This document shows, in pieces, positions 1 to 64,000 of a stretch of 64,000 nt of DNA. The stretch is from NCBI RefSeq assembly GCF_019649055.1, contig NW_026570226.1:2728001-2792000 (forward strand), given 5' to 3'. The position numbers and the translations under genes were made by a program. How positions within the stretch are numbered: position 1 is the first letter of the stretch; the number at the start of each line of letters is the position of its first letter. The stretch is from Paramacrobiotus metropolitanus (lineage: Eukaryota > Tardigrada > Eutardigrada > Parachela > Macrobiotidae). A model generated the notes under the pieces. It did not search any database. It had not been told where the DNA came from and worked only from the letters and a program-made list of their open reading frames with translations.

Positions 1-925
1 CTTCGACTAACGAAGTAGATTTTAAAAACTGAAATAATACGTAAAATTCCGCAGCTATTTTTGCGGTTTATCGGGATAATCAATTTTCCACACAAAAGCC
101 AAGTCTCGCCGCGGAAGAATAATTTTCACGAACTTTCGCGGGAAAATTCCAAAAACAGTAAAACGCAAATATTACGAACAGGAGAAGTTTCTCGAACGGT
201 TCAAATTTCAACCAGCGAAACTTCTGACTAATGAATAAAATGCAAATTAATGAAGAAATGTAGAGTTTGGCAAAAAACGAACTGGCACGATAAATCTTTT
301 CGAACAGGAAAAAATCTAAACGAAATATCTCAACAAAATTAATTTGCGGCTGCTGCGAACCCTGCGTTCGAAATTTCGTTGGCAACACTATATTTGCATA
401 CGTGTAGCTGGTCGAGTAACGATGCAAACGGGAGTATCCCCAGCGTTCACTCATCGCAATCATCACATAGAAACCAAAATCTGCCGCATCATTTCGCGGG
501 AAACTGCTCAAGAAACAAAATCAGGATTGGAAACCAAAACCACCTGTGCCTGCTTTGTTTACCAACAAACGCGCAGAACGGGCCACACGCGCGCAAATCC
601 CTGTATGATGTAATAGCAACACAACGAGATGCACGGATAAATTTTCACAATGCGCAGTGTTACATCAGACGGTGCAGATTTTCGAGACGGATAACGACAA
701 AACGCTGCGCGCGCGGTTACCAACCCGTTCAGACTACGTAATTTCATGCAGTCGGAACAGGGAAAAGTTGTCTAAAAACGTTTTTCACCAAAATAAAAAT
801 CGAAAAATTGGCTGCTGCAGATTTTCGCTTTCAAAAGCAAAACAAACGTTTCTCTTCGTCTAAATCTTTAATCCTACTATCGGGGAAAATTAAGATTTTA
901 TATTTCTAGAAAAAACAGAACATAC
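1..925. other. Left edge, no recognised coding exon
   Basis: AT-rich sequence at the window edge. If the minus-strand exon just to its right is real, this stretch is the beginning of that gene's first intron. I found no exon here with a recognisable product. The longest open frame (positions 80-511, minus) has a random-looking composition and no usable splice signals, so I treat it as noise. Confidence 0.4.
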
Positions 926-1281
926 CGCTGCTGAGTATTCCCGTTAAATCCGTTAAACCGCGTTCGCCTGCTGTTGCGGCGATGATCCAGCGGCTCCTTA
1001 CGGTGCACATTTTCCCGATAATTCCGATTAATCATCCGGGAATTCGGCTGCGAATTCTTCGGATAATCACTGTCCCGTCGAAAGGGACCCATGGCACGAC
1101 CAGGCGAAGAGCGGCGCGAAGAAGCGCGTGCAGGTCGTTGGTCGTGTTTGGCCTGCTGCTGCGGCTGTTGCTGCGATGATGAACGTGAAGATGATTCAGG
1201 CGATCGGCGCTGCTGCTGCTGCGGCGGCTGATCGCGGCGCGTGAAGGCAGACGAAGTACTGCGCCGATCGCGGTTGGCCAT
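926..1281 (-). CDS. First exon of a Q/S/R-rich protein (partial gene)
   Basis: Candidate first coding exon on the minus strand. It starts at an ATG in good context (ACAATGG) at 1281 and runs 118 codons to a donor-type GTATGT at 925, ending in phase 2. The translation is low in complexity: glutamine runs, serine clusters and many arginines, with no hydrophobic segment. That composition suggests a disordered, possibly RNA-binding N-terminus. Its GC-rich coding sequence stands out from the AT-rich flanks, which supports it being real. Further exons would lie towards or beyond the left edge and were not found, so the product cannot be named. Confidence 0.45.
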
Positions 1282-1299
1282 TGTGCAATCGCTGGTAAT

Positions 1300-3300
1300 C
1301 ACGAAGAATTCAGGTTTTCCTCATCGATTTTGCGAGATTTATAGCCACAGAACACTAATTACAAATGAGAAAAGTACGGTAGAAAAAAAGATACACATAC
1401 ACGGAGAGAAGCACGCAGCACAGTGTACAGTACAGCAAATGACAAGTCACAACTGCAGAGTCTCGGTTTACCCTCGTAGCGAATTTGGCCCGCATAGATC
1501 GTGATAAAAACCTGCCACTATCTGATTACTTTATGCCTCCAACCGATAGATTTGGCATTTTGTAATTTTCGGCTCACAGCTGATATCAATTGTGTATGTG
1601 TGTACACTGACGCATTTCTGAAATTTGTACGAAGCGGCTTTAAGTTTGCAATACACATAAGCTGGGCAAACAACCCGGGGACAGGTCCTGTTTTCCAGTT
1701 TTTGGTGTTTCACGCCATGGTGGGCCGGTGGGAGCAAATCCGACTGTTTATTAGTGGGTTCGCTCAATTCGATTTTACTAATACTGTACTTACTCAAATA
1801 CGAAAATCGTAATTAAATAATTATAAACTAATTGTAAACAAACAACTTCCAAATAAATCTTCTGAAAAATTAAATAACTGTCTACAGACACTGAACAGCG
1901 CAACTTCCGACGTAATATGTGGACGTCGTCACGTTGAACAGTAACCACAACAAAGATAAACATAAGCAGTATTTTGAAATATAGATTATTCTATGGAGCC
2001 AAAATTGTTTATTCTGGTGAATGCATGGCAGGAATACATTTTATAAAATAATCGTAACTGAAATTTAAAATATAAAGTTATGGCACGTACGATCACGTTA
2101 TGTATTGAATAAAAAATATATTTAAAATAGCAAAACTGGAGTTAGGTTTTATACAATAATTATGACAGTTTATGGACGTTCATTTGCAGTCAGAGAATTA
2201 CACTCACTGGTCAGTAGTAGATTTGACATGTACGAAATGAAACGTAATGATACGGAGATATCTATACGAGTACAGTACTTCGTATGCGGTACATAATTGC
2301 GCACACAGAGTGCGTAGAAAACATACATACTTCACCGGAAACAGTAATTTGCATTGATTATCAGTGTAATGTAGCTGAATTACACATCGCATTAAACCAA
2401 TATCTATATAGCATTAGCGCGAAGCCGCGTACTCTAAACCCCTGAAAATTAATAATATCCATATTTTTAATTACCGTACTGTAATGCAATAAAAATACTT
2501 TACATAAAAGTACGCAAGCGTGTTGTAGATGCGCATGTCTGTGTATGTACATGAAAAATGTAATATATATGATATATATATATATATATATATATGTAAT
2601 TGTAAGTCCTAAGCTGCAAGAAAGGCCGCGGACCCGTAGTAATTAATGTACTAATGGTTCCCGTTTTAATTGGTTTCTTTCCGCAAATTACTTTGCATAT
2701 TATGGATTGCTTCTTTTATAACAAAGAGGTATCTGTAAGTCATACTTTGAGTTGGTACGGACTGAGTATTCATCATTTTACTGCGATACAATTCCCGTTA
2801 TCCGTGTTAATTGTTCATGGAGAAAGGCCAGTGCCGTCAAACACATGAGAAATTTGTAACAATAAACCATAAATCTCGCAAAACGTCAGTGCGTTTGAAA
2901 AATTTCCGCAGTACTCCTGAAAACATGTTTCAAGAAAACTCTGAAATGTATGAAAAATTTCAACGCTTTCCAAACAATTGTTATACATACTTTGTTCCTC
3001 ATCAGTTTGTACTTTGTCCGAACTGAAACGTTAACTTCAATAAGACAAAATTACGACCCGTTATGGCAGGCAAAACTGCTAATTAGCAATGGTACAGGTA
3101 GGCTTCTAATATCCGAATGCAAACCGACGAACGTGTTTATGTACAGCGATTCATGCAGTGAGTGACCAGATATTACAGTAAGTGAACTCGTTCACGTGGT
3201 ATGTAAGTAATCGTAAACCAGTGTAGTAGAGAGTCCATGAAACGGAGTAAAGCCGAATTGTGACATTCAGTTGACCTTTTGCCAACTGGTTCGGTGATCC
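1300..3300. other. Gene-poor spacer with a TA microsatellite
   Basis: AT-rich spacer with only short, compositionally random open frames. A dinucleotide tract of alternating T and A lies at about 2563-2595. No domain, RNA gene or promoter could be supported. Confidence 0.4.
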
Positions 3301-3308
3301 GTAGCGAA

Positions 3309-3536
3309 TTATGGATACTGCCCGTTCGAGTCCTTTGGCTGCTTATCAGCATCCAAGTCTTCCCATTCTGGATCCGTGGCGCCGTAGAAGCCAAAAATCA
3401 TCATCCAGACGGGACGATCCAAGCGCCCAAATATCCAATAGGCAGCCACAATGCGGAATACGAAGCACACAGCGGCAACGGTCAGACCGGCCAGTACAAG
3501 TGCCCAGAATTCCTGCCAGTTTCCACAACACAGCAT
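3309..3536 (-). CDS. Small single-pass membrane protein, or last exon of one
   Basis: A 75-codon frame on the minus strand starts at an ATG with good context (TTCACCATG) and ends at TAA. Residues about 8-30 are strongly hydrophobic, consistent with one membrane span. The rest is aromatic-rich (FGRLDRPVWMMIFGFYG) and turns acidic (DPEWEDLDADKQP) at the C-terminus. Codon choice favours G/C in third positions, unlike the surroundings. The frame stays open upstream of the ATG to a good acceptor (TTTTATTACAG) near 3590, so this could be the 3' exon of a longer protein. I do not recognise the family. Confidence 0.5.
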   Translation of the reverse strand: MLCCGNWQEFWALVLAGLTVAAVCFVFRIVAAYWIFGRLDRPVWMMIFGFYGATDPEWEDLDADKQPKDSNGQYP

Positions 3537-3539
3537 GGT

Positions 3540-4504
3540 GAATACTTGTCCGAATGATAACGCGCACAGGTGAGTTGAAGTTCAAAGTAGCCTGTAATAA
3601 AAGAGGTGACATAAACTGGCACAAAAGTTAAGTTATATATGGAGATAGTGTAGTAAGCGATGGAGAATATCTTAGCTCCCGTCAGAATAGGCCATAGCTC
3701 TAGCGCGGGTGACACACTCTATTAACACACTTTTATAAGAATTTTCACAGATCCAGTCACTTTCCGTTGCTAAAGGCTGTTCCTGTGGAATAATCTTGGT
3801 GGTCTTCTGCAACTGGATTTATCAAAGGGCGCCATAATTATCCCGCGCCAGTTCCGGTCGGCGCCATGCTTCTACGCACTATTAACGTAATGCTTCGTAG
3901 GTCACGAAATTGTCATCATAAAGGTGCCGATTGAGGGCAATTATTTCTGTTATTCGCAAATGGAACCTGATAGCATACATGACGGGCAGCGGCATCTAAG
4001 CAGGGCGCTACCATATTTTTAGAATGTTCTGCAGAATTAATTAAATATAAGAAGACACTTCTGCAATTTTAATTTTTTTTTGTTCAATTATTTGCGGGAT
4101 AGTCGGTACTGCTGGTTCATATTGCTGCATTGCAATACGTGGATATATGCTGTATAAGTACTCGTCCTGGGTCCATAACATATGCTGTACTGACGTCTTT
4201 GCCGAAAGGTCACCGACGCAGTACTTCCGCCAAATACTGGAGAGTGGATGTTTTAGTCACTGTATCTCAGTTAGCATTTTTACGTAAGTACATGTATTAT
4301 GCTACATATCACTACGTGCACCTGGTAGATGTTTCACCACATTTAGCGTTTGACGTATAAAAATACATGTAAGACAGATGGAACAGACGTACATAAAATC
4401 CAAACATGCATTTTGTTTTTTATATTTCGTATTTTTATAAAACGGTTTATGGATTGCCGTATGGCGTATAGGAAACCGACTGCATGCAGGTTCCTTTTCC
4501 CGTA
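3540..4504. other. Spacer without recognised features
   Basis: Mixed-composition sequence between the small membrane protein and the foldback element. No convincing exon, RNA gene or repeat was seen. Confidence 0.35.
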
Positions 4505-4512
4505 TTTCAAAA
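4505..4512 (+). repeat. Left target-site duplication TTTCAAAA
   Basis: Exact 8-bp direct repeat with 6466-6473, directly abutting the inverted GGCCAGGGTC ends of the foldback element. Confidence 0.75.
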
Positions 4513-6465
4513 GGCCAGGGTCAAAAGAGGAGAATTTTGAGCGAGGAATTTCTGCGTGGTCAAAAGAGGAGGAATTCATGAGCGGGGAGGGAGGAATTTG
4601 ATATGGTCAAAAAGAGAATTTTTTTCGAAGTTCAAATGAAGTACTTAGGGACCTCGAACCCAGGTCTCGAGGCCACCAAGATTTTCTCATTATATACACA
4701 GTTTGAAGGGCTGAGTCGAACTGAAGTGCTCGGGGACCTCGAACCACGGTCCCCGAGGTCGCCACCGAGATTTTCTCCTCAAGATGGCGAGCGAAGCGAG
4801 CCCGTTACTAATTCAAGACATGTTGAGGGTTCGCTGAGAGCAAGCACTAGTGACCTTTAGGTCGAAACGTGACTTTGGGTCGCCACCGATTCCTATACAG
4901 TTTGACATGCTGAGCCGAGCTGAAGTCTTCGGGGACCTCGAACTGGGCCCCCGAGGTCGCCATCACGACATGTACCATATGTGCACAGTGTGATGTGCTG
5001 AGCCGAAATAAACCAGTACTCAGGGACCATCGAACCCGGGTCCCTGAGGTCGCGAAAACGATTTATAACATATATTCACTGTTTGCTATGCTGAGTCGAA
5101 CTGAAGTGCCCCGGGACCTCAGAACCGCGTTCCTCGAATCTGCAATTATGTTTTACCAGATTTCTGAATATACATTTGATTATTGTAAAATTATATTTTC
5201 TGATATTTCTGTACAAATCTCTGCAATTTCTAAATATTTCTAAATATTTCTAAATATTTCTAAATATTTCTAAATATTTCTAAATATTTCTAAATATTTC
5301 TAAATATTTCTAAATATTTCTAAATATTTCTAAATATTTCTAAATATTTCTAAATATTTCTAAATATTTCTAAATATTTCCAAATATTCCAAATATTTAA
5401 ATATTTCTAAATATTTCCAAATATTTCCAAATATTTCCAAATATTTCAAATATTTCCAAATATTTCCAATATTTCCAAATATTTCCAAATATTTCCAAAT
5501 ATTTCCAAATATTTCCAAATATTTCCAAATATTTTCCAAATATTTCTAAATATTTCTAAATATTTCTAAATATTTCTAAATATTTCTAAATATTTCTAAA
5601 TATTTCTAAATTTCTAAATATTTCTAAATATTTCTAAATATTTCTAAATATTTCTAAATATTTCTAAATATTTCTAAATATTTCTAAATATTTCTAAATA
5701 TTTCTAAATATTTCTAAATATTTCTGAATTTATATTCCTAGAAACTTCACTTTTTTTAAAATTGTTTAAAATGATTAGAAGCCTAAACAACAGAATTACC
5801 TAACAGCTACATCTATAACTGAATCTCCGAACACCAGAATATCAAAGTCAGTGCATATATAATTTAATAATAAATTTATTTATTTATTATAAATATTTAT
5901 TTATTACAAATATTAAAATAGCTAAAAACGAAGACATCTGAATAGTTCAATATATGGTTCGATGGTCCCTGAGTACTTTATTTCGGCTCAGCACATCACA
6001 ATGTGCACATATGGTGCATGTCGTGATGGCGACCTCGGGGTCCCAGTTCGAGGTCCCCGAGTATTCAGTTCAACTCAGCATGTCAAACTGTATAGGAATC
6101 ACCATGAAAATCGGTGGCGACCCAAAGGTCACGTGGCAACCTAAAGGTCACTGGTGCTTCCGTTTCAACGAACTCTCAACATGTCTTGAATTAGAAACGC
6201 GGGCTCGCTTCGCTCGCCATCTTGATGAGAAAATCTCGGTGGCAACCTCGGGGACCCTGGTTCGAGGTCCCCGAGCACTTCAGTTCGACTCAGACCTTCA
6301 TACTGTGCAAGTAATGAGAAAATCTTGGTGGCGACATCGGAGACCTGGGTTCGAGGTCACTAAGTACTTCATTTGAACTTCGAAAAATTTCCTCCCTCTT
6401 TTTGACCATATCAAAATTCCTCCCTCCCTCGCTTCAGAAATTCCTCCCTCTTTTTGACCCTGGCC
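4513..6465. mobile_element. Foldback (non-autonomous, hAT-like) DNA element, about 1.95 kb
   Basis: Two arms of about 500-600 bp form a long imperfect inverted repeat (about 4513-5150 against about 5950-6465). The outermost bases are GGCCAGGGTCAAAA on the left and their reverse complement on the right. The element is flanked by an exact 8-bp direct repeat TTTCAAAA at 4505-4512 and 6466-6473. An 8-bp duplication and a CAGGG-containing end are typical of the hAT superfamily. No transposase is encoded. The arms hold repeated sub-motifs around GGTCCCCGAGGTCGCCACCG, and the core is a 10-bp satellite. Confidence 0.8.
5231..5724. repeat. 10-bp satellite TAAATATTTC in the foldback core
   Basis: About 49 tandem copies of TAAATATTTC fill the centre of the foldback element. 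An inner block (about 5380-5540) is made mostly of the variant CAAATATTTC and single-base length variants, flanked by blocks of the T form on both sides. This layering suggests growth by unequal exchange or slippage from the inside. Confidence 0.95.
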
Positions 6466-6473
6466 TTTCAAAA

Positions 6474-8311
6474 CATTGTAAATTTGAGTTGGACGAGAGC
6501 ATTATTACGACGGTTGTTAATTAACCAATAATTATGTATTTCAAGGAAACAAACCATGATATACCAGTGCCGCTCTACAGTAGTATAAGCTACTGGCGTA
6601 GCTACGCCTGTAGCCTATACTACTGTAGAGCGGCACTGGTTATATGTACATAAAAACTATTTGATGATAATTATTAATACACGGCAAAGTATTACAAGGC
6701 TTAGTAAGTGTGTAGAATATGAGTCGATTGTTGTTTCGCTCTGGAGCGAAACAATGAACTGAATTTGTGGAATATTCTAAGCTGACAAATTTCTGGAAAT
6801 GGTTTGTTTATTGTTTATTGTACGGCAGGCAAGTAACCCATTAAAAGCTGGGATCGAAATCTAGCATGGGAATTTAAACCTGGCTTAATAACAGGCATGA
6901 GGCATCGTAATGAAATTAGATAAAAAGCCACTAATCAAAGGGAAGTACTAAGAAAAGGATGGCAATCAAGTAATGGTAACATGCTTCAGTGCATTACGAA
7001 AAACAGCAAGCGAATTGCTACTACAAATGTCGTTTCCAGCCTCGGTTAGCGTTGTTCAGCCTCCACGATAACGTTGTTCAGCCTCCACGCCAACGTGGAC
7101 TTCCCGATTCTTGTCCTTCCCCGTCCTTCGATGAAGGTCCTGTTTCCGCTTCAAAGGCTGTACGGTTTGGCATGCTGCTTTACGACGATCATTTCGCTGA
7201 TGTAACGGGGCACTTGGAACTTCTCCGGTGCAGGATTTTGTACAACCATGTTGCTTCCTAGTGTTTCAATAGCTCAAACAGTGGCGCAATCTCGTATTGA
7301 TTCATCAGGTCGCTGGTGGACCCTTCGGCATAGTTGGCCCTACCTCAAATAGCTTTTCTTTGCGCGACAGCCAGCGGCTCCAGCGTGGATACAGGCGCAC
7401 CGCTCCATACAGTGGAGCAAAGGTCCACTGTATGGACTCCACTCCATAACTCCACCGCTTCCGTTTGAGTGTCCAATTAGCACCTGGGTGTTCATGCCGG
7501 CGGCTCGGCTATTTGGCTGACTGATACCGTAGTTGAAGAGGATCGGTTGATAATGAGACGTTTGGAACACCTACGTGCGCCTAAACTGTGAATTTTATTT
7601 CGCCCATAACTGTCAAACCGGATGTTGCGCGCGCAGACGGTTTCGTACCTTCGTACGGTTTCACGCCAACGTATATTACAAACGTTTTGACTACTCGTAT
7701 AAAACATAATAAAACAAAGAAAAAAAATGTGTTGTAAGTGTGCGAGAGCGAAAGTTTTCGTACGTGTTCCCGAATTTGGTACCATGTACCGGCACATTTT
7801 CCTTAAAGAAAGACTGAAGGCCGAAGTGAATGTTGCACTCGTTTGATTCGAAAGCGCAACTTTATGAAAAGATCTACAATATTCCAAACAACTATGACCC
7901 AGGGCTTATCATTCCATATTTACGGTACATCACTTTTGTCTAAACTGAGCCTCTCCGTTATAACCCGCACTTTCAGTAATCAATCGACTTTTACCAAGAG
8001 GTGTAAGATCAAATTTCTCGAGCTATAGGGATTCAATTACGGGAGTGAGTGCATTTTCAGAGAAGTTACGAAGAATCGGCTTACTGCAGCGCCGAGTATG
8101 GAAGCATACGCTGAGACGAGTGAGTACACCTGATGTCTATCCCAGTTAGTAACCACTCGGTTTTAGGATAAGCAGAATCTATGCTGATAAGTTTGAGCAC
8201 AAAGTTACAGATATACTTATGTAGCAAACTGGTACAGTCTGTAATAGTCCTCAGTAGTAAGTACCATCAGCCACCATTAAGATGATCTTCTCATTCACCA
8301 AAAGGTCCACG
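6474..8311. other. Spacer 3' of the kinase gene; no supported gene
   Basis: Contains a hairpin element (6563-6640) and a 24-bp inverted repeat (TTGTTTCGCTC, 2-bp spacer, complement) at 6731-6754. Open frames of 60-130 codons on both strands show no recognisable domain and no splice context. Confidence 0.35.
6563..6640. repeat. Hairpin MITE-like element, copy 1
   Basis: A near-perfect 78-bp palindrome. The arm begins ACCAGTGCCGCTCTACAGTA and the other end is its complement. A diverged relative lies at 35318-35390, so this is a dispersed short inverted-repeat element. Confidence 0.75.
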
Positions 8312-11059
8312 TTATGCCACAAAAGGCATTTCAGCAGAGAGAACATGGGCGTCTGCTTGATTGGTCGCTACAGCTGTTTCCCTTTCCTGCTTGTTCACAC
8401 TACATTCAGAATCACACATAATGTACGAATCTTTCTGTGCAGCCGGCACCAACGCTTCCATGCGACTGCGAATCACGGCAAACGGCGGGCGTTCTTCGGG
8501 AAAAATTTTCCAGCAGTCACATACAGTTTGGCGTCTGTTGGTGAATAAACGTCAGTTTAAAAGTTGCAATGACTCGCAATAACAACATCATATACATTTT
8601 CTCAGGGCAATTTTCTGGAATTTTTAACCGGTGGGCGTGTTGAAAAAAAGCCCGAAGTTGGTCATATATGATGCCGCAGGGGAATTCTTCTTGATACGGT
8701 TCTGCTCCCAGAGTGAAAATTTCCCATACCACCACTCCAAAAGACCACACATCGCTTGCGGCAGAAAATACGGCGCTATTGGGGTGCAAGCACTCGGGAG
8801 CTAGCCAACGGACTGGCAGGGGGACCTAAATGACAACTTCATCAATAGTTTTGGCTTTGCACAAGAACGGAAGAGAAGGCATGTTATATACTTTGTCGCG
8901 CTCCAGTGCATAGATAGGCTGGTTTCTGGCCATACCAAAATCGGCGATCTTTGCTATCTTCTTCTCATCCAGCAGCACATTGCGTGCCGCTAAGTCCCGA
9001 TGTACTATGCCCTTATTGGAGAGAAATTCCATACCACGGCTTATTTGGTAGGCAAAATGGACGAGTTCGTGTGCGATTTCGGGCGCGATCAAATGTAGAT
9101 TTAGGGAGTTCATTTGCAAATATAGCGGATTCGCCCTCAGTGTATGGAGATACGATTCCAAGGACAGGTATTTGCAGTATTCCATAACAATCATGAGTTT
9201 GCCTGAAAAGGTCATTTCGTTGCCTTGGCCGAGGAACTTCCTTGTGTGATTTTATTACGATAGTGACAAGTACCTTCAAGCCAGTAACTACAGAGTAGAA
9301 ATTTTCTAACTCCGACTCTAAATTTTCTGCTTCACCGGATTATTCGCCTTAACTCTTGTCACTTATTTACGCTAAAAATTTTCATTATACAAGTACCTTG
9401 TAAAACGATGCCTTCTAAGTTGACGATGTTTGTATGTCGCCCGACACTCATCATAAGAGCCATTTCTGACAGGAACTCACGTGTTGCTTGACCCTTTTGG
9501 TACAGGCAGCGCAACATCTTCACTGCCACGAGATGCGAGCTCGGTGTCATGGATGACGATCTGGCAGATCGCAGATACTTTGAATGCAACGTCCCCACGA
9601 AAACGAGGCCGTGACGGCCGCTTCCCAAGTGTTCATCCCCTAAATTACACAAAGACGGTGGAAGCTGACAACTGCTAGCATACTGCTCTTCCGCTTACTT
9701 ATCTCGATCGAATGTCGTGGTATAACGAAGCCATCGATGGTTTCCACTGGAACTGTCTTGAGGAGCTCCTTTCGATGGTCGGTAGCGCGGCAAAAGTGCT
9801 AAAAAATTGCTGAAGATGCGCCACAATGTTACAACATTCGCAAATCCCATCTGTGAGCGGCAGAAACGTTCAGACGATCAAGATGGCTGGCGTACATATA
9901 AGTCGGGAGCAAAAAATTTAGCAAAGCAACAAAGATTTTGCCACGAATTCACGTCTCAACTACTGTGCTTCAGTCCTGCGACAAAATGCCGTTTGCAAAA
10001 CTAAGACAAACGGTTTTTGGTTTCCAGACGCTCTTGTGTATTTAACACCATAACGCTTGTCTACGTATTTATCGTCTGGGTCTTTGTACATGTCATACAG
10101 AACGCGAGTTGGATTACTTTATGTCTTTCCCGCTGCTGTTTGCCTCTCCAGTAGATGCAAACGATCAGAAACAGTCCGATTAACAGCGCCAGTACTGTGC
10201 CTGCGATGAAGCCGTCACGGAACGCTACAAACAGGTAGAAACCGGCTCATTGTAGTTGGGATGATCCACTTTTCAAGATAGAAGTATTCGTACCTTGAGC
10301 TTCTTTTGGGTGGGAAGGTTGAATGGGAGGCGCTTAACAAAATGAACAGCTTTGAAATTGAATTTGATTTGATGCGCAGAGTGCAAACTTACATAACAGC
10401 AAGCTGGGCTGCATGATATAATTCTGCATGACGGGATTAATTCGATGTGTGGTGACGGTAAAGTTCTGATTGAGAAGCCCCTTGGATTTCGCGCACTGAA
10501 TAATCGCATTGGCAGCAACGGCCGCTTTATACGGCATTTTGGTAAAAAATTCCCCAGAAGGCGGATACTTCCCTATGAACGCTATTTCATAGCTGTAAGT
10601 TTCGTAAGGTAGATTCAGAACCGGTGGGGAGGTCCAGCCTCTACCTTCGAGGACCGATCCATCGTAGCCGATTAAAAAGCTATAACAAGACAAGCCAATC
10701 AAAATTTTACGGTATAACTAATATGATAACTGTTATTTTACGGTATAACTGAACTAATAACGCGACTGTTGTGTCAGTGAAAGTGCACACTGTATAAGTA
10801 TTGGTTCCTTTTCTGGCATACTGACATACTTAGAAGAAATATCAGTAAATTTATTAACATCCACATCGTGTGTCTGCATTTCCTGGGTGATCTTAGAGCA
10901 GTTCCGTGGATTGTAACAGAAGTTCCCGTTTGTATGCGTAAACACAATGGAACTAGCGGGAAAAGAAGGTTTGGCCATTTTATCCTCCAGTGCTGGACGG
11001 GCGCCCCATGACGACCGCGCGATGATGTTGACCTCAGAGCACTGGTCCATTTCGGCAGA
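8312..11059 (-). CDS. PGRP-ectodomain receptor tyrosine kinase (nine exons, 5' end missing)
   Basis: Exons (minus): 11059-10830, 10679-10393, 10332-10294, 10224-10118, 9798-9699, 9639-9397, 9202-8892, 8825-8596 and 8534-8312 (TAA). All junctions are GT-AG and phase-compatible, giving 589 residues. Residues about 1-170 are a PGRP (amidase-2 fold) domain: [18 protein letters not shown], the conserved C-x5-C disulphide pair, [19 protein letters not shown]. The catalytic cysteine and the zinc-ligand tyrosine are absent, so it probably binds rather than cleaves peptidoglycan. A proline-bearing 13-codon stalk and a membrane span ([19 protein letters not shown]) follow. The kinase has [32 protein letters not shown] and SDVWSFG, so it looks active. 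One tyrosine lies in the activation loop. The C-tail is about 50 residues. No signal-peptide exon was found. The 39-nt stalk exon and the 8595 donor (GTATAT) are the least certain parts. Confidence 0.85.
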
Positions 11060-11486
11060 CTGCAATATGGGAAAAACACTTTAAACAAACAAATATTTTT
11101 GCATTAACTGCAAAATGCACCGGTTGGGTCACTGACAGACAGGATTGCCGCTTTTGGCTTTGCAAAAATAGTCACCAATTGATCATCGCCAATCTTGAAT
11201 ATGAATTACACAATAACAGAGCCACAGAAAGGCAGCGCAGAAATCGCAGAAATCAATTGCAGCTGCAGAAAATTTGTATACCTCTTCAAATTACAATAAC
11301 CCAGATAAGGTCACTACCGAAATTTTGTAGATTTGAGGTGAACTGAACAAGATCGAGTTATACACCTCCACTTCCTGCCAAATTTTGATATTCTTTTCTT
11401 TTTTGTGTTTATCGTGACTATATAAATTGCGTCAGCCGATGATAAGCCATTGTGTCTTACCGATTCCTTATGGACCATGTTTACAC
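11060..11486. promoter_or_regulatory. Shared divergent 5' region of the two PGRP receptor genes
   Basis: About 430 bp separate the first identified exon of the minus-strand kinase from the putative signal exon of the plus-strand paralogue. Head-to-head paralogues often share control sequence. A missing signal exon of the kinase gene may also lie here. I saw no clear TATA box or kappaB-like site. Confidence 0.35.
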
Positions 11487-13161
11487 ATGGCAAAATTTGC
11501 CGATGTTTTGCTTCATGTTACGCTGTCCGCTATCGTATCTCTTTTAGGATGTGTTTCGATTGTTAAGCCAACAAGTTAGAGGTTTATTAATGACGAAGCG
11601 CAAGCGGAACCGGTAATTATGATATACATACCGGATGTTGAATATGGCGTTCAAGATAGAATATCAGTGCTTAATATTTAATGCGTCAAACATTTTTCCG
11701 ACATGAAATACGCGCACACCTACAGTGTAACTGTGTAAGGGTGCTGTAAACAGTAATTATCTTATGCGAAGGTGACAAAATGAAATGCACTGGAATAAAC
11801 ATCACCGCACGGTCTGCATGGGGCGCTCCCAGTATGAACGTTAGTATACCGTACTTGATCCATCCAGTGCGGTATATCGTGTACACGCATACCTACGGAG
11901 AAGCCTGCAACGATTTCCGAATGTGTCGCATGGTGGTAAGCGCTATCCGCGATTTCCACATGGATACTTCGTCATGGACAGCACAGACGGTTGCCAACTT
12001 TGTACCCGAAATTTTCTACAAGTAACTTTACAGTTTGGTCGCTCAGTAACATTTTAATCGAAAATACATTTCTTAATACATTTTGCTGATGGTGAATACT
12101 TTCATGCACTGCAGTTTTCTGATTGGAATGGACGGTAGTATATTCGAAGGACGAGGCTGGGACCGCAGGGCACAATTCCATCGTGATTACGATCAGAATG
12201 CTCTAGTGATCGCTTTCATCGAAAACATTTCGCTGTATGGTACGCAACGTTTTACTGCTGTGTTTCGGCTGTTTCCTGCGGCTAAAGAAAAGTGTAGTAG
12301 TAGCATGATACGTCCGGCGGTTTAGGATCATGTAGACAAGCCTTTCTTGTAGACAAACCAAACGAATATATTCAGTTACTTTAGAATACGTAACTATCAA
12401 ATTCGGCTTGAGATGATTGCAACGGGTGAAGCCATTCGAAATTTGTAATGGTGTGTTGTTACTGTTGTAGTATTGCTTTGGATCAAACTCTTGATGAACA
12501 TATCTGTACATAATTTACATTAATTATCCTGATGCAGGCGAAGGGTACAAAAAATTGACGTATGCCGCTGCTTTAGCGGCCAACGGACTGCTCAACTGCG
12601 CCATATCTTCTGGCTATTTGGATCCGGCAAACTATAACGTCATAATTAATATGCACCAGATGACTGAGAGCTACATTCTCAACCCGCAAACCATGCAGCG
12701 TAAGGATTTTGAGAGTTCTGGGGAAAGCCTTGTAATCATTATCCAGTGTATTAAATCGTTTCAGCGTTAAACGACACAAACAGTTTGCTCCCAGTCACAG
12801 AAGAGCCCGGTACATAATTTCCCCTGGGATTTTCTCCAGGCTGGCCCGCCTCTTTCTTTAAACTGTTTGTCGTTTTAGGGTTTTCTGACGGTGTGGTGGC
12901 GGGAATTGTTTTTGGCGTGGTTCTGATAATCATGCTCTTTCTTGTACTTCTGTCGCTGTTGTGGCAGTATCTGCAAACGGAAAGGATGAAGGTATGCACG
13001 TTTCATCAGGAGATATTGAAACTGACTAAATACGATTTTATTGACAGACTCTTTGCGATTACGAAGAATCAAGGCATCGAAGGAAAAGCAAGTTCTCCCG
13101 GGTGACATTGAAGATGATCTCCTTGCTTTCGGTCGTCAGCCGCGAGAGTGTGTCGGGATAA
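11487..13161 (+). CDS. Kinase-less PGRP transmembrane paralogue
   Basis: Divergent neighbour of the PGRP kinase. Exons: 11780-12021, 12115-12239, 12538-12699, 12879-12991 and 13048-13161 (TAA), all GT-AG with matching phases, giving 251 residues from the ATG at 11780. The PGRP domain shows NITARSAWGAP, VYTHTYG, a C-x5-C pair and FYNFLIGMDGSIFEGRGW. The catalytic cysteine is absent. The membrane exon (FSDGVVAGIV, then a hydrophobic run) matches the kinase gene's membrane exon in motif and in 1-to-0 phase. The last exon gives a 37-residue basic tail and a stop, with no kinase downstream. A short signal-peptide-like frame begins at an ATG at 11487 (MAKFADVLLHVTLSAIVSLL), but its splice to 11780 is unresolved. 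It may be a co-receptor, a decoy or a decayed copy. Confidence 0.75.
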
Positions 13162-13655
13162 CTGCAGTACATCTTCGAAACCAGCATATTTGCTGCAATG
13201 ATAGTTCGCCGTGCATTGTTTCAGTAGATGATATTCGCCGCATTATATCCCGCATACGTATACTAGTATTAATTTTTATCGGATCGGGCAGCAAAGATCG
13301 GCAACGATTAGAAGTACTTAAAACAATCAGTTCGATACAAGGCAGCATGAAGACCCAAACAAGTCCTGGCAAAGATTTTGGTATAGGAATAGGATTATGT
13401 CAAATACAAAGACATTTGTAAATGTGACGTACTTCGCAAATATCTAGCTGGTATAATGCGCGCAGGCTAAAAAAATCAACTACTGCTGCGCAGGGTAACG
13501 GTTGACCTTATGCTTAAGCTTATTGTCGTGCAACCTTTACAACATCCGGACAGTAAAAGTATCTGCAGTACTTTTACTGAGCGGTGGTTGTTTTCGTAGA
13601 TATGGCACGATTTGTTTTCGCGCGTAATGCGGTTATTTTGTTCGTTACCGTAACC
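13162..13655. other. Spacer 3' of the kinase-less paralogue
   Basis: No kinase motif (glycine loop, HRD or DFG) appears in any plus-strand frame here, which is why the paralogue is called kinase-less. No other feature was recognised. Confidence 0.45.
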
Positions 13656-14290
13656 ACACGAGACTCAACGCAACCCAACGCAACTTAACGCAACCCAGCG
13701 CAACCGTATGCAACTTAACGCAACTGCATGAAACTTAACGCAACTTAACGTAACCCAACGCAACTTAACGCAACTTAACGCAACCGCATGCAACTTAACG
13801 CAACTTAACGCAACTGCATGAAACTTAACGCAACTTAACGCAACCCAACGCAACTTTACGCAACCCAACGCAACTGAACGCAACAACGCAACCTGCCAAC
13901 TTACTTAATTGGCGCAACTTAACGCAGCCCAACGCAACTTAACGCAACCCAACGCAACTTAGTGCAACCCAACGCAACTCAACGCAACATGCAACCCAGC
14001 GCAACCGTATGCAACTTAACGCAACTGCATGAAACTTAACGGAACTTAACACAACCTAACGCAGCCGCATGCAACCCAACGCAACTTAACGCAACCCAAC
14101 GCAACTTAACGCAACCTCATGCAATTTAACGCAACTTGGCGCAACTGAACGCAATTCCATGCAACTCAACGTAACTCAATGCAGCTCAACGTAACTCAGT
14201 GTGACTCGACCTAGCTCACCGTAAGTTAATGCTATCAATGCGACTCAACGTAACTCAATGCAACCCAGCGCAGCTCAACAACTTAACGCA
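13656..14290 (+). repeat. Satellite array, CGCAACTTAA / CGCAACCCAA units
   Basis: Degenerate tandem array of 10-bp units (CGCAACTTAA, CGCAACCCAA, CGCAACCGCATG variants). The mirror-image array at 14824-15397 carries the complement. Open frames across it are repeat artefacts. Confidence 0.9.
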
Positions 14291-14329
14291 GATGGAATTG
14301 AATGCATGAAACTCTGAAACCTATTCTTT

Positions 14330-14580
14330 CGAGGGATTTAAACACGCAAAAAAAACTGAGAAAAAGCAAAAGGCAAAATAAAAAACCTAAAAGCATAAAA
14401 AACCTAAGAAACTTAAAAAATTTGAGAAATCTAACAAAACTTTAGGAATTCTAAGCAATCTAGGAAACCTCAGAAACCTAAGAACCCCAAGATATTAGAG
14501 AAACCTAAGAAACCTAAGAAACCTGAAAAAACCTAAGAAACCTAAGAACCCTAAAAGACCGAGAAATTAAAAAAATTTTA
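14330..14580 (+). repeat. AAACCTAAG-type repeat between the two arrays
   Basis: A-rich imperfect tandem repeat based on AAACCTAAG, lying between the two oppositely oriented satellite arrays. It resembles a degenerate telomere-like motif, but it is too irregular to call telomeric. Confidence 0.7.
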
Positions 14581-14823
14581 AAAAATGTTGTAATGGCATT
14601 CAAAGGTTAGTTCCGTCAAATACGTGACTTCGTACAGATTCCAGAGTTTTCTACTAAAAAAATTTCTTGCAGCATGTGAGCTATGCTGACTTGCGTCAAG
14701 ATGCATTTAACTGCATGGTACTGCGTTTAGTTACGCTAGGTTGCTTTGTGTTACATTGATTATTTACCTCCATGTAGTATGTAAGGTTGGGGTGCATTCA
14801 ACTATATGAAGATACATGAAATT

Positions 14824-15397
14824 ACGTAGAGTTGCGCTGGGTTGCGTGCCATTGCGTTGCGTTTCATTTCGTGGAGTTGCGTTGGGTTACATGCAGTTGC
14901 GTTGGGTTGCCTGCAGTTGCGTTGGGTTGCCTGCAGTTGCGTTGGGTTGCATGCAGTTGCGTCGGGTTGCATGCAGTTACGTTGGGTTGCATGCAGTTGC
15001 GTTGGGTTGCATGCAGTTGCGTTTGGTTGCGTGCAGTTACGTTGGATTGCATGCAGTAGCGTTCGGTTGCGTGCAGTTGCGTCGGGTTGCATGCAGTTGC
15101 GTTGGGTTGCATGCAGTTGCGTCGGGTTGCATGCAGTTACGTTGGGTTGCATGCAGTTGTGTGGGGTTGCGTGCAATTGCGTTGGGTTGCATGCAGTTGC
15201 GTTTGGTTGCGTGCAGTTGCGCCGGGTTGCATGCAGTTACGTAGGATTGTGTGCAGTTACGTTGGGTTGCATGCAGTTGCGTCGGGTTGCATGCAGTTAC
15301 GTTGGGTTGCATGCAGTTGCGTTGGGTTGCGTGCAGTTACGTTGGGTTGCGTGGCGGTTGCGTTGGGTTACGTTGGGTTGCATAGGTTACGTTGGAC
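14824..15397 (-). repeat. Satellite array, GTTGCGTTGGGTTGCATGCA units
   Basis: About 28 copies of a 20-bp unit GTTGCGTTGGGTTGCATGCA and variants. It is the reverse complement in type of the array at 13656-14290, so the pair forms an inverted arrangement. Frames of up to 241 codons through it are artefacts of the repeat period. Confidence 0.92.
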
Positions 15398-15937
15398 TGG
15401 AAATTTACCGATCTTCGTGGCGAAACAAACCGTGCCACATGTGTAGATTGTTTTCGACAAGCGGCAACTGCCTGCATAATTATGCCAATGCACATACTAA
15501 TGAATGCGTGCGTGCAGCTAGCGTTGTGAATCGGGAAATACTTGATTCCTGTCCTCAGCAGCGGTAAGAAACAGAAAGATCAAAGCGAAGCCATATTGCA
15601 TCATACCGTGACTATGTAAAGATATTACTGTACTCAGCGTTTTTTTCATACCGCCAAATTATAATGGATCTGTGAATATTTTCGATAATTCTGAGTTATT
15701 TGATAACTTTACGTTGCATTTACGGAGTGACTGAAAAACATTATGCTCGCAAGCGTTCGTTCCATTATGGAACGAACAGATCGGAGGCTACTGCTCTCCT
15801 TTATACTCGTGCAATATCTCCATCACGCGTGCACTGAAATAACGAAGAGGTCTAGTGTTAACAAATGCACCTCGTTAACAAATCGAAAAAATAGTACAGT
15901 GTCAAAAATAATATAAACTGTGACCGAGCTGCAGGAT
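15398..15937. other. Spacer with a 23-bp hairpin
   Basis: No gene recognised. A perfect inverted repeat GTTCGTTCCAT-T-ATGGAACGAAC lies at 15755-15777. Confidence 0.4.
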
Positions 15938-18550
15938 TCAACAGTGACGTCGCAGAAAAATCAGTTGCCGCAGATCCGGTAAAGATAAGCTGAAGATTAT
16001 GGGATCGACAACGGGTTGCAGTTCGGCTAGGGTGAAAACCCAAAACATCACGATGTGATCCTGCATAGTAGCCAAAACAGGCAAAAACATGTTGGCAGGT
16101 GTCCAGCAGATGATAACACTGACGGTCAAAATCGTCAGCAGTAAAAACGTGTTGGCTTCCGGCTTTGGCTGCTGATTAACCGTCTGCGCTGGCTGTGATG
16201 ATGACGCGTCGACTGGTTGTATTTGACCACCTGTAAAGGTCGACGGAAGGATTTTTTAAAGTGTTGTGATTACTAATAGCTTAGTACCAAGCTGACGCCC
16301 TTACGAGCTATGATTGAGTCGCCGCGTGGTGTGGTACAGTTTCGCATACGGTTATTTAATTTATAAGAAAGATACAAGTATTTGTTAAGAACAGAAACGT
16401 TTCACATAGTACATCTTAAACGCTCGATAAGTTAGTGGCAGTAGACAACTGAAACGTAAGATTGCCGCACTACGAGTTTTATTACAACTCCTTATATGCA
16501 ATATTCGGTGCTTGTCTACATAATACTACAAGCACAGCCCAATAACGTAGCAGTATTATTGGGGTGGAGTACTTTATAGCAAGTAAGGATGCAGAAAATG
16601 CATGTACGCTCAAACTGTTTGTTTTAGTTCTGGTGAGTGCTGCAACATGCACGCTTTACCGGCTGTCGTACTTAAATCTGTCAAATGAACTGTGAAATAA
16701 GGTAATGCACGAAACAAAATACAAGGTATTGTACCGGCATTTCGCATTTGCCGAAGTCTTCTCAAGCGCTTCCTGCGGATGTAAAAGACCACCGGATACT
16801 GAGCCAGCACAACAAACTGGGTGGTGAACGTCAAAGCTTGATAGAAGTACAACCAGGCCTGTTGTTTCGGCGCTGTTCTGAAGTTCATCATGCAGCCGAA
16901 TATCGTTTCCGGTGGTCGGTAGATCAGCGCATCCACAAGGGCCACGGGAATCACAACTAACTGGGAGGCTGTCCAGCACAGACCACACACAACAAGAGCG
17001 ACTCGAGTGCTGTGGCGTTCACGATACCGCACTGGGTACAGCACGGCGAAGCAGCGACTAACCGCGATCGTTGTATGGATTAAATACTGGAATGTCGCCG
17101 TGGTATTCCCGATATACAGGGGTGCTACGCCAAGTTCGGGCAGTTGGATAAAATAAATCCTACAGTATTCCAGTTGGTCTTTTAGTTTTCTGTTTTGCAC
17201 TTTTCTAGTGGAACTTTTCATGGCAAATTTAATGATACCAAAATTGGATCCGTTGAGTCTGTCAGTAACGAGTTGGGCGCTTAATAACGGGGAGGAGCAG
17301 TGGGCGTTTTAGGGATGGTTATTACAGCCTTTATAATTAAAATTCCCCAAACAATATTTTTGCACGCCATTTTCTGGAAACGTTTGAGTGGTCCAACGGT
17401 GTCTTTTTTGGGTTAGGAAAAGAATCTCGCGTCATCGGTGATCGAGATTACCTCGACACAACTTGTATCTCCCATAGACTTATATGTTGTAACGTACCTA
17501 ACGAAGGATGGGGTTGCCTAGCACAGAGACTTAAGTAACTTCGAGCTGACATATTTCGTGGGTGGAACGTGGTCCACATTAAACGATTTTAACGTTTTAA
17601 TGCATATCTACTGCTGAGGTGGGGAGAGGAAAGCGCCAGATAATTGGAGGCAAAAGCTAACAAAGCGACTGGGAAAAAAAAGTTATGGTTGCCGTTTGAG
17701 TTTGCTAGACCAGCTTGTCTCTGGCAAAGTGGGTGGATTGAAGCATTTAAACTATCCCTCAGTATCCTAGAGATGAGATTTTACAAAAAACAGTCGTCGA
17801 AAACTTCACTGGGTTGCAGGGCAAGCGTGCACAAAGGGTCACTCTCCACTTTTACTATGCCCACAGTTACATCGCAAAGGTCACGTAAATTAGGTTGTAA
17901 TCGAACGATCTGAGATACATTTCGCAAGAGCCTTAAATGGCGAACACGTCAGACTTATGTATTTTGGATAAAAATGTCAACGGAATTTTTAAACAAATTA
18001 TAATTCGGAGGAAGACTCTCACGGTACATGGGTCCAACAGTATTCTAAAACTGGTCTGCTCTAGTTTCGGACGCACTGCAATTCGAAACACGCTCTTAGC
18101 GTAAGGAACGATAATCCAAAAGATGGTAGACACATACGGCAATACTATAAAATTGTAATGATTCAGTCAATTGTGATGGGTGACCTGTGGTAGATTTCGG
18201 AAAAAAGTGCCCGAACTTGGCGTAGCACCCCTGTAGATACGAAACATACACCAATTTGGACCCCAGCACCAATGCGGAAATATATTGTTGTAGATTTCCA
18301 ACGGTCCAAATGCCACTGCATATTGGAAATTGGCGTAATGAAGGGCAAAGACATATATATGAAAATTTCGGACCATGCCAAAGTTAAGAAGATAAAATAT
18401 CAGTACAGTTCCATTCAGTGCAAAAATGGCGGCAATAATGCAGACCAACAGGATACCATCAAAGGACCAGGTCAACGGATTGACAGCCGGACCGCATGAT
18501 TCAGTATAATATAGTGTGAAAATAGTACTGTTATTCGCCACGGTATTCAT
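15938..18550 (-). CDS. Rhodopsin-type GPCR, three exons, 327 aa
   Basis: Exons (minus): 18550-18250 (start ATG, N-glycosylation site NNST, TM1 and TM2), 17124-16735 (TM3 to TM5) and 16230-15938 (TM6, TM7 and TGA). Both junctions are GT-AG in phase 1. The DRY box at the end of TM3 is replaced by SRC. TM6 carries CWTP and TM7 has DPIIF in place of NPxxY. The third intracellular loop is short and glutamine/proline-rich. With only 327 residues and a very short C-tail it resembles the compact orphan receptors of invertebrate lineage-specific families. No ligand can be assigned. An acceptor-like TTTTTCAG lies 8 bases before the ATG, so a 5' non-coding exon is likely. The first intron is bounded by a 28-bp inverted repeat. 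Confidence 0.8.
17115..17142 (+). repeat. 28-bp inverted repeat, copy at the intron 3' end
   Basis: Perfect reverse complement of 18208-18235. It covers the 3' splice site and about ten bases of the second exon of the compact GPCR gene. Confidence 0.9.
18208..18235 (+). repeat. 28-bp inverted repeat, copy at the intron 5' end
   Basis: Perfect reverse complement of 17115-17142. It begins 14 bases inside the intron, just after the GTATGT donor of the compact GPCR gene. Confidence 0.9.
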
Positions 18551-20061
18551 GATTGTGAACTGAAAAACCTCTTGTAAACCAGAGATCCTAGAACTTTGGG
18601 CTTGAAAACGGAGACTTTCCTTCAAAACTGGAAATTCTGTGTTCGATGAGTATTTGGCCACTCAAAACAGGCTGCTGCTCTTTTGAATTTCCATTTTTGT
18701 TTCGTAACGTAATTAGGTTAAAAGCTTCCTGCCAAAGCTGCGCGGAATGGTTACGATAGTTTCCGAAAACCGTCATAAAAATTGCAGGGGGTGATGAAAA
18801 CGGATAAAATTAGCTTCGAGTAAATACCGTAACTCGATGATGTCTATTTAAAGAAATTCGGCGAAACTCCGCTCTTAATGCTGATTTCTAGCATCCAAGG
18901 GCCTCTTTGCTTACCACTCTTGTCGTCCGACGGACAAAAAGCTCTCCGATATATTGCAAGTGCATAAAGAGAGCTGACTACCTTTTTTCCTCGGTTTATG
19001 TAAAAGATGCAATGCCCTCGAATCTATACTCTAAAGCGCTCAAATGATAATATCTGAGAGATAATTACTCGTGCATCAGCGTTCTGCAATAGGCAGTTAA
19101 TTTTACGGCGTTATTCCGCCGTAATTATCGAATTCATTTACTATTAGGGTGCGACAAAGCGTACTGCTGTTGTGATTCCGCCGAAATTTGGCGCAAGCGA
19201 ACACTCCCTCATTTCTCGGAAAATAAGTAAATGAGTTGGTTGATTTCGTGCTAATTTCCCACCAAATTATGGAAAATGTAACATATAAGCAGCCGGGCAT
19301 TCTGTTGACTTCCGTTTAATACCTAAAACGGTATTCATGTTGCAAAGCTGAATGTAATGGCAAGGGATCGGTTCAACGATGCAGCATTTATTTCTTGCTG
19401 CTGGCTTTTTCAAGTATTTTGAATTAAACTACCGCAGATTTGATGTTCAAACGGAAAGCATTAACAGTTTTACAGTAAATTAACAGTGAAACATTAACAG
19501 TAGCTTACAGTATTACGGCAGCATGAACCGGTACACGAGGGGGTTGGCTGCACGCACAAGACGAGTTCGTAACAATACTGACTGCGCGCACGGAAAATTC
19601 ACAAAAGTCGTTTTCTTGCTATTTTTTTAACTGATCAGCTTCCTATACTATGGAGCCTAAATCGCTGAAAACCCGTAACGTTGAAATACAGAAACTGCTG
19701 TATTACGAGCAATAACCTGCTAGTTGCACGAGTGAGCAGTAGCACCAGTATCATAGGGCTGCGGTAAGATATGAGTACTGCACGGGTATCTGTGCTGTTG
19801 GAAATCAGTAGTAAATTGGAAACAACATTGGAAATCAGTAGTAAACTGTAATACCGAAAGAGCTTAACATAAGTTCGGATTTGCATTATTATTACTGAGG
19901 GTTTCATTGACTTTACGCACATTCGGCATGAACAGTACCCAATCACAGTCGGCATTATGTACAACAAGTGAAATGAATTTCCATTGCGGGTTAATTTACA
20001 CACTACTTAATTTTCCATCTGTGACACCATCACCCGGGTTTGACAAGAAACAGAAAACTGC
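18551..20061. other. Spacer between the two rhodopsin-type GPCR genes
   Basis: No supported gene. It holds short direct repeats (GGAAATCAGTAGTAAA twice near 19797-19850) and AT-rich sequence. Part of it probably holds the promoter and 5' non-coding exon of the compact GPCR. Confidence 0.35.
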
Positions 20062-23000
20062 TTATAGCATGGGAAGCTCTTCGATCGGCGTCAGCGTCAC
20101 CGAGGCGTTACCGTTGCCGTTGCTCATGGGTGAGCGTCTGTTCAATGAGCTTGACGAGGTGAACGTGTACTGCGTCCCGCAGTCCGGCCGTTTTAGACTG
20201 CCGCTGTAGTCGGTGCGGACGCTGTAGCGAAAGGTGCCGCTCCGACTGATGTTATCCCGGTTGGACGCCGGCAGCGGCCGGCAGCACAGGGCATGCTGGA
20301 ACTTGGTGCGGAATTTCGTGGACATAAAGTAGAGGACCACCGGATTGCAGGCGCTGTTCATGTACAGCATGATGCGGGCGAAGTACAGCAGTGTAAACCA
20401 GCTGGGTGCGCCCAGGGCCTCGTACCATTTTGTGTCGGCGTAGATGGTCCAGACGGACAAGATGCGGAATGGCAGTAGGCAGACGAAGAATGCTCCAACC
20501 TGGATAGAAAAGTGAAACGTTTTAGATGACACCGATCTTACTGCACGCTAACCGGTTATGAAGACTGACCAAAAGTGAAATTCAGCTGATGGCTAACGCT
20601 GTGCCAGACGTTAACTGCGCTGACCGGTTTATTGCTGCTATGACAGAGTATTGTATTCGTATTGCATCCCGGCACTGCTGCATGTGCAATAAATTTCTTC
20701 CCGCTGCTAGTCTTGCCCATCATCGCTAAACCTAAAGTATGTATTTTTGTATTCTGTACCCGTTTTACGGCTTTTCCTTTGCTAATAATAAAGTTCTAAG
20801 TTATTAATATGTACTTCGTATTTTAACGTGTTACGTGCCGCGCCAAAATTTTGCCTTGGCTGTCATTATTAAATCTGTTGTACAGAGTACATTTGTGTGA
20901 ACTGTAGCGGCCCAAGTTGCACCACGGAAAACGGCATATGCAGCGAGTGCATGCTCATGCGTTCGCATGCACGAACAGTCACACTTTACGAGTTAGTGCT
21001 GATTTCTCATACACAAAAGTCTCCTGTGCAGTTTGATCGAGCCGCTACTGTTCAACGAAGAAAAGAACTCGTATAATAAAAGAACATGTTGCCTTCATAA
21101 TTTCTGATGATTTAGAAATACTTAAGTATCCGAGTCGGACGCAAAAAAAGAACGCTGAATAGATTGGAGGACGATCGTACATAGGGTCCTCGGCAACAGA
21201 ACAACGAACGTCGGTAAGCATTCTGCCGTGATTTCATATACGCTGTTGAATTGGAGGAAGCGTAAAAGAACTGTCGCTGTTCCACAAAAACTAGTCTGTG
21301 CAAATCGTTATAAACGGCCGCCAGATTCGCACGATGAATTCGTCATTGGCGTCTCCTGATAACATCGTCCCGGCATCTTCATTATTCATGATTTATGTCA
21401 GATGGACGACAAGCAGCCGCCTTGTGCACAACATAATTATGCCCAATTACCGACCGCCACGGCCGCGTCGGTTCCTTGAAAGAAAAATGACTCGTGCGCA
21501 TCGTCCCAACATAAACTCCCTAATCTGCCCAACGCCATCAGCAGTGGCGCTCCATCTACTCAAAAACAACCGGCAGAGTTGCAATTACTCTTCGCCACCC
21601 GGAATTACCCCACCCCAGCATTCCGACCATTACTCAAGCTCTCCGCTGGCTCAGCCGAAGAAGCACCGTTTCTTCAACTTACCACCGTTGCCAACATGAT
21701 CACGACCTGCTTCCGCGCCCGCATATTCGTCGCCAAGGAGTCCGTGGTGACGCCGAGGGTCTTGTAGGAGTCCCTTATCAGGTGGTGGCTGATGAAAGCG
21801 TACAGGACGAGTAAGATGAAAAAAGGGATGACGAAGAACACCACCACCACCAGGATCATGTAGGCTTCCTTCAGTTTGGTGTCGATCGGTTGTGCACAGG
21901 ACGGCACCAAGTGGTCAAAACGACTGTGGTTTACTGTAAAAAAACCAGAGGTCATTGTTCCTTCTCAGTATAGTGAGCAGATATTACTGCGCGGTGATTA
22001 GTCCAAGCATTTAAACAACCGTCCGTAACTTTCCAGAAAGGATAGTGCTCATAATAAATTATTTTTGTAAAACGCTGTTCGAGCGAGCATTTTGAAATAT
22101 GTATTTTATATCCGATAAATTTTTAAAACTAATCATATATTTTAAATTCTTTGCGTGCTTATGGTTCTGCAAATGCCGGTATCTGTATGATGTAAAGGAA
22201 TATTCGAGGCATATATCCTTTTCTAAAAAGCGTTTGTAGGCGCATGAGCGCTTAAGTTCTTACAAGTTCTGTTTGGTTTTTTTACAGTACTTACAGACAG
22301 TTACTGTACCCTAACCCTGTACTTGAAGGAAATTTGTACGCTATGAGCGGCACGGTGCTGTATAGCCGGATAAACGAGTACAGTTTGGTATTATACCATT
22401 CATCAAGAACATTAAACCGCGTTTCAAAACTCTGTCAGAATGTTTTCTTAACAAAGACCATTAGCCATTACTCAATACGGTTGGCAGAGGTCCATGGCGG
22501 AAACTGATGTATGACGATGATTGACGCGATTGGTCGACAAGTAAGACAGAAACACGTCCATGACTGCCGCATAAGCAACCGCAGTACATACCTGAAGAGT
22601 ATGTGGGTATGAGCGCAAAGGGGATACTGGTGACGAAGGCCACGCCCCATATGACAATAATCATGGCCTGACTGCGATTGCGGCTGGCCAGATACTGGGC
22701 CTTCAGCGGATAGATGATGGCCAGGAAGCGCTCGAAACTGATGGCCAGAATCGTCAGTACTGACAGATGAGTGACGGAGTATTCCAAAAAAGGGACGGCA
22801 CGGCCTATATGATATGTCCACATAATCATATTATTCACTGTGTATATAAACATAATAATCATCAACAGCGAACCGGGCGGCGGCTCTAATAGCGCCGCTT
22901 ATTGGCTTAATGAGCTGTGTGCACGCGTGTACAAACGGGGGTTAACGCGGTCGCCGGTGACTGGCTAATTAATGTCGTGTCGAGAAGTAAACAGCAGCAG

Positions 23001-26000
23001 GAAATTGCTCCGAATCTGGGACGCACTAACTACGGTCTACATATCTGTGCGCAACCAGCAAATTAATAGAATTTTTTAACGGTATACAAACATCAAATTT
23101 CTTAACGTATGATTACCCCAGCGTTTTTAAGTAGCGTCGCTCAAATGCGCTTTTGTTGCTTCGATAACTTTTGCCAGATAGATCACATATAATTTTGGAG
23201 GTGGGAAAACTGGCAATCAATCAAACGTATTTGTATAAAATTTTATACAAATACGTTTGATACGTACTGATGATATAGACTATATACGTACTTATGATAA
23301 TTTACTGTAGGTACTTATACGTAGGTACAAATACGTACTTATGATATACTGTAGTTGTCACACTTCACTACTGACTTAGATTTACGGTACATGTATAGCT
23401 TTTGCAGTTAAGCATAATCCCACCAAATTGCATGCTTGCATTGTGTGTGTACAGAAACAATACTCTGTACTGCACATTTAGATTGCAGGTTACAGCGCGC
23501 ACAAAATACACTGAAATCTGTAGCTTTAAAGCGTAGTGACACCATTATACATACGACGTAAAAAGTGTCGATATCGCATCCGTTGGTATACGTATACCCA
23601 CACACCGATAAGTTGTTATTGGATGTTGTCACGCGAGATTCTGATTGGTTTCTAACATGTGCTCGTTGCCCTTGCGTGCTAGCCGAAATAACAAATCCTT
23701 TAATACGGCTCTGTGATTGACGCACATTTCGCTAAGTTTATGGCATCTTTTCAAATTGTCAACGGTTAAAAATATCGCCGTTCCGAAATCCTGAATTACG
23801 GACTATCTTTAATGGCGACAATGGAAATCTTATTTCCGGCTTAATTATATTACGCTATAGCCCATTCCGTAAAATTTTCTCACTATTCTAGTATTAAAAA
23901 GTACATTAACTTTTTTAAAACACTTTTTTAAAAATATTGATTTGGCATATGGCTAATAATCTGTATATTTCTTTAGCTATTACGTGATAATTTTTTAAAG
24001 CAAAATTGAACAGCATTGATTTTTCCATTTTTTTGGCAAGTTTTTTGAGGACGGGAGACCGCGCAATTATGCGATGATTGGCGCAATCTGTTTTGTAAAT
24101 CAGCACATAGCCATGGAAAGAGATCTTCCACGCATGACCGCACCAGGAATCCAAGCCTCGAATGTTTGGGCTAAATTTATATATGCAGCCACGAAGAATG
24201 AAGACTCTCCGGGGACGCTGTGAGCAGTGCCCGATTATGCCGGTGTAGTTGTGCCCCGAGAGTGAGGGCGTAGAGGAGAAAGATGCTGGCCGACGATAAG
24301 GCCATAGCCATGCGCTTCCTGTTGGCTATCCTTCACCGATTGTCGGATCAAGAATAGTCCGCCGCCACGGCAGATACAACCATTCTCTGGCCAAAGAGCA
24401 CAACACTCCATCTGCACTTCCGGCTGGCGCTTTGTTCTTTACAAACGGGGCTGAATGTCCCGCTTTCCTCACAATGTTTCCAAAAAATATCTCGCTTGAA
24501 ATTTACCACATTTTGCAAGTGAGTTTTTCTTATATCTGTATAACAGAAAGGTCACCATTTTAGTGTAAATATTAATTTGCGAAACAAATATCAATCGTAA
24601 ATTAAATTTTACTTTTGTAGTTTGTTCTCTATCACGGAAAAATTATGAGGATTTACTAAAAAATGTAAAGGTCACGCATCTGGTGTTTTAGAAGGGTTGT
24701 TGTTAACGCTCGTGATCGCGTAATGATCGGAGCGCGGGTGCGAGCATTGATTGCATCCCGCTGGCTGTGCAACTCAGCCGACAACGTAAATATGAGTTGA
24801 TTGCCCCTGGATAGGCTGAACATGAATGCGCAGATCAGCGCCCATGATGCCTGATGTGCCTCCTGGGATAGACAGGATTTTTCTCCATATCCGAAAAACA
24901 ACGCGCGCACTGCATACGGCTCTGCGGGCTGCGCGCACTTTGATCGGCAGCGATTTGCATAGACATTTTCTTTTCGTTCCACACCATAAATTTTGTCGAG
25001 GAGCCCATTGAAGAAATAATGATGAATATCCATTGCGCGTGTGTGTAATGTCCATGGCAGAATGGGATGGGAGACGGTTATTTAATGCTCAATGTGTAAT
25101 CGCTGTAGCCAAAAGAAATGATGCCAAAAAAACTGCGGCATAAGAAAAAGATTACGTCTACCGTTTATGTAACATTTTTTCCCAACCTCCAGCTCAAGCC
25201 TTTTGCCTTTTGTCGTTAACAATCCAAGAAAATATTAAAAATTATTTAAACTGAATTTATAAGATAGTTGGAAAGGTAAAGACAACTAAAGCAAAACTGC
25301 AAACGGAATGGGTGAAAATACGGAATATGTAAAATTCGTCAAACATTATTTGTTAGGCATTCTTACATTTACTTAAAGAACTCGATGAAAAATCACAAAT
25401 ACATACTAGGTCTTATTTACAAACCGGAGAAGCTAATTTATCAATACTCGGAAACGAAGTCGGCGTTTTCCGGTTTCATGTAATCAAAGTTTACAGTTTT
25501 CTTAGCATGTTAATAGTGTGCATTAAAAGCTTTTTCTAAGAATATCTCAAGGTCGCCGCAGTTTTTCTGACCGCGTCCCTGGTAACGGAAATGCGACATC
25601 ATTGTTACATTACTCAAATGCGGCGCACATTTATCCCGAATTACACCATTATTCAACGGGTGTAATTATGATAAGAGCATCATTTTCGACGCTTTCAAAT
25701 CACGTTTCCATCGAACCGGCAAAACTAATCCCTTTTTTGTATATTCTCGACATTACAAAAACGCCATGACGCAGACAACAATCAATAGCCCTTTCACCAC
25801 CCGGCACACGTGGAGAAAAGGTGAAGGTCATCGCTTCAGAAGTGCAGTTACATGCAAGTGTCAAACCGGCAATCACCGCGCGCGCGTACATCCGTACTCG
25901 CGGCTGACAATGTGCCGGTTGTTGATTTATGTCCCCTCATTTACACTTTTACAGCCCTACACGAGCGCTGATTGCGTAAAAAAAAGAACGCGGGTGCGAT

Positions 26001-29000
26001 GTTAGAAATAACAGGCGGAAAACAACGCCCCGAAGAATGTGTCAGCCGAGATGATTTAGTTGGGCAACGTTATGTTCGATGCGTTGTGTTATACAGTGGA
26101 TATATCGCATCAGTGTGTGATTCGGTAGGGGCAACGATACGGGAAATGATATGCTAGTGATTAATGGATTGTTTTTCTTGGAAGACGATCCGCGGATGAT
26201 GGAGAGTTACACACGTGGAGGCAGCGTTATAAATGAGAGTGTTGTTACGTGAAGCCATTACCCAGCGAATACGCAGACGGCAAATATTCACAGGATAATT
26301 AAGATTGTTATAATACTCTCACGTCTGCTGGCTGTATAATTATTAAAGAACTATCTAACTACCACGACATTAAAAATAATTGGTCAAAAATAATGTTCTC
26401 CTATTTATTAATTTTAGCTTTTGGGTTCACTGACAATTACGTTTTGGTAAATTCGTGATTTAATAATCAATAACATTTGCAGTCTTATATTTTTAGATTA
26501 CGAAACAATTATCAGTGAAAATAAAATTTAGGCAAGGGCAAAACACGCCTGAATAAGTATTAAAAACGATTATGGAAACATAATCTGCAAAGCCAAATGC
26601 GAAACAAATATGCGATTTATCCTCGATTGACAATAATCCAGAATGCCGATTATAATATCGCACTTTACCGAATGAAAACTTAAACGTGTGTCATACCACG
26701 GCGAATGAACTGGCAAAGAGGGCGAGCGATTTTTACGCGATTTATAATGTATTTAAATGGACATTAAGCTTTTCACTGATGACTTTTGTGTCCACACTAA
26801 AGATCGATTTCCAATAAACCCATCACAACGATGAAGAATAACCGTCTATCGTAACCGCCAAAACTATCACGATCTTAATAAATTTTCCTTGAAAACCACG
26901 TCATCGCCTGGATCTGGAGTAACGCCGGCCAAGAATGGGGCGGGCGCGTGCATTGCTCTTTAACCGGAACAATCGTAAAATGGCGTCGGCTTACAAGTGA
27001 AAAAAATTACATTTATATTTACATATTTATTTCAACTGATAAAGCATATTTCGTTAAGTAAATATTTTTTTAAATAGATGATGAAACATGTATTAAATTA
27101 TTGCACAATATTAATACATTACTGGAAAACTTAAATTTCTTTTAACCAGTACTTATCTGAACCGTTAAAGCAAACAGAAACTGGCACCTTCAAAAAGCAA
27201 CATAATAAATTGTCACATATATCACAACGAATTCTAGTGTTCCTAAAAAAACTGAGAGAAATTTGTTAAGAAACTTCAGCGGCGATCACGCTCAAGTGGC
27301 ATCGATTATCGAGCCGCCACGATCGTTACACCCATTGTCAGCATGCCGGACGCTTTTGTCCTCGCAGCGAGCGCATCACCGGCACATCTCAATATGTTGC
27401 ATATATCGCCATTTCTCGATATCAGAGATTTCTCCGTTTTCTTAACGTTGGCACGACAGTGGATAATCAGTAGTGGCTCATTTCCGCCCGCTAGCCGGAA
27501 ATGATCGACGGTGGCCGGGGTGGCCCGGCACAGCCAGCTGGAGGAAGGAAGTTGTTGCGTTAACCCCACAATAAATACGCGCCCACCCCGGTGTTGGCGT
27601 GAGATGTACGGCGAAAAGTATCACTACACGATTGGTGTGAGTAAATATTTACCGAATGTCTATACACACTGATGGTGTTGGTCAATTATAGGCGCGCCTG
27701 TTACCAGCAGCTGGTCAGTCGCTGGCGTAAATTGCCCATCAAGTATTTATTGGCACTCGGTGCGCGTGTGTGTCGGTATTAAGGGAAAGAACAGTACGGA
27801 AAGGGATAATGCAATATTATATCGCCTGGCGCGTGAAGAGGGATAGAGAAGCGACCCAGTACTCGGACGTGTCGAGTGGGGGGACGATGTGCTCTTCTGC
27901 CGGCGGATAATTGGTCTTGGTCTTGTGATCGTGAGCAGACGATACTCGGTGGATTATTTATGGAGAAGAGGGGAGAATTGGTGCACGCGCGTACCCGGTC
28001 GATCGGGAGTGAAAAAGGGATAAACCTTGGGATTCGTCAGACGCTGGGCTCACGGAACAAGTGACCGGAAGTAAAGGATTTTGGATACTTTCTAGGTCCT
28101 TTAAATATGGGATTATTGCGTAACGAACGAAGCCGATAAGAATTGGAGAATGTTGCGAAAACAGGGAGAAAACCACTTTAAAAAACAGAAATTGCCAGAT
28201 AAATTTAGTGGGTTGTTCCGTATTTTTATTTTGATAGTTCGAGCAATATTACGCTCTAGAGAATACAATTATTAAAAACTGAATTAAAATTTGAAAACAT
28301 AGCTGCAATTTGTTAATTTTTAATTTTATCGAATAATTTTTATTATTGTTATTCTTATTTGTATTACCAAATAATAATTTTGAAATTTTATTAATGATTA
28401 ATTATTAAATACATGTGCTGCTTATAGGAAAAGCAGAAAATATTCCCACCAACGCGTCTGCTACGGGGGTGTATAAAAGCGCGCATGTAATGGACGCTGG
28501 CAGTGCAATTACGCACACAGAGCGCCACTCAAACTGACAGGCATTGAATGCCACATCCAACCTGCGCAGAGGGCACGGGCAACGAATTGATGGAGATTCC
28601 GGCCGAATTCAGTCGGAAAAACACACAGACTGCCAGTGCGCTGCCGGCCCCGAGTGTCCCTGTAAGGCGGAGTGAGTAGTGCCCCTCTAATTGACGTCAC
28701 CGCTGTGATCACCATTTGGCAACATACAGCAGCCACACCGACATATCACCGAAAGGTACCACCACGGCACGCAACTACATCCTTCATATGCACCTTGCAT
28801 AGGACAGGAAACGGAAGGAATCCGCGCTCTGCTCCTGCCGCTGTAATTATCATTCCTCCTGACCACATATGGCGCGCGCACCCGATTAACTTGGCACTGG
28901 TTCCCAGCATACACAGAGCGTGAGAACAATCAGCCGCGCGCGCTCTGGCTAATGCAGTTGCCGTGTGCGCGGAGAGATGACGCATGTGGCGGTCCAATTG

Positions 29001-32000
29001 CCAAGCGGTCAGGCGTAGACACGCGGTCCATCATTCTCGACTCCATTGTCAGTATGTTTGTGTGCAAGTGATGTACGTAATGCGGGAGAGAAAAAAATAT
29101 ATCCGATTTCCCCGTTTCGTTGAATGGGGAAATATGGCCGCGGCTCGGGTAATTATGGTGGGATGGGACGAAAGCGATGAGATTGCGCCCGGCTTTTGCC
29201 ACTTGAAAGCGCTTTCTTAAAGACGCATTACAGGTCATGCGCTCAATATCGCCCTAATTGAAATCCGCTGAATTATACGCCCCATAAAAATTCTCCCAGA
29301 GAATCGTGGATGATTTATTTTAATTTATTACGCATCAATCACGCACCACAAATTATGACTGGTCAACTATTAAACAAAATGTTTAATAAAATAAAAATAT
29401 TAAAACCAACACATGATTTTTATATTGTGTTAATTGTAATAAATACGGTATTACAAAACATTTTTTTTTATTTCACAATTTTGGAAAACAATAGTTCACA
29501 TTCACTATTTATGTTTTTTTAAACTGGCTGACTCTTTTTATATTGTAGCCGGAAAAGGTGTATTTGTGGCTCGGAAATCGAAGATGAAACGTTCTTCACC
29601 CCACGATTATGGCGTCATGCGGTATTTTACGACAATATAGCATCGCCAACAAACAAATCAATACTTTATCGCACGCAGCGAAAGGTTAAATTTACTGTAA
29701 CGGTAATCTGGGGACTCCACCACAGAATGCCATATAATGAAGTAGATGCGATTTTCTTCATTGTTTTCAATTTATTTTTATCCATCTGCTCCTGCACTTC
29801 CGGTAAGGGTAAAAGCGGTTTGCGTTATAACAAGCTACAGCTGCTGTTGCTTAAAAGACACGGCGTGATATCGATTCACACTGGTGGCTGATGAAGGTCC
29901 TACATCATTAGGCACTTCCCGCTCATTATCCATGTTCTCCAATTTCAAGAGCACCGCGCGTTATATTCCCCCGTAGATATACACGCACATTGCAGCCGGC
30001 ATAAATTCGCTAATGTATAGTGTATATCTTGGCGACCAGTGCGCCGTTAGATTCTGTATAAATTGTACGTCACTTACACATCTCCTCGCCCAAATACCAG
30101 ATCTCCTCGCTGAAGACATCCACCATGGCCGTGGGCACGCAGACGGCCACCACCAGCAGATCGGCGATGCTCAGATTTCTGCACATGCAACAACAAGAGG
30201 AGAAAACATATCAGTGTTATATACCAGACAGAAAATGTCGCTGCGATTTAAAACCGGGCCCGCAGGTCGCGTGTGCCGGGAAGGGGGGATTAAATGGGCC
30301 CTTCATCATATCGCGTAGCGCATAATACTTTGATTAGCCGCAGCATTGACCTTTCCCGCAAATGGCGGGTGCAGCGGGGTTTCGGGAAGTCGCGAAGCCC
30401 GCCGGGAAAAAATCGGCAGAACGGTTCAGGATGATGGATTTATGGGCATTTTTATTTTACCTAATGATGAACCGTCTTAAAAATAAAATAATGTTATGGG
30501 AATATTTTTCGTTTTTTAGTTAAGCTTTAAGGTTTTTTAAGCAGCTCTATGTTATTAAATTATTGAAATTATCTATGACATTGCCAATCCCCAGTTTGCT
30601 CTGCAATAAACATTTTTTTTAAAAAGCTTCTCACTTTTTGATTCATAAAAATTGTTTAAAAACACATTAGCTACAACAAAACACATTTATAAATATGACA
30701 ATTATTTTTGCAGGGAAGACTGCATATTCATCGGAAGTTGGTTAAAATTTTTTAATGACAATTTCTCTATATAAATATTCTGATAAATGTCGACATTTTC
30801 TACAAAGTAACAGTTAAAGCACATCCGGAATTCGCTGCCTTGCCAGGCATTGAAATAGCGTCAATTCACACTGAAAGGCAATAACATAAGTGACAAAAGT
30901 GATTTGCTGTTATTTCGAAAAGCCGGTCGGCCCTGGCTATATGGCTGCCGTGCTGGATGTTTTAAGTTTAAGGCGTTGATAATTGAATAACCCCTTTGGC
31001 ATTGGAGTATTCTCTTCGCCTAATGCACTACATGCAACCCGGGCCTATTCTTTTGGCCGGTGGAAATCAGCATGGCGGAACTTAGCTGTCGCTCCTCTGT
31101 ACACAGGCAGGATAGTGTGTTTTTTCGACTACATGACAACTAAAAATAAAGCCGCGACTAGTGATAGATGGATGCCGGCCGATTGGCACAGGAGCGCCCG
31201 GCAAATTTGAAGGATCTCTCATCTTTAAGTGAAAAGATTGAGCTAGTTAGGTTCATTAAGGGATACGAGTGGTATTTATAAATAAAGCCACCGCGACAAC
31301 TAAACCGGCAAAATTGGCCCGCAAGGAATGTTGGCCCAATGATAGCCACAACACCGATTAAATGCTCCGTCAATAATTTATTGTATGCGCTTGATCTTCA
31401 ACATTGCATCCATAATTTAATTGAAATCGAAATCTCTATTGCATTATTATAATATTAAATTTGTTAAAAGAATTTTTGCAATAAAATTTTAGTAATGTCG
31501 TAGTACGTTTTTACTAAGCCGGATTTTTTTTAAAAATATAAACCAGTTCCTTATGCAAATTCTCTGATAGAGGCTTCTACAGAGTATATTAATCTTTTAG
31601 TTGAAAGAGTGAAGATTGGCAAAAAAAACCTGTTGTAATAGTGATTCCTGAGATTTAAAAATTTCTTAACTACAAAGAAAATCCATTCGTAAGATAATTT
31701 ATGGGGATTGTTTGAGCAGTGTTTCCGGCCACACTTTCCCGTAAGAAAGCAGGACAACGGCGCCTGCATTTTATGCCATTGGGTGTTATCAAAATCTCCA
31801 TTGAAATCCGGGATATTTCCGTTCGTATGAAATGCGCATACATTCACTTCCCCCACATAAAAGACATTATGCAGCAAGGGGCACTTACGCTAAGAAAATA
31901 TGGAAGATATTATCCCGCATATCTTTATAGGCGGCCACCACGTAGCACACCAACAGATTCCCAATGACCCCGACAATAAAGATCCCGGCATACAGGACCG

Positions 32001-32130
32001 TGGCAATACTGGCAATGAGATAATAATGCGGGTACATCTCCCCTGAATGCTCCACCGTCTCATTATCATTCGGCGTTGTGCTGGCATTAGTTAAATTAAC
32101 CATCATACTTCCGTTGACCGGCGCCGCCAT
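20062..32130 (-). CDS. Peptide-receptor-like rhodopsin GPCR, five exons, 414 aa
   Basis: Exons (minus): 32130-31889 (ATG; NGS, NLT and NAS glycosylation sites; TM1 with GNLLVCYVV), 30178-30078 (TM2, NLSIADLLVV), 22804-22592 (TM3 and TM4), 21933-21683 (TM5) and 20499-20062 (TM6, TM7, tail, TAA). All junctions are GT-AG and phase-compatible, and joining exons 2 and 3 restores the conserved TM3 cysteine. Motifs: VLTILAISFERFLAIIYPLK at the TM3/loop-2 border (ERF for DRY), FFVCLLPF in TM6, NSACNPVVLYF in TM7, then CC that may be palmitoylated. These features fit neuropeptide receptors of the TRH/ghrelin/neuromedin type, but no specific ligand is claimed. The tail is serine-rich, suiting phosphorylation. 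The intron between TM2 and TM3 is 7.3 kb. Confidence 0.88.
23220..23261. repeat. 42-bp perfect palindrome
   Basis: Each half is 21 bases, starting ATCAAACGTATTTGTATAAA, with no spacer. It is followed by TACGTACTTATGATA-type short repeats to about 23350. Confidence 0.95.
28472..28479 (+). promoter_or_regulatory. Candidate TATA box (TATAAAAG)
   Basis: TATAAAAG followed by GC-rich sequence inside the large GPCR intron, on the opposite strand to the gene. It could drive an antisense or nested transcript, but no downstream coding frame is recognisable, so it may be chance. Confidence 0.25.
30179..31888 (-). other. First intron of the peptide-receptor-like GPCR
   Basis: 1.7-kb intron between the TM1 and TM2 exons, AT-rich. 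Nothing else recognised. Confidence 0.6.
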
Positions 32131-32184
32131 ATCCGTCGGCGCCCCGATTTCCCTTTGGACCACACGCGGATCCCGGTGTATATC

Positions 32185-32203
32185 TGTGTGTGTGTGTGTG
32201 TGT
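32185..32203 (+). repeat. TG microsatellite
   Basis: Run of alternating T and G about 55 bp upstream of the start codon of the peptide-receptor-like GPCR. Confidence 0.85.
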
Positions 32204-35200
32204 CAGGGCAAAAAGGCCAATCAAATCACCAACAGCAACATCATAATCATGGATAAATATTTACAGGTCATTGTGGGAATTTGTAGCCGATCAGGCGTAG
32301 GCAACCGGGGAAGAGACGCATCGTGTTATAGACGCACACATAGATCAGGTTGAGCCGTAAATGCCGGTCGGGCTATGCGTGCGCACTGTGCAACGGGGAT
32401 TATTGGCTGGCTTTAGGCGATCAGTGGGGAAAGCGGGACGCGGAAATGCCGGTTGTATTGCACGCGCGCTGCAATTCACGCTGATTTTTGCCTTACCGTA
32501 AAATACTACGGGAAATGATGTATCAAACATACAGCAGAGTGGGTATACAATCGGCATATTTCCGCGTACACGTACACTGTAAATTATTTGTGAAATGCGC
32601 AGTATACATGCTGGTGGGGCGTGATTTTTATTACGCTAGAAAAGACTGTAGCCGACCGGAAATGCCTTAATCGACTCAACCCGGTGGCAGCGATGTAAGT
32701 ACAGCAAAGGGAGCAGTGCGTGTTTTGTATACGGCAGCGCACTATGCGTTCATTGCGATGCCGGTTCCGTACGTTTGTTGGATAATGTGGTTGACGTCCA
32801 GTCGCACTTGACGCCGTGGCTGCAGGGAAGCTTTTGCATCAATGGAGCGTCTATTGCACAAACATGTATACAGCGGAAGTGTGTGTACGATACACCGAAG
32901 AAGTCATGTCAGTCTCCGCTACGCACAATTTTATAAGAATATGGACTTAAGAAATTTGAGATGTACATCGATAAAACAGTGTCCATTTACACGCATATTG
33001 ATTTTTGTAATAAAAATGAGCTTAACCACACATGTTGAATGGCGTATGACAAGGGAAAATTAAGAGCTGGTCTTTACAAATAGGTACTTACTACATATTG
33101 CAGTATTGCCGTGGCATTTATCGGGAAATAATCTTGTTACCGCATTTAAACAAGAATAGTAATGCGGTAAATTCCATCACCTGGAACAAAGTGATGTGAA
33201 TCAGAATAAAACTGTTCTACGCCTGTGATTTTTAAAAATGACGCCTACCGGGCTGCCAATGAGCCTGCATACAGATACTGTACATCAAAAGGGTGATCTT
33301 GCACTGTTCACGCGGCAACTTGACCGTCTCCAGCGTCGATGCGAGGGAAATAGAATCCGTCAATTTGGTCTTCCGCACCGGTGGAACGAAGGTGTTCGCA
33401 ATATACAGTATACATACAGGGGATTCGGGAATTTTACCTACTACATTGGTGAATTTTATAAATCTGGGCGGTGCGTTAAAAGGTTCCCAAAAATATTTTG
33501 CTGCTTTATGCCGCTGTAAAGACTCATCAAAACTGACTGCGCAAATGTGCGCAAGGTTAAGCAGTTATCAATCTTCGCTGTAGATTTTCTTTGGACTGAT
33601 CAGTTTTCCTGTGCGACCTGCTTCTTACCTTCCCCAGAAAACGCTCTAAAGTATATGAATCAGCAATAGTATGATTTCGTGAGCAATTCCAAGCACATTG
33701 AATGCGATATCACTGCAAAGTAAATCTTGTATTATAGTGGTTTAACTGGTTCACTGGAAGTTGAACTTAGACATGTTTCGAATAGTAAAAATGGATAATC
33801 ACCACGCGTGCAGTAAGAATACGTCAAACATTTACACAGATACAGACCTCGTCTGTTCCTTTCAATTTGTAATCATATCTTCCTGATCATTTTGCTAAAG
33901 GACGGTCAAGCATTCGGACTGGTTTGTAATTCTAAGCGCCTTTTTCAGGGGTTTTACTGACTCCAGGAGTGGAGATGTCGTTGAAGGATTGTTACGGGAC
34001 AATAAAGTGTGCTGCCACTGTCAGACCATCATCCCCACCAGTTACAACAAATCCAAATCTGGTTTTTAGACATCGACGCGACGGCGCTTTACACGAATCG
34101 GTAAGTGGAAGGGAATTTTCGCCACCAGCGGCCTAATCGTCTCACTGTACTGCCCCCAACTCTCCATGGTCTGCCACCACGAAATGTCGATTGTACAATT
34201 ATTTTCCCACGGGAGGAAGGCGGTAGGTGGTGTTGGCGTTCCACTAGTACGGCATGGTCTGCCAGCATTTCGGTCACCGCTGTGATATTGTATGGTTGTT
34301 ATGAGATGCACCACTCCTGCCTATTAAGTCGGGGAAAAAGGATGCAGCAGAACTTCGGTAGGAAGTCCTGCAGCCGCTAGAACCTTCCACTGTAGTCTTA
34401 ATGTGTGCGTTATACCCGCTGCTCGATAATAATAGTCGATATTCTACAAAGCATGTGCAATACCGGACAGGAAAAATGGCAAATGCAGCGTCCGGACGTA
34501 CTCTGGCGCAAATTCGTCCAGCCGCTACAGTATGTACTTGTATTAATAGTTTTAGCCTGGAAGGCTATTTAAAATGCGATGCAGAATACTTTTTCCGAAA
34601 ATTTTAGATTCGTTGTAACCTGGGTGCATTTATGTGGCGTGCTACATTCTGCAAGTTTTGCAAGACGTCACTGCAACGTTGTCACGTTGGACACTGGAGA
34701 TAAAACACCGGACGGCCGCATTCACTTGTCATCCCTGCCGTCGACGGCTCGTTGACGTAATTAAAAAATGAATTCGTCATGCGATTTCACTAAAAACGAG
34801 CGTGTTGAACGCTTGCACCAATTTTGCTGCTGAATTGCAACGAATGTTTTGAACGAGTGCTGGAAATTTATGAGAAATTTAATCTTTGCGCAATGATTCC
34901 AGTCACATGCACAATCCCTAAGAAGGTCAAAACCTCAAAAACTACCATAGTGCAGCTGTTCCAGTAAAACTTCTATAGACAACGTTGCCTTAGAAAAGCT
35001 GAAATCTTCTCAAACCGGAAATAACAAACGTTTCGTGCTTACGGCTGACCTAATTTTTCTTTTTTAATTTCGTTAAAGTTTAATGTTCTGTTTATTGTTA
35101 GGTGCTTAAGGTCATATGCCGAACTTGGAAAAAGATTGTTTTGAAAGAATTTAGGGATGCACATGGCGTATACCAAAACAGGGTCTCTAATAATGAACGT

Positions 35201-36505
35201 CCGCGGAGTGACACAAATTTCTGCCGCAGAAGCAGGTTTTATCACTAGCTGCGCTAATTTTACCACTTGTAATCAGAAAGTACTGTATTTCTGCATACCA
35301 AGCATAGTATTCCTATCCATTGCCGCTCTACAGTAGTATAGTCTACTGGCGTATTAGTATAGTCTACGCCAGTAGCCTAGAGCGACAATGTCCCATCTTG
35401 AAGCAAGCTTGATCGGGTTTGAAAAAGAACAAGTAAAGTATTTGTATCTCAAAATAAAATTTTTAAAATAGCGAATGTTTTGAGACGTTTCAATAAGAGG
35501 AGGAACTGTGCGTTGCAGCTGTTGCGTTATTAAGATCCAACAAAGTGGAAGATACCTGCACGGGACTGGACATGCCGGCTTGGATTATGGCCTTTGTTTG
35601 GACGGGATAATTGCGGGCTCAGATGTACGATTACCTGGCATAGCAGCCAACGTTTAAGAAACGGCACGCATGTTTTTGAGCATCATATTTTCTGGACCGT
35701 GTGATTATTATTTCCAATTGGATTTACTGGGGTTTGCAAATTCCAGCGAAGCAGATTAGCGGAAACTGGGTGTAGAAGACTTCTGCTCGCGCCTGATGAA
35801 CTGACATACAGCATGACTTGCAACATTAACCTGCAAGGGTCATCACAGCTGGAATTTGCAATTTCTCTGAAATTTCAGTTAAAAATTAACCAATTAGATA
35901 CGCGCGTTTTCCCTCGTATAGCATGCCTACGGCAAGTTGCGCGTGGGGAGTGCGTAGCTCTTGTTTTTAGGAGCCATTATCAAGTGCTTATTAAGAAAAA
36001 GATCAGTACTCCGCGCAGCCTCCCCACAGTCTGGAGATCTCTCTTACCAAAAACTTTTATAATTATAAAAATCTGATACGACAGTTAGATCTGCCGTGGT
36101 CCAGAACTGCGTCACAGGACTTTTGCTTTTGAATACGTGCGATCAGAATCGTGCCCGCACGATGCATGCTGACCTTAAACTTGGAAAAATTTTGCCTGAA
36201 TACAATACGTAACATAAATTATTAAATACGCAATTTAGAAGGAATAAATTGAACTTATTTTCGTACACTACCAACCACAAAATTAAGATAACTTGTCGAT
36301 TTTCGTTGTCCGCATAATTGTAAAACAATAGAAATGGTAGGTCTTAACCATACAAACAGTGCGTTACAACTCACAAATAAATATTGTAAGTTTATCTGGT
36401 TGTTTGATTTGGTAGGACCACTCTTATAAGCAACTGCCTGAAGCAAAAAGCCGCATTTATGTTATTTTAAGGTGAGTGAGTGACCGAGATACCATTACTG
36501 ACCAG
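32204..36505. other. Gene-poor region upstream of the GPCR and left of the retrotransposon
   Basis: Holds the second copy of the hairpin element. Two short frames have somewhat coding-like composition: plus strand about 33300-33420 and minus strand 34066-34250. Neither shows a domain or clean exon borders. The first few hundred bases should include the promoter of the peptide-receptor-like GPCR. Confidence 0.35.
35318..35390. repeat. Hairpin MITE-like element, copy 2
   Basis: Diverged relative of 6563-6640 sharing TGCCGCTCTACAGTAGTATA. Inner arms are CTACTGGCGTA and its complement; outer arms CATTG(C)CGCTCTA and TAGAGCG(A)CAATG. Confidence 0.7.
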
Positions 36506-36799
36506 TGTTAGGAGGTTGGTGCTGCCTTATAGATAGGCAGAGTCGCGCCACTTCCGTTGCACTTTTGTGCACTTGCACGTGCGAGTTGTTTTTTTGGCTT
36601 TACCGATCTGCGATCGGTTGCTCATTGACTTTAGATCCGCGCTGCCAGAATTTACATTCTGACAGCTTGATGGTTTTGCGCATGAGATTTGTGTTCTGGG
36701 CATTGTGCCTTTATTCATTTTCTTCGAAAATTAATAAACGATCGTTTGTGGCTGGCGTTTGTTCTGTTTTTCCTTAGCAGCGTGAGCGCCACGCTGACA
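36506..36799 (+). repeat. 5' long terminal repeat
   Basis: Starts TGTTAGGAGGTTGG and ends CACGCTGACA. It contains an AATAAA signal at 36733-36738. By eye it is roughly 90 percent identical to the 3' copy, with several substitutions and small indels. Confidence 0.92.
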
Positions 36800-36817
36800 T
36801 GGTGGAGATGCAATAAG
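36800..36817 (+). promoter_or_regulatory. Putative tRNA primer-binding site
   Basis: TGGTGGAGATGCAATAAG directly follows the 5' LTR and starts with the TGG expected to pair with a tRNA CCA end. I could not name the tRNA from sequence alone. Confidence 0.6.
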
Positions 36818-37182
36818 ATTCCCGTATCCCTTCATTTTTCGATTTAATTTATTTGGCGCGTAGTCAATAGCGCGCATCAGCGGAATTCTCCGTATTGGCC
36901 ATTCAGTCTGCCTTCAGCCTACAGCGAAGCGTGGACGTTAGCCATACGCAAGCGACGAGGAAGTCCTAACATCAGCAGCCCGACAACGCGGAGCTCCTGA
37001 GCCGATTTCCCGTCAACATCGCATCGAATCCGTCTCCTCTACATACCGGAGGGAAGCCCCGACAACAGGCGAGCTTCCTAGCGGGAACAGGAGCGGGAAA
37101 AGGAAGTCTGCGTCCGGACGTCAATTTCGGAAGCAAGCAAGCAAGCGTCGACCGCATCAGCTACAGTCACGTCAGCTAGCAG

Positions 37183-37188
37183 GTAAGC
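37183..37188 (+). promoter_or_regulatory. Splice donor in the retrotransposon leader
   Basis: CAG|GTAAGC, a near-consensus donor upstream of gag. With acceptor-like sites just before ORF3 and ORF4 it could generate spliced subgenomic messages, as retroviruses do for env. Confidence 0.5.
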
Positions 37189-37924
37189 CAAGCTGCAGAA
37201 TTGCAGATACCGATCAAGGTCGTCTAGGCCTTGCTATCGAATAATTTTAGAAGGAAATTACCGATCCTTTCTGAAATTGCTAATCGAATACAGAAGCTGT
37301 AAAGCATCTGTAATATATCGCCGTATTATCGTAATTGTCGATAACATTACCGTATTATTTTCGATTTTATTATCGAAATTATTAGCCGATTATTTCCTGA
37401 TAGAAATACCAGAATCGATAGACCGAATTTACTGAATAATTGTAGGAATATTTATCGAACGCGGAAGCTGTGAAAGCTACCGTGTTGCACCGTAATTGTC
37501 GATGTTGTGCTTTGTGCACAGTAAAGCTTTAACCGTCTAATAATTTCACGATTATTACATAGGTAATCATCGAAATAGTTTGCTGAAGAAATCAGCAAAA
37601 ATACCGAGTGTGATAGTTGCGAATAAATTGTGGAAATTAACTGCGATAACTTCCGATTTGGTAATGCATATCGTTGTGGATTATTCCACGTGTACCGTAT
37701 TCTGTTGTTAATTCAACAGAATTATCTAACTGCGTAAAAGCTTAGCTGAAATAGCTCAGCTAATACCGCTAAATTCTAACCGTAAATCTTTACGAGATTT
37801 AATCGAATTTATCGATGAACCGACCCAAATATGGGAACTCGAAATAGACTTTCCGTATGATTTACCGCATACGTTGTTAGAATATAACCGTGGAAATTAC
37901 CGTTTAATTTTCGATAATTCTATC

Positions 37925-40471
37925 ATGCACCGAACGCCGTTAGCGAAAGTTAAGCATTTTGCCGCCGAGGCCGTGCGATCAGCCGGGCGGATAATCCGTA
38001 ATCAGTCTGAAAGTGATGATAGCGACACGAATCGACCTAGTGAGGAAGTAAAAGACCCTCCTGGGAAAATAACGCGAAATAAAATCAAAAATACTGGCGT
38101 ATCGTTTTTTCATCAAGAATTACCGATGGTGACTAAAAGAGTAAAAAAGCGACAACCTCTGGCAGATTTACCGGTGCCAGACGAAACAGAAGTAGATGCT
38201 GCAAGTTCACCGGCCGACCAGATAAATCTGGACGAGAATATTTTTGAAATTCCTGAAACATTACCGGCTAATGCGGAAAAATCTGATAGTAATCTCGAAT
38301 CGATTGGATCGACGTTATCGTCGGTCTCGGTCATTGACAATACCGAAAATGAGAAGGAAATCGACACGTCAGATGACGATGAACCACAGACAGTGGTGCC
38401 TAGATTTCAGAAGGCACATAGCAGTCCGAATTTAATCGATAAGGCATTGGGCCGTGATTTAACGCCCGTGAGCCTGATACCGTCAACCGGAGAAAAAGTT
38501 GCAATAATTGGTGCTGCTAAAGCGAGTGGCACCATTGTACAACTTCAAGTTGATAACTCAGATTTATCGAACCGTTTAAAGAAAGCTGAGTCCGGTTTAA
38601 CCCATCGCGATCGGGTTATTTCGGACGTAAAGAAAGAAAGAGACGAAGCGAGAAAAGAAAGAGAAGAACTAAAAAAGGAACGAGATAATTTACAAGAGCA
38701 GTTGCGAGTATCGAAAGGCAGCCATCAGAAGGCACATACTGCCGCTTTAGGGCTACGAGATCAAGTAATCGAACGTGATGAAGCAATCGATCGATTAAAA
38801 GCGGAGTTATTAGAGGCCGATAAATCGGTTCGTAAATCGCAGGAGCAATATCTCCAAGCAATTCAAGAAACCGGTCGATTATCGACAGAATCAAATGATC
38901 GCTTAAAAACGATCAAAGAACTGGAACTATTTATCGAAAATAGCCGATCGCAGTATAATGCTTTAGCTAATAAGTATAACGACTTATTAGCGAAATACCA
39001 GCAATTATTAAGCGCTGCTAACGAAAGTCAGGGCGAGTATGAAGAGAGACCGGCTAGTCGAGTGCGGACTGGGAACACCGAAACCCAGCAATCCCGCATG
39101 GATTCGGCTTCTAGTATGGAAAATCGTAAAGAACGAATCACTCTAACCGAAGCAGAACTGATCCGTAAGGTTCTGCAGGAAGAATTACGGAACAGTAAAC
39201 GAGCTAGTCGGACTAATAGTCCCATTAGGAAAACCGACCTTGCCGATGCGATGAGACAGCCCGTTCCGCGGCCGTCTTATAACGGAAGCAAGGAAGATAT
39301 CGATAGCTTCCTGATCAAATTTGAACAGGCAGCGAAAGAGAATCGCTGGAATAGCGATACTCGCAAAATCACCGAATTGGCGTATTGTCTGAAGGACGAA
39401 GCCATTATCTGGTATAATGGTTTGATCGCCTCGAATAATAAGCCGAATACATACCGGGAATGGCGTGAACAGTTGATCGCGCGGTTCGGGGATACCCGAC
39501 GCACAGTTAATGCGCTAGCCGAACTAACTAGCCGCACTTATCGCCCAGGGCAGGAAACACTGGAAACTTATTTCCAGTCAATGATGACTCTCCGCGATCG
39601 TGCAGGTTTTACCGGTTCTCCGGAACAAGTCGTCACTCTTTTGCTAAAGGGTGTGCGAACGCACGAGAAGTTACACGATAAGCTCGAGGTCATGGATCCT
39701 CGTACACCGGAGAAATTTCTCGAAATTATCCGACATCTATCATCGAGTAATCCTGATAAATACGTAATCCCTGTGGGGAATAAGAAGCGACAGCAAGATG
39801 CTGACTCTGCAACCGTTCGAACGGTGCAGACACAACCGAAACCAGCAAGTTATGCAGCAGCGGCAGCTAGTCCGCCGCGCCCGGGTAATAGTGGGAATAA
39901 TGCTGCAAATAGGCGACCATACCGACCGGCTAATAATAATAACGTTAGACCGGCTAATAACGCTAATAATAATAACAATGTAAGACCAGCTGGTAATAAT
40001 AATAACAATAATGTTAATAATACCGGCAACCAACAATCGAACCGTTCTCAGTTGTGGGCCGAAAATTCTGGGCGAATCCCAGAAAATACCGATAAATCCC
40101 CGCGACTAGAGAAGGAAATGCGAAATGGCAGAGTAGTGGAATACTGCCAACAGTGCGATGTCTGCGGACACTATTATGAGGCATGTCAATTTAAGGACGT
40201 GCCGCGAGCCGAAAATCCTATTTATTTATCGTACCACGATCCGCTGACTGGGAATCGCCGATACGCTCGGGATTTCTATCAGGGACGTGGCAGTCGAACC
40301 GGCAGCGGAGCGAGCACGCCTAACGGTGGCCGCTCCCGTAATAATTCGCAGTCTCGTGGTCGTCCGGCCGGCCAACAGTATGGGCCATCACCGACGCCAC
40401 GTTCACCGCCGCCGCAGAAAAGTAATTTTGCTGCGCCCACCGATAGCCAGGAAAACGACAACGGGGAGTAG
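37925..40471 (+). CDS. gag: Retrotransposon ORF1: Gag
   Basis: The structural protein that packages element RNA. The first in-frame ATG is at 37925, giving 848 residues, but the frame is open back to 37730 and reads like protein there, so initiation may lie upstream at a non-AUG codon or come from splicing. Layout, in residues from this ATG: acidic disordered N-terminus; long charged coiled coil (about 195-355); retrotransposon Gag capsid-like region (about 440-610, with YNGSKEDIDSFL and RPGQETLETYF); asparagine-rich linker; a canonical CX2CX4HX4C zinc knuckle (CQQCDVCGHYYEAC) near 735; basic, glycine/proline-rich C-terminus. The coiled coil makes it much longer than typical gypsy Gag. The last 25 bases overlap pol. 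Confidence 0.9.
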   Translation: MHRTPLAKVKHFAAEAVRSAGRIIRNQSESDDSDTNRPSEEVKDPPGKITRNKIKNTGVSFFHQELPMVTKRVKKRQPLADLPVPDETEVDAASSPADQINLDENIFEIPETLPANAEKSDSNLESIGSTLSSVSVIDNTENEKEIDTSDDDEPQTVVPRFQKAHSSPNLIDKALGRDLTPVSLIPSTGEKVAIIGAAKASGTIVQLQVDNSDLSNRLKKAESGLTHRDRVISDVKKERDEARKEREELKKERDNLQEQLRVSKGSHQKAHTAALGLRDQVIERDEAIDRLKAELLEADKSVRKSQEQYLQAIQETGRLSTESNDRLKTIKELELFIENSRSQYNALANKYNDLLAKYQQLLSAANESQGEYEERPASRVRTGNTETQQSRMDSASSMENRKERITLTEAELIRKVLQEELRNSKRASRTNSPIRKTDLADAMRQPVPRPSYNGSKEDIDSFLIKFEQAAKENRWNSDTRKITELAYCLKDEAIIWYNGLIASNNKPNTYREWREQLIARFGDTRRTVNALAELTSRTYRPGQETLETYFQSMMTLRDRAGFTGSPEQVVTLLLKGVRTHEKLHDKLEVMDPRTPEKFLEIIRHLSSSNPDKYVIPVGNKKRQQDADSATVRTVQTQPKPASYAAAAASPPRPGNSGNNAANRRPYRPANNNNVRPANNANNNNNVRPAGNNNNNNVNNTGNQQSNRSQLWAENSGRIPENTDKSPRLEKEMRNGRVVEYCQQCDVCGHYYEACQFKDVPRAENPIYLSYHDPLTGNRRYARDFYQGRGSRTGSGASTPNGGRSRNNSQSRGRPAGQQYGPSPTPRSPPPQKSNFAAPTDSQENDNGE

Positions 40472-43400
40472 ATTCCGGCGATACTCCCCTGTTGCCTGGT
40501 GAACCGCCGGATACTACTGAATCAATCCGAATTAGTGGTATCCGAATCACCGAGCTAATTGAACCGATTAATATCGAATTAAACGAGATAAACGTAAATC
40601 ATACTACCGTCGATTCTATTAATGAACCTAAACGAGCGGCACCGTTAATCTTAATGGGTCGCGTCCAAGGAAATACGACGCACGTAATGATCGATACCGG
40701 AGCCGAAACGTCGCTTATTTCTAATGAATTTGTCGACGAGTTAAAATTAGAAAAAATACCGCTAATTAAACCGTTAAATATAAAGGGAATCGGCGGTACC
40801 CGCGGATTCCCAGTGACACATTATTGTGTTGCTGCGATACAGGTACAAAACCGAATCGTCGAACACGCCTTTTATATTAGGCCTACTGTCGACGATATTA
40901 AAGTATTATTAGGCCAAGATTTTTTGGCAAATACCGCTTACACTGTACGCAAGAATGAGCTGCAGTGGATTCGTTCGATTAATACAGCTATTATAGTAAA
41001 TCCAAGTACACCGGAGATAGCGAAACCGAATACTAGTAATGAAATTGTTCCGATACCCGTGGCATCGGAACCCACTATTAATGCCGCTATAATTCCTAAT
41101 AAATCAACCGCTAATACCGAAATTGTTCCGCTACCCGTGGCAAAAGCCACGAGCGGAAATGAAACTAAATTACCGGAGCCGAGATGGTCATTTGGTGTAT
41201 TATGGCAGGAATATCGAGTTTTTGTATTTGAAGTACAAGAACTAACCGAATTGTTTCATAAATCTCGACGGGATATTCTTTTCCTGAACGACGATAGCAC
41301 ACCGATAGAAGGTGTAAGTCGAGAAGAAGCCGACCAGATGGCAGCTAAAATCGAATCAGTCTTCGTAGAAGAATACCAGTTGTTGTTAGAGAAACAACAA
41401 CGATTAAAGGAAGCGTTTACTAAGGCAAAATTCTTCATACCGTACGTACTGCGTTCTGAGCTAGAAGACTTGATCAAATTAAAACCGGAGCAAATTGCTA
41501 AATTACCGTATCGATTGAAGGAGAAATATAAACCGGATAATGTTCCGCCGGATACGGAGGGCATTATTAAAGCTAACCGTGAACCGAAAACAAAATTCTG
41601 TGAGACGGCCGATGTCATAGAATTTAAAAAAGATGAACCGCCTACGAGATGTAGATCACAGTTAGTATCGAATGGAGAGTATGGGAATATCGTATGTAAT
41701 AATACGAACATCGATTCTCACGATCCGGATAACATAACTGAAAGCAATAAAGTACCAGGCACTAGTGAAAAGCGACTAAATAATCAATCAAAATTTGATG
41801 CATCAAAGCTAATTATTGTAAATGTAGAACCGGTAGAAAATACTGCTTCTACGCCGATTAATAGGGAAACAGATAGGTCTGATCAACCGACTGCTCCCGC
41901 CGCTAATGATAAGACTTGGGAATTTTCCGAGTCGCCTAAAGTAGATTCTACTTATCGGGGCGAGCGACTTAAATCAATTAAGGTTTTCGCTACCGATAAA
42001 ATCCTATTAAATCCTGGTACGAATATGGCTACAGTTACTGCTTGTTTCGATAAAACCGAAGAATTTGATACCGATAAATTTATGTTTCTACCGAGCCCAC
42101 ATGTTTACATGGAGAGGCATATAAGACCGATCGAAGGCGTCGTTCAACCAGTTAACGGCAAATTCGCTTTGGCGTTATTTAATTTTTATAGCGATCGACA
42201 GTCCATAAAAAAGGGACAATTTATCGGATATTTAGAACCGTATGAAGAGATCGGAAATGATGAGATCTGTATTAATACAGTCTCTTTTGCTGAGCGAACT
42301 CCTGAGGAACAGCAGGAGATTAAAGACGCTGTTGATACGTTGAAAATTAATACGAAATTAACAACCGAACAAATAAATAAAATCAAGGCCGTATTCCTTG
42401 ATTATCCGGATTTATTTGCAACTAAGCGAAGACCGTTTGGTGATGTTACAATCGTTAAACACCATATCGATACTGGTGATACCTTACCGATAAAAAGCAA
42501 ACCACACCGTACCTCTTGGCGAGGACGGGAAATTATCGAAGAGCATGTACAAGAAATGCTCGAAAAAGGAATTATTCGTCGTTCTAACAGCAACTGGTGT
42601 TTTCCAGTCGTGTTAGCTACAAAGAAGAATCCTGACGGAACTATCGGTACTCGTTTCTGCGTTAATTACATCAAACTTAACGATGTAACTAAGAAAAATA
42701 ATTATCCGCTACCGTCTCCAGATGAGTTATTACAATCAGTCGCCGATAATGAATTTTATGTAGGCGTCGATTGCAATGCCGGCTTCTGGCAGATACAGAT
42801 GGCAGAAGACTCAATCGAAAAAACTGCGTTTATTACGCAGGATGGACTTTTTGAATTTTTACGCATGCCGTTTGGCGTGTGTAATGGACCGGCTACGTTT
42901 CAGGAGACAATGAATAAGGCCCTCTCTGGCGTACGAAACGAAAATATATTCGCATATCTTGATGATATAATTGTAGCAGCGAAAGATTTTGACGATTTAA
43001 TTCGCAAAATTAGATTGATGTGCGAATGCCTCGTTAAAGTTGGGTTTACATTAAAACCGAGTAAATGCCATGTCGGCGAGACCGAGCTTCACTTTCTCGG
43101 TCATATCGTTTCGAAGGCAGGAATAAAAACCGATCCGGAGAAAATCTCCGCAATTTCTCAGTATCCGAAACCGCAAACTGAAAAAGATCTTAGATCTTTC
43201 CTCGGTTTATGCAATTATTATCGAAAATTCGTTAAGGATTTTGCGAGCCGAACCCGTGCGATGTACGGGTTACTTAAAGGAGAAATCGATGTCAAAAATA
43301 ATTGGAAAGCCGAGCACGATGCCGAATTTATCGACTTAAAGAATGCATTAATTAATGCACCAGTACTTGTGAAATTCGATCCCAGTAAACCGACTGTCAT

Positions 43401-45411
43401 CGAGTGTGATGCCAGTACAATCGGAATAGGCGCCATCTTACATCAAGATGGTCATCCTATTATTTACGCCAGTAAATTATTGACCGATGCTGAACGTAAA
43501 TACCCTATAACCGAACTCGAATGCATGGCAGTTGTATTCGCGTGCCGTAAATTTCGGCATTTTATCGAATATTCGCACTTCTTTGTACAAACCGATCATC
43601 AGGCGCTGACAAATTTGTTGCGCTCTGTTTCGCGAAAGGAAGGCCTAAATGGGCGTCTTACACGCTGGGCACTTCAATTAAGTAGTCATAAAATGACTAT
43701 TTTATATCGACCAGGGAGGCAGTGCGATAACGCCGATGCTCTTAGTCGCCATCCTGTCGGTCCGCCGATTGAAACGGCCGATGATGATGACTGGGATGAC
43801 ATGAAAGACCGAAAGTTTAGTACTCCGACTATCAGAGTAACTACCATCACCGATCCCGCTGACCATGAGGAAGGCGAAGATAATTTTCGATATTATCGAG
43901 TCGAACAGGAAAAAGATCCTGTTATCGAGAAGCGTATCCATGCTTTAGAAGGCAGGGCGGAAAGTACGCATTTAATTAAGCGCGATCCCAATTTCGAACT
44001 CTGGAACGGAGTTCTTTATCGCTTAACCGAAAAAGATGGCCGCCTAGACCGTCGCTATGTAGTACCGAAGCATATGCGTGTTGACATCATGCACGCCATG
44101 CACGATACACCGGCGAGTGGTCATTTGGGACCACAGAAAACTTATAAAGCGATAGCATTGCGATATTACTGGGACGGCATGGTAGCCCAGATCGATAAAT
44201 ATGTGCGAAATTGCTACTTATGTCAGCATAGGAAAACCGAACGTAAAGCACCACCGGGAAAATTACAACAAATTAAAATTGGTGCACCGTGGTACCGTAT
44301 GCAAGTGGACCTTAAAGGACCGTTACCGATTACACCGAGAGGCAATACTTATATCGCTGTTGCTATTGATGAATTAACGAAGTTTGTCATTGCGAAAGCG
44401 ATACCAAACGCGAAAAAGGAAACTGTAGCGAACTTCCTAATTCAGGAAGTATTTTTACCGTATGGTACACCGCATATTCTCAATACCGATCGTGGAACAC
44501 ATTTCCACAATAAATTATTAGAAGCGATTAATATTCGTTTTAAAATACAGCATCATTTTGGTGCTGCTTATCATCCAGTTGGAAGAGGACTTGTCGAACG
44601 CCAGATGCAGACAATTGCCGATTCATTGGCAATGTACGCTGCAGATGGGCGCGAGAAGAATTGGGATACCGTTTTACCGTATGTTATCGCAGGAAAAAAC
44701 CGAGTAGAAAATAAGACGACGCATATGTCGCCTTACTATATGTTGTATGGCCGCGAACAGGTTATCCCGGCTGATGTAGCAACGAAAACTAATTTACCGA
44801 CCGATCACCCATCGATTGCCGAATATATGGCGGAATTACGCCATAATTTAAGCCGCGCGCAGGAAATGGCAGAAATTTATCTAAATGAGGAATTTCTTAA
44901 AAGCGCGGAGCGATTTAATCGGAAACGTAGTGATGATGACTACCAAATCGGAGAAGTAGTCCTTTTAAAAAAGGAAAAGAAAAAGGGCGAGACAGAATCG
45001 TTTAGAGAGAAGTTTGGCGGTAGATGGGAAGTTACCGGTTTCCCATATACGAATGCAGTTGAAATTGAAAATAAAGATAAACCAGGAGAAACTCGCATTG
45101 TTAATTTCGAGCGTCTCAAGCGTTTCAATACTACCGAAGAAGATCGTAAGGGAATTACTACAATAATCCCAAAGATAGTCGAAAATGGATTTAATGTTCA
45201 TGCTGAACCGTTCATACCGTCTAATACCGATGAAGTTAATAATACCGTTAGAGATAGAATTGAAAGTAATAATAACGCCGAAAATGACGACAATCAGTGG
45301 GAAGTAGAAAGCGTACAAACCGCTGACAATAATCGCAAAAATAAAAATAAGAAATCGATTAAGTTAAAATTTCATGTACGCCGTGGGAAAAACGGATATG
45401 TACATGTGTAA
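40447..45411 (+). CDS. pol: Retrotransposon ORF2: Pol (protease, RT, RNase H, integrase)
   Basis: Lies in the -1 frame relative to gag, overlapping its last 25 bases. It has no ATG before the protease, so it is presumably made as a Gag-Pol fusion by frameshifting. I saw no textbook slippery heptamer in the overlap. Domains in order: aspartic protease with DTGAETS (about residue 80); a long spacer of about 400 residues, partly helical; reverse transcriptase with catalytic YLDD; RNase H with ECDAS and TDHQAL; integrase with a zinc HHCC region (CYLCQHRK), the D,D35E residues in QVDLKG, LNTDRGTHF and GLVERQ, and a basic C-terminal domain. No chromodomain was seen. The order places it in Ty3/gypsy (Metaviridae). 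All catalytic motifs are intact. Confidence 0.95.
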   Translation, partial: PGKRQRGVDSGDTPLLPGEPPDTTESIRISGIRITELIEPINIELNEINVNHTTVDSINEPKRAAPLILMGRVQGNTTHVMIDTGAETSLISNEFVDELKLEKIPLIKPLNIKGIGGTRGFPVTHYCVAAIQVQNRIVEHAFYIRPTVDDIKVLLGQDFLANTAYTVRKNELQWIRSINTAIIVNPSTPEIAKPNTSNEIVPIPVASEPTINAAIIPNKSTANTEIVPLPVAKATSGNETKLPEPRWSFGVLWQEYRVFVFEVQELTELFHKSRRDILFLNDDSTPIEGVSREEADQMAAKIESVFVEEYQLLLEKQQRLKEAFTKAKFFIPYVLRSELEDLIKLKPEQIAKLPYRLKEKYKPDNVPPDTEGIIKANREPKTKFCETADVIEFKKDEPPTRCRSQLVSNGEYGNIVCNNTNIDSHDPDNITESNKVPGTSEKRLNNQSKFDASKLIIVNVEPVENTASTPINRETDRSDQPTAPAANDKTWEFSESPKVDSTYRGERLKSIKVFATDKILLNPGTNMATVTACFDKTEEFDTDKFMFLPSPHVYMERHIRPIEGVVQPVNGKFALALFNFYSDRQSIKKGQFIGYLEPYEEIGNDEICINTVSFAERTPEEQQEIKDAVDTLKINTKLTTEQINKIKAVFLDYPDLFATKRRPFGDVTIVKHHIDTGDTLPIKSKPHRTSWRGREIIEEHVQEMLEKGIIRRSNSNWCFPVVLATKKNPDGTIGTRFCVNYIKLNDVTKKNNYPLPSPDELLQSVADNEFYVGVDCNAGFWQIQMAEDSIEKTAFITQDGLFEFLRMPFGVCNGPATFQETMNKALSGVRNENIFAYLDDIIVAAKDFDDLIRKIRLMCECLVKVGFTLKPSKCHVGETELHFLGHIVSKAGIKTDPEKISAISQYPKPQTEKDLRSFLGLCNYYRKFVKDFASRTRAMYGLLKGEIDVKNNWKAEHDAEFIDLKNALINAPVLVKFDPSKPTVIECDASTIGIGAILHQDGHPIIYASKLLTDAERKYPITELECMAVVFACRKFRHFIEYSHFFVQTDHQALTNLLRSVSRKEGLNGRLTRWALQLSSHKMTILYRPGRQCDNADALSRHPVGPPIETADDDDWDDMKDRKFSTPTIRVTTITDPADHEEGEDNFRYYRVEQEKDPVIEKRIHALEGRAESTHLIKRDPNFELWNGVLYRLTEKDGRLDRRYVVPKHMRVDIMHAMHDTPASGHLGPQKTYKAIALRYYWDGMVAQIDKYVRNCYLCQHRKTERKAPPGKLQQIKIGAPWYRMQVDLKGPLPITPRGNTYIAVAIDELTKFVIAKAIPNAKKETVANFLIQEVFLPYGTPHILNTDRGTHFHNKLLEAINIRFKIQHHFGAAYHPVGRGLVERQMQTIADSLAMYAADGREKNWDTVLPYVIAGKNRVENKTTHMSPYYMLYGREQVIPADVATKTNLPTDHPSIAEYMAELRHNLSRAQEMAEIYLNEEFLKSAERFNRKRSDDDYQIGEVVLLKKEKKKGETESFREKFGGRWEVTGFPYTNAVEIENKDKPGETRIVNFERLKRFNTTEEDRKGITTIIPKIVENGFNVHAEPFIPSNTDEVNNTVRDRIESNNNAENDDNQWEVESVQTADNNRKNKNKKSIKLKFHVRRGKNGYVHV

Positions 45412-45666
45412 TAACTTACGGGAAATACTACCGATCCCCCAATTCTGTGGTCCGTATCTCTCGCATTATTGGTGGAAATTAATATCGAGTTATTTCCCCT
45501 GTATCTAGAGGTTCATACCTCTCGCCGAATCGCTTAATTAGTAACCGAACTAATGTTGAATTGACGTTGTCGATTAATTGCTAAATTAATTCTCGGATTA
45601 ATTTTAGTAGTTAAATACCGCTACACATCGAACTTACCGGCTTACTCTGTTCTTGTAGGTACCGAA
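45412..45666 (+). promoter_or_regulatory. Pol-ORF3 spacer with repeated motif and splice acceptor
   Basis: Non-coding spacer containing two copies of a TGGTCCGTATCTCTCG-like motif (45446-45463 and, diverged, 45509-45524). It ends in TCTGTTCTTGTAG, an acceptor-like sequence whose AG is at 45657-45658, eight bases before the ORF3 ATG. The same motif pair and acceptor recur before ORF4. Confidence 0.55.
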
Positions 45667-48246
45667 ATGGACAGACAGCAGTCAAATCGCCGATCGAATT
45701 CAGGTAATAACACACCGAACGCTCAGAGATTGAGTATAGTTTTAACCGATGTTCAATCTGCGGAAGAACCGCCTCAGATTGAAACTGTTCGAGTATCGCG
45801 TGGAGTACAAACTGATGATGTTTTTATAACCGACTACGACCAGTACCAAGCATTGATACGGCGTATGCAAGAAGATGATGGTGAGAATTTTCCACCAGAA
45901 GAATCGCCAGAAAATTTGCGTAATATCTCTGCTAATAATCAACCGGCACAAAATGTTGCTATAATCCAACCGACTGCACGCACGGTGGAAACACCAGCGC
46001 CAGTCTCAATTTTACCGATTAATTTGGGTGCTTCGCGCAGCGAACCGCCATCAGTTCAACCGGTACGAGATGTACAAAATGAATCGGCACAAAATGTGCA
46101 AAATTTAGCTACTGTAGCACAACCGAATGCTGGGTCCTCACAGGAAGCCCGGAGTGAACCACCGTCGGGACACGGAGTAATTCGTTTGAGTTACCCTGTG
46201 CCACATGAAATTCAGTTAACCGAACCACCGGTGATTACACCGTTGCCACATACACCGGGAACGCCGCAGATGTACACTGCAATCGTAAGATATAATAACG
46301 AGCAACACTCGTTTATATTGGGACCGGATAGAGTAGCATTAACCACGGTTCCAGGCCAATCGACTGTACAGCCGCGATTGATTTCAACATTAAATCGGCC
46401 TGTACTACCGACACCAGTGCCGCCGGTACAACCGCGCATGGTGGTTGCTCCGCCGAATACGACGGTGAGACTCCGACCTACGAACGGAAACGGAAATCCA
46501 TCGTCGCAACATCGTTTTATAATTTCTCCTACCGATCAGCCGCAGTATCCTGTCAGCCAACTGGTTAGACCGGGTGTTGTTAAAATTAGTCAACCGATTC
46601 GGTTGCCAGGTATTATGGCACCGACCCCACCGTTCACGCAGAGTGGCACAGCGCCAACTGCGCAGTCTGATCGCGTGCCAAAGAAAGCTAATGATGGGCA
46701 GCCATCACCACCGAAAATACCGCGACTGTCTACAGAGACAGTTGAAAATCAGACAACCGAACCAGTTCTACGCGAATCTGAGCGTAGACAGCGATTGCGT
46801 GAAGAGCAGGAAGATCTACAGCGAAAGATCTGCCAAGTGCGTGATCAGTTAAATCGTAGCTATTTTGATGATAGCGACGATGATGACGAAACGGGTAAAT
46901 TGCGAATCGACGAACAAAATGTCGACGTAGCAGACGTAGACCGATCTATGCAGGATCAGACGGGGGGAAATGTCGAACCTCCAACCCGATCTGCATCACC
47001 TGAAATACCGGAACATATTCCTGTAGTTAAGAAACCGGAAAGTAAAAAACCATCGCCGAAAGATTCGGATGATTCATCGCCAGTACTTGTTACTGTTTCA
47101 CCGCCCGAACCGTCCACAGCAGTTACAGCAGAAGATGAACTGTCTTTAATGCTGGACGCAGCGTTTGAATTTTTCCGTCAATTAAAAAACCGGGAGAGAG
47201 CCGCTGCGTTTAATTACCTGTATCAGAATTATCGAACGCATATAAATCGACAGGCTGATCGAGAACAATTTCGATTGGCTATTCAAGCTGCAGTTAATCG
47301 GGGCGAGATGCTCGAAGTGTATATTAATTGGTCACCGACAATAATGTACTCACCGACATATCTCCGTCAGACTTGGTACCAATTAATGGTAATTAGTACA
47401 CCGGAGAGTTTTCGAGAAGCCGTTACTATCGCTGTACGCGATATCCATAATCGACAGGGATCTACCGTAGCAGAGATTGCCAATTATATTACTTTAACGA
47501 TGCCGATGAATTTAGTGGCTCCCGCACGGCAATTTCCTATGATTTTGGAAGCTATTCATGAGCTAGTGCGTCGGGAGGTTTTAATCGAAATAACTGGCCT
47601 AAATGTGCCACGATACGCACTTATGGATAGTAATCGAACGCGAATGAGTTCTATTACAGGAATCTCAGTTAAGGAACTGAGACTTCCGTCACCAGACCGT
47701 AAGCGTAAGAACGTAAAGATCGTTCAACCTCCGCCACCGCCTCCAGAACCGACTTCTAGTGTTCTGATTGAGACTATCAGTCAGATTGTGCGATCTCGTC
47801 AGGAACCGACTCAGGGACGAATAATGGATCGTCTCAGACATCGTTATAATCCTGAGGCAGTAGCAATCGCCCTTAATCGCGAGTATGAAAATAGCCGACT
47901 GTTACGCCGATTTAATACTAACCGATTGGCTGAATATCATACTATTTCACCGAACATTTCATTTTTAAGTAATTACCCACTGTTTGATGCGAGACAGTGG
48001 CAAGAAGTTGTACTGCGTACAATCAGGGAGATCGCTGATCCAAATGGATCTACAATCGATGAAATAATTCAGTATATTCGCACGATCCGTCCCGATATGG
48101 GAAATCGTGTTGATCATTACGTAGAATTAGCTGCGTCTGAACTCGTGTTGGACCCGGTTATTGTTTCTCATAATGATCCACAGCGAGGTATTACTTGGCG
48201 AATTAACGAAGCCTTGGGACAACCGGGCTCATCATCGCGCCGTTGA
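45667..48246 (+). CDS. Retrotransposon ORF3: accessory protein with winged-helix-like repeats
   Basis: 859 residues, ATG in context ACCGAAATGG. The N-terminal half (about 1-480) is proline/glutamine-rich and disordered, with acidic patches. The C-terminal half looks like four related folded units, starting near residues 490, 577, 693 and 773. Units 2 and 4 share the pattern AI..I....GST..EI..YI, then a second helix and a beta-hairpin-like end (GSTVAEIANYI and GSTIDEIIQYI). That pattern resembles the linker-histone globular (H15) winged helix. There is no signal peptide, membrane span or envelope-like feature. A nucleic-acid-binding or chromatin role is an inference from the fold guess only. 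I know of no named family for it. Confidence 0.85.
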   Translation: MDRQQSNRRSNSGNNTPNAQRLSIVLTDVQSAEEPPQIETVRVSRGVQTDDVFITDYDQYQALIRRMQEDDGENFPPEESPENLRNISANNQPAQNVAIIQPTARTVETPAPVSILPINLGASRSEPPSVQPVRDVQNESAQNVQNLATVAQPNAGSSQEARSEPPSGHGVIRLSYPVPHEIQLTEPPVITPLPHTPGTPQMYTAIVRYNNEQHSFILGPDRVALTTVPGQSTVQPRLISTLNRPVLPTPVPPVQPRMVVAPPNTTVRLRPTNGNGNPSSQHRFIISPTDQPQYPVSQLVRPGVVKISQPIRLPGIMAPTPPFTQSGTAPTAQSDRVPKKANDGQPSPPKIPRLSTETVENQTTEPVLRESERRQRLREEQEDLQRKICQVRDQLNRSYFDDSDDDDETGKLRIDEQNVDVADVDRSMQDQTGGNVEPPTRSASPEIPEHIPVVKKPESKKPSPKDSDDSSPVLVTVSPPEPSTAVTAEDELSLMLDAAFEFFRQLKNRERAAAFNYLYQNYRTHINRQADREQFRLAIQAAVNRGEMLEVYINWSPTIMYSPTYLRQTWYQLMVISTPESFREAVTIAVRDIHNRQGSTVAEIANYITLTMPMNLVAPARQFPMILEAIHELVRREVLIEITGLNVPRYALMDSNRTRMSSITGISVKELRLPSPDRKRKNVKIVQPPPPPPEPTSSVLIETISQIVRSRQEPTQGRIMDRLRHRYNPEAVAIALNREYENSRLLRRFNTNRLAEYHTISPNISFLSNYPLFDARQWQEVVLRTIREIADPNGSTIDEIIQYIRTIRPDMGNRVDHYVELAASELVLDPVIVSHNDPQRGITWRINEALGQPGSSSRR

Positions 48247-48610
48247 ATAATTTAAAATTATCGAGTAATCGACTACTGTAGTATTAACACAGTAGATACC
48301 ATATCGAATAAATACGACTCGTATTTATTGCGTAAATAATTAACCGAAAATCCACACAAAATTGTGGTCCATATCTCCGCGTAAATTGCAAAGCCGATAA
48401 TTTAACCGAATAATATTCCGAATAAATGATCGGAAATCCCCCGTAAAATGGTGGTCTGTACCTCTCGTACTGATCGTGTACCGAATTCTTATCGTTTAGT
48501 AACGTACCAAATAAACCGACTTAATTATCGTTAAAATCATCGTTTAAATAAGTCATAGAAAATCGAGTAATTAATCGAAGATTAATTTAAATAATCTTCT
48601 TGTAGACCGA
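48247..48610 (+). promoter_or_regulatory. ORF3-ORF4 spacer with repeated motif and splice acceptor
   Basis: Two more copies of the spacer motif (48361-48381, TGTGGTCCATATCTCCGCG; 48451-48470, GTGGTCTGTACCTCTCG). The spacer ends with ATCTTCTTGTAG at 48594-48605 and then ACCGAATGG, closely matching the layout before ORF3. Confidence 0.55.
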
Positions 48611-51600
48611 ATGGAGCCGCTATCGAATTCGTGTGATCGCTGCAAGCACAACACGAATAATCGGAAATGCACCGATTGCCTATTTGGGCAAAATATCGAC
48701 AATATGAATCCAGACACCGTTGTAACGCGATTAGTCAGCGAGGTGATGCACGCCAATCTGGATGCATACACAACTCTAATGGAATCGCGTTATGAGCCGA
48801 TCCTCCAGAGGAAACCGTGGTTGTTGGCACAGATCAACGACGCAGTCCGCGAATTTGTCAATAATCGACGGGACCACTGGCAACAAGTGCCAGATCCTGG
48901 AGCAGCACCGTCGCAGATGGCGATGCGATTTAACGCACCGTCACAACCGAATACACAGGTAAATAATTACCTAGCGGGTACCTTATTATCGGCAGAAGAG
49001 TGGGAAATGATTCCCTTAGATCGTTCTATTCCCAGTACGTGGGAATATGATATTCTAAATTTTAATGCTAATTCATCGCAGGCATATACGATGCCGCCTC
49101 AACCGATGTTGAATTATCAACAGTTTCCGCAACAGTTCCTACCGGCGCAAAATGCGCAATATCCGCAAGCTGATTGGGCGTTTAATCAGCCGCAGTATCA
49201 GCAATATCGTCAACCGATGCCGATGCAGGTACATGAATTGAAAATTTGTGATGTACCGTCGTGTAAATTGTGTAAAATTCAATCTAACACGCCGTCTGTA
49301 CAGCAGGCGACATGCAGTACAAGCAGCACCGATCCGTGGCTCGCTGAGCGCGGATATCGTCCGAATGTCGCACAGCAGTTTGGTTCCCGAACTGCTAGTC
49401 AACCGCAGAATGTCGAGCGTCAGCCAAGCATGTCGCGTAATCAACCGGACGCGCGTGCGGGACTGATGAAAAAAGTAAGTAATATGTCGTTAGATGAATC
49501 GACTACGTCAGTAGGAGATGAGTGTTTACAACCGTCCTCTGACAGTAGTAGCGGCAGACCTCCGTTTGGTGGCCGCCATCGAATTGAATATACTTTGGAA
49601 CCGTCTGCGCATCATTCTCAATCGCGCAAGAATATTGTAGTCGAAGGTAGAGATTTAACCGAATTAAATAATAAATTGTCTGCTGAATTGCAGAGACGAA
49701 ACAGCAGACAGCGCAATCGCGATAACGTTCGATCGGCTGAATATCAGCAACAACCGTCGCAATCGCAGCAGCCTAAGCAGAATGTTCGACCGGCTGGAGA
49801 TCAGCAGTCGAATAATCAGCGCAGCGAACAGAATAAACCGGCTGGAAATCAGCAGCGCGATGTTCATCGTCGCGGATACCGTGATAATCGCCAGTTGCAA
49901 ATTGATCCTGCAACTGTTATTAAAGACGTGATGCACATCGTCAATAACGTTGAAATCTATGTGCATAAATTAACCGGCGTCTTGGGAATCGCGAACCGGG
50001 AAGAGAACCCAGACGTAGCGCAGATCCGCAATATGATCCACGAGTCTGTGGATTTGCTTGAACGAATCGGGCTACGAGGCCGTATGCTAGAAATCGACTA
50101 CGCTAATGTCGATCTAATACGATCGCTGGATGTGCAGAAATATGCGACTCGCCGTTCAAATTCCTTGCGTACAGCGTTGGATATTGGCCAGCTGTATGTA
50201 CCGATTACCGCCGTGGATATTGAGATTTTATCCCAATTCCGCATTTTTGGCGATAAGAATACGGAGACATTTCTCCTACAATTCATTTTACCGGAAACCG
50301 ATCCCGCAAAGTTTTATTTCTTTTGTCGGGTAGCCAGTAATTTGGACCGTTGTACTCGTAATCGAAATATCGACTGGATGTCGATACCGTATAATACCGG
50401 GCTGAAGACTGCAGTTATGTGCATCTTAGCCGCGCTGCTTGGAAGCCACAGCGCCCATAATTATATCTATAAGCAGAAAGATCGGCCGGAATATCGGCAA
50501 ATGCGCGATAAGATCCTGTTATTGGGTCAACCGAAAAGCGAACAGCAGGAGGCACAAGAATTACGTGATATTCTTGCCGCCGCTGGCCAGACCGAAATGG
50601 ACACTAATCAAGGTGGTCCTAATCAGTTTTATGACGATATGGACGAGCGGATGAAGCGATTCGCAGACCGTCAAAATCAGTATGAAACTGGCACCAGCTT
50701 CAACAAGCGGAAGCACGTGCCTGACTCACCGGATACTCCTTTGGGAAGTAAAACCGAACAGCCAGTGTATAAAATGCGAGTCGTCAATACTCCTACGACG
50801 AGCAAAGGCAATGCTGCAGGAAATCGGTCTGCACAGCCACAGTTAGGAGTGGCAGGATGTATGAACCCGCCGCCCAAACCGACCGTGCCCACGGGAAGCA
50901 AACCTGTGTTGATTCCACGAGCGGTGGAGAACAAACAGGCCGTGGCAGTATCGTCAGCTCCAGCGTCGATTAGCTCGATGACTGTGAAATCGACAGGTAC
51001 GAGTACTGTACCAACCGATAATAATTTGCGTTTACCGGCCAATAATGGCGATAATAATAAAAAACCAAATAATGGTAATAAACCGAAAGTTGCAGGTAAA
51101 GTGCAAGGACAGCAACAATCGGCTGCTCCTGTGCTAACTGCATCTGCTCCAGCTGAACAGCCTGGACAAATGAAACCGGAAGAAGCTGCAAAGTTGGCAG
51201 CATTGAATGCTCGTAATGAAAAGTTACTGAGCACTATATCGCTATCGCGCATGAAACCGCACGAGAGGAAGTTTTACGAAACTACTCAGAGTTTCCGCGA
51301 TCATGTTGAACCGTCAAGCGATGAGTATGTGCATAGCATACTTAAAGAATTGGTTAATAAAAAAATTACCGATATGTCGAAAGATGAATACGACTTCTAT
51401 TCGACTGAAATTCATCGATGGCCGAAAAAAGAAATTGCGACTGGCCCAGTGCCAGATAATTCATTCATTAAATTACCGACTGCGCCAAATGGCGAAGAGA
51501 CCGAAGTCTTCCACGATACTGTGGAAGAACCGCAAATAGTTGCATCGACATTAGTCGAACCGGCACAAGGTGTGCTTTCTGAAGCGATTGGCACAGCACT

Positions 51601-51721
51601 GAGTGTTGTAGCTGCTGGCGTTGTAACCGAATCTGCGACTGCTGGCGCTACTGCTGACGTTGACGTTGATATGCTGTCCGATGCGGATCCGAACGCTGAC
51701 GAAAAGCTGGACACCGAATAA
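48611..51721 (+). CDS. Retrotransposon ORF4: large accessory protein with zinc cluster
   Basis: 1036 residues, ATG in context ACCGAATGG. The N-terminus has a CX2CX8CX2C cluster (C8, C11, C20, C23), a likely zinc ribbon. A second small cysteine group (CDVPSCKLC) lies near residue 212. Residues about 430-640 form a helix-rich folded core, flanked by Q/N/P-rich low-complexity regions. The C-terminus is acidic. No signal peptide, membrane segment, protease site or envelope feature was found, so it is not an Env. I do not recognise the core. Its conservation as an unbroken 3.1-kb frame indicates that it contributes to the element's life cycle. Confidence 0.85.
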   Translation: MEPLSNSCDRCKHNTNNRKCTDCLFGQNIDNMNPDTVVTRLVSEVMHANLDAYTTLMESRYEPILQRKPWLLAQINDAVREFVNNRRDHWQQVPDPGAAPSQMAMRFNAPSQPNTQVNNYLAGTLLSAEEWEMIPLDRSIPSTWEYDILNFNANSSQAYTMPPQPMLNYQQFPQQFLPAQNAQYPQADWAFNQPQYQQYRQPMPMQVHELKICDVPSCKLCKIQSNTPSVQQATCSTSSTDPWLAERGYRPNVAQQFGSRTASQPQNVERQPSMSRNQPDARAGLMKKVSNMSLDESTTSVGDECLQPSSDSSSGRPPFGGRHRIEYTLEPSAHHSQSRKNIVVEGRDLTELNNKLSAELQRRNSRQRNRDNVRSAEYQQQPSQSQQPKQNVRPAGDQQSNNQRSEQNKPAGNQQRDVHRRGYRDNRQLQIDPATVIKDVMHIVNNVEIYVHKLTGVLGIANREENPDVAQIRNMIHESVDLLERIGLRGRMLEIDYANVDLIRSLDVQKYATRRSNSLRTALDIGQLYVPITAVDIEILSQFRIFGDKNTETFLLQFILPETDPAKFYFFCRVASNLDRCTRNRNIDWMSIPYNTGLKTAVMCILAALLGSHSAHNYIYKQKDRPEYRQMRDKILLLGQPKSEQQEAQELRDILAAAGQTEMDTNQGGPNQFYDDMDERMKRFADRQNQYETGTSFNKRKHVPDSPDTPLGSKTEQPVYKMRVVNTPTTSKGNAAGNRSAQPQLGVAGCMNPPPKPTVPTGSKPVLIPRAVENKQAVAVSSAPASISSMTVKSTGTSTVPTDNNLRLPANNGDNNKKPNNGNKPKVAGKVQGQQQSAAPVLTASAPAEQPGQMKPEEAAKLAALNARNEKLLSTISLSRMKPHERKFYETTQSFRDHVEPSSDEYVHSILKELVNKKITDMSKDEYDFYSTEIHRWPKKEIATGPVPDNSFIKLPTAPNGEETEVFHDTVEEPQIVASTLVEPAQGVLSEAIGTALSVVAAGVVTESATAGATADVDVDMLSDADPNADEKLDTE

Positions 51722-51946
51722 AGCGGACAAAGCTGTGATTTGGAGGATGACGATTCTCCGGAATGGACAAGCATTTAATGGAATGGGATCTCATACGATT
51801 TGCATTTATTTTTTGTGATTGATTAACAATAGAATATGCCGCCGTTTGTGGTCGCATTTTGATCATATTTTCATTGACCGTGTTTGTGTGTTTTTGTTGC
51901 CGATTTTGCATGGGCTTCGGAGGGCCTCGCCGTTCCACCCGTGGCA

Positions 51947-52237
51947 TGTTAGGAGGTTGGTGCTGCCTTATAGATAGGCAGAGTCGCGCCACTTCCGTTG
52001 CACTTTTGCGCACTTGCACGTGCGAGTTGTTTTTCGCTTTACCGATCTGCGATCGGTAGTTCATTCGTGTGGATCCGCGCTGCCAGAATTTTACATTCTG
52101 ACAGCTTGATGTGTTTTGCGCATGAGATTTGTGTTCTGGGCATTGTGCCTTTATTATTTTCTTCGAAACTAATAAAAGGTTGTTTGTGGCGGGTGTTTGT
52201 TCTGTTTTTCCTGAGCAGCGTGAGCACCACGCTAACA
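51947..52237 (+). repeat. 3' long terminal repeat
   Basis: TGTTAGGAGG...CACGCTAACA, with AATAAA at 52171-52176. It differs from the 5' copy at roughly 25 positions including indels. The sequence just upstream is GC-mixed rather than a purine tract. Confidence 0.92.
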
Positions 52238-52430
52238 ATAGGATGAAATTAGATCTATTTGCTCAGAAAGCAGGCATCAAAGGTCGCGTTGGCGGTCGAA
52301 TCTAAGATATGACTGTCACGAAGCCTGCAGCTACCAGATCAACACAAAACGCATTAACTTAACGTTATAAGTGTGAGGAGAGAAGCGGCTCACGTACAGC
52401 GACAAAATCTTTCAAAGGATTTCAACGTAT

Positions 52431-52507
52431 TGCGCCGTGGTGCAGTGGTACTGCCTACGCGGATCTAACGACGTAGCTAGCCGGGGTTCGATTCCCCCAT
52501 CGGCGCC
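52431..52507 (+). tRNA. tRNA-like sequence (possible pseudogene)
   Basis: Box A (TGGTGCAGTGG) and box B (GGTTCGATTCC) are well formed. Acceptor arms GCGCCG and CGGCGC pair and T residues follow the 3' end. The anticodon arm is odd: stem CTACG/CGTAG encloses a 12-base loop, and the acceptor junction has extra bases. No anticodon can be assigned confidently. It starts 194 bp beyond the 3' LTR. Confidence 0.5.
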
Positions 52508-52509
52508 TT

Positions 52510-53443
52510 TTTCAGTCATTTCTCGGTTTCCCTCGGATTGCGCCCTGCTGATATAAGGGAACGACAACCAGAACAGTCAGCCAGTCATTTCCCACAGAGC
52601 ACGTTTGAAAACACACTGAGCACACATTCCAAATTCAAAGTGTTGCAATATTTACAAAAGAATGCCAAAACGCATCTTTATCTAGGCTTCTGTTTCTTTA
52701 TCAGTTCTGACGACGTTCACGAAAGACACAATGCAACGATACCGTACACGAAAGGGAAATACAACATGCAGTATATTTGCAGTATTTTATCGTATCTGTG
52801 GAAGCGCTTATTTGCACATTACACTTGCAGAGCAGCATAGATATTTTCTATAATTCTGCATAAACTGTGAAAGTCTGTAGGTAAATTGTTCAGATCCTCC
52901 GGGTTAGCGTAAGCTGTTGAACCGCTGTAATCAGCCGCCAACTGCATTTACAGTTACTAGTAGCTGTGAAGGCCATCACATCATCATTCATCATCAGTAA
53001 TGTTAGCTTCCTCACACTTTATCACCGTCTTGTACAAAGTTGAATAAAAAGCCACAACTGGGGTGTTACTGATTTTTACTTCTTGCGAGATGATGAGAAA
53101 GGTCTATCTGCTTTGAGCGAATTGTTGCATGGAGTACAAATCGTTGTACGTTCTGACCGTTGTATTAATAACGTAATTTCAAAACAAATATTCGCACCTC
53201 GATATGTTCCATGTGCTTTGTGGTGCACAAATCTATCGTTGTTTTACTTTAGATGCTGATATCAATATCGGTGCTGTCGAGGCCGCTAAATTTTCTGCTG
53301 ACTCATCCCGGCATGTGTGCTGAATACCTTTCCACATTCTTGTTATTTGGTATGGCTTTCTGTTCTATAAAAAATATGTCTAAGGATAAATTTTTGGTTA
53401 TAACTGCAATAATTATGTTAGAGAAGATAAAACTTGCAAATGT
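52510..53443. other. Spacer upstream of the adhesion GPCR gene
   Basis: No gene recognised. It presumably includes the promoter and 5' untranslated region of the plus-strand adhesion GPCR. Confidence 0.35.
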
Positions 53444-56400
53444 ATGCGTGCGTACCGACTTTACAATCCCTTCGGTTTCTTATGCGCATGTTATTTCGTT
53501 ACTTCCTCTGCTGCATTTCTTAAGCTTCTGTTAATGATTGCAGCAGCTGTCCTCTCACTGGATCGTCCAGTTGTATACGGGGAGGGAGAAGCTTTAGCGG
53601 AATGCTATTACAGCACGGAGTTGCTGACCTCATGTGATATGGGGACCGAAGCCCAGCCAGACAATTCCAGCGCTGTCATTGAGGCCTGCTCGCAACAGCC
53701 GGGAGTCACATGGTATCGCCGCAACTACAACGACACGGGCATCTATAGTAACATAACTGCTTATCAGTTTGATTTGATTCAAGAGGCCAACGGTCTCGAC
53801 AACGAACGCGGTACGTCTCGCTGGGCGCTATTTCCGCGCCGAAGCTGCAGCTTTTTATCGCTAAACAAACAAAATGTTTTCTGAACGGTTCGTAGGCAGC
53901 GTGAGGGCTGTTTCACGTTGCACCATGGATCCAACTTATGGCACTTCATCTACAGATGTCACTTTTTACGAACTTTATGCGTTACTGACAACGGCTCGAG
54001 TTTATTATCCACCAGAGCCTGATCGTTATTTGATGCTTTCTTACTGGTATCGCCTGTCTTTCGGTGCATCAAGCACTCCCGCCGATAACGTCTATCCTGT
54101 ATTCATCGATCATTACGATAGCCAAGGGAACATGAAGTATACGATCAATATGATGCAGCTCTGGTCGGTTTACTATAGTGAGGAGTGGTATTACAAGGAG
54201 GTGAACGCGTTCCATTACAAGCCCCATCAGTGGTATGATCCAGAAGCCGATGTTTCTCCGTTTGTTAGTTTTTCTTTTCTTTGCACACCACAGCGGTAGA
54301 TGCCAGCCGGACCAGCCCGGTGTCACAGCCTTAGCGCTGGACGCCATCCAAATTTTTGCCGGTTAGCAGGAGACGAATTTCTTAATGATATGCTCCTGAA
54401 AATTATTGTTTCAGACTGCATACGTAATGATTACTAAAAACCTCGGTTTTAGTTGTATTTTTCTAATTTATAGTAAATAATTGTACAAGGTCAACCACCA
54501 CACGCTCCACCACAGCCCTTTCGACGACCATGAGTCCGGTAACGTCTACCTCCACTCAGCTTACAACTTCCTTGAACAATGTCTCCAGTGCTCCAACCGA
54601 ACTATTGTCATCAGGTACATACTACTTTATGCATACATAATATACCAGACGAACAGGAACAGCCATTTAATTATTTCAAGTATTGCTTACATTTGCAGTT
54701 TTCAAGATGCCTACTAAGCGTTGTATAATCAAATGATTAGATTAGTGTTGTACGATAATTTTATACAGCTTTTTCTACTTTCAGAAGCTTCCACCACATT
54801 CTCTTCTGTCTCTGTGGAACTGCAGAAAGTCACCAATAAGGACACGTATCCGGACAACAACACCTACTACATGCAGTCGACACACAACGTGCTCGGCGTC
54901 ATTCAGGAGGCAGTGAGCAGTTGCTGCCAGCTGACTTTCAGCGATATTCTGACGATCGCCAACTTCTTCCAAGAGTTTGCTGGAGCGGAAGCACCACCAA
55001 ATCTACCGGAAGGTGCACAAGAAGAGGCAGTCCACACACTGCTGCAGATCACTGACCAAATACTCTATGCGGAAGAGGCTGCACAACTGAAAGCACCGGC
55101 AGCCAACAACGACGGGTACGACGCAGCAGCGACCGTCTACCAAGCACTGGAAGATATGTACAACAATCTGCCACCGAACGATGTACCATACATTTTCAAC
55201 AGCTCATTTTCGTTGACACATATCCATGCCGTGCTGATCAACGGTTCATCCCAGTTTGAACATTTTAATTTGACCACAAAGCTGGAAGTTAGTGGGTTCA
55301 ATCGAGAAACGGGAATTGCGGTTCTCGCGGATGGCAGATCCGCAACCGTGGCCAGTATTGAGTTTAATACGGAAGCGCTGCAAGAGGCCTTTGAAGAGCT
55401 TCGTAAGTGGGCTGCCGACTTCTGCAGGCGGTATTCTGGTCACTCTACTATTTCGACGGAAGACTCCGGAACTTATTTCTTTTTTGGTTAAAATCTGTCA
55501 AATTGGTTTAAAATGAATGACGAATTTTGATGATCATTTAAACACATCGAAACTTTTAACAGGACAAATTGCGAACACAACACCAGTAAAGTTTTCCTTT
55601 TCGCTGTCGGCGATGCAGGCATTCAAATTTGCCAGGTTCATTCCCACGAATGAACTAAACGAAAGGTCAAGCCCGATAGTTTTACTGGCATCATTGGACC
55701 ACAGACTTAAGAGGAAAGATATAATCACCATTCGGCATAACGTGGACGTTTTGTTTGAAGTAAGCCGTAAAGTTACTTCAGTATTAAATTTAAATATTAC
55801 AATACCGCGCATTCCAATGCTTGCAGTACCCATCCGGAGCAAGGAGGCAACACCAATGTATCTTCCTAAACTACACGTCCAAATACTGGTCTGAAGACGG
55901 TTGCCGGATGACTGCTAAACATGCTAAATGGAACAGCACAACCGTGAAATGCACCTGCGATCATCTAACGCCATTCTCGCTTCTGCTGACGTTGTGTGGC
56001 AGCTTATCGAGATCCTTCGTTCCCAAGGATAAACCGTTCACTTTGGATCTGGCTGTTGTAACGACAGCCACAACTATCGTGGCGGCAGCATGTTGCCTCT
56101 TTGCTCTGTTAATCATAACGTGGGTAGTGATGTTTTCTTGTTGGGGTGCACTTATCGTATTACATATAATCGGAGCATTTTTGGAAATTCTGTAAAACGT
56201 TTTTAGGGTCAGAATTTTGCGGCGTAGCGTTATTTGGGACGAGATGACATTTACACGGACGGGTTTGTGGATAGCGCTGTTCGGAATGTATCTCTTCACC
56301 ATTTTCTCCCAGTTAATCGTTTACGCTCCTGAATTGTGCGGACAAAAATTTTGTCTGGCCAGTGGCATTTTGGTACATTGGTTTGTGCTGATGAGCGTTG

Positions 56401-57275
56401 GATGGACGGCGGTGCAAACAGTTCACCTCATTCAGGCTGTACTGTATCCCGAACATTACGGGAGGAAATATCACCTCCCAGGAGACACATACCATGGATG
56501 TAAAGTGAAAGCTGGGTTAGCCGCGACACGTGAGTGCATTTTTTCTGGTTTTCTGTGTTCCTGTAAGCACGTCCGGCCAACTAAAGCTCTTCTTCATTTT
56601 GCTATAGTTGTTCCCAGCGTGTTTCCGCTTCTGGCCTCCATGCCACATTTTTCTGAGACATTAACCACTTCGCTTGGTGGCTACGGTTATGCAGACCATG
56701 AGAAATGGTAACGAAAACCCTTAATTATATTTAGCGCAATCGAAACATCTTTGTGTAGTGTTGTTTGCGAGTAGGTGTTGGCTGGACGGTGACCATCTGT
56801 GGATTCCCTGGGTGACTTTCATTGTGCCACTATTGGCTGCTGGCCTACTGAACATCGTTGCGGTGTTAATATATATCTACAGTAAGTCAAGCCAGCTTAT
56901 TCTATTTTAACCAATCACAGACTTTTTAAATGTATGAAAGGCTGTTTCTGTAACTCAGAATTTTGCAGTCTAATGTTTCTACTGTTATTAGCAATTAGGA
57001 AGCGTCGAAAGGGGTTCTCACTCCGCGAAAATGATAAATGGAACGATGCCGATTCTGTCAAGCATAGACTTTACGGCGTGATCATCAACACCGGTTTGAT
57101 GGGATTGATCTGGTTGAGCGTGTGGCTGGCGCTCTTCTCCTGCTTCATTGACCAGACACTGCAGTACATCTTCGTTCTGTTATTGACTGTCGCGTGTGGA
57201 TCGCAAGCGGTGTACATTATCATCTTCCAAGGGATAATTTCGGGCCGGAGTTCCAAGAACACAAGCAGCGCCTGA
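53444..57275 (+). CDS. Adhesion-type (class B2) GPCR, about ten exons
   Basis: Phase-compatible exons: 53444-53810 (signal-peptide-like start), 53896-54263, 54490-54614 (Ser/Thr-rich linker), 54785-55402, 55563-55759, from 55827 (GPS and TM1), about 56215-56529 (TM2 and TM3), 56608-56707 (TM4), 56775-56881 (TM5) and 56992-57275 (TM6, TM7, TAA). Two joins (second to third, sixth to seventh) are unresolved. The 54785-55902 region has the helical-then-beta GAIN character and ends in a GPS motif with CTCDHLTPF, where the family self-cleaves at HL|T. TM5 begins with the conserved CWL. Exon 2 has a Cache-like segment (EEWYYKEV, KPHQWYDPEADVSP). The C-tail is short. Likely a cell-surface adhesion or mechanosensing receptor; ligand unknown. 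Confidence 0.82.
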
Positions 57276-59555
57276 AACAGCAGCCGACCGTATGCCACTG
57301 CGCGCGCTTAATTTCCGGCCAGACAACGGGATCGTTCACTTCCAGTTTGTCGTAGTGTCCAGTGAGATCATATGTTGATCCGATGTGTGTCATTATTGAT
57401 CCGATTCATTATTGTTTTATCATATATTGATCCGATTCTTCATTGTCGCTCTTTTTTGAACACGTTTTGCCACTTTTTTGACCGCTTTTTAGCAGAGTGT
57501 GCCGCAAAACTTTCTTTTAGTGTTTCTTTAAACTTCAGAAATCAGAAGCATAGTTGTTAATTAATTTTGTAGGTGCCATTACCAGTAGTTTTAGTTTGTT
57601 AGCAATCACTCGTTTGCTACACCACTATAGACTTCCCCATTTCACCACAACGAACTGAAAAAAGCGAGATAACTCCAGCCCTAGCAATTAGTTGTCGGTT
57701 ATTTGCTGTTTGCAGTAATAAGGGTGAGGTATTCTTAAAGCTCATCAGGTGCTCGACTGGTACTTTTAAAACTGAAGCTTCCATCATGCACAGAAGTGCT
57801 CGTACTCCGTGCAGCAAACGGTCAAACCATACAGTGTGCAGCAATAAACCGGAAGCAAACCAAATTATCAATTTTCTTATTATGCTAGCGGTAGGATACT
57901 AGCAAAATACACGTTAGCATGCACTGGCGGACCGGAGCGAGACTTTAGCGAAATTTCCGCTGCTTTGGCGGTATAGCGCCGCACAAGAAGTAGTACATCG
58001 TGGGATAACGGCGCATCGTACAAAAGTATGTAAAAATATGCCCCTAGGCCACTTTTTTCTCGTTATGTTAACTTCTAAATATGTTGGAAACTGCATTTAA
58101 TTAAGTTTCGTCTTGCAAGAAACAGTGAAGACGGGCATTATTATTTATGAAATAATATTCGATGGGTTATTCATTTGCAGAGGGTATCTGTGCAGATAAA
58201 GGAGCGGACGATCTTGTGTTTTGTCGTGATTTAGAGACGTTGCGCAGAGTATGCACAAGCTACAATCATATACCGACCACGACACAATCGGTAGAGCTTC
58301 CTTTCTCAAACCGTTACGTAAACCTGGATGGTAGTTGAGTGCCTAAACCTGACTACGAAGAAGACAGGAACCTCAGCTTCAAGCACGAGAAATACAAGAA
58401 TAAAGAAGAGCAAACTTACCGACCCTACACGCTAGATGGCAACAAAAGCGATAGTCATCCGTCGCCTGCCTTTGCTGGGAATGCAGAACGAAGAAGGACC
58501 GAAGTCACGGAAGAGTTAGAGAAGCGAAAGGTCACCACGTTGCACTGCACAACAAGTCCGAAGATGACTGCGAATGCCAGTGAAGTTGAAGTTCAACCGA
58601 AGGCTTGAGAGTATAACACTCAGAGGTCTCAGGCTATTCCTCTTACTCAAAAGCAAACTGGTTCAACCGTGAATTTAATCACATCGAAAATAGATCTGTA
58701 GTGTCAAACCGAAAAAGGCTTACCCTAGAACAGTGCGCCGCTGCGCTTATAAACAAATTTCGACACATGCAGATGCCACTCTGCTACACAAGTACCACTC
58801 CGAGAAAATAGGCTACACGAACAACTAATACAGCAAGCTGACCATTGGCTAATAAAAGCAACAAACTACATATGGACCAATCCGACTCGTCGTACAAGCG
58901 TATTACATAGCCTAACCTCCCGTAAGTCATGGTGGGATCAAGGTTACGTCTCACGTGCCCGTCGAGGTCGAAGTTTCTTGCTGGTGAATTCTCAGAAGTA
59001 AGGGTAAACTTCGGGGTAGCAGCCAAAGTAGAAGTAGAAGTACCGGTAGACGTACGTGCAGATGTGGATGGGTGCACCCATACATGTTAGTTAAGGCTAC
59101 CGTAATCATCGAATTTTTGGCCATGGGACGCAAATAGTTCGAATGTTTCGGCAGAGTGAGGTTTAGTTCGGGGAGGGGCCCAATTCCGGTGGGTGAGATT
59201 ATTTTTGAAACGGTTTTATTTGGAAGGGGATATTATATTTCAAACGACTGCGCATCTGTAGCCGGCAGGAAGGTTGACGGGTGGAAGCGATCCGGTGGAA
59301 GCCACCGGTTCTTGTGAAGATGAATGCAGTAGTTGCCGGTTTATGCAGCTGCACAACCTTGCTAGCAGCATTTGGTTATTCTGAAGCATACGAATGCATC
59401 AATCTATCTGTATACGACTATAATTAACTGTTTGCCAACGAGCACTACATTATGTTGTCCGTGTACTGTTTACCCATTGCACTTGTCGCCATTGGCCACA
59501 ATAAGCCACATCGCAAATATCGCCAAATACATAACTGAGGTTGAGTTAGTACGTA
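57276..59555. other. Spacer between the adhesion GPCR and the glycosyltransferase
   Basis: A charged 89-codon frame (58339-58608, plus) lacks an ATG, and a Ser/Thr-rich minus-strand stretch lies near 58950-59080. Neither could be tied to a gene. Otherwise nothing recognised. Confidence 0.35.
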
Positions 59556-60971
59556 TTACAATATGGCATCGATAAAGTTCTGCAGTTCACGGTTAGAACT
59601 TCCGCCCGGTGCGACGGCCTCCCGAATCTTATCCTTCCATTTCAGCGCTGCTTTCCGAGCCGCGTCACTGTCGTAGCCGACACGCCGAACGGCCGCGACA
59701 ATTTTCTCACTGTTGATATTCTTTTTCTCTTCATCATTAGCAGCGTGCTCGCGGCGAACCAGCGACTCTCCCACACCCAGCTCTTCGACCCACAATGCGT
59801 TCTCCAGTTGATCCCCAAAGATGGGCCAACCGACAACGGGCTTCCCGTGGAACAAACTCTCGATCGTGCTATTCCATCCACAATGGCTTATAAAAACCGC
59901 GGTGGCTCGGTGGGCCAGAATCAGTTTCTGCGGTGCCCAGTGTAAAAACAGTCCCGGTGCTTCCGGATTGTCCACGTGGGTATCGATGCCGACACGTATG
60001 TCACCCGGCAGAATGGATTGCTGATGCTGGCGGATGGAAAAGATGAAGGGCTTTTTCAGCGCCTGCAGGGCCTTAGCGACCTCCACGATACGGCTCTCGT
60101 TGGGAATGACCACCGAGCCGAACGACACGTATACCACTGAGTTGTCTGCTTGGCGGTCCAGCCAACGTGTGACCTTTTGTCCGAGTTCGGCATGGCTGGG
60201 ATTCTGGTCATCCTTCTCTTCCGGCATAAACGGTCCCACGCAGTAATACTCCAGGCTGCTCATGCGGGAATCCTGCTTGATTTCATCAATAAAACGCTGC
60301 TCGATTTCCCGGAATGAATTGATAAGGAATCCGTTAGCTGTGGAGAAGAATTGGTTTATGGCTAAAGACAACTCCTTCTGCGTAGGACCGATGGCCGGTT
60401 GGGGGCCTTCCGACTCGGGTCGGATAATGTCAAAGCGTTCCATATGGTTTGTTTCGATGACTGGTGTGCGCTCGGTGACATACAGCATATTGCGGAACGG
60501 TCCAAGGGATGAGCAATTTAGGAAGTAGTACGGCAGCTTCCGCTCGACACACCCGACGATCGCTCCGGCAACGAAAATATCGGCCACCACTGCGTTAACC
60601 GGCACGGTGATACCATACTGATTGTTGCATTCCGAGGGGGGTTGCCCAGCAACGGGTATCCCTTTGACCAGCTTTTGCAGCGCCGGCAAGCCGTGATCCT
60701 GAAACCCCATCACGGAAGTCACGGTGAGAGCATCATCCGACTCACACTCGGGGATGCCGTCTTCCAGTCCAATCAGGTGGATGGATTGTTCATCCTCCGG
60801 AGTGAGCTCGCCTTTCTTGCGAAGATGTTCCACGGCCGCTTTGCAGATTACGAAGGTAACTTTGTGATTACGTGCTCTTAGTTTGCGGGCCAGTCCCACC
60901 ATCGGGATAGTGTGTCCGAATCCTGGGATCGAAATCAGCAAGAAATGTTTTATGGTGTTCTGAGCTGCCAT
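59556..60971 (-). CDS. UDP-glycosyltransferase, intronless, plant-type donor box
   Basis: 471 residues, ATG in context ACCATGG, stop TAA. GT-B fold family 1 glycosyltransferase that moves a sugar from a UDP-sugar to a small hydrophobic acceptor. The N-terminal catalytic histidine sits in PGFGHTIP (H20). The donor-binding box at about residues 345-390 reads WAPQKLILAH, then HCGWNSTIESL, then GWPIFGDQLENA. HCGWNST is characteristic of plant (PSPG-box) enzymes, whereas animal UGTs usually have HGG followed by a different residue set. There is no signal peptide and no C-terminal membrane anchor, both standard in animal ER UGTs, so the enzyme should be cytosolic. The lack of introns also sets it apart from its neighbours. 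A detoxification or plant-metabolite role is inferred. Confidence 0.93.
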   Translation of the reverse strand: MAAQNTIKHFLLISIPGFGHTIPMVGLARKLRARNHKVTFVICKAAVEHLRKKGELTPEDEQSIHLIGLEDGIPECESDDALTVTSVMGFQDHGLPALQKLVKGIPVAGQPPSECNNQYGITVPVNAVVADIFVAGAIVGCVERKLPYYFLNCSSLGPFRNMLYVTERTPVIETNHMERFDIIRPESEGPQPAIGPTQKELSLAINQFFSTANGFLINSFREIEQRFIDEIKQDSRMSSLEYYCVGPFMPEEKDDQNPSHAELGQKVTRWLDRQADNSVVYVSFGSVVIPNESRIVEVAKALQALKKPFIFSIRQHQQSILPGDIRVGIDTHVDNPEAPGLFLHWAPQKLILAHRATAVFISHCGWNSTIESLFHGKPVVGWPIFGDQLENALWVEELGVGESLVRREHAANDEEKKNINSEKIVAAVRRVGYDSDAARKAALKWKDKIREAVAPGGSSNRELQNFIDAIL

Positions 60972-62223
60972 GGTAGGTACAGTAATAACTTTAAGCGAAG
61001 TTCACCGGCGCTGCTAGCGATCTGACTGTCTTGAGAAATCAAACAAACTGGCGAAACGTAGAAGTAAGACTATGATACAAAGCCGGAAAAGGTATCAGTT
61101 CGCTATCGCCGCCATGTGCGCTGATAAGATAAGCACTGTAATTATTTGGAAATGCTAATAATCAAAATACTGCGAGCGCATGATTTATTCAATAATGGAT
61201 TTTTGTTCGGCATTCAAGGCGCTGTCATATCTTTCCCGCGGCGGCATTCATTGTAATTTGGTCTGATCAAGAGCCAATAATTTTGTCTAATTGCATTTCA
61301 CAATAAGCATTGCCTGAAATCTGCTCTGGTTCTGCAAAGTACGAATCAAATTAATGGAAAGGATTTCCTTTAATTCGTTATACAAGCGCAATACGAGTTC
61401 TGTAATCGATCTGCGGTGGCACTTGCCAAGGAATACGCGTAATGGTAATAATTATTATTATTAACTGACAACGGTAGTACATTTTTCTTGTTCTGCTGGC
61501 TTGCTGTGATCTAAATGATAAACTCTGTTATTGGCGTATTTTACAGAAAGAAAAACTTTGAGCCACTGCTATTTTCAGAATGTGTGGGAATCAACCGTTT
61601 CTGATTGCCGAGCATCCAGCTCAACAGCAGTCTTATCTTTGCATCCTGCTTCTGATCAGTGATGGCGCTCCACCTAGTCGTTTACACGCTTACGCCAACC
61701 GATGAATGATTAATGTGAGGTCGATTAATGTGATGTGCTAAACAAGACTGAATACGATCCTGACAAAACGTTTGTACGAACCGCGGCCATCCGGTAATCC
61801 GCCGCCATACCTTCGTCCATGCTCCATCTGATGACCATCGCCACAAGAGAACGTCATCAGATTGTTAAAGATAATAACTATTATTTACTAGTATATCTCG
61901 TGATCTATCCACCGCTTAATTAAGCGGGTGTTGAGCGTGAAGTGGCAGCTGTGGATGTTGGTCATGGTTCGACCGGGTGCATTTCTTTGCAAGTTCGCCG
62001 GCCAAACTACACCCCTGATTCATAGCTACACGCATATCAGTAAGGGTCAATCTAACTGCGAAGCGCAATTACACATGGTGGCAAACGTAGTGTAATGGCC
62101 ATCGTGCTAAGCGCTAACATCGCGCTGAATATGCGTTAGCTGCACCTTTACGTGCTCATCATCCGGACGGGCTTGTATTGTACATGGCCATTACAAAATA
62201 GCTGTCCCTTTACCGAAACACTG
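60972..62223. other. 5' flank of the glycosyltransferase
   Basis: AT-rich non-coding sequence with the GATA pair near its right-hand promoter position. No RNA gene or coding exon recognised. Confidence 0.4.
61122..61133 (-). promoter_or_regulatory. Paired GATA sites upstream of the glycosyltransferase
   Basis: TGATAAGATAAG gives two overlapping GATA motifs about 150 bp upstream of the start codon. GATA factors drive gut genes in many invertebrates, which would suit a detoxification enzyme. This is a motif match only. Confidence 0.3.
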
Positions 62224-62649
62224 TTAAAGCACATAATGCATGGATCGCACATTCCCAACAGCAGAAGACTTGGAGAAATTCAATTTTATTAATTTTTCCG
62301 CGGTCGAGAAGATGCGATCATCAGGCACACGGGTTTGTGAGGCATCATATACCGAAAAAACAGCGATAAGACCGGAGACGTTTACGGTGCACATGTGCCT
62401 CGTGTTGGAGGAGCATGAAAGTTGGATGTCGTAGCAAAATACCGACAAAGACCGCTTGCGATCAGCAAATGCGTTCATTCCAATAATCCAGTGTATAACT
62501 GGATTTCGATTAACCGCGCAAACACCATGTCCGTATCTAATTTTTATGCTTGAGAGTAATAAGCGGCTGCGCACAAGCTCAGTATGGCTAAATAAGCACA
62601 TGAACCGCATTTTCCGAATTTTGTGGGCATTTTCCGGTTCGTTGGGAGT

Positions 62650-62880
62650 TTACCCGGTCACGTATGGCATGCGTACCTTCCCTATATGTAATATGTAATT
62701 AGAATTCTGCGTTATCAATAAGCGAAATCGTTGCGCCGCAATTCTTCTGCAGTCAAAGTTCAACGCTCGAAGTCCAATGGCCTTTTCCACTTTAGCTTTG
62801 TTCTCAATCACTAGATACACCATACAGTATCGATAATTTTCCCTCGGATCAAAAGTAAACCCACAATTGAACGCTACATG
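62650..62880 (-). CDS. Possible exon of an unidentified minus-strand gene
   Basis: A minus-strand frame behind an acceptor-like TTGCATGTAG reads as ordinary protein (FNCGFTFDPRENYRYCMVYL) for about 60 codons. I do not recognise it. A second frame at 62224-62610 may belong to the same gene. Borders and frame are uncertain. Confidence 0.3.
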   Translation of the reverse strand, partial: HVAFNCGFTFDPRENYRYCMVYLVIENKAKVEKAIGLRALNFDCRRIAAQRFRLLITQNSNYILHIGKVRMPYVTG

Positions 62881-63156
62881 CAACTAATATAGCGTCTTTA
62901 CGCTTAGCCTAATTAAATTTATTCTTGTTTAAGCGCAAGGTATCCCCTTTATCAGCGGAAAAACACATATATCTACGGAAATCCAGATGGCAGTGTCTGT
63001 TATCATCTAATAAAATAAAGGGCAGCGCACTAATTAACGTAGAAACAGTTATTTACACCGATTTACAGTACTATCTTTTCCGCTTGACGGAGCCGGATGT
63101 ACTGGATACAGCTGCCAGACTGGCCGCTGCTGACTACATAACTCGCAAAAAATCTG

Positions 63157-63227
63157 CCGATTGCGGGAATCGAACCCGCGTCCTCTATACTCTAAGGCCG
63201 AGAGAGGCACCACTAGGCTATCGGCGT
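63157..63227 (-). tRNA. tRNA-like gene with pol III terminator
   Basis: Minus-strand sequence with box A (TAGCCTAGTGG), a perfect T-arm (GCGGG-TTCGATT-CCCGC), acceptor arms GCCGAT/ATCGGC, and a T6 terminator just after the 3' end (at about 63146-63151). The anticodon arm is unusual: CCTCT/AGAGG encloses 16 bases with an inner CTC/GAG pairing, so the anticodon is unclear. It could be a divergent tRNA gene or a tRNA-derived element. Confidence 0.55.
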
Positions 63228-63599
63228 ACAGCCGAATATCGTGAGATATTCTCCGTACAGCCGGCAACCTAACGAACAGAGCCACGCTCCTAACACAGCC
63301 CACTGCGCCTTAAACATGACAGCACGAATTAAGCTTGCCAGAAAATGCACTGTGACAATGCAGTAATGCTCTGTAAAAAATCGTTCTCAGTCTGTTTTGC
63401 TTCATTTCTATGTTAAAAATGGTGTGCACAAAAACTAATTTATTTGCACAAAAGCAGCTGAGCGTATGCGGATTTCTAAGAAACCAGCGAAAGTCGGGGA
63501 GGTCAAAAATGATAGAATTCATAGCACATTTACTTTTTAATGTACGGTGAAGGCTTCCATGGGTCAGCCACTTTCCACCACAAGACCAGTGTTTTCATA

Positions 63600-63784
63600 G
63601 CAACGCGTGTATAAGAAAAGGGAACACCAAAACCGCTGTGCGCCCTCCTGATGAAAGATTTGCACCCGGTTCTTCTCCAGTCTGGCCACGGACAAGTCAA
63701 AGGATCCGTTGACCGGGCGCACGGTGTACTCCGTCCACATGGGATTCCCGTACACTTCCAAATACGTGGACATGGACATTTGCT
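63600..63784 (-). CDS. Possible exon of an unidentified minus-strand gene
   Basis: Starts behind a good acceptor (GTGTACTTGCAG) and reads as protein with G/C-biased third codon positions (TYLEVYGNPMWTEYTVRP, NGSFDLSVARLEKNRVQIF). The composition suggests a beta-rich secreted or extracellular segment. The 3' border and the family are unknown, and the gene may run past the right edge. Confidence 0.4.
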
Positions 63785-64000
63785 GCAAGTACACTGTGTG
63801 TCTCAATTACTTTCAGCATCAAATCTCTTCAGCTTTCTCATTACAAGCTGCTAGAGAGAAATGACCCGGCACATGGTGCCATCATCCACAAATATGATGA
63901 CATTCGCTCACACTGAAACGCTTTTTTTAGGAACGGAATGTTGTGTAACACTACCGGTTTTCGTGCCAATAAGTACCATTCATTTGGTTTCGCTCATTTG

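Follow-up and report, generated by a model that had tools for sequence, protein, structure and literature searches.

A single gene of the tardigrade Paramacrobiotus metropolitanus is predicted to join a peptidoglycan-recognition protein (PGRP) domain, through a stalk and one membrane span, to a complete tyrosine kinase, and the receptor that it would encode is likely to sense bacterial peptidoglycan at the cell surface and to signal through the kinase that it carries. The gene was found at 11050-8312 on the minus strand of a stretch of 64,000 nucleotides, here called the window (contig C6, 2728001-2792000, in a genome of 169.8 Mb). It is almost certainly real, its splicing being predicted from the genomic sequence, and the same PGRP-tyrosine-kinase architecture appears, in predicted proteins, in three eutardigrade genera. 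Both domain families of the predicted receptor are known; we did not find their combination described in the literature searched.

Results

As the preliminary description of this DNA had proposed, nine minus-strand exons could be joined without a phase conflict; all eight introns were GT-AG and in phase, and the spliced model gave an open protein of 586 residues with its stop at 8312. Identical exons were returned by a custom-written spliced aligner for which the receptor protein served as its own template. Exon 1 (10830..11050) carried the start ATG and the N-terminal half of the PGRP domain, with H39 at 10936-10934, and exon 2 (10393..10679) carried the C-terminal half, which includes THRINP and lacks TxCPG. 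A proline-rich stalk was encoded by exon 3 (10294..10332), the single predicted transmembrane helix (approximately residues 188-209) and the basic flank after it by exon 4 (10118..10224), and a juxtamembrane segment by exon 5 (9699..9798); exons 3 and 5, of 39 and 100 nt, were equal in length in C63b, C63c and C63d, three tandem paralogues on contig C63. The kinase N-lobe (GSGRHG, VAVK, alpha-C) lay in exon 6 (9397..9639), the hinge and the activation-loop residue Y430 in exon 7 (8892..9202), part of the C-lobe in exon 8 (8596..8825), and the kinase end, the C-terminal tail and the stop in exon 9 (8312..8534). The spliced model, Pfam and hydropathy all agreed with the order given earlier, namely PGRP domain, stalk, one membrane span, juxtamembrane region and full tyrosine kinase.

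The gene had first been placed at 8312..11059. Its stop end was retained and its first base was not: base 11059 is directly 3′ of an acceptor-like TTGCAG, and the first ATG of the receptor is at 11050. An in-frame stop is present about 30 bases upstream of this ATG, indicating that the protein starts at 11050 or that there is a further upstream exon. The joined protein found its best database match in a P. metropolitanus protein, with 100% identity over 75% of the length. The exon joins of the public model P0001 ('receptor-like tyrosine-protein kinase kin-16 isoform X2') agreed with ours up to the activation segment. By its letters, this isoform of the window gene uses an alternative acceptor just before exon 8 and ends inside the activation segment without a C-lobe, so that a kinase-truncated receptor may also come from the window locus.

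The kinase domain was recognized by Pfam as PK_Tyr_Ser-Thr (2.6e-71, residues 253-537 of the receptor), and the catalytic residues listed in the earlier description were all intact: K292 of VAVK, E310 of alpha-C, HRDLAARN at 400-407 and DFG at 420-422. When the remainder of the receptor was compared with solved structures, an EGFR construct came first, scored as two copies, and was followed by FGFR1, PDGFRA, FGFR2 and VEGFR2, which aligned across most of the kinase. Pfam (E up to 0.001) gave no immunoglobulin domain in the window protein. In the kinase tree the window kinase was placed among tardigrade receptor tyrosine kinases (RTKs), apart from the sampled FGFRs. Furthermore, no methionine occurs in the model from residue 163 to the glycine-rich loop, so that an independent start for the kinase is not apparent.

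For the ectodomain, the Pfam check on the joined protein was less clear-cut, since Amidase_2 matched at 2.7e-5 and 25.0 bits, one bit below the curated cut-off of 26 bits. Scores above the cut-off were obtained for P0002 (32.1 bits), P0003 (27.5), P0008 (36.8) and P0121 (33), and Pfam reported no Amidase_2 for P0009 and P0014 of Hypsibius exemplaris. The first 182 residues of the window protein matched 26 distinct sequences of solved structure; 25 of these were deposited under the name of peptidoglycan-recognition protein, and the remaining one, 1oht, is Drosophila PGRP-LB. The best match was PGRP-I-alpha (1sk3, 1.6e-18), also called PGLYRP3. In a structure comparison, the best 50 matches listed in each list were all kinases. 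The P0003 model has middling confidence in its PGRP part.

The TxCPG motif of PGRPs bears the zinc-binding amidase cysteine. The absence of this catalytic cysteine from the window domain, already noted in the first reading, was confirmed; His39 and His152 are kept. TxCPG was also missing in every kinase-linked copy and every partner (see below) aligned across that stretch, and because the motif is absent the receptor PGRP is predicted to be a sensor. As judged by eye from the alignment, the second zinc histidine is lost in near paralogues, and the position of the first is occupied by Gln in the domains of Ramazzottius varieornatus and H. exemplaris. In the PGRP tree the R. varieornatus domain stood beside amphioxus PGRP3 (85/79) and the H. 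exemplaris pair on a long branch. Elsewhere in the genome, a PGRP model at C25 1012398-1013777 retains the amidase motif GHRQMGNTECPG (TECPG); it was the sole match of a genome search with Amidase_2.

Hydropathy of the receptor showed one peak, of 2.93 (19-residue window at residue 188), the next best value elsewhere being 1.36. The net charge beside the membrane helix was +4 on the kinase side and 0 on the PGRP side, and by the positive-inside rule this would put the PGRP domain on the outer side of the membrane. A signal peptide was absent from the 586-residue model, and the public models of C63b and C63c likewise begin beside the PGRP domain. A signal-peptide-like stretch was seen by eye at the start of H. 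exemplaris P0014.

The preliminary description recognized the receptor and missed both its gene family and a second PGRP gene lying head to head with it. This partner gene, at 11780-13101 on the plus strand, is predicted to encode a PGRP-membrane protein without a kinase; its PGRP domain matched PGRPs in the PDB at 3.9e-19, and no plus-strand kinase match was found in window positions 1-24000. Its exon 1 (11780..12021) contains the ATG and the N-terminal half of the PGRP domain, which continues in exon 2 (12115..12239; FLIGMDGSIFEGRGW) and ends in exon 3 (12538..12699). The stalk in exon 4 (12765..12809) is placed approximately, the stalk of the template having been guessed; exon 5 (12879..12991) encodes the transmembrane helix and the last exon (13048..13101) a short basic cytoplasmic tail with an uncertain end. 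The divergent start codons are separated by a spacer of 729 bp (11051..11779), a possible shared promoter. Just downstream of the partner, window positions 13663-15381 hold degenerate 10- and 20-base tandem repeats, ACTTAACGCA and then GTTGCGTTGG-type units, and at 16610-22898 on the minus strand there are open frames that by eye resemble exons of seven-transmembrane (GPCR) proteins.

A divergent PGRP-membrane neighbour was present at all five receptor loci of C6 and C63, including one that adjoins the degenerate C63a, and the start codons of the five pairs were 536-729 bp apart. The C63 partners were located at 751.2-752.3, 784.6-785.6, 789.8-791.4 and 798.2-799.2 kb on the minus strand; several of their tails are short and basic by eye, with uncertain ends, and the stretch examined behind them (about 1.1 kb for C63a and C63b) contained no kinase match on the minus strand. 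No divergent PGRP was seen beside the eight C89 and C118 loci. A simple scan of the spacers for a signal-peptide exon listed five candidate starts. Two of them, which overlap, lie towards the partner in the window spacer, and C63a, C63b and C63c each have one towards the receptor; towards the window receptor the scan found none. The C63b partner has an in-frame hydrophobic stretch 5′ of its ATG, without an ATG of its own, and by eye no conservation was seen among the divergent spacers.

In the PGRP tree, which leaves the branching order of the receptors open, the partners formed one clade, in which the four C63 copies grouped to the exclusion of the window copy (87/82); the kinase tree likewise put the window receptor outside three C63 receptors (88/88). 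This agreement fits duplication of receptor and partner as a unit. Divergent pairing at five of five loci suggests a receptor with its co-receptor, and the PGRP-LCx/LCa pair of Drosophila offers an analogy; the partner, expressed from the spacer that the two genes share, would most likely act as a co-receptor or as a decoy.

To place the receptor in its genome, a search was made exon by exon, giving 61 PGRP matches (E up to 1) and at least 138 matches for the kinase exons (E up to 0.001; 111 of 617 candidates scored). At 13 loci on four contigs (one on C6, four on C63, five on C89 and three on C118), matches to the PGRP and to the tyrosine kinase lay in collinear order on the same strand. The first PGRP exon of C89c is based on the genome-wide PGRP exon search only, and in C118c the sequence between the PGRP and kinase parts lies outside the stretch examined. 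The spliced models of C63a and C118a contained in-frame stops and C63d had lost the last kinase part, which indicates that the receptor cluster turns over. All eight intron columns, with their phases, were common to the window gene, C63b, C63c and C63d.

The same architecture, which the first reading had suggested looking for in related genomes, was found in R. varieornatus and H. exemplaris. At least six of 217 listed proteins contained both Pfam domains, five from P. metropolitanus and one from R. varieornatus (RvY_06101). Two H. exemplaris proteins encoded on one contig (P0009 and P0014) had the PGRP-then-kinase order in the alignment; the N-terminus of P0009 matched solved PGRPs at 2.9e-15, and the PGRP part of P0014 was assigned from the alignment. 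The source names of family members (FGFR-like, kita-like, kin-16) describe the kinase alone. When the PGRP-transmembrane part of P0003 was used as query, four proteins were among the matches listed, all from P. metropolitanus. The family members P0008, P0009 and P0014 were not among the matches listed in a profile search, and the absence of other phyla from these two lists of limited length means little. Since the paralogues share introns, 13 loci are collinear and two other genera have the same order, the predicted PGRP-kinase architecture is very unlikely to stem from an artefact. An assembly join or a separate kinase gene, named at the outset as what would overturn the single-gene reading, was rejected as very unlikely on the paralogues, the common introns and the two other genera, and the one-gene claim is supported.

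Both the PGRP and the kinase parts are under purifying selection. Among C63b, C63c and C63d, dN/dS was 0.07-0.10 for the PGRP part and 0.13-0.19 for the kinase, rough values by the Nei-Gojobori method, as dS was often above 1; the window kinase gave about 0.10 against C63b and C63c, with synonymous sites near saturation, and no value against C63d. All three comparisons of the window PGRP part with the C63 copies were saturated, so that PGRP values are given for C63b, C63c and C63d only. In the kinase tree, 11 P. metropolitanus PGRP kinases formed one clade (97/99) and the three from Hypsibius and Ramazzottius another (99/94), the latter having a MAM-bearing RTK and a relative as its weakly supported neighbours (87/72). 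Holding all 14 PGRP kinases together gave p = 0.141 in an AU test from which JAK2 was left out; one origin of the fusion across tardigrades is neither shown nor rejected, and the PGRP tree does not decide between one origin and several.

A second class of PGRP-kinase genes is predicted on contig C51, at 757039-759900, 789230-792500 and 804732-807900. In two copies (757039 on and 804732 on) the PGRP-membrane exons are followed on the same strand by serine/threonine-like kinase exons, and in the third (789230 on) a PGRP, a span and a kinase start were seen by eye. The C51b kinase, joined from two frames, matched Pkinase at 3.5e-30, with NEK2, MAP3K2 and ULK1 as its best solved relatives; HGDLKPGN replaces the HRD motif and DLD replaces DFG, which makes its activity doubtful. 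Further PGRP matches were found on C51 near 752 kb, on C388 and on C58. Other ectodomains are also carried by RTKs: GH16 (beta-glucanase-type), ahead of the kinase, in P0017, P0021, P0025, P0029, P0139, P0141 and P0148 of P. metropolitanus and in P0210, a receptor-type tyrosine kinase of H. exemplaris, C-type lectin in P0190, astacin in P0195 and P0137, MAM in P0015 and PAN in P0076. The GH16, lectin, astacin and PAN kinases formed a separate branch of the kinase tree (93/82).

Discussion

The explanation that we favour, and hold to be probable, is that of a peptidoglycan sensor with a built-in output. The PGRP ectodomain would bind peptidoglycan fragments outside the cell, and binding would bring a receptor together with further receptors or with the partner, which has no kinase and would be expressed from the shared promoter and act as co-receptor or decoy. 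The kinases would then cross-phosphorylate on the activation loop, with Y430 as a candidate site, and the receptor phosphotyrosines would recruit SH2-type adaptors. The missing signal peptide in the P. metropolitanus model, the variation of the zinc histidines among relatives, and the kinase-truncated isoform P0001 together with the damaged paralogues count against this explanation.

Loss of the amidase cysteine motif, with both zinc histidines varying among relatives, would suit a real PGRP-RTK in which the PGRP fold has been re-used for a non-bacterial ligand, such as a protein, a self glycan or a divergent PGRP partner, and the tandem turnover would equally suit mate- or self-recognition. 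We regard such re-use as rather unlikely, because the PGRP domain is under purifying selection and clearly similar to PGRPs of solved structure, several of which are known peptidoglycan binders; a PGRP is also joined to a serine/threonine-like kinase in this genome, which is a better fit to microbe sensing. It is improbable that the window gene is decaying or kinase-truncated only, with the functional members elsewhere (C63): one public isoform does lack the C-lobe and two paralogues do contain stops, but the reading frame of the window copy is open throughout, none of its catalytic motifs is missing, and its kinase dN/dS is low at the near-saturated sites described above. It is scarcely credible that an assembly or annotation join has merged two adjacent genes, one for a PGRP-membrane protein and one for a tyrosine kinase. 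A neighbouring gene does encode a PGRP-membrane protein without a kinase, but the order is repeated in 13 loci and in single proteins of two other genera, intron columns and phases are identical in all four genes compared, and the model shows no evident separate start for the kinase.

If the peptidoglycan-sensor explanation is true, there would be a direct route from the bacterial cell wall to phosphotyrosine, and the tandem, paired gene families make this idea directly testable. Known animal PGRP receptors signal through adaptors to NF-kB. In the P. metropolitanus genome one match to RHD_DNA_bind was over the cut-off (C124 21443-21652), a match that does not tell NF-kB from NFAT, and there was one TIR match. 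Loss of NF-kB as the reason for a kinase-linked PGRP is weakened by these two matches, and such loss is therefore not claimed for this species. The C124 match contrasts with an earlier survey that found neither Relish nor Dorsal in tardigrades. Mapalo et al. (2020; PMC7056985) found homologues of PGRPs in eutardigrades, with the exception of Richtersius cf. coronifer, but neither Relish in any tardigrade nor intracellular Toll components; the section that gives these findings makes no mention of a PGRP-joined kinase. A kinase-linked PGRP would supply an output for eutardigrade PGRPs despite these reported absences. The earlier remark that no described PGRP-RTK was known agrees with our full-text literature search, which covered few subscription papers and in which no PGRP kinase receptor was among the matches listed.

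A wider proposal is offered tentatively, as a possibility that we would not yet lean on. The 13 PGRP-RTK loci, the PGRP-serine/threonine-like genes of C51 and the RTKs with GH16, lectin and other ectodomains may form a kinase-based immune receptor repertoire of eutardigrades, a counterpart of plant receptor-kinase immunity, in which one PGRP-RTK subfamily, arranged in divergent receptor/co-receptor pairs duplicating as units, would sense peptidoglycan as heterodimers.

Among known systems, PGRP-LC of Drosophila is likewise a membrane-bound PGRP, and the window domain matches its structures (1z6i, 1e-11; 2f2l chain X, 3e-11). PGRP-LC is the transmembrane PGRP of the Imd pathway, a type II protein with a C-terminal PGRP domain and an N-terminal cytoplasmic adaptor motif. 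In contrast, the tardigrade receptor has an N-terminal PGRP domain, then the membrane span and a built-in kinase, an order unlike that of PGRP-LC. Unlike FGFR, PDGFR, KIT and VEGFR, it has one PGRP domain in place of immunoglobulin domains. The tardigrade RTKs with GH16, C-type lectin, MAM, astacin or PAN domains come from the same phylum and also combine an RTK-type kinase with secreted-type domains; they differ in the ectodomain. The plant receptor CERK1 is a LysM receptor kinase of the serine/threonine type. Like CERK1, the tardigrade receptor, as known from its sequence, would place an ectodomain of a type that recognizes microbial cell-wall glycans on a single-pass membrane kinase, but with PGRP in place of LysM, a tyrosine in place of a serine/threonine kinase, and an unrelated origin.
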